The position numbers and the translations under genes are program-made. A stretch of DNA of 64,000 nt from Synechococcus sp. M16CYN (lineage in GTDB: Bacteria > Cyanobacteriota > Cyanobacteriia > PCC-6307 > Cyanobiaceae). A model generated the notes under the pieces. That model did not search any database. It was not told where the DNA came from and was given only the letters and a program-made list of their open reading frames with translations. The stretch is taken from assembly GCF_040371545.1 (NCBI RefSeq), contig NZ_AP029048.1, forward strand, positions 930,001 through 994,000, in the 5' to 3' direction. Shown here one piece after another: positions 1 through 64,000 of this stretch; the stretch's first letter is position 1; each line of letters starts with the position of its first letter.

Positions 1-1631
1 GGGCAAAGCCTGGTGAAGGAGGACAACTGCCTGGTCCAAAGGTAGACGACTACATAGCCTGGCTGCGAAACAGCAAGCCAGGCGTAGCCTTGATCTCGCC
101 TCCTCCACACCATGACATCTATTCGATCGAGGATCTGGCCCAGCTCATCCATGACCTTCATCAAGTGCATCCTAAGGCTCCAGTGAGCGTCAAGCTGGTT
201 GCAGAAATTGGTATCGGAACCATCGCTGCTGGTGTAGCAAAGGCCAATGCCGATGTAATCCAGATTTCTGGTCATGACGGTGGTACTGGTGCCTCTCCGC
301 TGAGTTCGATTAAACACGCCGGCGGCCCATGGGAACTTGGCCTCACTGAAGTACATCGTGCTCTGCTTAAAAACGGTTTGCGAGACAGAGTGCTGCTGCG
401 GGCTGATGGCGGTTTCAAAACGGGCTGGGACGTTGTGATTGCAGCCTTGCTTGGGGCTGAAGAATATGGCTTTGGCTCGGTTGCAATGATTGCCGAGGGA
501 TGTATCATGGCCCGCATTTGTCACACCAATAATTGTCCGGTCGGGGTTGCGACTCAGAAAGAACACCTACGCCAGCGCTTTACCGGTTTGCCCGAGCACG
601 TTGTGAATTTTTTTTCGTACGTCGCTGAGGAAATCCGACGTCTCCTGAGTGTTCTGGGAGTGGCTAGGCTGAAAGACCTCATCGGAAGAAGCGATTTGCT
701 GCGGCCACGCGCTGTAGACCTCGCAAAGACTAGATGTGTTGATCTGTCGAGCCTTTTGGCTCCGATTGTTGACTCTGAAGATCGCTCTTGGTTAGTTCAT
801 AGCACCAAGGTTCATGGTAATGGCCCCGTTCTCGAAGATCGTCTATTAAGTGATCACGAGCTGGTGGCAGCAATTAAGAATCACAGCAACCTCAGTCGCA
901 CATTTAATATTGTTAACACGGATCGCAGTGTCTGTGCTCGTCTTGCTGGTGCAGTTGCCCAGCGCCATGGTAACCACGGCTTCAATGGCCAGCTAAATCT
1001 TACCTTCATGGGCGCGGCAGGACAGAGCTTTGGTGCGTTTTTGGTTCAGGGAATAAACGTGCGCTTAGAGGGAGAGGCCAATGATTACGTGGGTAAAGGG
1101 ATGAACGGCGGCCGCATCACTCTAGTACCCAATGACGGCAACGCGAATCCCGGCGATCAGGTGATCCTTGGGAATACCTGCCTCTATGGGGCTACTGGTG
1201 GCGAATTATTTGCCTATGGACGGGCTGGTGAACGTTTCGGTGTGCGCAACAGTGGAGCTCATACCGTAGTGGAGGGTGCTGGCGACCATTGCTGTGAATA
1301 TATGACTGGCGGGGTGGTGGTGGTGTTGGGTAAAACTGGTCGCAACGTTGGTGCCGGTATGACCGGTGGTATCACATTCCTGTTAGACGAGACTGGCGGA
1401 GCCACGGCTCGGGTTAACCAAGAAATCGTTGAAGTCTGTTTTCTGACGACCAAAGAGCAGGAGTCCATGCTCAAGAACCTGCTGGAAAGTTATTTGGCGG
1501 CCACTGAAAGTGACAAAGCTTCATCATTGTTAGTGAACTGGTCCTCTGTCAAAGGTAGTTTCAAAGTCCTCATTCCTCCCAGTGAACGGATGGCCATGGG
1601 ACTTGCCGAGAAACAAACTACGGTGGTTTAG
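1..1631 (+). CDS. gltB: Glutamate synthase large subunit, 3' part (5' end outside window)
   Basis: This is the C-terminal part of glutamate synthase, which transfers the glutamine amide to 2-oxoglutarate to make glutamate in the GS-GOGAT ammonium assimilation pathway. The open frame runs from base 3 with no start in the window, so the gene is cut by the window edge. Visible are the FMN-binding barrel (GGQLPGPKV, then [14 protein letters not shown]), the 3Fe-4S cluster cysteines in the spacing C-x5-C-x4-C ([12 protein letters not shown]), and the C-terminal Gly-rich GXGXG beta-helix domain ([18 protein letters not shown]). Cyanobacteria commonly use ferredoxin as donor for this enzyme; the part seen here does not by itself decide between the ferredoxin and NADH forms. 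It reads through without damage to a TAG. A YciI-like gene follows 21 bases downstream. Confidence 0.96.
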
Positions 1632-1652
1632 CTTGGAACTCCGAATATCCGC

Positions 1653-1961
1653 GTGGCCTGGTTCATCAAAACAGAAACGTTTAGACCGGAAACAATTGCT
1701 CTCACAATCGAACAGCGTAGTTCTTACTTAAAAGCCCATCGCGCCTGGATAGCTCAGCAAGCCGCATGCGGCCGACAAATACGAAGTGGTTTTTTGGTGG
1801 ATAGCCGGCGGCGCCCGGGAGGCGGAGGTCTATTAATTTTTCAAGCGTCGTCTTATGTCGATGCTCTTGACTGGGTTAGACAGGATCCGATGATTTTAGC
1901 TGATCTTGTTACTTGGCAGTTGCAAGAATGGATTCCTGTTAGCGGGGATGGTTGGCCATGA
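1653..1961 (+). CDS. YciI-like small protein
   Basis: A 102-residue protein with a GTG start, 21 bases after gltB. It has the general look of the YciI/YCII-related fold: an N-terminal strand, an R-x2-YLKAHRAW helix with the conserved His region, a Gly-rich central stretch ([12 protein letters not shown]) and a second helix ([13 protein letters not shown]). Family members are small ferredoxin-like alpha/beta proteins whose reaction is mostly unknown. The 3' end overlaps the 3' end of lipA on the other strand by 23 bases. Its position suggests co-transcription with gltB, but a functional link is not shown. The family call rests on motif resemblance only. Confidence 0.7.
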
Positions 1962-2808
1962 GCCGCTGCACTTCACCAGCGTGGTAACTGCTCCGAGCCA
2001 AAGGACTGCTTATTACTTGGAGGAAACCCAGCTCTTCTTCACCAATACGGCGATATGTCTCGAACTGGTCCGGTGTTACAAATCGGTCAACAGCTAAATG
2101 TTTGGGCCCTGGGGAGAGATATTGGCCAATGGTCACGATGTCCACCTTATGCCTGCGAAGGTCTTGAAGAACCTTGATCACTTCGTGATCGGTTTCCCCA
2201 AGACCCACCATAAGACCTGATTTGATATAGGTCTTTGACCAGCCATCTCGAACGCGTTTAAGCAGCTCAAGGGACCGTTCATAAATTCCCTGAGGCCTTG
2301 CTCGCTGATACATTCGAGGGACCGTTTCGATATTGTGGTTTAGTACGTGAGGCGCCGATTGCATCACTTTGGACAAGGCGCTCCAGTTCCCGCAGAGATC
2401 GGGAACTAGTAACTCAATGGTAGTTAGTAATGAGCGTTGTTTCACTTGTTCAACACAAGCAACAAACTGAGAAGCGCCTCCATCGTCTAAATCGTCTCGA
2501 TTAACAGAGGTGATAACCACATGGTTCAGGCCAAGTCGGGTCACCGCTTCACCAAGGCGTTGTGGTTCGCTAGGATCTAGTTCTCGGACGCTTTTATCGA
2601 AGTCGATATCACAGTAAGGGCAGGCGCGTGTACAGCCCGGACCCATAATCAGAAACGTGGCTGTCCCTCCGGCAAAACATTCACCGATATTTGGGCAGCT
2701 TGCCTCCTGGCAAACTGTATTCAGATGTAGATCTCGCAGCAAATCCGCAACGGCCCCGATCCGTTCCGGCTGAGGGGCTTTGACGCGCAACCACTCGGGC
2801 TTGAGCAC
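1939..2808 (-). CDS. lipA: Lipoyl synthase
   Basis: Radical SAM enzyme that inserts two sulfur atoms into protein-bound octanoyl groups to make the lipoyl cofactor of 2-oxoacid dehydrogenases and the glycine cleavage system. Both iron-sulfur sites are visible: the auxiliary cluster motif [12 protein letters not shown] near residue 33 and the radical SAM motif CTRACPYC near residue 59. The conserved C-terminal RSSY motif is present in [10 protein letters not shown]. At 289 residues it is full length. The start is GTG, chosen because the family's usual N-terminus ([11 protein letters not shown]) follows directly. It is transcribed away from tRNA-Pro and its 3' end overlaps the YciI-like gene. 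Many cyanobacteria carry two lipA genes; only this one is in the window. Confidence 0.96.
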
Positions 2809-2878
2809 AGCTGAGTTCGAATCTGGTTATGACCCTAAACGGCTATTTAGTCCATGTTGTCTCCTAAGGTGGTTGTGA

Positions 2879-2952
2879 CGGGATGTAGCGCAGTTTGGTA
2901 GCGCACTTCGTTCGGGACGAAGGGGCCGCAGGTTCGAATCCTGTCATCCCGA
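2879..2952 (+). tRNA. tRNA-Pro(CGG)
   Basis: A complete 74-base cloverleaf. The acceptor arms CGGGATG and CATCCCG pair fully, the anticodon stem CTTCG/CGAAG closes a loop TTCGGGA with anticodon CGG, and the T-loop reads TTCGAAT. The 3' CCA is not encoded. A dedicated tRNA for CCG codons fits a genome whose ancestor was not extremely AT-rich. Confidence 0.95.
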
Positions 2953-3212
2953 TTTAATACTTCTACTTCTGACCTTGTTAGAGATTTTATTTAGAGTGAC
3001 GAGGCTGATGACATTGGCCAAATAACTAGCTTTGTGGAAAAGATTTTGAAAATCATGACCAGTACATCCTTCAAATTTGCTAAATTCACTGTTTGTTAGT
3101 AAACAAATTTTACCGGTGAAATTGGTTTTTTAACTTAGATGCAGATCTAAGCTAATAGACGTGTTGTTGTTAGCAGCGGTTTGGAATTAGCTAACCTTGC
3201 ATTTGTACTTAA

Positions 3213-3247
3213 CAGCACCCAGCACCCAGCACCCAGCACCCAGCACC
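3213..3247. repeat. Tandem heptamer repeat, five copies of CAGCACC
   Basis: Five perfect head-to-tail copies of the 7-base unit CAGCACC, in a non-coding stretch just downstream of the porin remnant. Short tandem heptamers of this kind are common in cyanobacterial genomes and change copy number by slippage. It is much more GC-rich than the bases around it. Confidence 0.95.
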
Positions 3248-3268
3248 CAATAGGTTGTGTTCCTCAGT

Positions 3269-3421
3269 TTACTTAGTAGTAGTGGAAAACTGGGTTACTT
3301 CCAGTTCGCTAACGCGAACTTCCAAACCATCGATACAACCACGAATAGTAGTGAGTTTGGTTTTGAATTCATTGAAGATGTAATGCAGTTCGTCAGTGAC
3401 TTTTTCATTGGTCTTGATCAT
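3269..3421 (-). pseudogene. Porin remnant (Som-type coiled-coil segment)
   Basis: About 50 codons match the stretch after the SLH domain of the intact porin at 12383-13963: here DELHYIFNEF...DGLEVRVSELEVTQFSTTTK, there DELRRLLNEF...DGLEARVGELEATQFSTTTK. The nucleotide match is strongest around 3277-3300. The copy ends in a TAA directly after STTTK, where the intact gene continues into the beta-barrel, because of about four extra bases. No SLH domain precedes it and no barrel follows. It is a leftover of a second porin gene or of a partial duplication. It is not expected to make a functional protein. Confidence 0.8.
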
Positions 3422-4231
3422 TTGGTTATTTGAACATACTTTGTGATAGAAAATAATTAAGATGCTTTGGCGAAATAACGGACTTAGACAATAGGTTGGA
3501 AGAGTAGAGTTCATTGCCTCTAAGATTAAGTACCTGGTATATAGGCATATAGTTGCGCACCCTGAGAAAAAGGGAAAAAGCAAATTGATTGGGACTATAT
3601 ACAATGTGATTAACACTTACATGACAAGACCTAGAAACACCAGAATTTCAATCCAAGGTGCAAATCATTTTGGTAAGGTAATCCATCCAAGGGGGCATGT
3701 TGTCGTCAAGGAAGGATGGTCAACGTCGCCAGGAAGTCTAGCTACGCCGTAGATTATTGTCACCCAAAGAGCCAATTGGCGGTGCCTAGGCTAAGCGTCA
3801 GTGCTTGTCGTTTAGAGTTCTTGGCCAGGTATCTTTGAAGAAGGGGCTCTAAAGCTACCGGACAGTGCTGGATTTTCGCTGATATTTCCTTGTTTCCTTA
3901 CAACATCTATGATTACTGAAACCAGACAAGCTGGCCTGCAATTAAAACTTGCATTTGATTTGGTTGATCCTCAGATCCCTACAAACATTATTATGCTTCC
4001 ACGTATTTGCACAGATATTAAATACATCGGCGGATCACTCTATTGATAAATAAGTGCTTAAGAGATATAGGAGTTAGCTGTTTAATGCTGCGAATTAAGT
4101 TCGATGCCTAGCTTTATGAAAGCACTGTTGCTGAACTCATTACACAAGCTTTTGTTTAAGGTTAAACAAGTCAATCCGCAAGAAGCAAAAGCTTATTGAG
4201 AATGACTTGCATCTTCACTAACCCACTTGCT
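3422..4231. other. Non-coding stretch
   Basis: About 800 bases with no convincing gene. The part from 3640 to 3860 is richer in GC than its surroundings and may be decayed coding sequence, but no frame reads as a recognisable protein. An ATTGAGAAT at 4195-4203 is the inverse of ATTCTCAAT in the operator-like site that follows. Confidence 0.5.
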
Positions 4232-4262
4232 ACTATTGCGATTAATTCTCAATCGCAATAGT
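4232..4262 (+). promoter_or_regulatory. Perfect 12-bp inverted repeat ending at the start of the Crp-type regulator
   Basis: ACTATTGCGATT at 4232-4243 and AATCGCAATAGT at 4251-4262 are perfect inverse copies with a 7-base spacer, ending one base before the GTG start. The centre contains AATTCTCAAT, which equals the core of the iron box reported for Anabaena FurA as I remember it. It could be a repressor operator, an autoregulatory site for the Crp-type protein, or a hairpin in the mRNA leader that limits access to the start codon. The symmetry is seen directly; the role is inferred. Confidence 0.55.
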
Positions 4263-4263
4263 T

Positions 4264-4866
4264 GTGACGGCTTCCGCTTATCGCTTCTTGCCGGATGATT
4301 CGGTTGCTCCGATGTCAATGCCTCGTCAGCAAACTGTTTTACTCGACCCTGCAGGCCGTGAACAGGCCACTGTTCTTGAGGTGATGGAAGGAGTCTGTCG
4401 TGTATATTGCCCTTGTGAGGAAACAGAGGGTATGACCCTGGCCTTCTTGCAATCTGGAGACCGTCTTCGAACTGACCGCCTCTGTAGTGATGGTGCTTGT
4501 GTAGAGGCGTTGACAGCCCTCAAATTTCGACGAGATGCTGTGAATTCTGATGACTTAGGCATGGACGCTGTTAACGAATGGACATTGCAGCTCTTACGCG
4601 TTCGTCATCTAGGTCAGGCTGAGCAGCGTTTGCATGCACTGCTTGTTCTTTTGGTGAATCGCTTAGGTATGAGACGCAGTAGTTGTTTTCAATTACCTTT
4701 CCGTTTGACACACGAACGTTTTGGAGAGCTGATTGGTGCAACCCGGGTTACTACAACTCGATTACTCTCCAAATGGCGTCAATCCAATTTGGTTGAGATG
4801 CCTTCGAATGATCTAACCACACGGTTGGCTCCATTTTTAGTCGAATCATCTCCTTTAACTTTCTAA
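4264..4866 (+). CDS. Crp/Fnr-family transcriptional regulator
   Basis: A 200-residue regulator with a reduced N-terminal sensor domain (about residues 20-85) and a C-terminal winged helix-turn-helix (about residues 150-190). The segment LTHERFGELIGATRVTTTRL fits the recognition region of Crp/Fnr proteins. The sensor lacks the canonical cAMP-binding signature, so its ligand is unknown. The call starts at GTG 4264; ATG codons at 4312 and 4318 are alternatives, and none of the three has a clear Shine-Dalgarno. It stands at the head of a block of iron-response genes, with a perfect inverted repeat at its start. Regulation of the flavodoxin, ferritin and iron-uptake genes nearby is a reasonable inference and is not shown by the sequence. 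Confidence 0.85.
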   Translation: MTASAYRFLPDDSVAPMSMPRQQTVLLDPAGREQATVLEVMEGVCRVYCPCEETEGMTLAFLQSGDRLRTDRLCSDGACVEALTALKFRRDAVNSDDLGMDAVNEWTLQLLRVRHLGQAEQRLHALLVLLVNRLGMRRSSCFQLPFRLTHERFGELIGATRVTTTRLLSKWRQSNLVEMPSNDLTTRLAPFLVESSPLTF

Positions 4867-4868
4867 AT

Positions 4869-5165
4869 ATGACAAGTCTAAGGACAATGGGTCTGCTTGG
4901 AGACTTATGTCATGAGGCTGATTACCTCTATACAAGGATAGCGGTTATTCATCTTGCATTAAAACGATGTAATAACTTAGGACTTCAACGCCGTTTTTAC
5001 TTTGAGATCAGTGTTCACATTCAGCGTTGTTTTGAGATGAAAAATATTGTTAGTCAATTTAAACTATTTGGATTTTCTAAATCTTGTCAACTCTATTTAT
5101 TAGAAGAATTAATCGATAGAGCACTAACCAAGAATATATCTATAGTTATACACAACAATAAATAG
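4869..5165 (+). CDS. Small hypothetical protein downstream of the regulator
   Basis: A 98-residue, Cys- and Leu-rich, mostly helical protein that begins two bases after the stop of the Crp-type regulator, so the two are almost certainly co-transcribed. There is no signal peptide or membrane segment. I do not recognise the family. Residues 30-80 (RCNNLGLQRRFYFEISVHIQ onwards) look like packed amphipathic helices. The tight coupling suggests a partner or modulator of the regulator, which is inference only. Confidence 0.6.
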   Translation: MTSLRTMGLLGDLCHEADYLYTRIAVIHLALKRCNNLGLQRRFYFEISVHIQRCFEMKNIVSQFKLFGFSKSCQLYLLEELIDRALTKNISIVIHNNK

Positions 5166-6055
5166 CTTATTGTTATTGAATGCAACTGATTAGAGTTTCT
5201 AACTTGATTAATATTTATTAGTTTAATCAAATCTTAATTACAAGAAATTGAGAATTTTAAATATAAATTCATTTATCGACAGTTAACTAACTAAACCCAA
5301 ATATTAACCGTTTAAAATATAGAAAATATCTTTAGGATTATTAATTGTCAAGCAAACAAATTATAAAAATTTCATATGTTCATTATACTTTATTTGTCAA
5401 ATATTTTAAAGCTTTGTCTAATTAATAGAGAATTAACAGCCTAAATGCTTAAAACTGCTTAAGCTGCTATAAAGTATAGTTAGCAATTTTGGTTCAGATA
5501 TTTCTATTATTAGATAATTAGCAAAAGTAAAAGACTTTATTATGAAACCAAAGGCTATTAATTCTGATATGTCAATTACAAAGTTAATTAAATTTTCTTG
5601 TACTGATTATGATTAAACTAATCATTTTTTTAAAAATCTGAGAGAATACATATTTCTGTGCTTAGATTAAGCATAGTCATGCTTATTAAGCATTCAGATT
5701 AAAAAATCTGTATCTATAAGGAATAACTCTTTCTAAAAACAAAAAATCTTAAGAACTTTTATTGATTGTATTTAAGCTAGTTTTAATAAATATAATTGCT
5801 GGCTTGCAAAAGTTAGAATAATTAAACTTAATTAAGCTACTTTAAAGTTTGTAGACTTATTTATTTAGCTAAGAATCCTTAAATTCATAAAAAGTAAAAG
5901 AGTGTTAATCAAATAATTTTATAGATTTATATTATTTAAATTAGTTCAAATAGATTGAAGTCTGTAACGAAAGAATGAGTGGAGCTGATGTAGTAATCAT
6001 GACTTTAGAATGCATCACACAATAACAAGATGCTTGTAGTCAAAGCCAAAATAGC
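5166..6055. other. AT-rich non-coding desert between regulator operon and isiB
   Basis: About 890 bases, strongly AT-rich, with stops in all frames. ATTGAGAATTT at 5247-5257 is on the minus strand AAATTCTCAAT, again resembling the core of a cyanobacterial Fur box; at this base composition chance matches are possible. No RNA gene or clear hairpin seen. The promoter of isiB should lie in its last 100 bases. Confidence 0.5.
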
Positions 6056-6068
6056 TGAGTCAGACTCA
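6056..6068 (+). promoter_or_regulatory. 13-bp palindrome just before isiB
   Basis: TGAGTC-A-GACTCA is a perfect palindrome with one central base, ending four bases before the isiB ATG. With no room for a loop it is better read as a protein-binding site than as an RNA hairpin. The same heptamer TGAGTCA occurs at 9930-9936, upstream of the ferritin gene of the same iron block. Confidence 0.4.
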
Positions 6069-6072
6069 TATC

Positions 6073-6582
6073 ATGACTTTCACCATTTTTTTTGCAACGT
6101 CTACCGGTAAAACAGAAGAGATTGCAAATCGCCTAACAGAATTGCTTCCAGGTTCAGAAGCTAAAGATGTTGATAATCTTGATTCATCGGATGAACTTGT
6201 TAGAGCTAACGCATTAATTTGCTGTATACCAACTTGGAATACTGGAGCTGATGAAGCACGTTCTGGAACCGCTTGGGATGATCTTGCTCAAGAAATTCCA
6301 AATCTTGATTTTACTGGAAAATCTGTTGCAATCCTTGGCTTAGGTGACTCCTCGGGATATTCAGATTTCTTCTGTGATGCGATGGAAGAATTATATACTG
6401 CTTTTCTTCAATCTGGCGCTAAACTAATTGGTAAGGTACCTGTGACGGGATATACATTTGAATCATCTAAAAGCGTAATTGACGGAAAATTTTGTGGTCT
6501 TCCTATTGACGAAGACAATGAGTCTGAATTTTCAGATGAACGATTGGCTAAATGGGTTAAACAAATTAATAGTGAGGCATAA
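6073..6582 (+). CDS. isiB: Flavodoxin (iron-stress electron carrier)
   Basis: A 169-residue long-chain flavodoxin that binds FMN and replaces ferredoxin as electron carrier after photosystem I when iron is scarce. The FMN phosphate loop ATSTGKTEEIA is at residues 9-19. The isoalloxazine-binding segments are PTWNTGADEARSG near residue 55, with the stacking Trp, and GLGDSSGYSDFF near residue 95, with the aromatic partner Tyr. The extra loop typical of long-chain flavodoxins is in the last third. It stands alone on the plus strand and converges on the thioredoxin-reductase-like gene 55 bases downstream. In cyanobacteria isiB is classically induced by iron starvation, which fits the neighbours. 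Confidence 0.96.
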   Translation: MTFTIFFATSTGKTEEIANRLTELLPGSEAKDVDNLDSSDELVRANALICCIPTWNTGADEARSGTAWDDLAQEIPNLDFTGKSVAILGLGDSSGYSDFFCDAMEELYTAFLQSGAKLIGKVPVTGYTFESSKSVIDGKFCGLPIDEDNESEFSDERLAKWVKQINSEA

Positions 6583-6637
6583 ACTTATTAAAAATTTAAC
6601 GATAAAATTAACAAAATGTATTGCAAAGGTTTGCTGT

Positions 6638-7597
6638 TTATCTATGAACCCAGTCTACCCGAATTTCCTTACGCTGGTTTAGATATTTATCAATAGACAT
6701 CGCAGCTATGCAGCCATCGGAGCAAGCAACCACAGCTTGCTTAAAGGGAGTATTTCTAATATCACCGATAGCCCATACACCATCAATATCAGTTTTCATA
6801 TTATCGTCTACTTTAATACCACCCTTAGTATTTAATGGGACTTGCCCATTCAAATACTCTATGATCGGCATAGATCCTGTTGAATAAATAAATACTCCAT
6901 TGACATTTACTGTTTCCATATTTAGTTTCCTTGTTTCTCGAAGTTTAATTTGTTTGACACCTGATTCGTCTCCTTCTATTTTTATGAGTTGTGTATATTG
7001 CCACCATTGAACATTCGGAGCTGTTGTCAATATATGCATACCTGTTGAGGATGATTTTGGTTTACTTTTTGTAATCCAATGTACTCTTGATGAAGACTTT
7101 ATTAAAACTAAAGCTTCATCGATTGCCTCTTGATTAAATCCATAAACTGCGACCTCTTGTTGCTTATAGAATGCGCTATCACATGTTGCACAATAACTAA
7201 CGCCTCTTCCAAGAAATTCATTTTCTCCCGGCAATGTTGATGCACGTCCCATTGCTCCGGTTGCTAAGACTAAGATTCTGCTACGAAAAATTCCTTCAGG
7301 TGTATAAACAATTTTTCGATCTGAATGCAAGTCAATACCGTAAACCTGTGCCTGTTTATATTTAGCTCCATAACTTATGGCTTGCTCTCTCATTAATTGT
7401 AAAAGAGCAGATCCAGATGTAGTAGCAGTTACTCCTGGATAATTTGCTATCTGATGAGTAATTGCTAATGCACCAACAGAGGGATTTTTATCAAGAATTT
7501 GAGTCGTAATTGATGATCTTGCCGTATACAAAGCGCAAGCACATCCCGCTGGACCTCCACCAATAATAAGCACATCTGAGTCAATAAAATCAGTCAT
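6638..7597 (-). CDS. Thioredoxin-reductase-like flavoprotein without visible NADPH motifs
   Basis: A 319-residue FAD disulfide oxidoreductase. The N-terminal FAD motif is VLIIGGGPAGCACALYTARS (residues 9-28), the redox-active pair is CATC in SYCATCDSAFY near residue 135, and the C-terminal FAD motif is VWAIGDIRNTPFKQAVVA. In ordinary NADPH thioredoxin reductases the segment after the CxxC carries a GxGxxA loop and an HRRxxxR phosphate-binding motif; here the corresponding region reads VAVYGFNQEAIDEAL and VHWITKSKPK, with neither motif intact. Pyridine-nucleotide-independent relatives are known in cyanobacteria, and this protein may belong with them. Reduction by flavodoxin or ferredoxin is inferred from the adjacent isiB. 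It lies 55 bases downstream of the hydrolase-like gene, on the same strand, probably as an operon. Confidence 0.85.
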   Translation of the reverse strand: MTDFIDSDVLIIGGGPAGCACALYTARSSITTQILDKNPSVGALAITHQIANYPGVTATTSGSALLQLMREQAISYGAKYKQAQVYGIDLHSDRKIVYTPEGIFRSRILVLATGAMGRASTLPGENEFLGRGVSYCATCDSAFYKQQEVAVYGFNQEAIDEALVLIKSSSRVHWITKSKPKSSSTGMHILTTAPNVQWWQYTQLIKIEGDESGVKQIKLRETRKLNMETVNVNGVFIYSTGSMPIIEYLNGQVPLNTKGGIKVDDNMKTDIDGVWAIGDIRNTPFKQAVVACSDGCIAAMSIDKYLNQRKEIRVDWVHR

Positions 7598-7652
7598 TTT
7601 ATTTGATTTTTGTTAGTGGGTAATTTAATTTGAATTATAAACCTTAAACAAA

Positions 7653-8363
7653 TTAAGTTTCAGGTACCATATCTAGAAAAGACTCAATAATCTGTGATGT
7701 TTGTCTTGGATCTTCGTAATGAAAAAAGTGTCTTCCGTTTTTAATTGACCGATAATGATCACCTGGCTTGAATTGACCTACCCAACGTTGATTAGCATTA
7801 CGATCAACAACAAAATCATCGTTGCCATTAATAACTAATGTTGGAACAGAAGCAATTCTGATGCTACCTAGTATGTACTGTGAAGCAATTGATCCAATAG
7901 TATATTCTTGATCTAAGCACTTTGCAAGAAGAGATACCATAGTTAAATTATTTTTAGATACTTTTTCCCTAAAGAGACAAGAAGATAAATGCATAAGGAT
8001 CCTTTCTCGACTACATGAAAACTGATTTCTCATTTTTAAATAATGCGATGTCCATTGATTAGTTATTGCTGTGTCTACAGAGAGTAGTATTGTTGAATGT
8101 ACAGTTTCCGGATATTTATTAGCAAAGAGATGAGCTATTGTGCCACTTATTCCATGACCAATTAAATGGTATTTTCGGTTTTCTCTACGCATTGTTTCTA
8201 ATATCAATTCGTGTATTGTCGCAATACTACATGCTTCATCAAGATCGTGTTGAAATGACCAGTATTTAATCAGTCTATTTTTAACTAAAATTTTTATAAG
8301 TCGTTGATTAATGCAATGTAATATTGGCTGCAGATCGATCCATAGAATTGTCGGTAGGCTCAT
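7653..8363 (-). CDS. Alpha/beta-hydrolase-like protein with altered nucleophile motif
   Basis: A 236-residue alpha/beta-hydrolase fold protein. The nucleophile elbow reads LIGHGISGTIAH near residue 75: where the family has G-x-Ser-x-G, the central residue here is Gly, with a Ser two positions later. The acid (VINGNDDFVVD near residue 180) and the His (NGRHFFHYEDP near residue 215) are in their expected places. Either the Ser has shifted register in an unusual elbow or the protein has lost hydrolase activity and kept a binding role. The start at 8363 is an ATG followed by a hydrophobic strand. It precedes the thioredoxin-reductase-like gene in a likely two-gene operon. The substrate is unknown. 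Confidence 0.75.
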   Translation of the reverse strand: MSLPTILWIDLQPILHCINQRLIKILVKNRLIKYWSFQHDLDEACSIATIHELILETMRRENRKYHLIGHGISGTIAHLFANKYPETVHSTILLSVDTAITNQWTSHYLKMRNQFSCSRERILMHLSSCLFREKVSKNNLTMVSLLAKCLDQEYTIGSIASQYILGSIRIASVPTLVINGNDDFVVDRNANQRWVGQFKPGDHYRSIKNGRHFFHYEDPRQTSQIIESFLDMVPET

Positions 8364-9296
8364 TATGAGTAAAATTTTTACTAGTATGCTTGTTTAAGTA
8401 CTCATCATTTGTTGTTTTTAACATTTTCATGTTTCGAATTATACTTATAATGATACCATTCAATTTTATTAATTTTAGTATTATTTAAACTAGGCCATAC
8501 ATCATTTTTAATGCTAAGAAATCTTATAAATCTTAGTGCTTTGATTAAATTAATACCATGACTAAACATTAGTATAAGTAAACAGATTTTTACATAAACT
8601 CTTTTAGTAAAGTTAAGATAACATTTTACTTTTACTTGAAATTATACTTCAAGCTAGTGTGTTTTTCTTAACAGCTAATTCTAATAAATTTTAATTCTAT
8701 CCCAGCTTTAAATTTTTTTGATTAACAATTATATCTTTTTCAATAGATTTTAGTATATTAGCATAATTAATATATACTATGTCATTTTTTAACTCTTTTT
8801 GTAGATGAGAAAGTACAATGAATTTGCAGTACATCCTAACCTGTCTTGATTATAGCTATTTGGTTTAACTATATCAATTCTAAACAAGAATTTAGTTTAA
8901 TAAATTATTACTAATTTTTTATTTGCTTAACTAGATTTTACTGGTATATACTGCACATAGCTAAATCTTTGTAATCAAAATATAAACTAACTGATATTTT
9001 ATTAAAACACGAATAAGCTCCATTATTTAGATATACTAACCCTATAATAAGTGCTGATAAATTTACTTTAAATATTTTTAATTTTAAAATTTAATTATAA
9101 ATAGTTATAGACCCTTAAAGTTTATTAAATTTATTTCATATAATTGTCAAAAATTTTGCACAATGAACATGATATATGATTACTAAAATGTAAAATTAAA
9201 ATTTAATATTTTAATTTCTTTCTACATTTGTTTAAAGCGTAAATAGATTTTATATACTCGCAGTTTCTAATTTTCCAGATATAATACTAATAGCTT
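8364..9296. other. AT-rich non-coding desert
   Basis: About 930 bases, extremely AT-rich, with dense stops in all frames. It separates the hydrolase/flavoprotein pair from the ferritin gene, both on the minus strand. I see no tRNA, no strong hairpin and no recognisable gene remnant. Confidence 0.55.
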
Positions 9297-9884
9297 TTAA
9301 CTTTTAAGTACCGCTGGTTGATGTTGTCCTTGGTAAAGTTCATTGTCAATAATCAGTAATGCAGGCGCTTCATTTCTTGCAAATTTAACTCGTCCCAAAA
9401 GATATGCAAATTCATTCTCTGCTTGGGTTTGTTGATCAATCATAGAATCTAGGAATACAGTAGTTCTCATATCTGATACTTGTTCCCCAAGCGCATAAAG
9501 TTGATGAAGAGAAGCAGTTATGTCGGCCTCCATAAGAAAAGAGCTTGCTAAAATATCTACCGGAGATTCCCATAATTGCTTTGGGGCTTCAAGTGAAAGC
9601 AGCTTAACTATTTGTCCACGAGCAATTAAGTATTCAGCAAATTGTGCGGCATGTCCATGTTCAGTTTGAGATTCTTCTCGAAAATACTTAGAGAAACCTT
9701 TAAGTTCACGTTCAGCAAACCATATTGCTGCTGCAAAATAGTTTGTGTGAGCTTGACGCTCCATATTAAGATGGTGCTGTAGTCCGTTAAACAAATCTTC
9801 TGCCATTGGCTCTGCTACGGCACGACCTGAAAATCCAGTATTTACAGCGTTAATGCCAAACTGTGAGGTGGTTACTGAAGTCAT
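9297..9884 (-). CDS. Ferritin (non-heme iron-storage protein)
   Basis: A 195-residue four-helix ferritin that oxidises Fe(II) and stores the mineral in a 24-subunit shell. Ferroxidase residues are visible in helix A/B (NMERQAHTNYFAAAIWF, then REESQTEHGHAAQF, with the E-x2-H ligands) and in helix C/D (DQQTQAENEFAYLL). An upstream in-frame extension exists, but the start at ATG 9884 is supported by AAGGAG ten bases upstream and by the loss of homology-like sequence before it. The N-terminal 25 residues precede helix A and are longer than in most bacterial ferritins. It follows the iron-binding protein gene by 134 bases on the same strand and fits an iron storage role in this block. Confidence 0.92.
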   Translation of the reverse strand: MTSVTTSQFGINAVNTGFSGRAVAEPMAEDLFNGLQHHLNMERQAHTNYFAAAIWFAERELKGFSKYFREESQTEHGHAAQFAEYLIARGQIVKLLSLEAPKQLWESPVDILASSFLMEADITASLHQLYALGEQVSDMRTTVFLDSMIDQQTQAENEFAYLLGRVKFARNEAPALLIIDNELYQGQHQPAVLKS

Positions 9885-10018
9885 GAGTAAGTACTCCTTG
9901 CAGTCGTTATGACATGAATATAACCACACTGAGTCACAAATGCATCTGCCAAGTGTTACTTTTATTTTTGCTACTAATAATTAGTATCAACTATTCTATG
10001 TGGGTCTAGTTATCTCTA

Positions 10019-11017
10019 TTAACGCCATCCATAATTAGTCATAATCTGAATAGCTCTTTTTTGTGTACTTCCAAGTTTACTAATTGATGTACTAGCTGAA
10101 TTAAATCGTCCAAACTTTTTGAGTTCATTAGATTCTCCGAACCCATTTATAGGATATTCATAGGTTGGTTTAGTTAAAAATATACTACCTTTTGGTGAAG
10201 CAAGAAAGGAAATTAGTTTAATCGCTTCGGCTTTATTTCTTGCTGATTTTACCATTCCAGCAGCACTTATATTGACATGCGCAGGATTAGGCATAATCAA
10301 TTTAATTGTTTCTGTTAATAGCTTGTCTTTCTTTCCGTTAGCACCAGCTTGCATGCGGGCTAAATAATAGTGATTAACAACACCCACACCACATTGACCT
10401 TGGCCAACGGCTCGAATAAGAGATGTATCTCCACCAAAAAATGGTTGATTCACGTTTTTGATCATTCCTTGCACCCAACTTATTGTTTTGGTTTCGCCTT
10501 GCTGGATAATTTGATCTGCGACAAGAGACTGATTATATACATTTTTTCGTTTTCTTAAACAAAGTTTTCCTTTAAGATTTGGATTTGCCAAATCATCGTA
10601 GCTCTTGATGCTTTCTACCTCTACTAATTTAGGATTAACAATAACAGCTCTAACTCGTCGTGTTAGACCAAACCATCTATGTTTTGGGTCACGATATTGC
10701 ACAGGAATATTCTGGGTTAGCTGGTTAGATTCTATTGGAGCTAATAACCCTTCCTTTGCTGCGTTGTTTATACGTGCTGCATCGACGAGTAGGATTACAT
10801 CTGCCCTTGAATTCGTTCCTTCACGCTTAAGTCTTTCTATTAGTGTCATGCCATCGGCCTCAATTAGTCTAACCTTAATCTTGGTAAGTTTATTAAATGC
10901 TTTGAAAGCTTGGCGGTCCGTATTGTAGTAACGTCCTGAGTAAACTAAAACTTCTCTCGCAGTATTAGGAATTTGGATCGCCATTAGCAGAGTTATTGCA
11001 AGAGCAGGAAGTAACAA
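10019..11017 (-). CDS. futA: Iron(III) ABC transporter substrate-binding protein, FutA/IdiA type
   Basis: A periplasmic ferric-iron-binding protein of about 332 residues feeding an ABC importer. Typical signals are VYSGRYYNTD at the mature N-terminus, the central GGDTSLIRAVGQGQCGVGVV and the paired tyrosines of NHYYLAR that coordinate iron. The N-terminal hydrophobic stretch LLLPALAITLLMA is a signal peptide that lacks its positive start. In the frame given, the first usable codon is TTG 11017. A better start, GTG 11030 with AAGGA 8 bases upstream, is one base out of frame: deleting one G at 11020-11021 gives M-K-S-A-L-L-L-P, a normal signal peptide. This is a frameshift, an unusual TTG start or a sequencing error. 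No transporter membrane or ATPase subunit is nearby. Confidence 0.85.
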   Translation of the reverse strand: MLLPALAITLLMAIQIPNTAREVLVYSGRYYNTDRQAFKAFNKLTKIKVRLIEADGMTLIERLKREGTNSRADVILLVDAARINNAAKEGLLAPIESNQLTQNIPVQYRDPKHRWFGLTRRVRAVIVNPKLVEVESIKSYDDLANPNLKGKLCLRKRKNVYNQSLVADQIIQQGETKTISWVQGMIKNVNQPFFGGDTSLIRAVGQGQCGVGVVNHYYLARMQAGANGKKDKLLTETIKLIMPNPAHVNISAAGMVKSARNKAEAIKLISFLASPKGSIFLTKPTYEYPINGFGESNELKKFGRFNSASTSISKLGSTQKRAIQIMTNYGWR

Positions 11018-11152
11018 CGCCTGATTTCACCTGGGGTTCCTTTTCCACTCTACTAGCTCTCCTTTTCCCACCAGTTTATTTTTACTCATTTAGATGTATT
11101 AAATACTACATAAGTTGCTTCGGTCTGTCTTTTTTCCTAACTTTTCGTTTTT

Positions 11153-11818
11153 ATGGATTATTTGACATCCGAACTCTTTACTTGTCAAGAAATCAGCCGT
11201 CTCTATTGTGACCTTATGGCAGATAATTTACCCTGGCTTGATGGTCGACTTACTGCTGGAGATCATGCAGCTCGCGTTAAAACTAATCGTCAACTCGATC
11301 CTACCTCACCCTTAGCCATTTCTATTATTAAGATCGTCACAAATAAGATAATTTCTAACTCTCTTTTGAAGAGTTACGCACTCATTTATAAAGTACATAG
11401 TATTTTGCTGTCTCGTAGTGAAATTGGTGATGGGTATGGTTGGCATGTAGATAATCCATTTTCGAAGTATGGTCGTCGTGATATCTCTTTTACTCTCTTC
11501 TTAAGTAATCCTAGTGAGTATGATGGAGGCGAACTTGTTTTTCAATCAATTCAAACTACAAATAGTATTCGTTTATCAGCGGGTCACATTATTCTCTATC
11601 CTAGCTCGTTACTGCATTGTGTTCAACCCATCTTAGGTGGTATTCGACTTGTTTGTGTTGGTTGGATTGAGAGTTACGTTCAATCTTCAGAAGATCGTTC
11701 CCTCCTCTTTAATTTAGAAGCTGGCGCTAAGGGTTTGCTTGCTCGACACGGTCGTTCTGATGAATTAGATCTAATTTTTCAATCTTATGCAAATGCTGTT
11801 AGACGCTTTTCTAGTTAA
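11153..11818 (+). CDS. PKHD-type Fe(II)/2-oxoglutarate hydroxylase (PiuC-like)
   Basis: A 221-residue double-stranded beta-helix dioxygenase of the PKHD/PiuC type. The iron-binding facial triad is HVD (WHVDNPFSKYG near residue 98) and the distal His of SSLLHCVQPI near residue 158; the 2-oxoglutarate-binding Arg is in GGIRLVCVGWIESYVQ. The substrate is not known; in other bacteria the piuC gene accompanies iron-uptake receptors. It starts 135 bases from the start of the divergent futA gene, so both probably share a control region. This pairing of futA with a PiuC-like gene is in keeping with an iron-starvation operon. Confidence 0.9.
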   Translation: MDYLTSELFTCQEISRLYCDLMADNLPWLDGRLTAGDHAARVKTNRQLDPTSPLAISIIKIVTNKIISNSLLKSYALIYKVHSILLSRSEIGDGYGWHVDNPFSKYGRRDISFTLFLSNPSEYDGGELVFQSIQTTNSIRLSAGHIILYPSSLLHCVQPILGGIRLVCVGWIESYVQSSEDRSLLFNLEAGAKGLLARHGRSDELDLIFQSYANAVRRFSS

Positions 11819-11910
11819 ATATACTTTTTGTTGCTGTCGCCCATCGAAATATATGATACTAGTATTTATTTTTCAATTTTTATTCTAGGATAGGCTTTGA
11901 TTTTTTAGAA

Positions 11911-12147
11911 ATGCCTAGAGTCTCAGCAGTTACCATTTTCTTGGCTGCTACATCTCTTTTAGTTGCTTCTGCATCGTCTAATACAGTCCATGGTCAAGAG
12001 GTTAGTAATCTAGAAGAATGGTCCACTGATCAAACTGTTAATGATAATCAGGAAAATGAGTTGGATAATAATAATAAAGAAAAAAATAGGTTATCTGAAC
12101 ATGAGAGCATATGTGTACCTATCGGCGAAGGTGAAAATTGTTGGTAA
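11911..12147 (+). CDS. Small secreted protein with C-terminal Cys motif
   Basis: A 78-residue protein with a clear Sec signal peptide (MPRVSAVTIFLAATSLLVAS, cleavage probably near residue 28), then a very acidic, Asn-rich linker, and a conserved-looking end CVPIGEGENCW with two cysteines that may form a disulfide. I do not recognise a named family. It is 92 bases downstream of the PiuC-like gene on the same strand and could be part of that transcript. A periplasmic location is predicted. Confidence 0.65.
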   Translation: MPRVSAVTIFLAATSLLVASASSNTVHGQEVSNLEEWSTDQTVNDNQENELDNNNKEKNRLSEHESICVPIGEGENCW

Positions 12148-12326
12148 CTTCATATTTATTTAGATTTTTAGTTCTAATTAATAACTTAAAATGCTTAGTA
12201 AAAACAATTTTTTTACTTTCAATTTTCCTTCTCTAAAGTTGTGGTGATTTTTGTGATCCGTATAAATTTAATTATTCCTCTAAAGATAAGACTATTTGTA
12301 GGCGCTTATTATTTATGATCTTGTTT

Positions 12327-12359
12327 GTCAAAAGAATATCTAGCAGATATCCTTTTGAC
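12327..12359 (-). terminator. Hairpin downstream of the porin gene
   Basis: A 14-base stem (one mismatch) with a 5-base loop: GTCAAAAGAATATC at 12327-12340 and GATATCCTTTTGAC at 12346-12359. It lies 24 bases past the porin stop. There is no long T-run on either strand, so it could be a weak terminator or an mRNA 3'-end stabiliser for the porin or the convergent small secreted protein. Confidence 0.45.
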
Positions 12360-12382
12360 CTCTGTAAACTAACTAGCAGTAA

Positions 12383-13963
12383 TCAGAATCGAAATCTAGT
12401 TTTTATAAGGCCACCAAATTTATCCTGACCGTTAACTTGTACATCACCGTAGGCATTGTAAACCCAAAATACCGCAGGAGTGATTTTGATGTTATCACTC
12501 ACCTGAAAATCGTAATAACCTTCGACAGCAAAGTTGGCTTCATTACCAGTGTCTTTATTTTTGACACTGGTGGCATAACCGGAGTAAGAACCAAAACCAA
12601 TACCCAACTTGTTGCCGTTCATGAAAGCATCTTTCCAGTTTAAACCTATCATCCAACCTTTGAGAGTTTCAGAGTTACCATCGTACTCACTTTCGGCATA
12701 ACCAAAGTCAACACCTGCACTGATCGTGGGAGTAACATCTGACTCAGTTGGTTGCCAATAACCACGCAAGCCAACAGCGTGCATCGGATGGCTGAGGTTT
12801 CTTGCTAGGGGCGTGGAATAGCCCATTGCAGTTGCGACCTTGCTTTTAGTTGTAATACACCTGCCTTCGGTATTGCTTTCTATGCAAAGTTGACCTGCAT
12901 TCTTCAAAGAATATAATGCTGAGATATGCCACTGACGATTACCATAGCCTATTTGGCTCAGAAAATATGCATCGGTATCCTCACCAAACATTCCCTTCTT
13001 AGAGTTGCTTTTAGCTCCGCTCGTAACATAGTTAGCAGCAATATTTAATGCTCTTTTGCCTGGATCGACATTTTGGCGCCATTGTAGGCCAAAACCCTGA
13101 CCTGTATTGCTACCTAAGGCTATTCCATAACCACCAAGCTTAAAAGCTTTGAGGATGGGCTTGTAACGAGTAGGCGTTTCAATCATGTAGTAATTCTCAA
13201 TCAAGCTGCCAACAGTGGCAGTGAGCTGAGAGCCGATTGGGAAGATGTACCAGAACTTGTCAACCTTCAGCGTGTTATCTCCTAATTTGGCATCAGCCAA
13301 ATAGGAATCCTTTTGAGTCCAAACGTTGTCCATGTTACCCGTGCGAAGACGGGCATATAGATGATCCTTTCCTGAAAAGGATGTACTGAGATTCAGTGTA
13401 TAACGGTACGATAAGTTGCTGCCATTACTGTTGCAATTACTGTTTTTCTTATTGCATTCTTGTCTATTATCATAAGTAACGGCACCAAGAAATAAGTCTG
13501 CTTGACCTTGCAGTTTAGTAGTAGTGGAAAACTGGGTTGCTTCCAATTCGCCAACGCGAGCTTCAAGGCCATCGGCACGGCCACGAACGATAGCGAGTTC
13601 GGTTTCGAATTCATTAAGGAGGCGACGCAGTTCGTCAGTGACTTCGGTAGTACGGTCGAGGCAGGAGTTCAGCAGTGCTGCGGCCTCGTATCGAGTCATT
13701 ACCCGGTTACCACGAAAAGCTCCGTTTGGATAACCAGCAACGCAGCCATACCGTTCCACTAGGTTATTTAGTGCTTGATAAGCCCAGTCGGTAGGGTAAA
13801 CGTCAGAGAATTGGGTCACACTAGCGACTTGGTTAAGACTGTTAGTAGAAGAGTCAGCCGCGTAGTCAGAAACACCGTTGATGTTGATCTCAGCGGCATT
13901 GACACCAGAGACCAGAAGGCCAAGAGTGGCGGGAGCCGCCAGTATTTGCTGGAAAAGCTTCAC
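12383..13963 (-). CDS. som: Outer-membrane porin with SLH domain (Som type)
   Basis: A 526-residue outer-membrane porin of the cyanobacterial Som/OprB class. Order: signal peptide (KLFQQILAAPATLGLLVSG..NAA), an SLH domain for peptidoglycan attachment (FSDVYPTDWAYQALNNLVER ... GAFRGNRVMTRYEAAALL, about residues 52-105), a short coiled coil (DELRRLLNEFETELAIV...), and a 16-strand-type beta-barrel ending in aromatic F (IKTRFRF). GTG 13963 is chosen as start because GAGGA stands 8 bases upstream and the signal peptide follows directly; an upstream in-frame extension lacks these. It is monocistronic. The leader carries a match to the target of sRNA Yfr1. A broken copy of part of this gene lies at 3269-3421. 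Confidence 0.95.
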   Translation of the reverse strand: MKLFQQILAAPATLGLLVSGVNAAEININGVSDYAADSSTNSLNQVASVTQFSDVYPTDWAYQALNNLVERYGCVAGYPNGAFRGNRVMTRYEAAALLNSCLDRTTEVTDELRRLLNEFETELAIVRGRADGLEARVGELEATQFSTTTKLQGQADLFLGAVTYDNRQECNKKNSNCNSNGSNLSYRYTLNLSTSFSGKDHLYARLRTGNMDNVWTQKDSYLADAKLGDNTLKVDKFWYIFPIGSQLTATVGSLIENYYMIETPTRYKPILKAFKLGGYGIALGSNTGQGFGLQWRQNVDPGKRALNIAANYVTSGAKSNSKKGMFGEDTDAYFLSQIGYGNRQWHISALYSLKNAGQLCIESNTEGRCITTKSKVATAMGYSTPLARNLSHPMHAVGLRGYWQPTESDVTPTISAGVDFGYAESEYDGNSETLKGWMIGLNWKDAFMNGNKLGIGFGSYSGYATSVKNKDTGNEANFAVEGYYDFQVSDNIKITPAVFWVYNAYGDVQVNGQDKFGGLIKTRFRF

Positions 13964-13970
13964 TTGAGAA

Positions 13971-13980
13971 TTCCTCACAC
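13971..13980 (-). promoter_or_regulatory. Probable Yfr1 sRNA target over the porin ribosome binding site
   Basis: The porin leader reads GTGTGAGGAAT on the minus strand just before the start. The conserved loop of the picocyanobacterial sRNA Yfr1 is ACUCCUCACAC, which would pair with 10 of these 11 bases, covering the GAGGA Shine-Dalgarno. Yfr1 repression of porin mRNAs by this pairing is known from Prochlorococcus MED4. Yfr1 itself is not in the window. Confidence 0.6.
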
Positions 13981-14239
13981 AGAAAGCGCCAGATTCTCTA
14001 AGCGATCGCGATCTTGCCTTGCTCAAAAAGTATTTAACGTAACAAATTATATGATTAGATCATAACGATTGATCGTTCTACACATTGCGGTTGAGTTATC
14101 AATGGTAATCTTGTTTTTTGCTAGAATTAATGTGCCTTTTATTTCAGTGAGTTGTAATTTTTGCTAGTTTGATCTTTAGTGCAAGTTTTTGAGTCGTTTT
14201 CAGCGCCTACAATCGCTGATTGTTAGCCTGACGAGGCTT

Positions 14240-14356
14240 ATGGAATTATCTGCCGACGCTAGAGCCAATCTTTTAAGAATTCATAAGAAAAAAGGATGCA
14301 GGAAGTCTAAATGTTCAAAGTGGAGAGGCGGTTCTTGCCGTTGTGGCCGTGATTAA
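14240..14356 (+). CDS. 38-residue basic Cys-rich protein
   Basis: A very short gene: ATG 14240, TAA ending 14356. The N-terminus is a short amphipathic helix (MELSADARANLLRIHKKKG) and the C-terminal half holds four cysteines among Lys/Arg (CRKSKCSKWRGGSCRCGRD), which could bind zinc or nucleic acid. ACGAGG stands about seven bases before the start. The codon use and Cys spacing (C-x4-C-x7-C-x-C) look selected rather than random in this otherwise AT-rich gap. No named family recognised. Confidence 0.55.
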   Translation: MELSADARANLLRIHKKKGCRKSKCSKWRGGSCRCGRD

Positions 14357-14768
14357 TCCCAACAAATAGTGTGCTTTTATCTTATCAGTTGAAACAGTTT
14401 CTGTATGTTTTAGGCTAACTACCAAGTTAACAGCTAGGTAGCTAGCCTAATTACTTTCCTTGCTTAATTGAGTGTATAATTAAATCACAAAGACCTCGAT
14501 CTCCTTGGGTTTATAACTAAACATCAAAATAATTGGAGACGGTTTTGAGCCATAATTAAAGTAATTAGCTACTATGTACTTAAAGAGACCGTGAACTGAG
14601 GAGTTATCATTGGTAACAGTTATTGGTTGCAGATTAATTGTCTGAAATAATTGGTACCCCATTTTAATACTAGTTATTGGCATGTCGCCAGTCGGTAATA
14701 ATTGGGCAACCATAAGACACCGCTTCTTAACTGTGATGTTCCTGGATATTTTGCATCTTATCTATATA
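14357..14768. other. Intergenic region with imperfect hairpin
   Basis: Non-coding. TAGGCTAACTACC at 14411-14423 and GGTAGCTAGCCTA at 14437-14449 form a 13-base stem with one mismatch and a 13-base loop, a possible terminator for the 38-residue gene. A 77-codon minus-strand frame (14480-14713) has no coding character and is not called. Confidence 0.45.
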
Positions 14769-16469
14769 CTACTGAGTTCCTGTGTATACTCTCGGTGTTA
14801 GCATCATTCCATCTTTGCTGTAGCTGCTGCTGTTTCCAATTAAAATTATCGTTAACATGTCGACTTGTTCTGGAATTAGTGCTTCAAGAGTCGTGAGTTT
14901 AATACTCTCGTTTTCTCTTCCTAATTGCCTTGCTAAAGCCACTGGAGTTGAGTGTCTTCGATATTTCAACAATACATCCTGTGTTTTCGCTAGCTGCCAG
15001 TCTCTGTCCTTGGACCTAGGGTTATAGAGGGCTATTACAAAGTCGCCAGTGGCAGCACTTTTAATTCGTTTTTCAATTACATGCCATGGAGTTAGCCAAT
15101 CGCTTAAACTAATCGCGCAGAAGTCATGCATTAGAGGTGCTCCAACTTTTGCCGCCGCTAGTTGAAGTGCTGAAATACCTGGATGGACTTGAAACTTGGG
15201 TCGTTCTCGTTTAGTTCTTTGAAGCCATAGGTCGAGTGCAAGCCCCGCCATCCCATAAATGCCGCTGTCTCCTGATGAAATCAAGGCGACACGTGCCCCT
15301 TGGCATGCAAGTTCCAAGGCTTCAGAACACCGGTCTCGTTCTTTTGTAAGCTCGCCATCAAAGCGGATTTGTTCGGGCTGGCGTAACGGTTCTATCAAAT
15401 CAAGGTAGAGTTTATATCCGACCCAGCAGCTGCATCGGCTTAAAGCACCTTTGCAATCATTGCTTAGTAGAGCTGGATCTCCAGGGCCGCTTCCGATCAG
15501 ATGAAGTTCCCCACGTTGGGGTGCTATTGCAATGGTGCTTTCGGCAACGGCAATTGTGACGGCACCTTTTTCTGATTTACTCGCATGATAAACGCGCTTA
15601 GTTTGTAGCAATGAGCCCTTATTTCCTACCGTTAAAAGAGCGGCTGCCTCGGCTACGGATGCGGTTCCCATTTCTTTAAACACTGTTTCAGACGGAGTTG
15701 GTGCTGAGATAGTCGCCAGGTTTTCGGCCGCATAGGTACGTAGTAGCCAACGATTTTCTTCACAGAGAGCAAGCAATGCTGGTTCATTAGCTTTACGATC
15801 TGCGGTTGCTAGGCCGGCAACAGCTTCGATAGCTAATCCAGCTTCATCCAATGAGCGTGCAATTCCCCGGCGTAGCACTGTTATGCTGGTGCCCCGTTCA
15901 CAGCCCACCCCAATCCAAAGAGTCGGTGGATGCCAAGAACATCCCTCATAATGATTTGGACCGATAAAAAAATCGATACTACCGGCTTCTACCATATCGA
16001 TTAAAGGGAAAATAGTCGCATTTAGCCAACGTCGATCACCGCTATTTTGCATAACCCTCATAGGCTGAGCACGGGCCTGGTTTTTCATTAGATTGCGCCA
16101 GGATTCCGCCGTTCCGCTGCGACGCCAACCCCAGGCTTCTCCAAAGCAATCAACCGGAAGTCGTCGCTCATAGAAGCAGGAGCTTGTTATTACAGCGGTT
16201 CCCCCCAGTTCTGCTGCTAACTCCAGAGCACATCGCTCCGCTCCGCTGCTATGCCCCCCCAACAGTGGAATCACATGTTCACCGCCCGGGTCAAGGACCA
16301 AAATAGCTGGATCTAAATCCTTTCCCCGAATGATGGGGGCGATTAATCGGGTAATTGCCCCAACTGATCCTACGATGACGAATCTATTTTCAGGTTGCCA
16401 GTATCTGGCAAGTTCTACTTTGAAATCTTTTTCCTGTGGAATGATTTGATTGAGATGTCCCAGCTGCAA
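14769..16469 (-). CDS. cbiG-cobJ: Fused cobalamin biosynthesis protein CbiG-CobJ (precorrin-3B C17-methyltransferase)
   Basis: Bifunctional corrin-ring enzyme. Residues 1 to about 320 are CbiG (ring-contracted lactone opening; GSVGAITRLIAPIIRGKD, LGGHSSGAERCALELA, IGVGCERGTS) and residues from about 330 are the SAM-dependent methyltransferase CobJ/CbiH (LHLIGSGPGDPALLS, VGYKLYLDLI, ISSGDSGIYGMA, ALYNPRSKDR). Cyanobacteria use this for pseudocobalamin. The frame begins at TTG 16469, but coding-like sequence continues upstream in frame to about 16544, including a CbiG-like N-terminus (RFIGFGLSSSNSILKRL), with no ATG, GTG or TTG before a TAG. The true start may be non-standard or mutated. The gene neighbours psaA with one gene between, an order I recall from other picocyanobacteria. 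Confidence 0.9.
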   Translation of the reverse strand: MQLGHLNQIIPQEKDFKVELARYWQPENRFVIVGSVGAITRLIAPIIRGKDLDPAILVLDPGGEHVIPLLGGHSSGAERCALELAAELGGTAVITSSCFYERRLPVDCFGEAWGWRRSGTAESWRNLMKNQARAQPMRVMQNSGDRRWLNATIFPLIDMVEAGSIDFFIGPNHYEGCSWHPPTLWIGVGCERGTSITVLRRGIARSLDEAGLAIEAVAGLATADRKANEPALLALCEENRWLLRTYAAENLATISAPTPSETVFKEMGTASVAEAAALLTVGNKGSLLQTKRVYHASKSEKGAVTIAVAESTIAIAPQRGELHLIGSGPGDPALLSNDCKGALSRCSCWVGYKLYLDLIEPLRQPEQIRFDGELTKERDRCSEALELACQGARVALISSGDSGIYGMAGLALDLWLQRTKRERPKFQVHPGISALQLAAAKVGAPLMHDFCAISLSDWLTPWHVIEKRIKSAATGDFVIALYNPRSKDRDWQLAKTQDVLLKYRRHSTPVALARQLGRENESIKLTTLEALIPEQVDMLTIILIGNSSSYSKDGMMLTPRVYTGTQ

Positions 16470-16545
16470 TAGTCTTTTCAGAATCGAGTTGCTGCTAGAA
16501 GACAGGCCAAAGCCTATAAATCTGGTATCTGATGAGGTAGTCAGG

Positions 16546-16845
16546 ATGTTCTAGAACCTGCTGGAGTTTACTACGCAAGCTACCATCGTTACTGAGAAAT
16601 CTCATACTCACTCACTCATTCCGCTAGTCGGCGCCGTAACATAACCTTCACAGAATAGGAGTTATGAGCAAGTAAAAATTGCTAGCTTTGGGGTCGCCTC
16701 CTCAGGTATCAAGACTCCTAAATAATGATGTTTGTGTGATTCTCCTTCGAGCTTGGTTTCAAGACTCCGATCAAAATCGCAGGCTCAGTAATTTGTCCTT
16801 TCTTTGACGTTTAGCTACGTTAGGCTTTAAGGTAAACGTTTTGAT
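16546..16845. other. Intergenic region
   Basis: Three hundred bases without a gene. The decamer TCAAGACTCC occurs twice (near 16708 and 16762). No terminator or RNA gene recognised. Confidence 0.4.
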
Positions 16846-17865
16846 TCACTTGGGTTCAGTAAAATGTTCGAGCTCAAGCGATATGGCATATGGTTCTCCG
16901 CTTAAACGTATTACTTCCTCATCTGTTAAGTGTGCTTGCAACCAAATCGGGTTAGTAGTTTTGCTAGCCGATTGGTGAATTAGCTGGTTATTAAACACAG
17001 GGGTGATTATTTCGCCAATCTCGTTCAGTAGTTCCATCTGCACCAAGTTGTCACTGTTAACGGTCGTCCCTGCGAGCCATATTGCCTCCTGACTATCCAC
17101 CAAAAAACTTTCATCGTTAACGCTTAGTCGCAGTTTCCAACGCTCATCCCCATCTCGTAGATTCTGAAGAGGTGCATTCCAGATGATCCAGTCAAGCAGT
17201 ATTGGTTGTAAGGCTGAACCGTTTGTGTTCGTAACAGCAACCAACCAAGGTTCTTTCTCTTGAGGCTGTGTTCCCTCAGTGCGTTGCCATAAATGAAATC
17301 GTCCCTGGATCATAGCTCCTGGGGTTTTGACAGCTTCGCCCCAGGGATAAGCAGCCCAAGCGCTGAAGCGATGGCTCCCTGGGGAAAGATCGTCAATCCG
17401 CACTAGCAGGCGGTTTTCGTCTATCTCGTCAAGTTGTAGTGCCGGACGATTGTCGACTTGAACCGCTACGTGGGGGCCAATTCCCAATTCTGAATCAGTG
17501 CCAACGGGCCAGTCTCTTACCTCCAGCATCAATTCAATGCTGTCAGATTTGATTACACTGTCGTTATTAGGAGTGATCAGCTGAAGATTGGGTTGATACC
17601 GTTGCAGTTTTTGACGGATCTGCTGCACAGCTCCAGGAGGAGCAACCTCCTGCAATTGACCGACGGACATTCCACCTGACAAAGGGTCAGGGCTTCCACC
17701 GGGTCCTAGGAATAGCCACCCTGGGACCACTATCCCTGAGACTAGAATAGTGATAATAAAAAGCGCCGCCATAAGCAAACCTAAAGGTAGTAACAGACCC
17801 AGGCTTGGCATTGTACGTTTTAGTGCGAATTGATTTATTGTGACCAGCCTGATGTTATCGATCAA
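16846..17865 (-). CDS. Membrane-anchored conserved hypothetical protein next to psaA
   Basis: A 339-residue protein with a strong N-terminal transmembrane segment (LGLLLPLGLLMAALFIITIL, about residues 22-50), a Gly/Pro-rich linker, then two beta-rich regions that look Ig-like (LQLITPNNDSVIKSDSIELM...; LSPGSHRFSAWAAYPWGEAV). ATG at 17811 (residue 19, MPSLGLLLPL) is an alternative start that would remove an N-terminal tail. The fold would place the bulk outside the membrane. I do not know a function. The location between cbiG-cobJ and psaA, transcribed divergently from psaA, suggests a conserved picocyanobacterial gene. Confidence 0.7.
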   Translation of the reverse strand: MIDNIRLVTINQFALKRTMPSLGLLLPLGLLMAALFIITILVSGIVVPGWLFLGPGGSPDPLSGGMSVGQLQEVAPPGAVQQIRQKLQRYQPNLQLITPNNDSVIKSDSIELMLEVRDWPVGTDSELGIGPHVAVQVDNRPALQLDEIDENRLLVRIDDLSPGSHRFSAWAAYPWGEAVKTPGAMIQGRFHLWQRTEGTQPQEKEPWLVAVTNTNGSALQPILLDWIIWNAPLQNLRDGDERWKLRLSVNDESFLVDSQEAIWLAGTTVNSDNLVQMELLNEIGEIITPVFNNQLIHQSASKTTNPIWLQAHLTDEEVIRLSGEPYAISLELEHFTEPK

Positions 17866-18217
17866 AAATTCTTAAGTTAAATAATGCCCGAATTGAGCTT
17901 GACCATACAAGTCAAAACCCTACTTTAATTTACATTTTGCTTAATCCATTAAGTTCAGAATCCTAATTATTGACTGAATCGCAGCAGGATTGAATCTTTG
18001 TAACTCAGGGGGCAGAATTACTCCTATCCGCTCCTATGCTTCGACCAGTGGGCCCCACCTTTGGGGCTCCAGTGCAGCAAAGGGGGTTTAGGCTTTCTTT
18101 GAGGCATTGATGCCCTAACTCGACTCCTATACGGAGCTGTGCTCAGGGCCCCGGTGGGCTTCGGTCCATCGGAGGGGTGGCTCACCACCTCGATCCCGTC
18201 CCTCGAGGAATGACTCG
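17866..18217. promoter_or_regulatory. psaA upstream region
   Basis: The divergent control region of psaA. The last 200 bases are clearly GC-rich and probably the psaA mRNA leader, with a GAGGA nine bases before the ATG. TTTACATT near 17930 resembles half of the cyanobacterial HLR1 (RpaB) element; the second half is not convincing. Confidence 0.4.
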
Positions 18218-20521
18218 ATGACTATTAGCCCACCTGAGCGTGGGAGTGACGTGAAAAGCCAGGTTGAAAGGGTTGACAAGCCAGCAACCTTTGAACTGTT
18301 CGGTAAGCCCGGACACTTTGACCGAACTCTCGCGAAGGGTCCCAAAACCACAACCTGGGTTTGGAATCTTCACGCCAACGCTCACGATTTCGATGCCCAT
18401 ACGAGTGACCTTCAAGAGGTCTCTCGGCGAATTTTCTCTGCTCACTTTGGCCATCTGGCCGTAATTTTTATCTGGTTGAGTGGCGCTTTCTTTCATGGTG
18501 CTCGCTTCTCCAACTATTCCGGTTGGCTTCTGGATCCCACCCATGTGAAGCCCAGTGCTCAGGTGGTGTGGCCGGTCTTTGGTCAAGAAGTACTTAATGG
18601 CGATGTGGGTGCCGGCTTCCATGGCATTCAAATCACCTCAGGCCTCTTTCAAGTGTGGAGAGCTTGGGGCATTACCAGCGAAACCCAGCTAATGGCCTTA
18701 GCCATCGGCGCGCTGGTTATGGCTGGTCTTATGCTTAACGCCGGCGTTTTCCACTATCACAGGGCAGCGCCAAGGTTGGAGTGGTTCCAGAATGTTGAGT
18801 CTATGCTCAACCACCACCTGGCAGGTCTGCTAGGCCTAGGCTCACTGTCTTGGGCTGGTCACCTCATCCATGTGTCCCTACCCATCACTAAGTTAACGGA
18901 TGCCATCGATGCCGGCGAGCCTCTGGTTTTGAACGGCACAACCATCGCTTCAGTAGCTGACATCCCTCTCCCTCATGAGTTCTTCAATCAGGACTTGTTA
19001 GCCCAGCTATATCCTGGGATTGGGTCGGGCGTCTCCGCTTTCTTCTCAGGCAACTGGGCTGCTTACAGCGATTTCCTCACCTTTAAGGGCGGATTAAACC
19101 CAGTTACTGGAAGTCTCTGGATGACAGATATCGCTCACCATCATGTGGCGATTGCTGTGATGTTCATTGTTGCCGGTCACATGTACCGAACCAACTGGGG
19201 CATTGGTCACTCCATTAAGGAGATTCAGGAAAATCAGAAGGGCGACCCTCTACTGTTTCCTGCAACTAATGGTCACGATGGGCTCTATGAGTTCATGACC
19301 ACCTCCTGGCATGCTCAGTTAGCTGTGAACCTAGCTATTAGTGGTTCCGTGAGCATCATCGTTGCTCAGCACATGTATGCGATGCCTCCGTATCCATACA
19401 TCGCTATCGACTACCCGACCCAGATTGGTCTGTTTACACACCACATGTGGATCGGTGGATTCTTAATTGTTGGTGCTGGTGCTCACGCTGCTATCGCTAT
19501 GGTTCGCGACTACGACCCGGCCAAGCATGTCGACAACGTCCTAGATCGGGTACTCAAGGCGCGCGACGCGATCATAAGTCATCTTAATTGGGTATGTATT
19601 TGGCTAGGAGCGCACAGTTTCGGTCTTTACATACACAATGACACTATGCGTGCTCTGGGACGTCCCCAGGATATGTTTAGCGATTCAGCAATTTCAATTC
19701 AGCCGATATTTGCTCAGTGGATTCAGAACATTCATGCGTCTGCAGCTGGCAGCACCGTTCCAAATGCTCTTGCTGGTGCCAGCGAAATATTTAATGGCTC
19801 AGTTGTTGCTGTTGGCAACAAGGTGGCTGCGGCTCCCATGCCATTGGGTACAGCCGACTTCATGGTTCACCACATTCACGCCTTCACTATTCATGTAACG
19901 GTGTTGATTTTATTGAAGGGTGTTCTGTACGCTCGTAGCTCTCGTCTGATTCCGGACAAAGCGAACCTTGGCTTCCGCTTCTCATGCGATGGCCCTGGCC
20001 GTGGCGGTACATGTCAAGTGTCAGCTTGGGATCATGTATTCCTTGGCCTATTCTGGATGTACAACTCCCTTTCGGTTGTTATTTTCCACTTTTCCTGGAA
20101 GATGCAAAGCGATATCTGGGGAACAATGAATGCAGACGGTTCGGTTGCACACATCACTAACGGTAACTTTGCTCAGAGCGCTATCACAATCAATGGTTGG
20201 CTGCGTGACTTCTTGTGGGCTCAAGCCGTACAGGTAATCAACAGCTATGGCTCTGCTACTAGTGCTTACGGAATTATGTTCCTAGGCGCCCACTTTATTT
20301 GGGCTTTTAGCTTAATGTTCCTGTTCAGTGGTCGTGGCTATTGGCAAGAGTTAATCGAGTCTATTGTTTGGGCTCACAATAAGCTGAAGGTGGCTCCCGC
20401 CATTCAGCCTCGTGCGCTTTCAATCATCCAAGGGCGTGCGGTGGGTGTTGCCCATTACCTCTTGGGTGGTATTGCGACCACGTGGGCTTTCTTCCACGCC
20501 CACATTCTCGTGGTCGGCTGA
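18218..20521 (+). CDS. psaA: Photosystem I P700 apoprotein A1
   Basis: The 767-residue large PSI core subunit that, with PsaB, binds P700, A0, A1 and the FX 4Fe-4S cluster in the thylakoid membrane. Eleven membrane helices are expected. Directly visible are the FX ligand loop [10 protein letters not shown] near residue 590, many antenna His residues ([44 protein letters not shown]) and the C-terminal electron transfer helix ([20 protein letters not shown]). Its length fits the marine type. It begins with an ATG preceded by GAGGA, and psaB follows 24 bases downstream in the standard order. No damage is visible. Confidence 0.99.
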
Positions 20522-20545
20522 CTTTACCTGACCTTTCCCTCAATA

Positions 20546-22753
20546 ATGGCAACGAAATTTCCTTCGTTCAGCCAGGGTCTGGCCCAGGACCCGACAACCC
20601 GTCGTATTTGGTACGGGATCGCTACGGCTCACGATTTCGAGAGCCATGACGGAATGACGGAGGAGCGGCTTTATCAAAAGCTCTTTTCCACCCATTTCGG
20701 TCATCTAGCGATCATCGGCTTGTGGGTTTCGGGAAACCTGTTCCACATCGCCTGGCAGGGCAACTTCGAGCAATGGGTTATCGACCCTCTGCACGTGCGC
20801 CCAATTGCTCATGCAATTTGGGATCCCCACTTTGGTCAAGGCGCCATAGATGCTTTCACTCAGGCAGGGGCCTCATCACCGGTGAACGTGGCCTATTCCG
20901 GTCTGTATCATTGGTTTTATACAATCGGTATGACCACAAACGCTGAGCTGTATCAAGGATCTATCTTTATGATGATTCTTTCGGCTTGGGCTTTGTTTGC
21001 CGGATGGTTGCATTTACAGCCTAAGTTTCGTCCCTCTCTTGCTTTTTTTAAAAACGCAGAGTCACGTTTGAATCACCATCTGGCTGTCCTTTTTGGGTTC
21101 AGTTCTATTGCATGGACTGGTCATTTAGTTCATGTTGCGATTCCTGAATCACGCGGTCAACACGTTGGTTGGGATAACTTCCTCAGCGTTATGCCTCATC
21201 CCGCTGGTCTTGGTCCTTTCTTTACAGGCAACTGGAGTGTTTACGCGCAAAACCCTGATTCTATGAATCAGGTATTTGGTAGCTCTGAAGGTTCTGGGAC
21301 GGCTATTTTGACCTTCTTGGGTGGTTTCCATCCCCAGACCGAGGCCCTTTGGCTTACGGATATCGCACACCATCACTTAGCGATTGGTTGCCTATTTGTG
21401 ATTGCTGGCCATATGTACCGAACCAATTTTGGCATCGGTCACTCTATCAAGGAAATCCTCGAAGCCCACAATCCTCCCAAAGGCACGCCTGGCGACTTAG
21501 GCGCTGGCCACAAAGGTCTTTATGACACTATCAATAATAGTCTGCATTTCCAGCTGGGTTTAGCTCTTGCTTGTCTTGGCGTGGTAACCAGTTTGGTAGC
21601 GCAGCACATGTACGCTATGCCCTCGTATGCTTTCATCGCGAGGGACTATACAACACAAGCAGCTTTGTACACCCATCACCAGTACATTGCTATCGCTTTG
21701 ATGTGCGGAGCTTTCGCTCACGGTGCAATTTTTTTCATTCGTGATTATGAACCGGAAGCCAATAGGGACAATGTCTTGGCTCGGATGCTTGAACACAAAG
21801 AGGCAATCATTAGCCACCTGAGCTGGGTTTCTCTATTTCTTGGCTTTCATACGCTTGGCCTCTACGTCCATAACGACGTAGTTGTTGCTTTTGGCACCCC
21901 TGAGAAGCAGATTTTAGTTGAACCTGTTTTTGCTCAGTTTGTTCAAGCAGCCTCAGGCAAAGCAATTTATGGCTTTGATGTGCTGCTTTCTAATGCTGGG
22001 GGTGCTGCTGCCAATGCAAACGCTGCCTACATGGACGGTTGGATGGGTGCAATCAACGGCAACACTGATGTGTTTTTGCCCATTGGTCCTGGTGATTTTC
22101 TTGTTCACCACGCCATCGCTCTTGGACTCCACACTACAACTCTAATCCTTGTGAAAGGTGCTTTGGATGCTCGTGGTTCCAAGCTAATGCCAGATAAGAA
22201 AGACTTTGGTTATTCTTTCCCCTGTGATGGTCCCGGTCGTGGCGGTACTTGTGACATTTCTGCTTGGGACGCGTTCTACCTAGCCGTGTTCTGGGCTCTC
22301 AATACAGTTGGTTGGCTCACTTTCTACTGGCACTGGAAACACCTCGCAATTTGGTCCGGCAACGTAGCTCAGTTCAATGAATCTAGTACTTATCTGATGG
22401 GCTGGTTCCGGGATTATCTGTGGCTTAATTCGTCTCAGTTAATTAACGGATATAACCCGTTTGGCAGTAATAATCTAGCTGTTTGGGCATGGATGTTCCT
22501 ATTTGGCCATTTGGTTTGGGCCACAGGTTTCATGTTCTTGATTTCCTGGAGAGGTTATTGGCAGGAACTGATTGAGACTATAGTCTGGGCTCACCAACGT
22601 AGTCCTATTGCCAACATGATGGGTTGGCGTGATAAACCTGTTGCTCTTTCAATTGTTCAAGCTCGTGTTGTGGGTCTTGCTCACTTTTCAGTGGGATATG
22701 TACTTACTTATGCAGCTTTTCTAATTGCTTCTACTTCAGGAAAATTTGGTTAA
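20546..22753 (+). CDS. psaB: Photosystem I P700 apoprotein A2
   Basis: The 735-residue partner of PsaA. It shares the FX ligand loop ([10 protein letters not shown] near residue 565), the His-rich antenna helices ([48 protein letters not shown]) and the C-terminal segment [20 protein letters not shown]. It is full length and intact, co-transcribed with psaA, and ends shortly before a strong Rho-independent terminator, so the operon is bicistronic. Confidence 0.99.
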
Positions 22754-22801
22754 CTTAATATTATTTATTAGTCTAAATTAACAAATTATCTTTTTATTTT
22801 G

Positions 22802-22833
22802 CTCCATTCTATTTATCGAATGGAGTTTTTTTT
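22802..22833 (+). terminator. Rho-independent terminator of psaAB
   Basis: CTCCATTC (22802-22809) and GAATGGAG (22818-22825) form an 8-base stem with an 8-base loop, followed by eight T residues, 49 bases after the psaB stop. Confidence 0.9.
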
Positions 22834-24919
22834 GCTTATTATTTTCTCTAATTCTCTTTTCTATTTTAATTTTAATCTTGCCTTAATCAGTAAGTTTAAT
22901 GCATTAATCTTGGCTATCATAAGTTAATTAATAAGTTAATAAAAATTTTACAGGTTTAGTAACAGCAACTATATTAATAATGCTCTAAAACTAAATAATA
23001 TTTAGATATAGCATTTGGATTATGTTGTATATTTTTTATTTTCTGTGATAAAATTCGTAAAAGTTAAGACTTATATTGCTTCCCTTAGTTTAATAGTTAA
23101 TAAATGCGGGACTTTTATACAGCTAGAGATATAATAGTCATTTAGATAGCATAATCTAAACTTTAGCAATTAACCCTGTTGTTCAGATTTTTTATACATT
23201 AGTATTGCCATAAAAGTTACTGCAGCTACTCTTTTATTTTAGCCTCACATTACAATATTAGTTAGATATTATTAATCATTCTTTTGATTTACTCCTAGCT
23301 ATTTAAAGCTAGGTATTCCAAATATTTTCTCCTTTATAAGTATTATGTGTTGTCATAATAACAAATCTTGATAAAAGACAAGAATGCTTAAGTGGCTAAT
23401 AAGATAGATTAGTAGCTACTTATTTAAGTTTTGTTAATAATTAGACCTGTCTAAGCTATTGCTTCAAGCATTGATAGACTGAATTCTCATCGCTGCAATA
23501 TTAATAACTCTATAATTAGTCTAGATTTATTACTAAGTCTATAAGTTTGAACAGTGGTTGCAGTGACATGGGTTTGAATCAGTTTGATTCAGATAACTAT
23601 TGAAAACTTAGTACTTCATACACTTAACTATATATTCTACATCTAAATCATTTTTGATTAATGCTAAGCATAAATAAAAGTCTTAATTTGTGCTATTTTG
23701 ATCAAATAAATACTATATGACATTTTTTTGTGTTGACTAAAATTTTTTCTAGTGATACTATTCCTTAAATATGTTTATGAACGATACTACTTGTCTTAAA
23801 CCTGCTTTATTTTCGTAGAATAAGAATCAAAATAAGTGTAGATTTTTATCAAAACTAAAGGTGATAGAGATTGCTATTGGCTTGGTAATTGCTTATAAAA
23901 ATAAACTATTGATATAATTATTAGGAGTAAACTAATATGCTAAGTATCTATGTACTGATTATTAATTATATAGTAGCTATAACTTGATTAATCTAAACCT
24001 AAGTATAGATTTTAACTCATATATTTATTTATTTTGAGGAGGCAACTTGTCTTTTATTCTTAGCATTTGAAGCTAGTGTTAAGAGTAATAGGCTAGTGAA
24101 CTTGATTAATCTATCTTGAGACGGGCGACAATTTAGTTAAGACTACTATAAAAAAATTTGTATAATTTACTAACCACCAGATTTATAGGTTCAGACATAA
24201 CACGTATTGCTACTCACTGCAAAAAAAATTGTTAAGTTCACATTTTTGCTTTACAAGATCTTGATTAAATTTGCTGGTTTTGATATAGAAACTGCTTATT
24301 TAAGCCTATTATAATGCTATCTTTTATGTAAGCAATCCTAAGATTATGATACGATATCGTGTTGAATATGCTACTTAGTTCATTCTAAATAAGATATCTT
24401 AGCAAGATTAATATGAAACTAAAGACTTAATTCTAGAGATAAAAAATTAAAAACTGATTATTATTTGATGACTTAGTTCACTAATTACAGCCGTATATTC
24501 ATAGTTTTACTTCTTAATAACTACATAATTAGTGTCTTTAAATTTAATTAAGCCTCTGTTATTCAGTTATTGTAGTATTAATTTTTGGCAAATGATTAAA
24601 AATCTTAGACTGATATTAAACTTGTTTATCAGTATCATTTAAATTAATATCTCTTAACTAATTTAAACTATTCAATTATTATTTTAAAGCTGTTTTAATA
24701 CTTTTATTTTAATTTTTTGGATAAAATTATTAGTGAATTGATGTCTATATTCTATACTAATATTAACTACACTGAAGGAAATCTTTTTTAAACTGGTAGC
24801 GGATGTCGATTTTAGCTGACAATATAAGCAGATTATAGATTTTTACAAACAAAAGTCAATATAAAAATGGCTAAAAAAGTTAAGAATAATGATAGGATTT
24901 ACTATTTCTGTGACAAAAA
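22834..24919. other. 2.1-kb AT-rich non-coding desert between psaB and psaL
   Basis: About 2,090 bases with no open frame above about 50 codons, very low GC, and no gene remnant that I can recognise on either strand. It is bounded by the terminators of psaAB and psaIL. No tRNA, no array of repeats and no strong internal hairpin were found. A purine-rich GAGGAGGCAAC near 24036 is not followed by a coding frame. Its base composition is much lower in GC than the coding sequence around it. Confidence 0.6.
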
Positions 24920-24961
24920 TATAATTCCCTGAAAGTTATTAATAACTTTCAGGGAATTATA
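24920..24961 (-). terminator. 42-bp perfect palindrome, terminator of psaIL
   Basis: ATAATTCCCTGAAAGTTATT at 24921-24940 is followed directly by its exact reverse complement, and one further base pair extends it to 42 bases. On the minus strand it is followed by ATTTTTG. It lies 32 bases past the psaL stop, so it is read as a Rho-independent terminator with an unusually long, loop-free stem. Confidence 0.85.
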
Positions 24962-24993
24962 AAAAATAGACTTAAACTATAAAGCGGCTTGAC

Positions 24994-25485
24994 TTAACCA
25001 ACACTCCAAACACCAGCAGCAATCTTAAATAGATCTTGCACGTGAACTGTACTACAAAGAAACCAAGCAAAAACTGCTCCTCCGCAGCCACCTAGCCAAA
25101 AACCACTGGTGAAATCAGCCCAACCAATCCGGGTAAACAAATCCGAGGGAGGATTATCAACGGTGACGTCAGCAGGAGGCATATAAGGCTGACTACCTGG
25201 CTGGTTATACAACAGGAACAGCAGGGTAAGGATATGGACAGCTCCAATGGCTGCCAAAACACCAGCAGTTTGTTGGTATTCGGTAGCTCGTAAGGGACCG
25301 CAAATGGTAAAGGGACCGTACAATAAATAGCCAAAGGCCGCACCGGTTTCGAGACCGCGAAAATTTGGTGAGATTCCTTGGCGGTAAAGCGGTAGGTTGT
25401 TAATTAAACTCTTGATAAAATAGCCACTGTTTACTGGCGTGGCAAGGTTGCCTACACAAGGGTCAGCAGCAGGGGTGACAGTCAT
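24994..25485 (-). CDS. psaL: Photosystem I subunit XI
   Basis: A 163-residue PSI subunit that sits at the centre of PSI trimers. The N-terminus has the conserved [20 protein letters not shown] and [25 protein letters not shown], which bind chlorophyll, followed by two transmembrane segments ([37 protein letters not shown]) and the WSVG end. The length is at the ordinary size for the family. It follows psaI by 45 bases on the same strand and ends at the palindromic terminator. In most picocyanobacteria psaL is close to psaAB; here 2.1 kb of desert lies between them. Confidence 0.98.
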
Positions 25486-25530
25486 TGGAAACGAATGTTA
25501 AAGGTGCAAGGGGCGATTCGCAGTTTTCGG

Positions 25531-25647
25531 TTACTCGGCGGCGGTAATTACTCGACCAACGAGAACAATGAACACTGCAGGAAACACTATCCCGATCATG
25601 GGCACGAAAATTGCGGGCAACCAAGCAGCAGTGAATTCTCCAGTCAT
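25531..25647 (-). CDS. psaI: Photosystem I subunit VIII
   Basis: A 38-residue single-helix PSI subunit that stabilises the binding of PsaL. The start is taken at ATG 25647 (MTGEFTAAWLPAIFVPMIGI), which gives the exact usual length; the longer upstream frame is not supported. It is the first gene of the psaI-psaL operon. Confidence 0.97.
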   Translation of the reverse strand: MTGEFTAAWLPAIFVPMIGIVFPAVFIVLVGRVITAAE

Positions 25648-26163
25648 ATCGAGACTAAAAGTTTCGCGCTCACTGTATAGAGACTGATCTGACGGCTTCT
25701 GTAGAGCCGCGATGGCGACATAAAAGTTCAACCTGAATTCAAGACTTTCTTGTCCCCGATGCCACTGTCTTGTTTACGGTTTCCCTGTGACTATAGTTGA
25801 TCAAACCGATGCTTGGACTATTATTTACCAATGCTATAGCGTAGCTAGGTCGCGCTTACATAGCTTTAAATTAGGTTCTTGAAAAGGAACAGTGCTTTGT
25901 ATCGCCTTCCTTTCCCCTCCCCAGCATTAGGCTATCTAGCTGGTAGTTTAAGAAATAGTCTATCTTTGATAACAATCGGATTTGATAATGGAACTTGATT
26001 AGAAAATCATATATTATTTGCACGATAGGCAGCGCTTTGATGGCGTATCAATTTTGCTTTTCTCTCTTGTACTAGGCATTACATGACTGCGACTCTCATG
26101 TCATGAAAACAACGACTACTATTCAGCAAACGGTTCCACATTGCGATGCACAGTATGCCTGTT
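25648..26163. promoter_or_regulatory. psaIL upstream region
   Basis: About 500 bases between psaI and the convergent glycosyltransferase-gene end region; it must hold the psaIL promoter. No gene, RNA or strong hairpin recognised. Confidence 0.35.
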
Positions 26164-27126
26164 TCAAGAGTCTTGTTTGCCACGTAATGTTTCACGAATG
26201 CGATAAATTGGTCGATCTTGGCTTTCGTGATAGGTTCTGATTTGTAATTCTCCCAGCAGCCCGAAGCAGAATAATTGTATACCGGCAAGCCCGAGCACAA
26301 CGGTGAGGGTCAGCAATGGGCGGTTACCGATATCACTGCCCATCAACTTGATCACGAGTAGATAAGTACCAGCTATTAGGCTGGTAACAATTGCAATCAG
26401 ACCTCCTAAGCCAAAGACATACATCGGTCTAGTGAGAAAACGTTTCATGAACCAAACCGTGAGAAGATCCATTAACACCCGGAATGTTCGGTCAATTCCG
26501 TACTTACTGCTGCCAAACCGGCGGGCGCGGTGATTCACCTTTACTTCTGTTATTCGTGCCCCTTCAATAGACGCCAGGGCTGGCAGGAACCGATGTAGCT
26601 CTCCGTAGAGGCGCATATCCGCCAGAATTTCCCTACGATATGCTTTAAGTGAGCACCCGTAGTCGTGAAGCCGCACCCCGGTAACCCGGCCAATTAAATG
26701 ATTAGCAAACTTGGAGGGGAGCCTACGTTGCAATACGGCATCTTGGCGTTGATGACGCCAACCACTCACAAGGTCATAACCTTCGCGCAACCTACTCAGT
26801 AGCATCAGGATATCAGCAGGGTCGTTTTGGAGGTCGCCGTCCAAGCTTACGATTACTTCCCCTTGTGACACATCAAAACCGGCGGCCATAGCCGCTGTTT
26901 GACCATAGTTTTTACGTAATAAGACCCCCACCAGTTCTGGCACCTCATGACTCAGACGCTTTAATACATCAGTGGTGTGATCACTCGAACCATCATTCAC
27001 TAAGATCAGTTCGAAGTGTTCCCTGCTAGGGCGAAGTGCCGTAAGAAGCTGGTTGATCAAATGTGGGAGACTCTCTCCTTCGTTGTAAAGAGGTACCACC
27101 ACCGACAAATCTAGAGGCGCACTCAT
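26164..27126 (-). CDS. Family 2 glycosyltransferase, polyprenyl-phosphate type (GtrB/DPM-like)
   Basis: A 320-residue membrane glycosyltransferase that moves a sugar from a nucleotide donor to a polyprenyl phosphate carrier. The GT-A domain is residues 1-230, with VVVPLYNEGESL, the NDGSSD motif at residue 44, the DGDLQNDP metal-binding motif at residue 94 and the acceptor-side YGCSLKAYRR. Two C-terminal transmembrane helices follow (VFGLGGLIAIVTSLIAGTYL; LLTLTVVLGLAGIQLFCFGL). Relatives make undecaprenyl-phosphate glucose or aminoarabinose for envelope glycan modification; the donor here cannot be told. It is 106 bases downstream of the NlpC/P60 gene on the same strand. Confidence 0.9.
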   Translation of the reverse strand: MSAPLDLSVVVPLYNEGESLPHLINQLLTALRPSREHFELILVNDGSSDHTTDVLKRLSHEVPELVGVLLRKNYGQTAAMAAGFDVSQGEVIVSLDGDLQNDPADILMLLSRLREGYDLVSGWRHQRQDAVLQRRLPSKFANHLIGRVTGVRLHDYGCSLKAYRREILADMRLYGELHRFLPALASIEGARITEVKVNHRARRFGSSKYGIDRTFRVLMDLLTVWFMKRFLTRPMYVFGLGGLIAIVTSLIAGTYLLVIKLMGSDIGNRPLLTLTVVLGLAGIQLFCFGLLGELQIRTYHESQDRPIYRIRETLRGKQDS

Positions 27127-27232
27127 GTAGGCTGCCTTACTGGTTACTGCAAGCTAATCGGGGAATATTGCTGTTCCTATCTTGTTCATTGTGATTATTT
27201 AAACGGCTTGTGTTTAGTGTGTCAGACACGGC

Positions 27233-27961
27233 CTAAACCCAAGCGCTGCCGTCGTGACAGCATACGACCCTTCCAGCCCCCCGGAGTTTTGCTCGATAGT
27301 GACACGCCACAGGGTGGTTGTCTCGCGGGTGAAGGCTATCGATGTCAATGCCATTTCGGCCATATTTACGCCCTGAACTGTGCCTATAGCGCCCCTCACC
27401 GAGATAGAGCCCGACATGGGTGCAACGTCGGGGTGTGCCGAAGAAGATTAGATCACCGGGCCGAAGCATGCCGGTAGACTTAGGAGTAACGGCAATCGGT
27501 TGGCAAAATTGTTCTTGTTGGTATGCATCGCGCGGAATCCAGATATTTTGGCTCGCAAAAGCCATCTGAATTAGGCCGGAGCAGTCTAGATTTGGCCCTA
27601 TCGTACCGCCCCATAAATAGATATTGGGTTGCCGTTGCGCAACCCCGCTCTGTCTTAATACCTCCGGTAGACGTAATGTGATTTCCTGACTGGTAAAAAG
27701 CATTGGTTTCCAAGGGGGGCATTGTTCTGCCTGATCGATTACATCGTCTTGATCCAGCCAGCACCGATAGCCATCCTCCGAAAGTATTACTAATAGCCGA
27801 GGTCCGATACTATTGATAATACGGAAGCTTCTTCCCCTAAATGCTTGGGTTGCCAGGCTACTACCTGTGGGTAAAGAGTAACCATTCACATTCGAATGAA
27901 GACGCCAATAGCTATTTGTTGCTAATAAATCCGGAGCTAGTAAAGTACCCGACGTTGCCAT
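27233..27961 (-). CDS. NlpC/P60-family cell-wall peptidase
   Basis: A 242-residue putative murein peptidase with an N-terminal SH3-like region and a C-terminal NlpC/P60 catalytic domain from about residue 110. The catalytic Cys is in NLDCSGLIQMAF, the His in RCTHVGLYLGEG, and the third polar residue is in RYRHSSGRKY. No signal peptide is evident. ATG 27961 is preferred over an upstream TTG. The start lies only 17 bases from that of the divergent serine hydrolase gene, so the two share an extremely compact start region. Members cleave cross-link peptides; the exact bond is unknown. Confidence 0.85.
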   Translation of the reverse strand: MATSGTLLAPDLLATNSYWRLHSNVNGYSLPTGSSLATQAFRGRSFRIINSIGPRLLVILSEDGYRCWLDQDDVIDQAEQCPPWKPMLFTSQEITLRLPEVLRQSGVAQRQPNIYLWGGTIGPNLDCSGLIQMAFASQNIWIPRDAYQQEQFCQPIAVTPKSTGMLRPGDLIFFGTPRRCTHVGLYLGEGRYRHSSGRKYGRNGIDIDSLHPRDNHPVACHYRAKLRGAGRVVCCHDGSAWV

Positions 27962-27978
27962 GGTCAATCTTTCTTGCT

Positions 27979-28887
27979 ATGGCTTTCTACCGTCCCGATC
28001 TCGGAATGGCGTCTTACCTGGAATCGGTATTAGATGACCTCGATGCAGAAGGCCGTCCAGGACTTCGCAATAGTCTCGGATTGACCTGGGTTCGCTATAC
28101 TGAGGCTGCACCGCAGGCCGGTAATGGATTCGGTGCATCTTGGAATCATCTGCGTTCTTTATACCCTGCTAGCGTAGTAAAATTGTTCTACGCTGTCGCA
28201 GCAGAACGATGGCTACAGCATGACTTGATTCCAGACAGCGATGAACTGCAACGTGCTTTGCGAGAAATGATTAGCAACTCAAGTAACGATGCCACTAGCT
28301 TTGTGTTGGATCTACTCACAGGTACGACAAGTGGTCCAGTACTGCAAGGGAAACGTTGGCAATCATGGCAACGACAACGACGCTTAGTGAATGATTGGCT
28401 GACAACGCTGATGTGGCCAGAGCTTGAACATGTGAATTGCTGCCAAAAGACCTGGGGGGATGGCCCTTATGGACGCGAAAAGGTTTTCTATGGAATAAAT
28501 AACGCTAATAGAAACCTTCTAACTACCGCTGCAGTAGCTCGCATGTTGGAAGCAATCATGACGGGTGCTGTGGTCTCTCCCCCAGCCTGCCGGCGGCTGC
28601 AAGATTTTTTATTGCGTTCGCTTGATCCAGAATTGAGTCGGGCTGATCCGGAAAACCAGGTAGATGGATTTCTAGGAGAAGGCCTGCCGGAGGATGTGAA
28701 ACTTTGGAGTAAGGCGGGTTGGATGAGTCAGGTTCGTCATGATGCTGCTTGGTGGCAAGCTCCAGGTCAGCCGCCAATGATGATCGTCGCTTTTAGTTCC
28801 GGTCCTGATCGAGCCAGAGATGAACAGTTGCTTCCGAAGCTTGCTAGGGCTTTATGTAAATACGACGCTTTAACTATCTTTGGCTAG
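27979..28887 (+). CDS. Serine hydrolase, class A beta-lactamase/PBP-like
   Basis: A 302-residue member of the penicilloyl-serine transferase superfamily. The active-site SxxK is in YPASVVKLFYAVA near residue 70, the SxN-like motif in ISNSSNDATSFVLD near residue 110, and the KTG-like triad is KAG in LWSKAGWMSQVRHD near residue 250. No signal peptide is seen. ATG 27979 is used as start; ATG 28006 is an alternative. It is divergent from the NlpC/P60 gene, which suggests joint work on the cell wall. A true beta-lactamase role is not established; a D,D-peptidase role is equally possible. Confidence 0.8.
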   Translation: MAFYRPDLGMASYLESVLDDLDAEGRPGLRNSLGLTWVRYTEAAPQAGNGFGASWNHLRSLYPASVVKLFYAVAAERWLQHDLIPDSDELQRALREMISNSSNDATSFVLDLLTGTTSGPVLQGKRWQSWQRQRRLVNDWLTTLMWPELEHVNCCQKTWGDGPYGREKVFYGINNANRNLLTTAAVARMLEAIMTGAVVSPPACRRLQDFLLRSLDPELSRADPENQVDGFLGEGLPEDVKLWSKAGWMSQVRHDAAWWQAPGQPPMMIVAFSSGPDRARDEQLLPKLARALCKYDALTIFG

Positions 28888-30217
28888 TTGCCTACCTTTC
28901 TTTCCTTGAGCAGGATTAGGCTCATCTAAATACAATCACCTAGTTCAAATTAATCATTAATATGCGGTATCTTTTCAACGCTAGTTTTTAAAACATAGCT
29001 GAAGTTGAGATATATTGTTAATAATAACTTTGTTTTATTTACATTGTTTGATTTTCTATATTATTATATTTGTTACCGATTAATAGAGTGCAATCGGTCA
29101 AGTACATACCGATTACAAATTTGCTCTTGCTAATAAATACCAGAGCTTTCTTTTTCAAGCATTTAATTATGCAATTAGTGAAGAATAAGTATAAATTTTA
29201 TAGGAAAATTTCGTTTAATACCTTCCCGGCAAATTGTGTTCCAACATCATTTAGCAAACAACCACCCAACAATTGAATAGTCTGAACTTCTAAAATTTAT
29301 CTAGTAATTCAGGTTAATCGTTGCAACTCAAATATCCTAATAGTATTGGTAATCAATTTTTTTGGTTCATGACTTGCTTACGTACAAGGGTATTGAGCAA
29401 GTTATAATGGGAATAAATTAATTCAGATAAAATCTATCCAAATAAGATAAAAGTTACAAGCAAAACTCTTGGTTTAAAGCGAAGCAAAAGAATCAATGAA
29501 TATACTTTTTTACTTTGTTCTAGTTATTACTCAAATAAAAAGATATTGCAAAAATTGTAACTTTTTAATGGACGAGATAAATTGCTCCTTGCCAATTATG
29601 CAAAGTCGGTTCTCGCATTGAGATGCGAATGCCCCGAATTCATTCCTAAGAAACCTTGGGTAGAAGAATCGTTTAAGAGCACGTAGATGCTCAGGGTTGT
29701 CACAACCGCTGATTAGGATGTTCTTAGACGCAACTACGGTCCGGTCAACAAGTGTCTTGCTAGCTGTGCCCCTGAACAAGATTCTTAAGATGTATGACGC
29801 TTCTTTAGGGATAGGGGAACGCTGGGAATTCTTTGAGAAATGTTATTTGCCACTGCAGGAGGAAGTCTTGAGTACGATGTCACGTAGGGGAACGGCATCT
29901 CCCTCCTACCCGCTTCGTCAAAACCTATTGCAGCTCAATAGAGAGATCGGTTTTAAACTCGGTTTTCCCAGTGTGTGCGATGCGACCTGACGTGACGACT
30001 AATCAGCACGCCATGGGAGCAACCATCCGATGCTTCCAAGAAGTTTGGGGAGTTTCGAGACCTGGTGGTACTAGTTGACACTGCCTTAAGATAGAAAAAG
30101 CATTTGTGCCTATGTTCGTCTGACACTTGCCGTAACTTTCTTATATCTGTGAAAAATTAATCAGCCTTACCCCGGCTTGTGATTTCAATGTCAGAAATGG
30201 ACTGATATCACCCAGTT
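28888..30217. other. Gene-free region, AT-rich then mixed
   Basis: 1.3 kb without a supportable gene. 28888-29590 is AT-rich. 29590-30180 is richer in GC and holds overlapping frames on both strands (29531-29779 minus, 29697-29990 plus; the latter ends RWEFFEKCYLPLQEEVL...), which I could not match to a family. It may be decayed coding sequence or one small real gene. Confidence 0.4.
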
Positions 30218-30238
30218 AAAAAAATGGCCCGGAGGGCC
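30218..30238 (-). terminator. Rho-independent terminator
   Basis: On the minus strand GGCCC-TCC-GGGCC followed by A and seven T residues, 38 bases past the stop of the small secreted protein. Confidence 0.8.
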
Positions 30239-30276
30239 GACTGTCAATCGTTTTGAGCCAAACACAGAGACATTGA

Positions 30277-30459
30277 TCAAGTCTCGACTTTTTTCTTGTC
30301 GGTCTGCTTGTCGTCGATCTGCTCGTTCTGCATTGCAGAGGCGTTCTGCTTGTGCATATTGCAAATGCCAGCGATGGCTGAACTGGTTGAAGCCAGCGTT
30401 AAGGCCACGCATGCAGCAGTTGCTCTGCTGAGGAGCGCAGCATTGAGGAAGCGCTTCAT
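30277..30459 (-). CDS. Small secreted protein
   Basis: A 60-residue protein: Sec signal peptide MKRFLNAALLSRATAACVAL..ASTSSAIAG (cleavage near residue 31), then a short mature region rich in Lys, Asp, Gln and Asn with one Cys. ATG 30459 is taken as start since the signal peptide begins there; upstream in-frame ATG and TTG codons would add eight residues. It has its own strong terminator, which supports it as a real transcription unit. No family is recognised. The mature peptide is only about 29 residues. Confidence 0.6.
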   Translation of the reverse strand: MKRFLNAALLSRATAACVALTLASTSSAIAGICNMHKQNASAMQNEQIDDKQTDKKKVET

Positions 30460-31319
30460 ATAAATACACATAAATTTAGTCAACTTAGTCAGGCCCAGAG
30501 AGGGATGTGAGTTGTGAGTCCGGTTGCTAGCTCAAATGACCTGAACGCTTGTACGCGATTTCGGCTAGTCCCACAAGTCGAGGAGCAAGTTTTGAAGATA
30601 TGCACAGCCTTAAAATTTCTGAGCTCCAATCAGGCGTGGTATTATTGTAATATTAGGGATCCGGAGAGTACGAACTCCATCGCGAGTAGTTACGTTGGCT
30701 GGCACCCTAGAAACAGTCAATCCATTTGAAGCAATCCCTGCCCTGGATTGGCTGAAACTCCCGGAAGGGATACTCGCTACAGGAGACGGGCCCGACGGCC
30801 TGTATACTTCTTACGTTTCTTAATAAAACTACGGATACTAAGTTCGGAATTGGTTGATGCCGAAAGAGAGGGTTGGCGTTTGGGTGCCTTAGACAGGTTT
30901 CGGGTGCATCAAGCTCTTCTATTTTCTACTTGGTCATGTTCATGGGAGCTGTTTGTTTTGGTGCTAACAGTGCGCTTGGTTCCTTTTACGGGCGGCTCTA
31001 ATTCAGTCGTCGACAAACTCCTGAGAAAGAACAGCAAACGCCTAGAAGTTGAGATTTTCGGCTAGCCAAATCGCTGTCGGGGAAGAGCTCAGCGCCAGGT
31101 AACAGGTCGCGAAAATTGCTCCGGTAGTCAGGCTCACGCCCATCACGACTAGCGCCGTCAATCCCTGCTCTTAAGTCAGAGTCAGGGCTATCCACGAAAT
31201 AGCGCTTTGCCATTGATAGGAGATCGCTTCTTACATTGTGCACCTCCCATTGGCTGGGCGGTAGCAGGTCATTGCACTCATCGATTGAATGCCGTCATCG
31301 CTTGATCGAAACGAGCCCC
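30460..31319. other. Region without a clear gene
   Basis: 860 bases. Frames at 30514-30729 and 30748-31065 (plus) and 30998-31243 (minus) lack recognisable domains. The minus-strand frame (with MAKRYFVDSPDSDLRAGIDG near its start) has the most coding-like composition and may be a decayed or orphan gene. Nothing else seen. Confidence 0.35.
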
Positions 31320-31532
31320 ATGGGACTGCAGCTGATGTCCGCTGACTTTCTGCATGAGAACGGAATCACTTACCTCATCCGCCGCGACAGCTTAGAGCAA
31401 GACTTCGCCATTGATGAAAAACAGGCTGAGGACTGGGTAGAATGCGGCCTCGATCAGACAGTGCAAGATGTCAACTTCACCGAGTTCAAGCGTTTGGGAC
31501 TGTTGATCAAACGTAGCGTGGACGCCGATTAG
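31320..31532 (+). CDS. Small hypothetical protein converging on P450
   Basis: A 70-residue, acidic, soluble protein (MGLQLMSADFLHENGITYLI ...), read from ATG 31320; ATG 31335 is a second option. It ends within the last bases of the P450 gene on the opposite strand (4-base overlap). The composition is typical of a folded small alpha/beta protein. No family recognised. Confidence 0.45.
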   Translation: MGLQLMSADFLHENGITYLIRRDSLEQDFAIDEKQAEDWVECGLDQTVQDVNFTEFKRLGLLIKRSVDAD

Positions 31533-32773
31533 TGGATCGCCTGAGCTGTCACCAGCAGTCCACTGCGGGGTGTGGGGCTGGGGATGAGTTGCAGCGACAA
31601 GTCCTGATCGGGCAACAGCTCTAGGCTCAGCTTCCGCAGCAACCCCACAGCCATCAGTCGGATTTCCAGCTGTGCCAGGGCCTTGCCCAGGCACAGCCGC
31701 TCCCCGCCACCGAAGGGTAGCAGGGTCTGCTTGAACGACCCATCCAGATGTCGCTGGGGCCGAAAAGCTGCCAGGTCGGTGGCGACGGCGGAGTGAGATG
31801 GGGTTAGCACCACCTGAATCACCCTGCCTTCCGGTATCGCTACTCCCGCTAGCTGCACGGGTTGAAGGCTGCGTCGAAAAAAACCGCCCACCGGCGGCGT
31901 TAGTCGCATCACCTCCAACACCGTGGCATCTAGCCTCGAGGTCGCCGCACCAGCCTTCAACTCCGGCTGTAGCCATGACCCCAGCTCCGGATTGAGCAAC
32001 AGCGCCCGGAATAGGCAGCTCAGCGATGAGGCCGTGGTCTCGTATCCAGCGAACAGAAGCAGAAGCAATTGTTCCGCCAGGTCATCGTCATCTAGCGGAA
32101 TGCCCGCCTCATCAAGTCCTCCGCTAAGCAAGTCTAAACCGCCCCGGTCCTGGCTGCTGTTCTGCAGAACCGTCTTCAACCGTTGCAGCAGCCGCTGCCG
32201 CGCCGCCATCGCTTTGGCGAAGGGGGTTCCGGGCAGCGCTACGGGGATGGAGAACAGGGCCCGTGTCCAGATTTCGAAATCGTTGAACAGGGCATCCCGG
32301 CCGGTGGCTTCCAACCCCAGCACCGTGCTGGAGATAACCGCAAAAGCGAAGCGACGCATTCGCTCGGCAAGGGGAATAGCAACGTCGGAGGCGAGCAGTT
32401 CGTTGGCCAAGTCCTCGATCAGAGCTTCGATCGACTGGGTATAGCGCTCCAGCGCGGCGCTAGAAAACAGCTGCCCCACCACCCGGCGGCGCACTTTATG
32501 GCCGGGTCCGCTGCGGTTGGCCAGTGAATGACTTCCCAGTAACTGCCGAACGCTTTTCGGCCACCAACCCTCGAGTGCATTCCCTTGGCTAAAGAGGTTA
32601 CTGATCGCCTGCTCACCGCGGATGAAAACGATTCGTTGAGCCAATAATCTGGTCTCAAATACATCTCCGTATTGCTCAAACCGTCGCTGAGTGAAACTGG
32701 GATCTCTGAAAAAATCGAGAGTTTCCTTCAGGCCGGTCACTGCTCCCGTGCTTGGCAAAGGTGTGTTGCACAT
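31529..32773 (-). CDS. Cytochrome P450 (CYP120-like)
   Basis: A 414-residue soluble heme monooxygenase. The I-helix oxygen-binding motif is LLFAGYETTASS near residue 240, the K-helix ExxR is EVMR, and the heme loop is LPFGGGERLCLGKALA near residue 355 with the Cys thiolate ligand. Sequence style is closest to the cyanobacterial CYP120 group, known to act on retinoids in Synechocystis; the substrate here is unknown. The start is ATG 32773. The gene is markedly richer in G and C than the neighbouring intergenic DNA and the small genes around it, as expected if it was gained by transfer or is under strong selection while its neighbours decay. No redox partner gene is adjacent. Confidence 0.95.
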   Translation of the reverse strand: MCNTPLPSTGAVTGLKETLDFFRDPSFTQRRFEQYGDVFETRLLAQRIVFIRGEQAISNLFSQGNALEGWWPKSVRQLLGSHSLANRSGPGHKVRRRVVGQLFSSAALERYTQSIEALIEDLANELLASDVAIPLAERMRRFAFAVISSTVLGLEATGRDALFNDFEIWTRALFSIPVALPGTPFAKAMAARQRLLQRLKTVLQNSSQDRGGLDLLSGGLDEAGIPLDDDDLAEQLLLLLFAGYETTASSLSCLFRALLLNPELGSWLQPELKAGAATSRLDATVLEVMRLTPPVGGFFRRSLQPVQLAGVAIPEGRVIQVVLTPSHSAVATDLAAFRPQRHLDGSFKQTLLPFGGGERLCLGKALAQLEIRLMAVGLLRKLSLELLPDQDLSLQLIPSPTPRSGLLVTAQAIH

Positions 32774-32917
32774 CAACCTGCTGCTCGATGTGCGGTAACG
32801 CTAATCCTGCTTCCGCTTGTGCGTAACGCTACGGATTTCTACGCAGCCTCTGATTGATATGCATTTCTGACTGAAAGCAAGCGCTGGCTTTAAGCTGCTA
32901 TCAGCTTGGATCCAGTG

Positions 32918-33064
32918 ATGTTCCCTCAGATCGCTTTTATGCTCGGGGAGCTAGAGATCGGCAACGTTACGGCTGCGATTCTCGTGATTGTGTCTTTGGT
33001 GTTTGTAGGAAGCTTTGTGGTTGTCTCTCTGCAGACTGGTGAGCTAATTAAACCTCCCAAGTGA
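32918..33064 (+). CDS. 48-residue single-pass membrane protein
   Basis: ATG 32918 to TGA 33064. One long hydrophobic helix (VTAAILVIVSLVFVGSFVVV) flanked by an acidic N-terminal side (LGELEIGN) and a basic Lys-Pro tail (GELIKPPK). Size and topology are those of small photosystem or NDH subunits, but it does not match psbX, psbM, petN, petL or psaM as I know them. The codon usage looks coding. It stands alone between the P450 gene and a gene-free stretch. Confidence 0.55.
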   Translation: MFPQIAFMLGELEIGNVTAAILVIVSLVFVGSFVVVSLQTGELIKPPK

Positions 33065-33831
33065 TGAGCAGCGAGTTGTCGCTTAATGGTCGAGTTTCCA
33101 TCTAGCGGTACTAAGCGACCGTGCGATTGTTCAGCATGTCGTTCAGCACATGCGGCGCTGTATTGACTATTGATAAAGACGACTGGCACCTCTATGCATC
33201 CAAATCAGATGCTTTAAGACTGATGGAGGGGAGATAGTGATTGAAAACTTTTATTTTAGTGCCAGATGTGGAAGATTATTGGTGCGTGAAATCTGTTTCT
33301 TGGAAGGTTGTTCGGTTCCTACGAGAATCGTTTGTGACTAAACACAGCCTTTAAGAATCTTCCGCTTCATAGCTTTTACCAATTTATTCGTTGGCCGTGC
33401 GTCTTACACGCTCAAGTATGTCAACGAGACACGACTTTGAATACCCAGTCAAATAAGAGCGCCTGAGGTCTTCGTACTTCAAATACCACGGGCAAAACGC
33501 TCGGGCAGATCAGTGCACCAAAGCTGTCAATAAATTGGAGTGGCGTTTGGCAATGTGCCCTTCGATTGCCAAAAACAAAGCAACTACTACTGATGGGTTG
33601 GTCGATTCGACATGGAGAACAAGCGCTGAACCGTTGACCAATGCTGGTTGGCATCTGGATGTAAAAATTTCTGATGCTGCTTGATTAATTCATGCGCATA
33701 TGGGCACACTTTAGACGATATAAAGATATTTCTATAAATACATAGAGCCATCGTCTTTGGCTGATGTTGTCAGATAAGAAACACGTCTATCCTTTCTATT
33801 GTAAGAGCATTCACGCTCTTCCCTTTTGTCA
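33065..33831. other. Gene-free region
   Basis: 770 bases. A 77-codon minus-strand frame at 33421-33654 has no recognisable feature. Mostly mixed-composition sequence that may be decayed coding DNA; no RNA or hairpin identified. Confidence 0.4.
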
Positions 33832-34224
33832 ATGCAGAAATTGCGTCTCGGCCTTTACGGAGCTCTCACCGTTGCGGGTATTGGTTGGCCCTGGCTCTAC
33901 ATTTACAAGTTTATCAAGGAAACAGAGGCGTTAGGCCTCACCGATCCGATAGAGATCGTGAATCTATTTTCAGCCGGGGTCTGGGCAAACGCCTCGGCAG
34001 AATCCATCGCAGCTGATCTGACCTTGGTTCTGATTACCTCATTTATCTTCTATGCGGCCGAAGGAATGCGAATTGGAATGAAGCGTTGGTACCTCTATAT
34101 CCCTGCCACATTCGCTATCTCCTTTGCCTTCTCCTTCGGACTCTTCATGTTCAACCGCGAGAAGACGATCCAGCAAACCACAACAAGCTCCGAAGCCATC
34201 GGAGAAGCTGCTATAGGATCTTAA
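33832..34224 (+). CDS. DUF2834-family membrane protein
   Basis: A 130-residue membrane protein with three transmembrane segments (LGLYGALTVAGIGWPWLYIY; LVLITSFIFYAAEGMRI; LYIPATFAISFAFSFGLFMF) and a polar C-terminus. The pattern of a hydrophobic pass, a short N-rich loop (FSAGVWANASAESIAADL) and the following two passes fits DUF2834, of unknown function. ATG 33832 is preferred over a TTG two codons upstream. No operon partner. Confidence 0.7.
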   Translation: MQKLRLGLYGALTVAGIGWPWLYIYKFIKETEALGLTDPIEIVNLFSAGVWANASAESIAADLTLVLITSFIFYAAEGMRIGMKRWYLYIPATFAISFAFSFGLFMFNREKTIQQTTTSSEAIGEAAIGS

Positions 34225-34632
34225 TTTTATAAAAAATGTATATTTATACGCAGTGGTCGCTGTTTCTAAGAAAACTGCAGAAGAATTAACTTTATAAAAG
34301 ACTAAATATGGTGAGAAATTTTCGAGACTTTAACCCCCCTCAGACCTGATTTGATCGATTGAAAGAAAAAGAAACTAGATACGAGCTTGCCTACTTCATT
34401 GAACTATTGGCTTCCGTCGGCAAACATAGCTACTGACATTTGGCTGACGTCTACTTGTATGTCTGGCGGAGATGACTACACCCACTGCATTTACCAACAG
34501 CCAACAGCAGCTCGGGTGGCGCCGAGTCTGCGAACGATTGTTCTTTCTGGAATGAATCTAGATGACATTCTTCACTCCTATCCTAGTCTTGTCCAACTAG
34601 CAGTTCGAGAAGTTGACTCAAGACTTCTCCGG
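34225..34632. other. Gene-free region with one doubtful frame
   Basis: An 84-codon frame (34387-34641) that starts MPTSLNYWLPSANIATDIWL has no recognisable domain and its stop lies inside the hairpin that follows. I do not call it a gene. Confidence 0.35.
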
Positions 34633-34685
34633 CTTCTCTGATGAGCCTGGCTTCTTTACCAGAGAAGCCAGGCTCATCAGAGAAG
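34633..34685. repeat. Perfect 23-bp inverted repeat (long hairpin)
   Basis: The arms 34633-34655 (CTTCTCTGATGAGCCTGGCT...) and 34663-34685 are exact reverse complements, separated by TTACCAG. No T-run follows on either strand, so it is not a classical terminator. It may be an mRNA-stabilising structure or a repeated element whose other copies are outside the window. Confidence 0.9.
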
Positions 34686-34952
34686 ATCGCGAAACGATTT
34701 TTATCTCAGGAGGCATTACTGTTTCTTAAGGCAGAGCTGCCTATTGCCTCGGTGACTATGGAGAGAGGGTCTAGCTGCCCAACTGTTTGACCTGTTTCCT
34801 TAATCGGATTGAGATAACCACCCAGCGGTAGAGAACTTCGAGCCAAGGGAGATGCTTATTGTGTACACCACATCGATCAACAGTGATTGCTGAAGCTATC
34901 GCACCGGCTTCGACAGCCATGCCGCTTCATCGCTGTTGAGCTGTATAGGGCT

Positions 34953-35271
34953 ATGTCTCCAGCGCAGTTTGCTGAGCGTGTGGAGTTAACCTTAGTTCCA
35001 TGTGGACGAGCAACGTTTATCAATATCAGTTGCATTGTGCCAGATCTTGCCTCTTACGTGCGAGTAAGGGTGCCCGATGAAGACCTAGGCCAGAAGTTGG
35101 GTTACACAGAAATGCTTGATGTCAGCGGAATTGACTGCAGCTCCCGTTGCTCCTGCACAACTTGATTGTGCACCACATGAATCTGATCCTGTCAAGGGAA
35201 TCGTTAAGCCAAAGCGGCCAAAGCGTAAGTCAAAGGCACGCGTCAAAACTGATGTGAAAGCCACTGCATAA
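34953..35271 (+). pseudogene. Frameshifted small conserved-looking gene
   Basis: From ATG 34953 the frame reads MSPAQFAERVELTLVPCGRA... with an ordinary folded-protein composition up to ...GYTEMLDVS near 35126. Just after that the same frame degenerates, but the +1 frame continues as ELTAAPVAPAQLD...VKPKRPKRKSKARVKT, a Pro/Ala/Lys-rich basic tail ending at TAA 35271. Deleting one G at 35127-35128 restores one protein of about 105 residues. So it is a gene with a single-base insertion, or the reference has a base error. Function unknown; a basic tail after a small folded domain is compatible with nucleic-acid binding. Confidence 0.6.
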
Positions 35272-35419
35272 ACCAGAGCCTTATCCTCGACAGGGCCAGT
35301 TCAATTCTGATTGTCGCCTGCTGTGTCTTTGAATAGTCATCAGCAAAAGACAGTTCAGTTCCTCTCTAAGTGCACGATTAACGGTCCCATCAATTGGCCA
35401 ATCACTCTATCAATGCAAG

Positions 35420-36540
35420 TCAGATCTTCATCACGCTTCTTTCCAATAGATCGCACCACTGGTTTAGAAACTCCCGCCTCTCGTCAAGTCGCTCACTTCT
35501 GTCGTAAGCCTGAGCAACCCTTCCTTCCGGTAGGTGGCCCATTCGCTTGCGGATGACATCGCTGTCGGTGTGTAAGACATCGATACCTGTTGTCAAGACG
35601 GTAGTTCTCCAACCATGAGCTCTGAGTACACCCCCACAAACAATGTTTTTGAGGAAATTGTTGAGAGTCTCTGGGTCCAGGTGTAGATATCGGTTTTGCC
35701 TGAGTGACTGGAAGAGGTATTGGCTCATGCCGTCCCATCGATCAGGAAGTCGAACAGCTTTCTCATTTACGAAGTAATCGTTACGTGGTGAGGTATGTGT
35801 TCGTTTTTTCCTTTCTTGCTTTTCAGACCTGGGCAGTCACTAGGAATGGTTATGATGTTTTCAAAATATGTGTCAAACCAATCCCACTCAAGCCTGGTTA
35901 AAGCTCCAACAAGGTCATGAACAACAGTTTGGTTGAAATCATTGCTTGAACTTCTGCGTTTAGCTTGTTGAGCTCTATTTCTGTCAGTAATGATGGCACT
36001 TCCTTCCAATAAATCGACGGGTGGTGCTTGGAGGAGGATTCGGGCGAGTCATCTCTAGTCAATTTGTCAGCAGGATTACTGCCTTTTCTCATCCATCTTT
36101 TGTTAATGGAAAGATTGAAGGTCTGACGAAGCAAGTCCTAACACCTCTTAGTGAGATCATGTTTTTTGTCATCAGCTATTATCTCTAAAGCTTCCATGAC
36201 AATCTTTCTTCCGCCGTTTTCCCACTCAAATTCTTGGAGTGTTGTTTCAGGATTGATGTTCTGAAGGATTTAATTTTTGATCTTGAGCTGATACTTCCTG
36301 TATGTCGAGGCTTTGATCCTCTCCTTAATTCTTTCAAGGAATTCTTCTAATGCTTCTTGAAGAATTCTCTGTAACTGGCTTTCTGATTTTTGTAATCGTA
36401 AGTAATCAGCAGGAGATTTGTTATTGTCTGCGGCCTACCCTCTTATGTTAGACCAAAGTTTATGGGCCTGCTTAAGCGTTAGCTCACCAGCATTAGACCT
36501 AAACTTCTCTAGATAACATTCAGACGGAGTTTTTTTGTAT
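35420..36540 (-). pseudogene. Decayed tyrosine integrase (P4-type)
   Basis: A full-length phage/island integrase can be followed on the minus strand from the N-terminal segment (LTLKQAHKLWSNIRG), the core-binding part (LLRQTFNLSINKRWMRKGSN), the first catalytic region (LVGALTRLEWDWFDTY) and the C-terminal catalytic part, where HGWRTT, MGHLPEGRVAQAY and YDRSERLDERRE hold the Arg, His and Tyr of the active site. At least four in-frame stops and at least one frameshift interrupt it. It lies about 700 bases from the 3' end of tRNA-Ser(GCT), a typical integration target. No flanking attachment repeat was found by eye. Confidence 0.85.
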
Positions 36541-37247
36541 TAATTTCCCTCAAATCTTCTGTGTGTGACTGCAAAGTAAAGGCCCTATCTACTATAGCAA
36601 GGATCATATTTAATGACTAATTAATTTCCGCATTTTTATGTGTTTTCTTGCTATTTTTCGTTGACTTAATTATTTTTTTGTGTGATTTTATCGTCATTAT
36701 TATTAATAATTATTATGAGTATGGTTGGTTTTCTATCTTATTATATTCTCGCTTAAACTTAGTGGCCTTGGGAATAAGCCGGTTTTCATGCAACGGTAAA
36801 CTATATTCTTCGAAAGAGCGACTATTTGAATGACTTGCTTTGTAGTCAAGAGTTTGTTGTTTAAGTCGATGATATATTGCCACAATTGCTGGTAATTAAA
36901 TTATAAATATTCCACATAATCTTATCCATTCTAGATAGAGATTCGTTGCTGCATAAACTATTTGGTGTCTTAATCATATTAATTAGTGTACTTCTGAGTT
37001 TCATTCAGGCTCCCTACGAGTAGTGGCGGGAAGGACTACAAGGCTCTGAATTGGCCTTACTTCAACTTTGTGGTTTGGCATGCACTGACATAACTTGATT
37101 CTAGCGAATAGCTGCTTCTCAAAGATCTAAGGCTTACCCCAACTTCAGCTTACAACGTCGAAACATGCTGACACTCAGCATTCAGTACTTGCGATAGCTT
37201 CAGGGCTGTAAAGGGCTCACTAGGAACCTCCTAAGACAGCGTTAGAA
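36541..37247. other. AT-rich region between dead integrase and tRNA-Ser
   Basis: About 700 bases, AT-rich from 36570 to 36960 and mixed after that. No gene or recognisable attachment repeat found by eye. A 60-codon frame at 36648-36833 is not supported. Confidence 0.45.
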
Positions 37248-37336
37248 CGGAGAGGGAGGGATTTGAACCCTCGACAGGAGTTGCCTCCTGTAACTCCTTA
37301 GCAGGGAGCCGCTTTCAACCACTCAGCCACCTCTCC
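37248..37336 (-). tRNA. tRNA-Ser(GCT)
   Basis: An 89-base class II tRNA with a long variable arm. Acceptor arms GGAGAGG and CCTCTCC pair fully; the anticodon loop CTGCTAA carries GCT; the T-loop is TTCAAAT; the discriminator is G. The CCA end is not encoded. Confidence 0.95.
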
Positions 37337-37373
37337 ACACACTTCCTCGATTCTATCAAGGCTTGATAATCAG

Positions 37374-38501
37374 TTAAACCTCGACTCGAGGTAATCTATG
37401 TTTGAAACCACAAAGGATTTCCCAGGGGATTGAATGACAGCGCTCGCTCCAGGTCTGCGGTGTTATTTCGGCTTCATGGTCACGTCCCAACAGTGTTACG
37501 GTACTGCCAGGACCAAGTTCTGGTGCATTTGTTACATCGATTAAAAGCTGATCCATGGTGATTGCCCCGATTTGGGGCAGATGTTTGTTGCGATACAGCG
37601 CGTGAATTCGTCCACTGAGAGCACGCACCACGCCATCAGCATAGCCGATGGCGACAACTGCCAGTCGCACAGAATTTTGGCTGACGTATTGATGACCGTA
37701 ACTAACTCCAGTGCCCGCTGGGATCTCGCGGATTAGAGTGACTTTGGCTCGGACTGATAACGCTGAGCGCAAGGGCACTACATCAGCTAAATGTGTAGCC
37801 GGAGGGTGCCCGTAAAGAGCAAGGCCCACTCTCACCATATCGTGATGCAGGGTTGTTGTTAACAAAGTACCGGCGGAGTTAGCTAAATGAAAGCAAAGCC
37901 CGCGCCCCTGCTGAGGCAATGCCTTGATTACGGCACGGAATCGCTGTTGTTGGAGTTGAGTGACAGTTGTGTTGCGATCATCAGCGCAAGCCAGGTGACT
38001 GTAGACCCCTTTCAATTCCAAGTCCTTAAGATTTTGGATGTCTCGGATGGTCGAAATACCATCTTTTAGTGCACATCCAAGTCTGCTCATGCCTGTGTCG
38101 ACTTTGAGCTGAACTTTGAATCGTCTACCGCTGTCCTTCGCAAGTTCGTCGCAGACTCTGGCATCGTCCAAGCTGCTGAGCGTCGGCATGAGCTGCCAAT
38201 GCAAGCAGGTACGCAGTTCTTCAGCCTCACAAAGGTTGCTCAACAGTAGAATCGGTGCTTCAAGACCAGCCTTCCTGAGCTCCAGTCCCTCTTCTAAGGT
38301 GGCAACACCGAGGCTTGTGGCTCCTCCTCGAAGTGCCGCTTTGGTTACTGTGACGGCACCATGGCCGTACCCATCAGCTTTAACTACAGCCATCAGACGC
38401 GTTTCCGGACTGAGGTATCGGCGCAAAGCTTTAGCATTAGCTTCAATAGCTGCCGGTGATACCTCTACCCAGGCGCGCTGGTATGGATTCTGACCCGACA
38501 T
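37374..38501 (-). CDS. alr: Alanine racemase
   Basis: A 375-residue PLP enzyme that makes D-alanine for peptidoglycan. The catalytic Lys is in VVKADGYGHG near residue 42, the PLP-phosphate and substrate regions are at HLANSAGTL and RVGLALYG, the second catalytic residue, Tyr, is in GVSYGHQY, and the C-terminal domain has GAITMDQLLID. Full length and intact. The gene sits between tRNA-Ser(GCT) and the broken HNH gene and is transcribed in the same direction as the ribosomal cluster. Confidence 0.97.
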   Translation of the reverse strand: MSGQNPYQRAWVEVSPAAIEANAKALRRYLSPETRLMAVVKADGYGHGAVTVTKAALRGGATSLGVATLEEGLELRKAGLEAPILLLSNLCEAEELRTCLHWQLMPTLSSLDDARVCDELAKDSGRRFKVQLKVDTGMSRLGCALKDGISTIRDIQNLKDLELKGVYSHLACADDRNTTVTQLQQQRFRAVIKALPQQGRGLCFHLANSAGTLLTTTLHHDMVRVGLALYGHPPATHLADVVPLRSALSVRAKVTLIREIPAGTGVSYGHQYVSQNSVRLAVVAIGYADGVVRALSGRIHALYRNKHLPQIGAITMDQLLIDVTNAPELGPGSTVTLLGRDHEAEITPQTWSERCHSIPWEILCGFKHRLPRVEV

Positions 38502-38573
38502 AACGATAATGTCCAGGGCTACCTAGACAAACTTGGTATGGCCAATAGCATGGACCGCGATTAGGGAGCTGGC

Positions 38574-39051
38574 ATGAGCCAGATTCTCATTCTCAATGCA
38601 TCCTACGAGCCTTTAAATATCACAACCTGGCATCCGGGCCATGGTGATGATACTTAAAGGGAAGACAGAAAGCCTCGAACTTTGTAGTCCAAAGGAGAAT
38701 ACACTTCCCAACAGTAATTGGCTTACGTCGAAACGTATGTATGCCTTTCCATCAGATGCTCCCCACTGATTGTAACATCCTTTATCGGGACAATCACAGT
38801 TGCCAATACTGCGGTTGCTACGGCTGGTTACTTTTAATCGATCCCTGTTATTCCTAAAAATCGCGGTGATACCGGTGCATGGGAAAACGTCACTACTGTT
38901 TGTCTTAACTGCAACGTGTATAAGGGAGATCATAACTCCGAAGGAAGAGAAGATGCTGCTGAAGCAAGTTCCTCGTTGCCTATCGAGCAGTTTGACGTTT
39001 GAAACAATCAGCCAGATTCACACAAAGCGCTATGGCGAGTGGGTTCAGTAA
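38574..39051 (+). pseudogene. Broken HNH endonuclease gene
   Basis: Starts intact as MSQILILNASYEPLNITTW and then loses the frame. In other frames one finds RMYAFPSDAP, the zinc-binding pair CQYC (NHSCQYCGCYGW), the segment VIPKNRG and the second pair CLNC (VTTVCLNCNVYKGDHN), and the end QIHTKRYGEWV. This matches the order of the small HNH endonuclease that is common in picocyanobacteria, interrupted by several frameshifts and stops. It is non-functional. It converges on prfA. Confidence 0.8.
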
Positions 39052-39063
39052 GTTATTGATGCT

Positions 39064-40155
39064 TTAAGACATTTCATTAAAGGCTTCTAGCTTTTGACGC
39101 TGCTCTTCGGCTATGCATGCTTCGGTAAGATTCTCTAGTTGGCCTTGAAGTACTAATTCAAGAGAGAAATTACGTCCAAGGCGATGATCGGTTGTTCGAT
39201 TGTCCTTGTAGTTGTAGGTGCGGATCTTTTCAGAACGATTGCCGCTGCCGATTTGGGTGCGCCGACGGTTACTTTCGCGATCAGCGGCGGCTGCCAGTTC
39301 TCGCTCAAGTAATTTGGCTCGCAGTATTTCAAGTGCACGTTCACGGTTTTGCAATTGAGAACGTTGCTGCGTGCAGAACACACGTATTCCTGTTGGCTTG
39401 TGAAGCAAATCCACGGCAGTTTCCACTTTGTTGACGTTTTGGCCGCCGGCTCCTCCCGAGCGGGCCGTGCTAATTTCTAGATCCTTCGGATCAAGCTGCA
39501 CTTCCACCGCTTCTGCTTCAGGCATGACCGCCACCGTAGCAGTCGATGTGTGCACACGTCCCTGGGATTCTGTGGCCGGAACGCGTTGTACACGATGAAC
39601 GCCTGCCTCAAATTTCAGTTGGCTGAAAACGCCTATTCCTTTAACAGACAAGATAAGCTCCCGGAACCCTCCCAGGTCTGCCTCTGTACAACTCAGTTGT
39701 TGTATAGACCATCCCAGCTTCTGCCCATAGCGCTCATACATTCGGGCTAGATCTCTCGCCCAAAGACAGGCTTCGTCGCCACCAGTCCCCGCCCGAATCT
39801 CAAGCATCACACTACGATTGTCGCGTGGATCGCGAGGAAGCAAAGCAAGGGTAAGACGCTGCTTTAAGGCAGTGTATCGGCTCTCTAAATCATTGAGCTC
39901 GTCTTGAGCGAGTTCAGACATCGCAGCGTCTTCACGATTATCTCGCAATAACTCACGAGCATCAGATTGCTCCTGCTCAAGCTTTTGAAGTTCCTCGAAA
40001 CCTCGAATCAAGGGTTCAAGTCTTGATCGTTCTCGGGCAATAGTTTCCAGCCTCTTTGGATTATTCGTAACATCAGGATCCGATAGCTGCCGTTCCAAAC
40101 TATAGAAGCCAGCTGTAGCCGTCTGTAACCGGCTGGTCAAAGTCGAGGCATCCAT
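39064..40155 (-). CDS. prfA: Peptide chain release factor 1
   Basis: A 363-residue class I release factor for UAA and UAG. The catalytic GGQ is in [14 protein letters not shown] near residue 235 and the stop-codon-reading tripeptide PAT is in [14 protein letters not shown] near residue 187. Full length. It is the last gene of the long minus-strand ribosomal cluster, nine bases after rpmE. Confidence 0.97.
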
Positions 40156-40164
40156 AGCCGTGCC

Positions 40165-40410
40165 TTAGGCTTGGGTTGCAATCGCCCCAATGTTGTTTTT
40201 CTTACTTCCCATACCGTACTTCTTCATAAAACGATCCACGCGTCCCTCTGTATCAAGGATCTTTTGCGTACCTGTGAAGAAGGGATGATTTCCACTCCAG
40301 ACATCAACATGAATCTCTGGCTGAGTGGCACCAGTGGTCATGACCACCTCGCCGTTGCAGATTACCTTGGCATCAGGATACCAAGTGGGATGTATGTCAG
40401 GTTTAGGCAT
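40165..40410 (-). CDS. rpmE: 50S ribosomal protein L31
   Basis: An 81-residue protein of the large subunit. Typical signals are DIHPTWYPDAKVICNGE and the SGNHPFFTGTQKILDTEGRVDRF segment. Only one Cys is present, so it is the zinc-free form of L31. It sits 14 bases after rpsI. Confidence 0.95.
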   Translation of the reverse strand: MPKPDIHPTWYPDAKVICNGEVVMTTGATQPEIHVDVWSGNHPFFTGTQKILDTEGRVDRFMKKYGMGSKKNNIGAIATQA

Positions 40411-40424
40411 TGTAAAACCAAAAA

Positions 40425-40823
40425 TCAGCGTTTAGAGAATTGAGGTGCTTTGCGAGCCTTTTTGAGGCCATACTTGCGACGTTCCTTGGCTCGTGGGTCA
40501 CGGCTTAGATGGCCTTCCGTCTTGAGAGGTTTGCGATTATCTGCAGAAAGCTCACAAAGGGCGCGAGCGGCACCTTGCTTAATGGCTCCGGATTGACCAG
40601 TTAGCCCGCCACCGTGAACATTAACGAGGATGTCATATTCGCTGGTAAGACCTAATGTCTCTAAGGGAGCTTTGACAGCAGCAATGTAAGCTGGGTTGTA
40701 GTTAAGGTAGTTTTCTCCGGGGCGACCATTGATAGTTATTGTTCCGTTTCCAGGAACCAGGCGCACGCGAGCGACGGAAGTTTTACGGCGACCAGTCCCC
40801 CAATAGGCAGCGGAGTTACTCAT
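40425..40823 (-). CDS. rpsI: 30S ribosomal protein S9
   Basis: A 132-residue protein whose C-terminal tail reaches the P-site tRNA. Shown by [14 protein letters not shown], the [19 protein letters not shown] core, and the [11 protein letters not shown] end with the final SKR. Its start overlaps the rplM stop by four bases (ATGA), a translational coupling common for the rplM-rpsI pair. Confidence 0.97.
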
Positions 40824-41272
40824 TTGGCGGAAGCTGAAGGATTAAGCTGAAAGGGTTGAGGTCTCTGGGCTAAGTGAGGGTGACCGTTACCCTTATAAAC
40901 CTTGAGCTTGCGGAACATTTGACGTCCCAATGCGTTGTGGGGGAGCATACCTTTAACCGCCTTCTCTACAATCCTTTCAGGAATGCGTTTCTGAAGGGAT
41001 TCAAAGCTTTCTACCTTTATTCCACCAGGACGACCTGAATGACGGCGATAGAGTTTTCGCTGTGCTTTTTTACCACTGACTCGAATCTTTTCGGCGTTGA
41101 CAACCACCACAAAATCACCAGTATCAAGGTGGGGTGTGAAGCTGGGGTTATTTTTGCCGCGTAAAACGGAAGCTATCTCAGTCGCAAGGCGACCAAGGGT
41201 CTGATTAGCAGCATCCACCACATACCACTGACGGTTGATCGAGCTAATTGAGGGAAGGGAAGTTTTGTTCAT
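40820..41272 (-). CDS. rplM: 50S ribosomal protein L13
   Basis: A 150-residue early-assembly protein of the large subunit. Motifs are [54 protein letters not shown] and [16 protein letters not shown]. It begins 106 bases after truA and is coupled with rpsI. Confidence 0.97.
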
Positions 41273-41378
41273 CTCACCGGCATGTCAGTTTTGGTAATAC
41301 TCCACTTGGAACAATATAATCGTACAGGAGATAGATCAATCGTGGATTGATGGATGGGCTTACTTATCGATAAATTGT

Positions 41379-42302
41379 CTATCCAGAGCTGTAACGCGGC
41401 CGTGATATTGAGATGCCTGGTTCGGTTGACTTTGATAAGAGAGGAGGAGGATGTGGAGGGTCTTCCGCTGATAGAGAAAACCACGGCTGGCAATCGTACC
41501 AGCCGGCCTTACTGAAAATGGCCTCGTTGTAACCAGCTCGCAATAAGCAGAGTCCTTTGGCTGGAGCAGCCTCCCTTACTTCTTGACGGCGGCGTTCCTT
41601 CCAACGCTGCTCAAAGCCACTCACACTGAGACGATGCTCTCCAACGGCAACCAGCTGGGCCATCAAGAGCCGCACCATGCCGTAAAGAAAGCCGCTGGCT
41701 TGAATTTCAATACGTATGAGATCACCTTTGCGTTCCATCAACACGTCCTGAACAGTGGTACGTGAATGGGCGCGTCTACTACCGGCTCGCATGAAGGCGG
41801 CGAAATCATGGAGGCCAACTATTCCCTCCAATGCTTGACGCATTGCCTGTTCGTCAAGGCGATAGTGGTAACAATGCCAACTCCAGGGGCTGAGAAATAG
41901 GTTGGGTCGTTGACCATTGTACACAACATACCGGTAACGCCGGTAAATAGCAGAGTAACAGGCGTGCCAATCCCTGGGTCTCTCCACGGACTCACGCACT
42001 CTGATCGATGCTGGCAGGCGGCTGTTGAGAGCAAGAGCCCATCTCGAAGCCGGAATCGACTCAAAACAGTCAAAGTGAACCACCTGAGCAGCAGCATGAA
42101 CGCCCGCATCTGTTCGTCCAGCTGCAAAACTCTGCGTTGGCCTTAGAGAATCGAGCTGGGCAATGGCCTCCTCTAAAACAGCCTGAACACTCCTTGCATT
42201 ACGTTGTCGCTGCCATCCACAAAAACCTGAGCCTTCGTACTGTAGGCTGAGTGCGATTCGGCGGACAATCAATGCTTCGAGTGATACACGCAGGGAATCC
42301 AA
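41379..42302 (-). CDS. truA: tRNA pseudouridine(38-40) synthase
   Basis: A 307-residue enzyme that isomerises uridines 38-40 in tRNA anticodon stems. The catalytic Asp is in [11 protein letters not shown] near residue 63; [16 protein letters not shown] and [12 protein letters not shown] are the other family motifs. The start is unclear: the frame begins with TTG 42302 and a second TTG 30 bases later leads directly to the family's usual N-terminus. The C-terminus ([16 protein letters not shown]) is followed by a Pro/Ser tail. It lies 32 bases from rplQ. Confidence 0.92.
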
Positions 42303-42334
42303 TAATCGACCATCGGGCTTAACGTCAGTTAGGG

Positions 42335-42685
42335 TTAGACTAGTTCGATTATGGCCATTTCGGCATTGTCACCACGACGGGGGACTGTACGGGTAATTCG
42401 GGTATAACCACCTTTACGATCGCCATAACGACCCGAGGCTTTGTTAAAGAGGGCGTGGACCAGTTGCTTGTCGTAAATGTAGCCAATAGCGCGCCGGCGG
42501 GAGGCCAGGCTTCCATTTTTTGCCAACGTGATCATTCGCTCCGTTTCATCACGCAAAGCCTTAGCACGAGCTTTTGTTGTAGTAATCCGACCTTCACGAA
42601 TGAGATGGGTAGTAAGAGCGCGTAGCATCGCTTTACGCTGATCAGCGGGGCGACCCAACTGAGGAACTCGGTGCTGATGACGCAT
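42335..42685 (-). CDS. rplQ: 50S ribosomal protein L17
   Basis: A 116-residue protein near the exit tunnel. The start is ATG 42685, giving [20 protein letters not shown]; the longer upstream frame is not supported. The end is [12 protein letters not shown]. It follows rpoA by 55 bases, the standard order. Confidence 0.97.
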
Positions 42686-42740
42686 GATTGGTTTTGTCGT
42701 CGTAAGGGCCTTATGTATAGTAAGAAACCAGCGGCCTGAA

Positions 42741-43679
42741 TTAGTTAGAAGTGCGGCTATGAGGAATGGAGATGCCGATACGTTCAAGTGCTTCGATCAC
42801 CTCATCAGCTGATTTAGAGCCAAAATTCTTAATCTCCAAGAGATCTTCATAGCTGAACCCCATTAAATCAGACACAGAGTTAACCTGGGCGCGTTTGAGG
42901 CAGTTGTAAGCCCGAACGGAGAGATTTAAATCCTCGAGAGGAATTTGAGCTTCGGCGGATGGTTCTGGCTCAACGCCTACTTCTTCCACTAAGGTGACGG
43001 TAGCCAGGGGTTGGAATAGTTCCAGCAGTTTATTGGCTGTCTGCGCAAGGGCATCATCAGGCGTAATAGAGCCATCAGTAACGATTTCGATTCGTAGACG
43101 CTCACGAACAGAACCACCCTCGGCGACAGCTGTTTCGTCGATATTGAAGTTGACTCGCTTGACTGGCATAAACACCGCATCAATTTGCAAGAGATCGATG
43201 GAGCTAGTGCCTTCGTTGTGGCGATCGATTGGCCGGTAACCAATTCCTCGCTCTACATGAACCTCTAATTCCAGGCTGTGTCCTTCGGCAACCGTAGCGA
43301 TCGTTCGGTTACCATCGACAACCTGTACCTGGGATGAAAACTGAAGGTCGCTAGCTCTTGCCTCAGCAGGACCAGCAACAACCAAGCGTCCAATTTCTAG
43401 TTCGGCAGAACGACTGTTTACCGACAATTCCTTGCAGTTCAGCAAAATGTCGAGAACGTCTTCGCGAACTCCGGGAACTGTTGAATATTCGTGATTTACA
43501 CCAGCGATGCGAATCGCGGTGACGGCACTGCCTTCAAGGCCGCCCATTAGAACACGGCGTAACGCGTTGCCTAGGGTTGTGGCCTGGCCGCGCTCGAGCG
43601 GGCCAATTATGAACACACCGGTTTGGGCGCGATCCTCGGCTGTTTGATGCTCAATGCAATCGATCTGGTACTGCAGCAC
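42741..43679 (-). CDS. rpoA: RNA polymerase alpha subunit
   Basis: A 312-residue subunit that nucleates core assembly and contacts upstream promoter elements and activators. The N-terminal dimerisation domain ([20 protein letters not shown]) and the C-terminal DNA-binding domain ([40 protein letters not shown]) are present. GTG 43679 ([11 protein letters not shown]) is chosen over the upstream TTG, as it matches the usual cyanobacterial N-terminus. 45 bases follow rpsK. Confidence 0.97.
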
Positions 43680-43724
43680 GGTCTGAAGCAATGTAGAGAG
43701 TAAAAACCGGGAAAGAAGACTGGC

Positions 43725-44117
43725 TCAGACGCGACGGCGCTTAGGCCGACGGCAACCGTTATGGGGTAAAGGGGTGACGTCTCTGATCAGGGTGATTTCC
43801 AGACCGGCGACCTGGAGAGCACGAATAGCCGTTTCACGGCCAGATCCTGGACCACGAACCAAAACTTCAATTTGACGCATGCCTTGTTCAAGAGCACGAC
43901 GGGCAGCAGCTTCTGCGGCTGTTTGTGCAGCAAAGGGGGTCCCCTTACGCGCCCCCTTAAAACCGCTGGCACCAGCAGACGACCAGGCGATAACGTCGCC
44001 AACGGTGTCGGTGATCGAAACAATCGTATTGTTAAAAGTGCTCTGGATGTGGGCAACGCCGTTAGGGACGTTGCGTTTGACTTTCTTAGAGCCTGACTTC
44101 TTAGCGGTTTTAACCAT
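43725..44117 (-). CDS. rpsK: 30S ribosomal protein S11
   Basis: A 130-residue platform protein of the small subunit. Key segments are [53 protein letters not shown] and the C-terminal [15 protein letters not shown]. It follows rpsM by 39 bases. Confidence 0.98.
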
Positions 44118-44156
44118 GGGCCGTTACGTACAATGAGTAAAGAAGGGAGAGAAGAA

Positions 44157-44522
44157 TTACTTTTTCTTACCAGCCACAGTCTTGCGAGCACCACGACGTG
44201 TGCGGGCATTGGTACGCGTGCGTTGGCCACGGACCGGAAGACTCATTCGGTGACGACGGCCTCGGACGCAGCCAATGTCTTGCAGTCGTTTGAGAGCCAT
44301 GCCCTCTTGTCGACGCAAATCACCTTCCACAGTGAAGGCCTCGGTGGCGCTACGGAGCTTCTGAATATCACCATCCTCGAGGTCTTTGACCCGGGTATCG
44401 GGGTCCACCCCCGCTTTGACCAAGATGATTTTGGCCCGAGTTAGGCCAATCCCGTAAATGTATGTAAGCGACACCTCGACTCGCTTATCGCGAGGGATGT
44501 CAACGCCGGCAATCCGTGCCAC
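44157..44522 (-). CDS. rpsM: 30S ribosomal protein S13
   Basis: A 121-residue head protein that contacts L5 and P-site tRNA. It has [29 protein letters not shown] and the basic C-terminus [19 protein letters not shown]. It follows rpmJ by 109 bases. Confidence 0.98.
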
Positions 44523-44631
44523 GGAAATTCAATCGAAGGGGACATTAAGGGCCTTCTGCATGTCGAAGGCAATGGAAAACTGAGTTGATGAAGCGGTTGG
44601 CTTCACAACCAGCTGGATAGAAACGCTGGGA

Positions 44632-44745
44632 TTAGCCCTGGCGTTGCTTATGCTTCGGATTAGTACAAATCACCATTACCCGGCCGTGACGACGGATTAC
44701 TCGGCATTTGTTGCACATTTTCTTAATAGAAGCGCGCACTTTCAT
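44632..44745 (-). CDS. rpmJ: 50S ribosomal protein L36
   Basis: A 37-residue protein ([20 protein letters not shown] ...), too short for a usual gene screen. The zinc-ligand residues are C, C and C in MCNKC and [13 protein letters not shown], with the His. The position between adk and rpsM is the expected one. Confidence 0.97.
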
Positions 44746-44792
44746 GAAGCGTGGCTTTCCAAGTTTCCAGGCGGTAATCCTACCATTATTAG

Positions 44793-45344
44793 TCAGCTCA
44801 GCATATTCGTAATTCGCTCAGTGACTTCCTCAACCGAACCATGAGCTGAAACACTGACAAGCAACCCTCTCTCTTGATAGTAGTTGATTAAGGGTGCTGT
44901 CTTTGTCTGGTACACACGCAGGCGGTTACGGATCACCATCTCGCTGTCGTCGGCTCGACCGCGGTCGAGCATGCGCTTGATCAACATGCTCTCATTCAGC
45001 TGCAATAGTACAACGGTCTCGATCGGTTGCTGGAGCTCTGTGAGCAAAGGTGCCAAAGCTTCGGCTTGAGGGATTGTTCGTGGAAAACCATCAAGAAGCC
45101 AACCTTCCCCTGAAATAGACCTCATTTGTTTTTCAACGATGGCCAGAACAAGCTCGTCGCTGACTAGTTCACCTTGACTTATCACAAATTCGGCTTGTTT
45201 GCCAAGTTCTGACTTAGCTATTACTTCGCTTCTCAGAAGATCACCCATGGAAAGGTGGTTTATACCATTAGAGTCGCATAGTCTTGTTGCCTGAGTACCC
45301 TTGCCGGCTCCAGGTGGACCGAGTAAGAGAAGGCGAGTTTTCAT
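44793..45344 (-). CDS. adk: Adenylate kinase
   Basis: A 183-residue enzyme interconverting ATP, AMP and ADP. The P-loop [10 protein letters not shown] is at residues 9-18, the AMP-binding segment is MGDLLRSE and DGFPRT, and there is a short LID (no zinc finger), as in cyanobacteria. It follows secY by 45 bases, the classical spc-operon neighbourhood. No infA gene was seen between adk and rpmJ, where some bacteria have it. Confidence 0.97.
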
Positions 45345-45389
45345 CGAATAATTGAGCGAAATGACGTCTATAGATGATGCATTTTAAAT

Positions 45390-46709
45390 TCACTGGCGCA
45401 CTAGGCCTTCGTAACGCTGAGAGATCACGTAAGTCTGAACTTGTTTAGCTGTATCAATAGCGACGCCGACCAAAATGAGCAGCGATGTAGCACCAAGCCC
45501 TTGAAATGTCTGTACGTTGGTAGCACGTTCCACAGCGGCAGGAATGATGGCAACCGAGCCGAGAAACAAACCACCTAGCAATGTAAGCCTGTTTTGAACA
45601 CCTGAGAGGTAATTAGTTGTCGCGCTGCCAGGACGCACACCCGGAATAGCAACACCGCCCCTTTTGAGGTTGATGGCAATGTCTACTGGGCTCACTGTCA
45701 GAGAAGCATAGAAATAGGAAAACCCGAGAATCAGCGCGAAAAAGGCTAGGGCGTAAGGCCAGGGATTAGCAGCATTAGGGCTGAGTGTGCTTGCCACACG
45801 AATTAACCATTCGCTTTTGGTAAGGTTGGCAGCCGTAACTGGAAGCAAAATAAGAGCTGAGGCGAAAATAATCGGCATCACCCCACCGGCGTTTAATTTA
45901 AGTGGCAGATAACTTTGGCGTGTTGGCAAGACTCCGGTTCCATTAACTTGGCGCTTGGCACTCACGATTGGGATCCGCCGAGCACCCTCCTGAACAAAAA
46001 TAATTCCCACAATAGTCGCCAAAAATACTAAAACCAAAACGATAATCCCTATAACCGTGTCTCTATCTCCAGTTTGAGCGGCCTCGACCGTGGCTCCGAG
46101 TGTACGGGGGAGAGTAGCGACGATATTCAAAAAGATTACCAAAGATGCTCCTTGTCCAATCCCTCGCTCTGTAATTATCTCTGCAATCCACATAACCACC
46201 ATCGACCCGGTCACAAGCGCTAAGGATGTCTGTATGACGAAAGCGACCTCACTGAGACCTTCAATAGAGTACTGGCGTAGAATTGTGGCGAATACTAGGC
46301 TTTGAATCATTCCCCATCCTAAGGCAACATAGCGAGTAATCTGGGCTATTTTTCGGCGACCTGCCTCTCCCTCATTCTTCTGAAGATTTTCTAGTTGAGG
46401 CAATGCTGCTGTTAGCAACTGAAGAATAATTGATGCATTGATGAAGGGAAGAATCCCGAGTGCAAAAATACCCAGAGTCGAGATACCTCCACCCGTGAAG
46501 ATGTCTAGAAAGCCAATCAACTGTCCACCTTGGTCTATGAACTGTTTGAATGCTTCGCGGTTAATCCCAGGTATTGGGATATAAATGCCAAGGCGGACCA
46601 AGAGCAGTAGGCTAAGGGTAGTAAGCACACGACCGCGCAAACCTGGATTTGTGATCAGCTGGCCGATCACTTCTGAAGCGTTAGGGTTGCGTCCCCGACT
46701 AACGAGCAT
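45390..46709 (-). CDS. secY: Protein translocase subunit SecY
   Basis: A 439-residue polytopic membrane protein that forms the Sec channel. Ten transmembrane helices are expected. Typical segments are VLTTLSLLLLVRLGIYIPIPGI, the pore region after ALGILPFINASIILQLLT, GGVMPIIFASALILLP, and RPGSATTNYLSGV. The ATG at 46709 begins MLVSRGRNPNASEVI, as usual in this group. It follows rplO by 110 bases. Confidence 0.98.
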   Translation of the reverse strand: MLVSRGRNPNASEVIGQLITNPGLRGRVLTTLSLLLLVRLGIYIPIPGINREAFKQFIDQGGQLIGFLDIFTGGGISTLGIFALGILPFINASIILQLLTAALPQLENLQKNEGEAGRRKIAQITRYVALGWGMIQSLVFATILRQYSIEGLSEVAFVIQTSLALVTGSMVVMWIAEIITERGIGQGASLVIFLNIVATLPRTLGATVEAAQTGDRDTVIGIIVLVLVFLATIVGIIFVQEGARRIPIVSAKRQVNGTGVLPTRQSYLPLKLNAGGVMPIIFASALILLPVTAANLTKSEWLIRVASTLSPNAANPWPYALAFFALILGFSYFYASLTVSPVDIAINLKRGGVAIPGVRPGSATTNYLSGVQNRLTLLGGLFLGSVAIIPAAVERATNVQTFQGLGATSLLILVGVAIDTAKQVQTYVISQRYEGLVRQ

Positions 46710-46819
46710 ATTTGGAAAAATAAAATTTAGATAAATGTAGTTAACTTGTCGAGAGCCTGAACTCCTGTTGATGTCTCAGACCATAGGGCTTATAAAGCAG
46801 ACAGATCAGTTTGACCCGT

Positions 46820-47278
46820 TTAGCTAGTAAGGGTTTCGCAACTACCACCAACAAATTCAATTTTGCTGCGTGCCGAAGATGTAAAAGCTGAAGCTTGGAC
46901 CGTCAAATTTTTCGTAGTAAGTTCACCATCTCCAAGAATCTTAAGGGGATGTTTAGAGCTAGTGACAATGCCATCTTTAGCTAAAGAATCCAAATTTACA
47001 ATACTGTTCTCTTTAATACTGTTTAAAGCAGAAACATTCAAAAGAGTAAAAGATTTAGGGTTAACTAAGGGAAAATGCTTCAATTTTGGGACGCGACGAT
47101 ATAGGGGCATCTGACCACCTTCAGATCCTGGGCGAGTCGATCGACCTGAACGAGATTTCTGACCACGCATGCCGAAACCGCAGCTTGCGCCTTGACCAGC
47201 AGCAATGCCACGTCCTTTGCGCGATTTGCGGCGACGGGAGCCTTTATTGGCCTTGAGAGAGTTGAGTTTGAAGGTCAT
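46820..47278 (-). CDS. rplO: 50S ribosomal protein L15
   Basis: A 152-residue protein of the central large subunit. The start is ATG 47278 ([20 protein letters not shown]), the earlier in-frame ATG being within rpsE. The basic N-terminal loop ([20 protein letters not shown]) and the C-terminal [10 protein letters not shown] motif are present. It follows rpsE by seven bases; rpmD (L30), which is missing here, is usually absent in cyanobacteria. Confidence 0.96.
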
Positions 47279-47285
47279 TGTGAAA

Positions 47286-47927
47286 TCAGGAATAAATCTG
47301 CTCAAGTGATATTCCTCGTTCTTTTGCAGTCTCCTTGTGAGTGCGGAGACTGGATAGAGCCACCATGACAGCTCTTGCGTTGTTAAGAGGGGTCTTACTT
47401 CCTAAGCGTTTCGCTAAGACATTTTTGATGCCAGCGAGTTCAAGAACAGTACGGATAGAACCACCGGCGATAACACCAGTTCCTGGAGCCGCAGGCCGGA
47501 TTAGTACGCTGGCAGCACCATCATGTCCATTTGACAATGTCGGAATGGAGCTGTGACGGGTGAGGGGCACTTTAACAAGATTCTTTTTGCCATCCGCAAC
47601 GCCTTTGCGAACAGCACCAATTACATCGCCAGCTTTGCCGACACCAACACCAACTTGACCTTTTTCGTTTCCGACGACAACAATGGCTCGAAAACTCATT
47701 TTTTTACCACCTTTAACAGTTTTGGAGACGCGGCGGATTTGCACCACACGCTCCTGCCATTCGGAATCACGGTCTTGGCTACGCCGGTCACCGCGGCGTC
47801 CACCGCGCCGGTCGCCGCGACCACCACCACCGCGACGTTGTTCTTGCTGTTGAACTTCACCCGCAGCTGGCACATTTGCTGCACCAGGTACAGCACTAGA
47901 ATTAGATTGGGAAGAGGAATCTGTCAC
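47286..47927 (-). CDS. rpsE: 30S ribosomal protein S5
   Basis: A 213-residue protein of the decoding side. The first 55 residues are a Gly/Arg/Asp/Gln-rich extension ([20 protein letters not shown]), typical of marine picocyanobacteria and likely disordered, followed by the dsRBD-like core ([36 protein letters not shown]) and a C-terminal domain. It follows rplR by 17 bases. Confidence 0.97.
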
Positions 47928-47944
47928 AGTTGTAGAGGCAGGTA

Positions 47945-48313
47945 TTAAAACTGAAGGCCTGCTTCTCGAGCAGCGTTAGCAAGAGCTTCGATCCGGCCGT
48001 GGTAGAGGTTGCCTCCACGATCAAAAACCACCTGATGGATGCCCTTAGTTATCGCGCGCTTAGCAACAAGCTCACCAACGGCGACCGAAGCATCACATCC
48101 ACCACTGTTGGTTTTGAGATCAGGACGAAGCTCCTTATCAATGGTTGAAGCAGAACAGAGCGTACTTTGAGCAACGTCGTCGATAAGCTGGGCGTATATA
48201 TGGTTGTTGGAGCGAAAAATAGCCAGTCGGGGACGGCTGGAAGTGCCGGCAATATGGCGACGCAAGCGCCTATGGCGTTTTCGTGTCTGTTGCTTGCGAG
48301 TGAGTTTTGACAT
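47945..48313 (-). CDS. rplR: 50S ribosomal protein L18
   Basis: A 122-residue 5S rRNA-binding protein. [40 protein letters not shown] and [20 protein letters not shown] are family signatures. It follows rplF by 35 bases. Confidence 0.97.
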
Positions 48314-48348
48314 AGATGGGTGAGGAGGAGTAACGCCGCTTAAAAGGC

Positions 48349-48888
48349 TTATTTTTTGCCAGATTTGCCTGCTTTTCGCAGGATGCGCTCACCCTCGTAT
48401 TTGATGCCCTTGCCTTTGTAAGGCTCAGGAGGGCGAATTGAGCGAATCTTAGCGGCCTCGTTGCCCACTAATTCTTTGTCGATGCCTGAGACGACTACCT
48501 TAGTATTGTTATCTACCCTGAAAGTAATACCAGCAGGAGCTGTGATTTCAACAGTATGGCTGTAGCCAGCACTTACTACCAAAGTTGTGCCCCTAACCTG
48601 CGCACGAGAACCAACGCCGACAATTTCGAGAGTTTTGCTATAGCCGTTGCTCACCCCCTCTAGCATGTTTGCAACAAGGGTGCGACTTAATCCATGGCGT
48701 TCACGCGAGATGCGTTTAGTACTTGTGGGAGCGACAATAACTGTGTTGGCCTCCTGTCTAATGCTGACGCCCTCAGGAAGCCTACGCTCGAGTTCGCCCT
48801 TGGGGCCTTTGGCTCTAATCGTTAGACCATCGAGAAGTATGGTGACTTCATTCGGGATAGAGACAGGATTTTTTCCTATACGTGACAT
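48349..48888 (-). CDS. rplF: 50S ribosomal protein L6
   Basis: A 179-residue two-domain protein near the GTPase centre. [15 protein letters not shown], the [20 protein letters not shown] region and the C-terminal [16 protein letters not shown] motif are present. It follows rpsH by 14 bases. Confidence 0.98.
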
Positions 48889-48902
48889 GATTTAGTTCCA
48901 GA

Positions 48903-49304
48903 TCAATAGACATAACAGAGGACTTCGCCTCCAACTTTCTCGCGGCGCGCATCACGGTCGCTCATCACACCTTTAGAGGTTGAAATGATTGCTATGCCGA
49001 GACCTCCAAGGACCTTGGGAAGACCGCGAGTGTTTTTATAAATTCGAAGTCCCGGTTTACTTACGCGTTGCATGGATCGAATAGTAGGTAAACGGTTCTT
49101 ACCGCTGTACTTGAGACAGAGAACCAGCTCAGCTTTGAAGCCTTCGCCTTCTTCGTTGATTTCGGAGATGAAACCTTCTTGGCGCAAAACTTTAGCAATA
49201 CTACGAGTTATCCGTGAAGCAGGAATTTTGGTGGTCTCGTGACGTTTCTCACTCGCATTGCGAATGCGGGTGAGCATGTCGGAAATCGGGTCGTGGTTAG
49301 CCAT
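48903..49304 (-). CDS. rpsH: 30S ribosomal protein S8
   Basis: A 133-residue central-domain protein. [18 protein letters not shown], the middle [10 protein letters not shown] segment and [20 protein letters not shown] are as in the family. It follows rplE by 19 bases; the rpsN gene, often between them in other bacteria, is not here, as expected for cyanobacteria. Confidence 0.98.
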
Positions 49305-49323
49305 AGTTATTGACAGAAAGGGT

Positions 49324-49863
49324 TCAATTGCTCCGGAATGGCATTCCTATTGCGCTAAGGAGGGCCTTACCTTCTTCGTCAGAACGGGCAGTAGTGACAA
49401 TGGTGATATCCATGCCTCTGATGGCATCGATTTGGTCGAAGGAAATTTCAGGGAAAATGATTTGTTCTCGTACCCCGAGGGTGTAGTTGCCACGTCCGTC
49501 GAAGCTTCTCGGACTTACTCCGCGAAAGTCGCGAATTCGCGGTAGTGCAAGGTTAATAAGGCGCTCTAAGAAAGCGTACATTCGATCACCTCGCAGGGTT
49601 ACAGAGCAGCCAATCGGCATGCCCTGGCGTATTTTGAAACCTGCAATTGCCTTCTTGGCACGGGTCACAACAACCCTCTGGCCGGTGACCTGTGCAAGTT
49701 CTCTTACCGAGGCCTCGAGGGATTTGGCATTAGTAGCAGCCTCGCCGAGTCCTCGGTTGACGGTGACTTTCACCAACTTCGGGACTTCGTGGATGTTGGC
49801 GAGAGAGAGATCCTTCAATAGCTTGGGCTGGATAGTCTCCCGGTAACGCTTCTTAAGTGACAT
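49324..49863 (-). CDS. rplE: 50S ribosomal protein L5
   Basis: A 179-residue 5S rRNA- and tRNA-contact protein. [56 protein letters not shown] and [18 protein letters not shown] are typical. It follows rplX by 41 bases. Confidence 0.98.
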
Positions 49864-49904
49864 GATGCAGGTGGGGTGCTTCCGTACTTGGTCAGAAATC
49901 GGGA

Positions 49905-50261
49905 TTAGTCAAGGACTTCACCTGTCTTTTTAAGTCTGCGCTTTTTGGTACCATCTTTTTCAATGATGATCTCAGCTCGGCTTGCTATTTTCCCGCTAAT
50001 TGAGTACAGCATCACGTTAGAAGCGTGTATAGATGCTTCCTCAGTGACGATGCGCCCGTTCTCCCCCTCTTGGGACGGTTTTTCGTGACGGGTGCGTATA
50101 TTGACTCCTTCCACGACTAGGCGATTCTCATTAGGCAAAGTGCGAAGTATGGCTCCGGTCTTACCTTTGTATTTGCCAGCGATCACCTGTACGGTATCGC
50201 CTTTGCGAATTCGCATCTTAATGCGCTCAGCGGCCTTGGACTTTGAGGTTGCTGCAGTCAC
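49905..50261 (-). CDS. rplX: 50S ribosomal protein L24
   Basis: A 118-residue assembly initiator. The KOW motif is at [20 protein letters not shown]-like residues 19-38 (read as [20 protein letters not shown]) and the [12 protein letters not shown] segment follows. The C-terminus is slightly longer than the average. It follows rplN by three bases. Confidence 0.96.
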
Positions 50262-50264
50262 GAT

Positions 50265-50630
50265 TCAAATGACCTCCGGAGCTAGGGACACAATTTTGGT
50301 AAAACTACGATCCCTCAGTTCTCGGGCCACGGGTCCGAAAACACGGGTGCCTCTGGGGTTCTTGTCATCGTTGATGATCACGGCTGCATTGTCGTCAAAT
50401 CGGATCGAATTGCCTGTATCGCGACGCAGGGTGGCCTTAGTACGAACCACGACTGCTTTGACTACATCAGACCTCTTGACACCCATGTTGGGCATCGCAT
50501 CTTTGACAGTGGCGACAATGACGTCGCCCACATGGGCGTAGCGACGATTTGTTCCCAGCACGCGGATGCATTGAATTCGTTTGGCGCCACTGTTGTCAGC
50601 AACGGTAAGGAGGGACTCCTGCTGAATCAT
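50265..50630 (-). CDS. rplN: 50S ribosomal protein L14
   Basis: A 121-residue protein of the subunit interface. [20 protein letters not shown] and [19 protein letters not shown] are the family signatures; the C-terminus [16 protein letters not shown] is normal. Its start overlaps rpsQ by four bases. Confidence 0.98.
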
Positions 50631-50926
50631 TGGGTGACCTCTGGGGATGCTCCTTTTGCATTAGCATCGGCAGTGTTCGACTTTGCACTACGACTGAGCA
50701 CCTCGGCTATCGCCCAATGTTTTTGTCGACTCATCGGTCTGGTTTCCATAATGCGGACCCGGTCACCAATGCGACAGAAATTGTCTTCATCGTGTGCTTT
50801 GTAGCGAGTGGTGCGGCTAACTGTCTTTTGATAAATGGGGTGAGGGAAACGGGTTTCCACCGCAACCACCACAGTTTTTTCCATCTTGTCACTTACGACG
50901 GTGCCGACCCGTTCTTTGACTGCCAT
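50627..50926 (-). CDS. rpsQ: 30S ribosomal protein S17
   Basis: A 99-residue protein with the OB-fold core ([40 protein letters not shown]) and a C-terminal tail richer in Ala, Asn and Glu than in most bacteria. It is coupled to rplN and follows rpmC by 15 bases. Confidence 0.96.
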
Positions 50927-50941
50927 GATTTAGAGTAGGGA

Positions 50942-51151
50942 TCAGGAGATGATGGAGCGTTGGCGTTCTGATTGCACCGTCAGCAATTGGGCCAGCTTGA
51001 TACGGGTTTCTTTAAAACGGTGCGTGTTGACGAGCTGCCGTGTAGCTCGCTCAAAACGCAGCTGAAAAAGCTCGCGGCGCAAACCATCGATTTTCTCGCT
51101 AATATCCGCATCAGAAAGGTTACGAACCTCATTAGCGTTGGTATGGGCCAT
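50942..51151 (-). CDS. rpmC: 50S ribosomal protein L29
   Basis: A 69-residue two-helix protein at the tunnel exit. The family pattern is [20 protein letters not shown] followed by [19 protein letters not shown]. It follows rplP by three bases. Confidence 0.97.
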
Positions 51152-51154
51152 AAC

Positions 51155-51631
51155 TTAGTGCTCCGCAGTAGCAGCCTTGACAGTGGCCGGAGTTAAGGCT
51201 CCAGCGTTCTTTTTTTCTTCCTCTAGGATGATGAATTTAGTTTTTACGGGCAGTTTGTATTGAGCCAGGCGCATGGCTTCTCGTGCAATCTCGGGGGTGA
51301 TTTCCTCACCACTCATTTCGAAAAGGATCCGGCCTGGCTTGATCACGGCCACCCAGAATTCTGGGTTACCCTTGCCAGAGCCCATGCGGGTTTCGGCAGC
51401 ACGCATCGTGACCGGTTTGTCAGGGAAAATGCGAATCCAGATTTTTCCACCACGTTTGATATAACGGGTCATGGCACGGCGACTGGCTTCGATTTGGCGC
51501 GAAGTAATCCAGCCACATTCTTGGGCTTGTAAAGCAAACTGACCAAAGGCAATGGTGTTGCCTCTAGTCGCGATGCCACGCATACGACCTCGCTGTTGTT
51601 TGCGGAATTTGACACGTTTTGGACTAAGCAT
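51155..51631 (-). CDS. rplP: 50S ribosomal protein L16
   Basis: A 158-residue protein that positions the A-site t[23 protein letters not shown], the [20 protein letters not shown] core and [19 protein letters not shown] are diagnostic. The C-terminal 20 residues form an Ala/Thr-rich tail of the kind found in picocyanobacteria. It follows rpsC by 15 bases. Confidence 0.97.
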
Positions 51632-51646
51632 GGTTTAAATCTCCGA

Positions 51647-52375
51647 TCAACCCTCACTTGAGCGGTCCTCGAACTGTTGAGGCCTGCGACTGGCCCGGCG
51701 ACGGGGACTAGCCCCCACTGGCACTGTTTGAGATTGTTCGCTTAGCACTTCACCCTTGAATACCCAAACTTTTATCCCAAGAACACCATAAGTAGTTTTG
51801 CCCACCCTGGTTGCATAGTCAATATCAGCACGAAGGGTGTGCAGAGGGACGCGGCCTTCGCGAGTCCACTCGGTCCGTGCAATCTCAGCGCCATTAAGGC
51901 GTCCAGATACCTGGATTTTCAACCCTAGGACGCCAGCTCGCTGAGCTCGCTGCACAGCCATTCGAATGGTGCGACGAAACGCCACACGTTTTTCCAGTTG
52001 TTGGGCGATGTATTCAGCCAAAAGAAACGCATCGCCGTCGACACGTTCTACTTCGACAACATTGATTCGCACGTGGCGACTCTTGTCTCTAACGGTCTTC
52101 TGGATTCCAGCACGAAGATCTTCAATACCGCTGCCCTGCCGTCCTACAAGAACGCCGGGACGTGCTGTTTTCAATTCAACTTCAAGTTGATCGGCCTTGC
52201 GAGCTATCAGTACATCACTGATACCGGCAGAACCGTATTTCTTGTGAATGAATTTTCGGATCCGATCGTCTTCTTGTAGAAGAGCCGGATATGTTTTACC
52301 GGAGGCATACCAGCGTGACCGGTGTTCTTGGGTAATCCCCAGGCGTAGACCGATTGGATGAATTTTATGTCCCAT
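51647..52375 (-). CDS. rpsC: 30S ribosomal protein S3
   Basis: A 242-residue mRNA-entry-side protein. [20 protein letters not shown] begins it, the KH domain has [15 protein letters not shown], and [20 protein letters not shown] is the C-terminal domain motif. It follows rplV by 18 bases. Confidence 0.98.
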
Positions 52376-52393
52376 TAGGTCGGAATCCGAGGG

Positions 52394-52765
52394 TCAGGAG
52401 TTGGTCTGAATAGTCACAGCAATACTGATGTGGCAGGTTTGCTTTTTAATTTGGTAGGCCCTGCCTTGGGCCCGAGGCCGGTATCGCTTCATAGAAGGGC
52501 CTATGTCGGCACTGGCACGCGAGATGACGAGAGAGGTTGGATCAAGACCGAGGTTGTTTTCGGCATTGGCCACTGCAGATCTGAGCACCTTGGTGATTGG
52601 TTTAGTAGAGCGATAGGGCATGAACTCGAGCATGATCAGAGCGTCGCGATAAGTACGGCCTCGAATTTGGTCGAGCACACGACGTACTTTCGAAGCAGAA
52701 CCGCGGATGAAACGTCCGTGAGCTTGAGCAGTAGGGGCCGTCGTGGGGGTAGTGGACGAAGCCAT
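52394..52765 (-). CDS. rplV: 50S ribosomal protein L22
   Basis: A 123-residue protein lining the exit tunnel. [20 protein letters not shown] and [19 protein letters not shown] are the characteristic sites. It follows rpsS by three bases. Confidence 0.97.
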
Positions 52766-52768
52766 AGC

Positions 52769-53044
52769 TCAGCGGCCTCCTTTCTTGTCTTTGGTATGGC
52801 CCTTGAAGGTGCGAGTAGGAGCAAACTCCCCCAGTTTGTGGCCCACCATTTGCTCGGTGATGAACACCGGAACATGAGACTTGCCGTTATGAACAGCAAT
52901 GGTGTGGCCGATCATTGTCGGCAGGATTGTCGAAGCACGTGACCAGGTTTTGATCACAGATCTATCGTTAGTGTTGTTTTGCCTTTCAACCTTACGGAGC
53001 AGGCTGTCAGCGATGAACGGGCCTTTTTTGAGTGAACGTCCCAT
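52769..53044 (-). CDS. rpsS: 30S ribosomal protein S19
   Basis: A 91-residue head protein. [20 protein letters not shown] and [20 protein letters not shown] are typical, ending in [10 protein letters not shown]. It follows rplB by 35 bases. Confidence 0.98.
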
Positions 53045-53079
53045 AATGAGTTTAAGAAGCGGCCAAATTTATATAAAAT

Positions 53080-53943
53080 TCAGGAATCACGCCCGCCACG
53101 GCTCCGCTTGGACGTCTTGCGACGTTTCCGCAGTACGTATCGGTTGCTAGGTTTATTCCGCTTGCGAGTTTTAAGGCCAAGAGCGGGTTTGCCCCAGGGG
53201 GTCACCGGACCAGAGCGGCCGATTGGTGCCCGACCTTCACCGCCACCGTGGGGATGATCGCAGGGATTCATCACACTGCCTCGTACCTGGGGGCGACGTC
53301 CAAGCCAACGGCGCCGACCGGCTTTACCGAGACTTGTGTTGCGCACTTCTGAGTTGCCAACCTCACCAACAGTGGCGTAGCACTCACGCCGAATCAACCG
53401 AACCTCGGTAGAGGGTAGTTTAAGAGCTACATAATCACCTTCCTTAGCCATTACCTGAGCACTAGCCCCAGCAGTTCGCACTATCTGCCCACCACGACCG
53501 GCATAGAGCTCGATGCAATGCACACTGGAACCGAGGGGTACTGACGAAAGTGGCATTGCATTACCGTTTTCAACGGGTGCTTCTGGACCTGAAACCACCG
53601 TTTGGCCGACCCGCACCCCTGCATAAGCAAGAATGTAGCGCTTTTCGCCATCGGCGTAAAAGAGCAAAGCCAACCGGGCGTTACGATGGGGGTCGTAGTG
53701 GACCCCTGCCACTTTAGCGGCGACGCCGTGTTTGTTACGGCGAAAGTCTACGAGGCGATAAAGCCGCTTATGACCGCCACCGCGATGGCGGCAAGTGATG
53801 ACGCCGCGGTTGTTACGGCCTTTGTGGCGGTGCTTGGAGACCACCAGGTTCTTTTCCGGCTTGCGGCCGGTGACCTCGCTGAAGTCAGTGACGACGCGGC
53901 TGCGCGTGCTGGGGGTATAGGGGCGGAATTTACGAATTGCCAT
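53080..53943 (-). CDS. rplB: 50S ribosomal protein L2
   Basis: A 287-residue protein near the peptidyl-transferase centre. Signatures are [39 protein letters not shown] and [19 protein letters not shown] with its conserved His. Full length. It follows rplW by 17 bases. Confidence 0.98.
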
Positions 53944-53960
53944 AGTTTGAGTCAGACCCT

Positions 53961-54263
53961 TCAGGACTCAGGAAAGAGTTGAATCGAGTTGCCCTCAGCT
54001 AAACGCACTACTGCCTTCTTAACCCGGGTACGCTTGCCTGTGAAACGGCCCATACGACGGGATCGTCTCGGAGGTATCATGGTGCTAATACCTGCCACTT
54101 TTACATCAAAAAGCTGCTCGATAGCGGCTTTGATGTCTGGCTTTGCAGCACGATGGTCAACCTCAAAGGTGTATTGGTTTAACTCGAGAACACGGGTTGC
54201 CTTCTCAGTAATCAATGGCTGGCGAATAACATCTGCCAAACGTGATCGGAAATGCTTAGTCAT
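53961..54263 (-). CDS. rplW: 50S ribosomal protein L23
   Basis: A 100-residue protein at the tunnel exit that docks the trigger factor and SRP. The start is ATG 54263 ([20 protein letters not shown]); the frame upstream is inside rplD. It overlaps rplD by eight bases and ends with [18 protein letters not shown]. Confidence 0.96.
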
Positions 54264-54891
54264 CTCCGTAAACCTCCTGAATGGTTGCAAGGGCTTCCTC
54301 CCCCAATAACAAAGTGTTGGCATGGAGTAGGTCGAAGACGTTGAGATGATTAGCTTGAATCAGCTTCACTCTCTGAAGATTGCGTACGGAACGATGTACC
54401 ACCTCGGAGGGATTCGTCAGGATGACTAGCACCTTGGCATCCTTATTGATGCCCAGACGTCCGAGTGCATCGGTAATTTCACGTGTCTTCGGGGTTTTAA
54501 GGGCTGATCCAAAATCCTTCACTACAGTGATGTCATCAACACGAGCCATTAGCGCCGTCCGCAGCGCCAGACGACGCTCCTTGCGATTCATAACGAGGTT
54601 ATAACTGCGAGGTTTGGGTCCGAAAATGATGCCGCCACCGGGACGTAAAGGGGTGCGAACAGACCCTTGGCGTGCTCGACCTGTCCCCTTCTGCTTGTAG
54701 GGCTTTCTACCACCACCACGTACCTCTGAACGAGTGAGAGTGCTTGCATTGCCTTGGCGAACGTGAGCTTGCTGACGCAAAACAGCACGGTGCATGAGGT
54801 CCCTAGCAGTGGCTTCTTTCGCTATTTTGAGATCCAAGGTTACCTCACCAGCTTCTCTACCCTGCCAATCACGAACTACACAGCTGGTCAT
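54256..54891 (-). CDS. rplD: 50S ribosomal protein L4
   Basis: A 211-residue protein whose loop lines the exit tunnel ([40 protein letters not shown]). The start ATG 54891 shares one base with the rplC stop (TGATG); a GTG one codon earlier is the only alternative. L4 autoregulates the S10 operon in some bacteria; nothing in the sequence here shows it. Confidence 0.97.
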
Positions 54892-55547
54892 CACTCACCT
54901 CTTTGGGCAAGAGAGGCGCCTACGCGCACGGCTGGCCGAATATTCAGCAGCGCCCCAGGTTTTCCCGGAACGGAACCCTTTACCACCAACAAGTTGCGAT
55001 CGATATTCACTTTGAGAATGACCAAGCCGCGGGTTGTGGTTCTTTTACCGCCGTGCCGTCCTGACATCCTCTTGCCAGGATAGATTCGACCCGGGGTCGT
55101 GCCGGCGCCGATGGAACCTGGTTGCCGATGTTTTTTTGAGCCATGGGTCATTGGACCACGTCTAAAACCGTGGCGTTTTTGCAAGCCTGCAAAACCTCGA
55201 CCCATAGTGTTGCCGCTAATGTCCACTTTTTGGCCAACTTCAAATTCGCCAACTGTGATGGAACCACCAAGTTCGAAGCCGTCAACATTGTGAATGCGGT
55301 ATTCGCGAAGGTGGCGCAAAAGGTTCTCGCCTGATTTAGTGAGGTGACCTTTTGAAGGTTTATTGATCAGCTTCTCGCGAGTTTTGCTGAAGCCGATCTG
55401 CACCGCGGCGTAGCCATCAGTGTCATCGTTTTTAAGTTGTGTGATACGGCAGGGACCGGCCTCGATCAAAGTGACGGGGACCGCTCTGCCTTGCTCGTCG
55501 AAGAGCTGGGACATGCCCAACTTCTTCCCGAGAATGCCGATTGACAT
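54891..55547 (-). CDS. rplC: 50S ribosomal protein L3
   Basis: A 218-residue early-assembly protein and the first gene of the minus-strand cluster. The start is ATG 55547 ([20 protein letters not shown]). [20 protein letters not shown] and the [20 protein letters not shown] region mark the family. As is usual in cyanobacteria rpsJ is not upstream of it. Confidence 0.97.
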
Positions 55548-55943
55548 GGAAGGGAAAAGCACCAACTGGAACAACCACTCTCCGGTTTCCCGGATGGGGC
55601 AAAAGTGCCGATCGAAAAACACAGCCACGATCCGAGACGATGTTCCGAAATTGAACGGCTTTCGAACGGGACTAGCGTTTGATGACTCAGCGAGGCTAGG
55701 ACTTGCTTAAGCAACTGCTTGCTCAAAAAGTTTCCCGGCGGATGTCAAGTCTCAGAAAGAGAATCTAGTGACCGCTTTGGCCCAAAAATCCGGCATAATC
55801 GCCGAATCTGCTCTGTCAGCCGAATGCCCGGCTAGCGGACGGGCACAGAAGTGCAGAACGGTCACTTAGTCTACACCACTAACTAAAAAACGGCCCCCTT
55901 GTTTGCTTAGCTGCCAGACTCTTGCGATTGTTATACAACCCCC
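55548..55943. promoter_or_regulatory. Divergent control region of the rplC cluster and ndhN
   Basis: About 400 bases that must hold the promoter of the ribosomal cluster. No gene is seen. From 55770 to 55870 there are several short GC-rich inverted stretches (for example GCCCGGC/GCACGGGC-like segments around the AGCCGAATGCCCGGC), which could be leader structure; none is a clear terminator. Confidence 0.4.
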
Positions 55944-56405
55944 ATGCCCCTACTCATCAACAGCCGGGGATTTCGCCGTGATCTCGAAGCCAATGGGTGC
56001 CTTGCTGTTCACTCCCCACTTGAAGGGGGGTTTGAGACGCGCTTATTGCGACGACTCCGCTGTAGTGGTTACCGTACCCGGATTACTTCGGCACGAGGCT
56101 TGGGTGATCCTGAGGTTTTCCTGACTCGAAAGCACGGGATTAGACCGCCACACCTCGGTCATAATTGTGTCGGTCGTGGCGCTGCTGTTGGAGAAATTCA
56201 ACAGGTTGTTCCATTGATGGGGGATCTGTTCGATGGTGTGGATTCTGTAGCGCTATGGCTTTTAGAAGGCCAAGTTCTTTCGCGGTCTGAGCTGTTATCT
56301 CTTTGCGATCTCTGTAAGCGTGAATCTCGCCTTCACATAATTGTGGAGATGGGTGGAGCTCGTAGCCTTCGATGGCAATCAATGCAGGCCTTACTCAACG
56401 TTTAA
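55944..56405 (+). CDS. ndhN: NAD(P)H-quinone oxidoreductase subunit N
   Basis: A 153-residue cyanobacterial and chloroplast NDH-1 subunit of the membrane-attached connecting module, serving cyclic electron flow and respiration. [60 protein letters not shown] and [20 protein letters not shown] are family signatures. Length is normal. Its 3' end overlaps the start of ldpA by 34 bases, so the two are co-transcribed. Confidence 0.95.
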
Positions 56406-57409
56406 GCCCGGAGGAGTCGCTGACTCATGGCTGTTGGGTCAAATTAATCTGTGGCGCAAGCAATCAAGACCTGCCATCAATCACAGATCTTTGTGCAGTT
56501 TATTCCATGGTAGGCGTGCACTGCATTGATGTTGCTGCCAATCCAGCGGTTGTTCATGCAGCACGTCTGGGTCTTGCTTGGGTCGAGGAGCGCAGTGGTT
56601 ACCGTCCCTGGTTGATGGTCAGTCTAAGTGATGGGTTGGATGTTCATTTTCGCAAGGCTTGGTTTGACCCAACCCATTGTCCACCAGAATGCAAACGCCC
56701 TTGCCAGCATGTCTGTCCTGCCGAAGCTATCGCTGAGTGGGCGGCTGTCGATCCACAACTTTGCTATGGCTGCGGACGTTGTTTGCCGGCTTGTTCTTAC
56801 GGTTTGATTAAAGAACAAGATTACAGTTTCAACCTTGAGGCTGTCGGTGATTTACTTGTGACGCTCCAGCCTGATGCCGTGGAGATTCATACGGCACCAG
56901 ACCATGATCAAGGTTTTGATGTTTTGATGGGAAGTCTCGATAAAGTTTCGTTGTCTTTGCAACGACTTGCGGTTAGTTGTGGTCTTGAAAGGCGTGGGAT
57001 GGGAATGGTGCCGGAGCGCATTGCAACAACCCTTTGGCGTCGTCACGCTCGATTAAGACACAGCGGTTTTCGACCGCTATGGCAGCTGGATGGAAAACCA
57101 ATGAGTGGCGATATTGGAGCAGGAACTGCACGCTCGGCTGTTAAGCTGTGGCGAGCAATGAATTCTATAGCGCCTCCAGGCCCTCTTCAGCTGGCTGGTG
57201 GGACAAACCATCATACACTTAAACATCTCGACTGCCAAGAACGCCCTGCCGGGATCGCTTTTGGTGGTGCGGCACGACGGCTTCTCATGCCACTGTTAAG
57301 AGAAGCTCAGCACCGTGGTATTTCCTTAAGAGATTGGCCCGAGGGTTGGGAGCGAGCCACGACTTTGGCGCAAGTGTTGGTAGCGCCGTGGATCAACCGA
57401 TCTTGCTAA
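56372..57409 (+). CDS. ldpA: Circadian-input iron-sulfur protein LdpA
   Basis: A 345-residue protein reported in Synechococcus elongatus to pass redox state to the circadian clock. Two 4Fe-4S-type cysteine clusters are visible, [14 protein letters not shown] near residue 110 and [14 protein letters not shown] near residue 132. [20 protein letters not shown] is the typical N-terminal region. ATG 56372 is the first in-frame start and makes a longer N-terminus than some relatives have. The gene overlaps ndhN and lies 22 bases before ycf45. Confidence 0.92.
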
Positions 57410-57431
57410 AAATCCCTGAGAGACCGATCCC

Positions 57432-58862
57432 ATGGATACGCATCGGGTCACTGACGATCTCGATCGACTTCTCGATCTGCTGCCAGAGGCAGTGCGGGTC
57501 GAGCTGTCTAGCGAAGAGAGCCACAACCAACTTTTGGAAGTCGTTCTGGATTTAGGGCGAATTCCTGAAGCTCGCTATCCAGATCGTGCTCAGGCGTTGG
57601 GAACAAATCCCATCACTCGAGTGGATTTGAGCGACTTGGTTGATCGCTTAGGCCAGTTTGGTGCTGACAACCGCGCTGGCATTGAGCACACGTTGCACCG
57701 GATCAGTGCGATTCGCAATCGACAGGGGGAAGTGATTGGCCTCACTTGCCGCGTAGGCCGTGCCGTCTTCGGAACGGTAGCGATGGTGAGAGATTTACTT
57801 GATAGCGCTCAGTCCCTCTTGTTGATGGGGAGACCGGGAGTGGGCAAGACCACGGCGTTGCGAGAAATAGCCCGAGTTCTTGCTGACGAGATGCAACGTC
57901 GAGTGGTAGTCATAGATACTAGTAATGAGATTGCAGGCAACGGCGATATACCCCATCCGGCGATCGGCCGCGCACGTCGAATGCAGGTTTCTAGGCCTGA
58001 ACAACAGCATCAAGTCATGATAGAGGCAGTAGAAAACCACATGCCCGAGGTCATTGTAATTGATGAAATCGGGACGGAACTTGAGGCCCTGGCAGCACGC
58101 ACCATTGCTGAACGCGGCGTGATGCTGGTTGCTACAGCGCATGGCAATGCGCTTGGGAACTTGATCAAAAACCCTACTCTTAGCGATCTAGTAGGGGGAA
58201 TTCAGTCGATCACACTTGGTGATGAAGAAGCGCGTCGCCGGCGTAGCCAGAAAACGGTACTTGAAAGAGCAGCTGAACCGACTTTCCCTGCGGCAGTAGA
58301 GATGCATACTCGACATCGTTGGTCAATTCATGCTGACGTGGCTTCCACTGTTGATCAGATGTTGCGTGGTCGGCAACCCAGGGTTGAACAGCGTGAGCTC
58401 ACGAGCGAAGGGAGGGTCCGGCGGCTGAACCCTATAAAAGCAAAGAACCTACTTCGGCGTCCGGCTTTGGCTGTTGCTTCTCCACCATGCCCTTCGCTAC
58501 CGCCTTCTTCAATTGATTCTTTGCAACCTCAGGTGGACAATGGGACAGAGCGCAGCAGTGACCTACAGGTTCTTTGCTGTGGCATTACTCCGCAGTTGGT
58601 GGAACAGGTAATTTGGCGACAAAGTTGGCCAGCGCGTTTAGTAAGTGATCTCAGTGATGCCGATGTTGTACTGAGCGTGCGTCAAGGACTAGGTCATAAG
58701 TCTGGTTTGCGCCGTCAAGCAAAGGAGCAGCGTGTGCCAATCTTGGTGATCAAGGCAGACACGCTTCCTCAAATTGATCGCGCTTTAGAGCGTCTCTTGA
58801 GTCGTCGAGCGTTGTCACCCAATCTTGATGTTTCATCTGTCGATTTAAATAATCTGATTTAA
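57432..58862 (+). CDS. ycf45: AAA ATPase Ycf45
   Basis: A 476-residue cyanobacterial/plastid ATPase, related to SpoIIIAA. Walker [10 protein letters not shown] is near residue 136 and Walker B VIVIDEIG near residue 208, with the following ATAHG segment. Relatives usually carry a further R3H domain at the C-terminus. Here the frame stops at TAA 58862, after which a same-frame stretch (LEEFCLALEHF) and, in another frame, NRYRLRSSLSS continue to about 59059; this looks like the C-terminal part of the family, cut by at least two stops and a frameshift. The ATPase core is intact. Activity without the R3H part is uncertain. Confidence 0.9.
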
Positions 58863-59059
58863 ACAGTCAAAATGATGAATTGGTTCAGTCTCGAGGAGTT
58901 TTGTCTTGCTCTTGAGCATTTTGAGCAACATAGTGACGTTGCAAAGTCGTCTTCCGGAGCTACTTGCTTGCATGAGGAACAGGTTTAGAGGATGCAGCCG
59001 ATTCGGTGAATCGTTATCGCTTGCGTAGCAGCTTGTCTAGCGTGAGTAGGCTTAGGTAG
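58863..59059 (+). pseudogene. Broken C-terminal tail of ycf45
   Basis: Read in three frames it yields LEEFCLALEHFEQ, then HEEQV with a TAG, RMQPIR, then NRYRLRSSLSS ending in a TAG at 59059. The order fits the R3H-containing end of Ycf45 after nonsense and frameshift mutations. Confidence 0.5.
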
Positions 59060-59136
59060 ATTGATGAAGGTCGGCATGGTGTAATCAGCACACATTCTCA
59101 GGTAAAGTCGATGTGGTCAGTTACATCCGTAATTGA

Positions 59137-59208
59137 TGGGCCGTCGCCAAGCGGTAAGGCAGCGGGTTTTGGTCTCGCCATTCCTAGGTTCGAATCCTAG
59201 CGGCCCAG
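59137..59208 (+). tRNA. tRNA-Gln(TTG)
   Basis: A 72-base cloverleaf; acceptor TGGGCCG/CGGCCCA, anticodon loop TTTTGGT with anticodon TTG, T-loop TTCGAAT, discriminator G, no encoded CCA. Six T residues follow, and the HAD gene starts ten bases after the tRNA end. Confidence 0.95.
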
Positions 59209-59218
59209 CTTTTTTATC

Positions 59219-59968
59219 ATGCTGAAACGTCGCCTCGTTGTTTTTGATTTCGATGGAGTCATCGTTGATGGCATGGCTGAATATTGGTGGAGTGCTTGGC
59301 ACAGCAGCTGTTCGCTCGGTGCTGTCCTATCAGATTTCAGTCCAGATTCAGTTCCAGAGACCTTTCGGTTATTGCGTCCTTGGGTTCATTACGGCTGGGA
59401 AATGGTGCTTTTGGCGGCTGAACTTCCACGATTAGATATGCAGCTTTGGATGACGAGTTATGAAGAGCAGCAACGCCGAGCCATGGCTCGGCGTTGCTGG
59501 CATCCCAAACAGTTACAAACCACTCTTGAGCAAATACGACAGAACGCAATCCGATACAACTGTATGGCCTGGTTAGCTTTGCATCGGCCTTTCCCTGGCG
59601 TGATCGAGCGTCTGCAGTCGCTTGATAATGAGAAGACTGACTGGTCAATATTAACCACCAAAAGTGAGGCCTTTGCTACTAAGCTGTTAGAAAATCTTGG
59701 GTTGAAGCCTTGGCATCTAGATGGGCGAGAAGCAGGGGAAAAGCCTGAGGTGCTGCGTCGTTTACAATCCCATCGCCTGCTCTACGCCCTTGTTGAAGAT
59801 CGTCGTGCAACTTTGGAAACGATTTGCTCTATCTCTGGGCTCAAAGTAATAAATTGTCTCTTAGCTCGCTGGGGTTACCTTAAGCCTTCTGATCTAATTG
59901 GACTACCTTTAACAATTAAACCGATTGATTTCAAGGTCTTTGCAAAACCATTAAACGAATGGCCATAG
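59219..59968 (+). CDS. HAD-superfamily hydrolase
   Basis: A 249-residue HAD phosphatase-like enzyme. Motif I is DFDGVIVDG at residue 9, with the nucleophile Asp; motif II is the Thr of SILTTKSEA near residue 142; motif III is the Lys of GEKPEVLRRL; motif IV is the acidic VEDRRATLE. The cap region between 20 and 120 is helical. The substrate is unknown. It starts ten bases after the tRNA-Gln. Confidence 0.88.
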   Translation: MLKRRLVVFDFDGVIVDGMAEYWWSAWHSSCSLGAVLSDFSPDSVPETFRLLRPWVHYGWEMVLLAAELPRLDMQLWMTSYEEQQRRAMARRCWHPKQLQTTLEQIRQNAIRYNCMAWLALHRPFPGVIERLQSLDNEKTDWSILTTKSEAFATKLLENLGLKPWHLDGREAGEKPEVLRRLQSHRLLYALVEDRRATLETICSISGLKVINCLLARWGYLKPSDLIGLPLTIKPIDFKVFAKPLNEWP

Positions 59969-60054
59969 CATATCGGCGTACACTCATACTGTTTGAGCCG
60001 ATTCGACGCTTCCGTGGCATTGGATCTCTCGTTCCTTAGCTTCGAGTTGTTCTG

Positions 60055-61185
60055 ATGCCTGTTGATGTTAAATCAGTCATTTCTGACTCCGGTGCTCGTT
60101 GCTCCGAAGAGCGTGATAAAGCGCTGAATCTAGTGCTCGGTCAAATCGAGCGTAATTTTGGTAAAGGTTCAATCATGCGCCTTGGGGACGCCTCCCGAAT
60201 GAAGGTGGAAACCATTTCGACTGGCGCCCTGACGCTCGACTTGGCTCTTGGCGGTGGATATCCAAAAGGTCGCGTGGTTGAGATATATGGACCTGAAAGT
60301 TCTGGTAAGACAACGTTAACGCTTCATGCGATTGCAGAGGCTCAAAAATCTGGAGGTGTGGCGGCTTTTGTTGACGCGGAGCATGCGCTGGATCCCCTTT
60401 ATGCGGCGTCGCTTGGGGTTGATGTGGAGAACCTGCTGGTATCCCAGCCAGATACCGGTGAAATGGCGTTGGAGATCGTTGACCAGCTCGTTCGTTCCGC
60501 AGCCGTAGACATCATCGTAGTGGACTCTGTTGCCGCTTTAACTCCTCGAGCGGAAATCGAAGGTGAGATGGGCGACGTTGTTGTTGGTAGTCAGGCGCGT
60601 TTAATGAGTCAGGCCATGCGCAAGATCACGGGAAATATCGGCAGGTCTGGTTGCACGGTGATCTTCTTGAATCAATTGCGCTTAAAAATCGGGGTTATGT
60701 ATGGAAATCCTGAGACAACGACTGGTGGCAACGCTTTGAAGTTTTACGCTTCTGTTCGTCTTGATATTCGACGTATTCAAACCTTGAAGAAGGGCACAGA
60801 GGAGTTCGGGATTCGGGCTAGAGTAAAGGTGGCCAAAAACAAAGTGGCACCTCCGTTCCGAATTGCCGAATTTGACATTTTATTCGGACATGGCATTAGT
60901 ACCCTTGGTTGTCTCCTTGATCTCGCCGAGGAGACGAGCGTTGTTGTTCGCAAAGGTGCCTGGTATAGCTACGAAGGTAACAATATCGGTCAAGGCCGAG
61001 ATAACGCGATCGTCTGGATGAAGCAAAATCAGGAGACTACAACCACCATAGAAACCTTGGTGCGTCAGAAGCTCAATGAAGGCTCCAAGGTGGCAGCCAA
61101 TTCGATAGATTCCCCCGCCGTGACAACTACAGGATTGGCTACGGGTGAAGAATCAGACACAAAAGACACGGGTACGGCGGCTTGA
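60055..61185 (+). CDS. recA: DNA recombinase RecA
   Basis: A 376-residue recombinase. Walker A is GPESSGKTT near residue 82; Walker B is [11 protein letters not shown]; the L2 region and the [20 protein letters not shown] motif are intact. The usual Gln in NQLRQKIG is Leu here (NQLRLKIG), a position that varies in the family. The C-terminus is acidic and disordered. The gene is monocistronic. No LexA-type site was identified. Confidence 0.97.
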
Positions 61186-61634
61186 ATAAGCTTAATAAGC
61201 GGCCTGATTTGAAATGCTTATTTTCGCTAAGTTGCACCTCACTAGTAATATCCATTACAACTTGTAGATAGTTTTAGCGTCTTCTTAAACTTAACTAAAT
61301 TATCGCCTACTTTTCCACCTTTTAATTTAATCAGGTTAATACTAATAATGTGGTAAACCAAGAAAAGCGCCACTTAATTTTGACAGTAACTGAATTTCCG
61401 TGATTATCTTTTAATCATTTCCAAGCGAGAATTAAGTGTCAGTAACTTTTGTCTATTTTAAGTCCTTAGCCAAAAGCCAAGGCCTCATTATCGAGCCCTG
61501 CGCAAAGGACCCGTTGCCAAAAAATGTAACTAATATTCTCAAAATTAAAGTGCCGGAGCTGAAATTAGGGACTTATTCCAATCCTAATGGCTGCAACTCC
61601 TCGGCAGTGATGTAGGTGTCTTGCGTGATCATAT
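61186..61634. other. Gene-free region after recA
   Basis: About 450 bases, mostly AT-rich. On the minus strand an ATG near 61631 opens only a 19-codon frame (MITQDTYITAEELQPLGLE). No other element seen. Confidence 0.4.
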
Positions 61635-61883
61635 CTAAGGATTATCGGCAAGAGTCCACCATCCGCTTGCCGGACCAACGAATCGTACTATAACCCAGAA
61701 CACTATCATGGCTCCGATGCCGATCCATGTTCCTCTCGTAGCAATGGACATGAAACGTCGAGTTTGGTCGTTTGTGATCGGCAGCCAGGAAGCCACTCTT
61801 GGTGAAGTATCTAAGTGCTTCGAGTTTTTCTGCGGCTTGCGTGGAGGTAAACCCTGAGCAGCGCGCCGGCGAGCTTCTCCCAT
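61635..61883 (-). CDS. DUF2839-family small membrane protein
   Basis: An 82-residue protein starting MGEARRRAAQGLPPRKP, the DUF2839 signature, with one C-terminal transmembrane helix (WIGIGAMIVFWVIVRFVG). Function unknown, common in cyanobacteria. It lies 75 bases after the DinG-like gene on the same strand. Confidence 0.85.
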   Translation of the reverse strand: MGEARRRAAQGLPPRKPQKNSKHLDTSPRVASWLPITNDQTRRFMSIATRGTWIGIGAMIVFWVIVRFVGPASGWWTLADNP

Positions 61884-61958
61884 CTAAGGAATCTGCGACG
61901 GTTCAAGGTTAATGAATAGGGCAATTGTTTGGCTTATCGTCAATGGTTAGTTGATTTG

Positions 61959-63404
61959 TCAGTCTGGAAGTAGTCGTTTCAATGGCATCCAAGGCTCCAA
62001 TTGTTGTAACACCTGATCGCCCCAGGGGCGGCCGCGCAGTCGTCCATCAAGAATGGCTAATCGACCTCCTGCCCGGCGGAGCGGAGCGATCGCCGCGGGT
62101 AAAATGCACAATGCTTCTGGCAGAAGCATTGTGCGGAACCAGTCCTCGCCAAGACGCTTTAAGCGTTCCACGCGAGAAGCGGTAAGTGGAGAGGTCAGAC
62201 TTGCTAACGGCAGTAACGCCACGATTAACTGTTCAGGTGCTGGTAGTTGGTCATGGTGCCGTAGCCACCAATCCCAGCGGGCACTGATCACACCATTGCT
62301 TTCCGGAGTTGTGGATTCTTCAACAACACGCTGTCCAAATTCCGCCGCCAGAGCACTGGTGAGTTGTCTCCTTAATTGTTGATCATCAATTAGCACTATG
62401 GCGAGTCCAGTGCGACCCAGGATCAAGCGGCGACTCTGCTCTAAAAGGTGCTGGGCATAAATCTCAGTATTAGGTAGAGGTTGGCGATGTGGGGCGTATA
62501 GCGGCAACGGCTCTTTTAACTCTTGCTCTCGCAAAGTAGCTGTTACTCCTACAGTCACCTGAGCTTGGCTAAGTTCAAGTTCTATTCGGGAGCATTTGCC
62601 GGATTCGGTCAGCATTAAGATTGGTCGTGTGTTAAGTAAGCCGTTAAGAAACTGCAGTGGTTCCAAGGGTCTGAGTTGCCAAGTCCATTGTAAGAGACGA
62701 TGGTCAAGCTCAGCCCATTCAGCCCATTGGACCGGATCTGTCGCCAATAATGCTGACCAGGGAGGAGGACAAGGTCCAACCAAGCGCAGAAGATCGCGCA
62801 GTGCTTGGGAAGCACCACCTTGCAGCCGTACGCAGTCATCATTTCGTGTTGATTCTTGGAAGAGCTGTCGGCTGAGGCGTTCGTGAAACTCTAGTATTAT
62901 TTGGTCTAGCTCAGGGTGGGCTTGTCGCAGTCGCTCCCAGTCGCTGTTATTAATCTGAATCGCAAGGCTGTGCCGCAAGCGCTGACTTAGTCGCTCTACA
63001 TTCGGAATAAGCAACTGGCGATCACCCAACCGATCCTGTTGATAGACAGTGACCAATTCGTTTGTATCAAGAATCCAAAGCTGATCTCCTGGAGATTGTG
63101 CAATGCCTTGCCAGCAAGGTAAACGCAACCCGTGTTGTTTGAGACGAGGCAGTTCGAGTTGCAACAGTCTTTTCCGCTGGGCGAGTGTTAGAACCAATGC
63201 TGTAGCACCTGGGTTGAGGCATAAGGGCACTAACACTCCCAGCCACCAGCGTTCACCACTACTTGGCGGAAGTTGCAACAGCGTCGTGTCTCGTCTGCGC
63301 AAACTTCGTCCCACCAGACGACTGACTGTTAGATGATGAGGCCAAGTCGACCCCTCCTGCCTCAAGAGGGTTTTGAGTCGTTGGTGGGCCTGAGCTTCCA
63401 GCAT
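61959..63404 (-). CDS. DinG-like helicase-related protein, degenerate
   Basis: A 481-residue protein with the picocyanobacterial N-terminus MLEAQAHQRLKTLLRQEG. The C-terminus (LPEALCILPAAIAPLRRAGGRLAILDGRLRGRPWGDQVLQQL) resembles the end of DinG-type helicases, where L-P..A..P..R..G.....LD.R is helicase motif VI. No Walker A sequence was found and no iron-sulfur cysteines, so ATPase activity is doubtful. It is divergent from tyrA and precedes the DUF2839 gene. Confidence 0.7.
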   Translation of the reverse strand: MLEAQAHQRLKTLLRQEGSTWPHHLTVSRLVGRSLRRRDTTLLQLPPSSGERWWLGVLVPLCLNPGATALVLTLAQRKRLLQLELPRLKQHGLRLPCWQGIAQSPGDQLWILDTNELVTVYQQDRLGDRQLLIPNVERLSQRLRHSLAIQINNSDWERLRQAHPELDQIILEFHERLSRQLFQESTRNDDCVRLQGGASQALRDLLRLVGPCPPPWSALLATDPVQWAEWAELDHRLLQWTWQLRPLEPLQFLNGLLNTRPILMLTESGKCSRIELELSQAQVTVGVTATLREQELKEPLPLYAPHRQPLPNTEIYAQHLLEQSRRLILGRTGLAIVLIDDQQLRRQLTSALAAEFGQRVVEESTTPESNGVISARWDWWLRHHDQLPAPEQLIVALLPLASLTSPLTASRVERLKRLGEDWFRTMLLPEALCILPAAIAPLRRAGGRLAILDGRLRGRPWGDQVLQQLEPWMPLKRLLPD

Positions 63405-63487
63405 GCATAAACCATAAGCAACGTTGTTAAGCGGAATGGTTTATCGCTATCCATCCATCAGTATGGCGTTATGACCAAGCGAGCGTG

Positions 63488-64000
63488 ATGGCGAGAAAAA
63501 CAAAACGCGTCGGCATCGTTGGACTGGGACTTATCGGGGGATCATTGGGTTTAGACCTTCAGGCATCTGGCTGGAATGTACAGGGTTTGGTTAATCGCCC
63601 AGCGACTGCTGAGCGTGCGATGGAGCGCCAGCTAGTAACGGAAGTGAGTACGGACCCAGCTTGCTTGGCCGATTGCAATTTAGTGATCTTGGCGTTGCCT
63701 ATTCCCGTTCTGCTACAGCCAGAGACATCACTAGTCAAGGCCTTACCAAAAAATGCTGTAATCACAGATGTTGGATCGGTAAAGCAGCCAATTCTTGAGG
63801 TATGGCGGGAGCTTCATCCTCGCTTCGTGGCTAGTCATCCAATGACTGGAACTGCCTTGGCAGGAGTTGAGGCAGGTATTGCGGGTTTATTTCGAGGACG
63901 TCCGTGGATTGCCACACCTGAGCCAGGAACAGATGCATCCGCTCTGTCATCAGTGCAGTCGTTGGCAACTAGCTTGGGCAGTCATTGGCTGACGGTTTCT
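63488..64000 (+). CDS. tyrA: Prephenate/arogenate dehydrogenase, 5' part (runs off the window)
   Basis: The N-terminal 171 residues of TyrA, which oxidises prephenate or arogenate in tyrosine synthesis; cyanobacteria mostly use arogenate. The NAD(P) loop GIVGLGLIGGSLGLDL starts at residue 9 and the segment SHPMTGTALAGVEAG contains the catalytic His near residue 117. ATG 63488 is the start; GTG 63485 is in frame directly before it. The 3' end is outside the window. Confidence 0.95.
   Translation, partial: MARKTKRVGIVGLGLIGGSLGLDLQASGWNVQGLVNRPATAERAMERQLVTEVSTDPACLADCNLVILALPIPVLLQPETSLVKALPKNAVITDVGSVKQPILEVWRELHPRFVASHPMTGTALAGVEAGIAGLFRGRPWIATPEPGTDASALSSVQSLATSLGSHWLTVS

Follow-up and report, generated by a model that had tools for sequence, protein, structure and literature searches.

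The FFTR Locus

The window, i.e., the whole stretch of 64,000 nucleotides that was analyzed (G000:C1:930001-994000), comes from a genome of 1.957 Mb that is 98.5% complete and lies in two contigs (1,940,073 and 17,326 bases). A thioredoxin reductase gene on its minus strand converges on isiB, a flavodoxin gene, and a gene for a hydrolase-fold protein lies directly upstream of the reductase gene. Loci where the reductase gene converges on isiB are called linked in what follows; 21 of them, including the window's, were read. The features are as follows.

4264–4866, plus strand: Crp/Fnr-family regulator (HTH_Crp_2); 9 of the 21 linked loci encode a homologue close to the cassette
4869–5165, plus strand: small ORF without a Pfam match; homologues are present at 9 of the 21 linked loci
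5989–6003, plus strand: TGTA-N8-GAC element, a candidate operator, beginning 84 nt before the isiB start
6073–6582, plus strand: isiB, long-chain flavodoxin of 169 aa (NCBIfam NF006738), convergent with the FFTR gene
6638–7597, minus strand: FFTR/DTR-type thioredoxin reductase of 319 aa, with CATC (C136–C139), no NADPH motifs and a C-terminal tail with W316
7653–8363, minus strand: alpha/beta-hydrolase-fold protein, directly upstream of FFTR, with Gly at the nucleophile position (GHGISG) and Asp182 and His211 kept
9297–9929, minus strand: ferritin (Pfam Ferritin), in the island flank
10019–11017, minus strand: extracellular solute-binding protein, with a homologue in 8 of 21 linked loci
11153–11818, plus strand: Fe2+-dependent PKHD-type dioxygenase (NF003974, above cut-off)

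The reductase frame is intact, with an ATG start and no internal stops in 319 codons. A first-pass annotation of the DNA had reported a CATC pair and two FAD motifs, and these are confirmed: GGGPAG occupies residues 13–18, the second FAD segment is VWAIGDIRNTPFKQA, and the redox-active pair is C136 and C139. The annotation's claim that GxGxxA and HRRxxxR are missing after the CxxC also holds. The GxGxxA position reads VAVYGFNQEA, the HRRxxxR position reads VHWITKSKPKSS, and a pattern check of the window FFTR and 40 relatives found neither GxGxxA/G after CATC (0/41) nor HRRxxxR (0/41). All 41 have a DW[VI]H tail at the C-terminus, which is DWVH in the window protein. As for thioredoxin-binding motifs, GR/KG is present as GRG at residues 130–132, before CATC, and the likely site of FF reads FY (AFYK; AFYR in the Gloeobacter chain).

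Among solved structures, the protein matches the Gloeobacter enzyme best (5j60/6xtf; residues 5–318 of 319, E 8.6e-122). The best ordinary thioredoxin reductase is found at E 9.8e-49, and the DDOR Slr0600 matches weakly, at E 7.3e-11. To judge from its sequence, the product is a member of the FFTR (formerly DTR) family, and for a member of this family the loss of the NADPH motifs is expected. The loss is not new: excerpts of PMC9025218 and PMC12796991 describe it, the former giving as FFTR traits a CxxC, an FAD-binding motif and a missing NADPH motif GxGxxA/G. The pyridine-nucleotide independence suggested by the first-pass annotation thus gains support through family membership.

Two other identities are very improbable: a thioredoxin reductase whose motifs have degenerated but which still uses NADPH, and a diflavin enzyme of the DDOR type. 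The NCBIfam thioredoxin reductase model TIGR01292 does match the protein, with 278.2 bits, although this is below the 343.45 cut-off. NTR membership was rejected on that score and because both NADPH motifs are missing (VYGFNQEA; VHWITKSKP), and DDOR membership because Slr0600 is too distant in the comparison with solved structures. The tail common to all 41 FFTRs, and the absence of NADPH motifs from every one of them, argue likewise. In the sequence search FFTR is by far its nearest family, well ahead of NTR and DDOR, and the protein does not fall among ordinary reductases. The trees that were built comprise FFTRs only, save one that also took two distant reductases.

Linkage of FFTR to isiB

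The window flavodoxin scores 248.7 bits against NF006738 (cut-off 172), and 61 nt separate the convergent isiB and FFTR match ends. FFTR (at least 65% identity) is found in 20 of 34 genomes of the genus, and isiB (at least 75%) in the same 20. The family sample consists of 230 genomes, each at least 85% complete; six linked genus genomes less complete than this (G014, G016–G020) belong to the 34-genome count and lie outside the 230-genome count.

FFTR occurs in 98 of the 230 family genomes, isiB in 110, and FTR, scored by its catalytic subunit alone (PF02943), in 152. In all genomes having both FFTR and FTR (26/26), FFTR is convergent to isiB. The FFTR genomes with no FTR among the matches listed number 72. 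Three of these are linked, 63 have isiB elsewhere (a class that includes fragmented assemblies with the genes on different contigs), and 6 have no detected isiB, which may reflect incomplete assembly. Match ends of FFTR and isiB are 43–108 nt apart in the 29 linked genomes. The first-pass annotation had taken the adjacency to isiB as meaningful and was right to do so: because the same convergent arrangement recurs in 29 of 230 family genomes, the neighborhood is not due to chance.

The linked isiB genes form one flavodoxin subtype. Every isiB match of at least 65% identity in the family genomes adjoins FFTR (29/29), and the isiB of the 18 genomes with isiB and no FFTR is less similar (51–62%). 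In three FFTR genomes outside the family, isiB is on a separate contig. Named FFTR matches number 434. Of the best 80, 18 have isiB and the hydrolase gene near FFTR, namely 17 records with the title Synechococcus and one Crocinitomicaceae-titled MAG. In the remaining 62, the stretch read has no isiB; by title these are Prochlorococcus (60), Prochlorococcaceae (1) and an uncultured cyanobacterium (1). The Crocinitomicaceae-titled MAG (L114), with its Synechococcus-type FFTR–isiB locus, is probably mis-binned.

Pairwise distances of isiB and FFTR correlate across 20 loci (r 0.76), and for isiB, FFTR and hydrolase together r ranges from 0.76 to 0.94 (0/2000 permutations as high in either case), correlations that shared ancestry alone would also yield. 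Between the window and L060, dN/dS (NG86) is 0.067 for FFTR, 0.039 for isiB and 0.084 for the hydrolase gene, weak estimates given saturated dS (about 1.8 or more). Of the 20 genus genomes with the cassette, 13 have a second flavodoxin gene at another site, 56–62% identical (G002, G005, G006, G014–G019, G023, G028–G030), and none was seen in the 14 cassette-free ones.

The Linked FFTRs Form a Clade

The FFTR tree has 44 rows: the window, 20 linked and 20 unlinked family FFTRs, and three FFTRs from other cyanobacterial families, on which it is rooted; G229 was left out. The linked FFTRs (21 of 44 rows) form a single clade with support 100/100, and the 20 Prochlorococcus-type FFTRs form a separate one (100/95). 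An earlier tree included the distant L103 and L104. It had branches of 4–6 changes per column and a midpoint root inside the linked rows, and the linked group was not one clade; the tree was rebuilt without these two rows, and the second tree is trusted more. Two distant reductases of the same phylum (36% identity; G432:C38:29045-29971 and G476:C9:48241-49179) have one in-frame TAA each.

Several residues mark the linked clade, as follows (window numbering, with the Gloeobacter row outside the comparison). Y152 is found in 21/21 linked and 1/23 other FFTRs, D160 in 21/21 and 0/23, K179 in 19/21 and 0/23, and C292 in 19/21 and 0/23; S239 is also among them. Two genera are interleaved in the clade, for example on a mixed branch of 7 rows (94/85), which suggests cassette transfer or old duplications.

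The Third Gene

Of the 21 linked loci read, 20 have the hydrolase gene immediately upstream of FFTR and in the same orientation; 0/20 unlinked loci do. The two reading frames overlap in 14 of these 20 copies, and in the window a gap of 55 nt separates them. At E 1e-25 or better, a threshold that may miss distant copies elsewhere, the gene is found in 28 of the 230 family genomes and, among the matches listed, in none of the other 201; all 28 are linked (28/29, G048 being the exception). In these 28 it is always upstream of FFTR, with 2–74 nt between match ends.

In place of the HSxG of serine hydrolases, all 20 copies have HGxS. Asp182 and His211 are invariant in the 17 of 20 copies that were aligned for folding, as is one cysteine, C44. 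In the predicted structure (pLDDT 87.5), the Gly is located between strand 64–69 and helix 71–82, which we take to be the usual nucleophile elbow. The fold matches of the model are generic hydrolases and NDRG proteins. A non-hydrolytic role is likely.

Flanking Genes and a Candidate Operator

In some of the linked loci the cassette is accompanied by genes related to iron. Besides the families given above, homologues of a Pcb/IsiA-type antenna protein are found in 9 of 21 linked loci, of ferritin in 8 and of the PKHD dioxygenase in 7; all flank counts come from stretches of 7–12 kb, some ended by contig ends, and are lower bounds. For the solute-binding protein, we infer iron binding of the FutA/IdiA type. 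Every linked locus (21/21) has one or more flanking families in common with some other locus, and when at least two shared families are required, the loci form five sets (14, 3, 2, 1 and 1). The flanks thus partly differ, and the cassette persists among them.

Eight of the 21 linked loci also encode a plant-type [2Fe-2S] ferredoxin close to the cassette, e.g., at 7803–8114 of L062, near the hydrolase and FFTR genes. The stretches read of the window and of its two nearest relatives, L060 and L061, showed no such island ferredoxin. The window's genome has six Fer2 matches, one of which (93 bits) is 64% identical to the L062 island ferredoxin and may be the canonical ferredoxin.

Seven of 21 loci have the sequence TGTA-N8-[GC]AC at one and the same distance, exactly 84 nt, ahead of the isiB start, and a Crp-type regulator is encoded near all 7. 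It is a candidate operator of that regulator. Shuffled sequences gave a mean of 0.4 loci, and 0/500 shuffles were as high; the looser TGTA-N8-NA[CG] occurs in 13/21 loci against a shuffled mean of 3.4 (again 0/500). As the patterns were picked after viewing the sequences, the shuffles were of single bases and related loci were counted separately, these figures are leads only. An NtcA-type site, GTA-N8-TAC, was found upstream of isiB in 0/21 loci. Around the cassette, the window has AT-rich stretches free of ORFs of at least 90 aa (5166–6072 and 8364–9296), in line with a decaying symbiont genome.

FTR and Its Decay

The window's genome retains the FTR catalytic subunit. No match to PF02943 is listed for two other cassette holders, G221 and G229, both single-contig genomes. 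Remnants of ftrC are nevertheless present in both at the syntenic position, between sufB and sufR. In G229, an N-terminal part is left, with one cysteine lost and a stop after ALCS (L199, near 10413–10592), and in G221 the stub is shorter (L197, near 4915–5130). The gene is whole in the relatives G225 and G237, and G221, G225 and G237 share an FFTR-tree branch (100/98). G048, which is 95% complete, is the third linked genome without an FTR match. Because all Synechococcus studied contain FTR according to excerpts of PMC9025218, G221 and G229 appear to be exceptions. The decay of ftrC suggests that a linked FFTR may be able to carry the cell's light-driven thioredoxin reduction.

A further thioredoxin-related gene of the window's genome, of the NTRC type (G000:C1:1654727-1655648; L002/L003), consists of two overlapping frames, broken at a run of ten G. 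It is whole in the relatives G001 and G003, and the split reflects a pseudogene, slippage or a sequencing slip.

Which Carrier Feeds FFTR?

Light switches on carbon fixation via thioredoxin, and most cyanobacteria signal through ferredoxin and FTR, both of which are iron-sulfur proteins. Iron is limiting in large areas of the ocean. The best reading of the cassette is an iron-sparing back-up for FTR, with flavodoxin probably feeding FFTR. The mechanism proposed is as follows. FFTR would act as a homodimer with FAD and accept electrons one at a time from a low-potential carrier of photosystem I; electrons would pass from FAD to the CATC disulfide and on to thioredoxin, free of NADPH and with no iron in FFTR. 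The distinct FFTR clade is inherited in marine Synechococcus together with isiB and the hydrolase-like gene, often inside an iron-stress island. Under iron shortage, ferredoxin and the 4Fe-4S FTR would be hard to maintain, and flavodoxin hydroquinone would become the main donor, giving the route photosystem I–flavodoxin–FFTR–thioredoxin.

We consider this full explanation, in which an FFTR in the isiB cassette has flavodoxin as its main donor under iron shortage and substitutes for FTR, to be rather probable. Family, motifs, linkage, clade and the decay of ftrC in two relatives are drawn from sequences. The Gloeobacter mechanism with its ferredoxin dependence, and the induction of isiB and a trxB by iron starvation, are drawn from the literature; flavodoxin as donor and the substitute role for FTR are what we infer. 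The first-pass interpretation as a whole, with flavodoxin as a possible donor, is thus supported in part.

With a potential near −440 mV, flavodoxin hydroquinone would suit FFTR equally well. The potentials given for Gloeobacter in excerpts of PMC12796991 are −448 mV for the FFTR FAD, −424 mV for ferredoxin, −356 mV for the disulfide and −320 mV for NADPH, and the FAD is reported there to be reduced by single electrons, from Fdx1. Flavodoxin drives FTR in vitro, less well than ferredoxin does (PMC5362689, in part). An iron chelator raised isiB and a trxB in Synechococcus metatranscriptomes, the trxB not being identified as FFTR in the relevant part of PMC9723758. The literature searched yielded no test of flavodoxin with any FFTR, by which absence from print is not established.

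Several points speak against flavodoxin as donor. Since isiB and FFTR are convergent, they have no common promoter. The island ferredoxin (8/21 loci) is a rival local donor, and the two genes also occur apart, with isiB lacking FFTR in 18 of 230 genomes and FFTR lacking a detected isiB in 6. Because none of the 21 loci has flanks entirely of its own, co-inheritance may reflect a single iron island rather than an electron-transfer pair. FFTR would then be an ordinary ferredoxin-driven enzyme, co-located with flavodoxin, ferritin and iron uptake as low-iron genes, and its donor would be the canonical or the island ferredoxin. The reduction of Gloeobacter FFTR by Fdx1 (PMC12796991, in part) fits such an arrangement, as does the fact that isiB is not the neighbor of 69 of the 98 FFTRs in the family, nor of three in other families. 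However, the isiB–FFTR pair holds together where other island genes differ or are absent, and the stretches read of the window, L060 and L061 have no island ferredoxin. We regard a ferredoxin-driven FFTR of this kind as less likely than not.

Far less credible is a co-transferred accessory island with FFTR and flavodoxin functionally uncoupled, where presence merely follows the gain or loss of one piece of DNA. Presence is indeed patchy and all-or-none across the 34 genus genomes, and the interleaving of two genera in the FFTR tree (the mixed branch of 7 rows) would be explained. Yet even linked FFTRs with as little as about 60% identity to that of the window still have the other genes beside them, and the fact that ftrC has decayed in two genomes with the cassette suggests that FFTR does cellular work.

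The iron-sparing reading also has a more specific form, which we put forward tentatively and hold to be somewhat less probable than its negation. It posits a dedicated flavodoxin:thioredoxin reductase, the FFTR clade having co-evolved with its own flavodoxin subtype and the serine-less hydrolase-fold partner. The result would be a light-driven chain with an iron-free carrier and reductase after photosystem I, which would replace FTR under low iron and would have let some Synechococcus lose it.

If flavodoxin feeds FFTR, low-iron Synechococcus can keep redox control at a lower iron cost, and the cassette in the closest relatives suggests a way of keeping thioredoxin reduced under iron scarcity. 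The 26/26 linkage, with ftrC decay in two cassette holders, leads from a gene neighborhood to a direct biochemical test and adds an uncharacterized third partner.

Comparison with Known Systems

A gene cluster of flavodoxin and thioredoxin reductase in low-iron Synechococcus populations, Syn-eCAG_011, is already known (PMC10119275, in part). It is probably the same gene pair as the window's, compared by description only. In the section of PMC10119275 on this cluster, the reductase is not named FFTR, and NADPH independence, the third gene and FTR go unmentioned. As far as the literature was searched, what is new is the identity of the reductase as FFTR in this pairing, the FTR pattern, the hydrolase-like partner that lacks the serine, and the decay of ftrC in two genomes.

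According to excerpts of PMC9025218 and PMC12796991, FFTRs are ferredoxin-dependent and are the sole thioredoxin reductase in Gloeobacter and Prochlorococcus. The Gloeobacter violaceus FFTR/DTR (5j60, 6xtf) resembles the window FFTR in its near full-length alignment, its CATC and its lack of NADPH motifs. The W of its DWxH tail, which aligns with W316, is reported in part of that literature to stack on the partner FAD. Unlike the Gloeobacter enzyme, the linked clade has a conserved gene cassette and residues of its own, the Gloeobacter row lying outside the residue comparison.

The Prochlorococcus FFTR has the same motifs as the window's, and unlinked family FFTRs are 58–63% identical to the window protein. 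In contrast, the Prochlorococcus FFTR belongs to a separate clade with no isiB homologue or hydrolase within the 4–7 kb read (20/20), and genomes with the Prochlorococcus-type FFTR are without FTR among the matches listed, whereas the window's genome has FTR. The DDOR Slr0600 (PDB 5jri) is, like the window FFTR, a CxxC flavoenzyme without an NADPH site (PMC9025218, in part), but it is distant in sequence, as the structure search above indicates.
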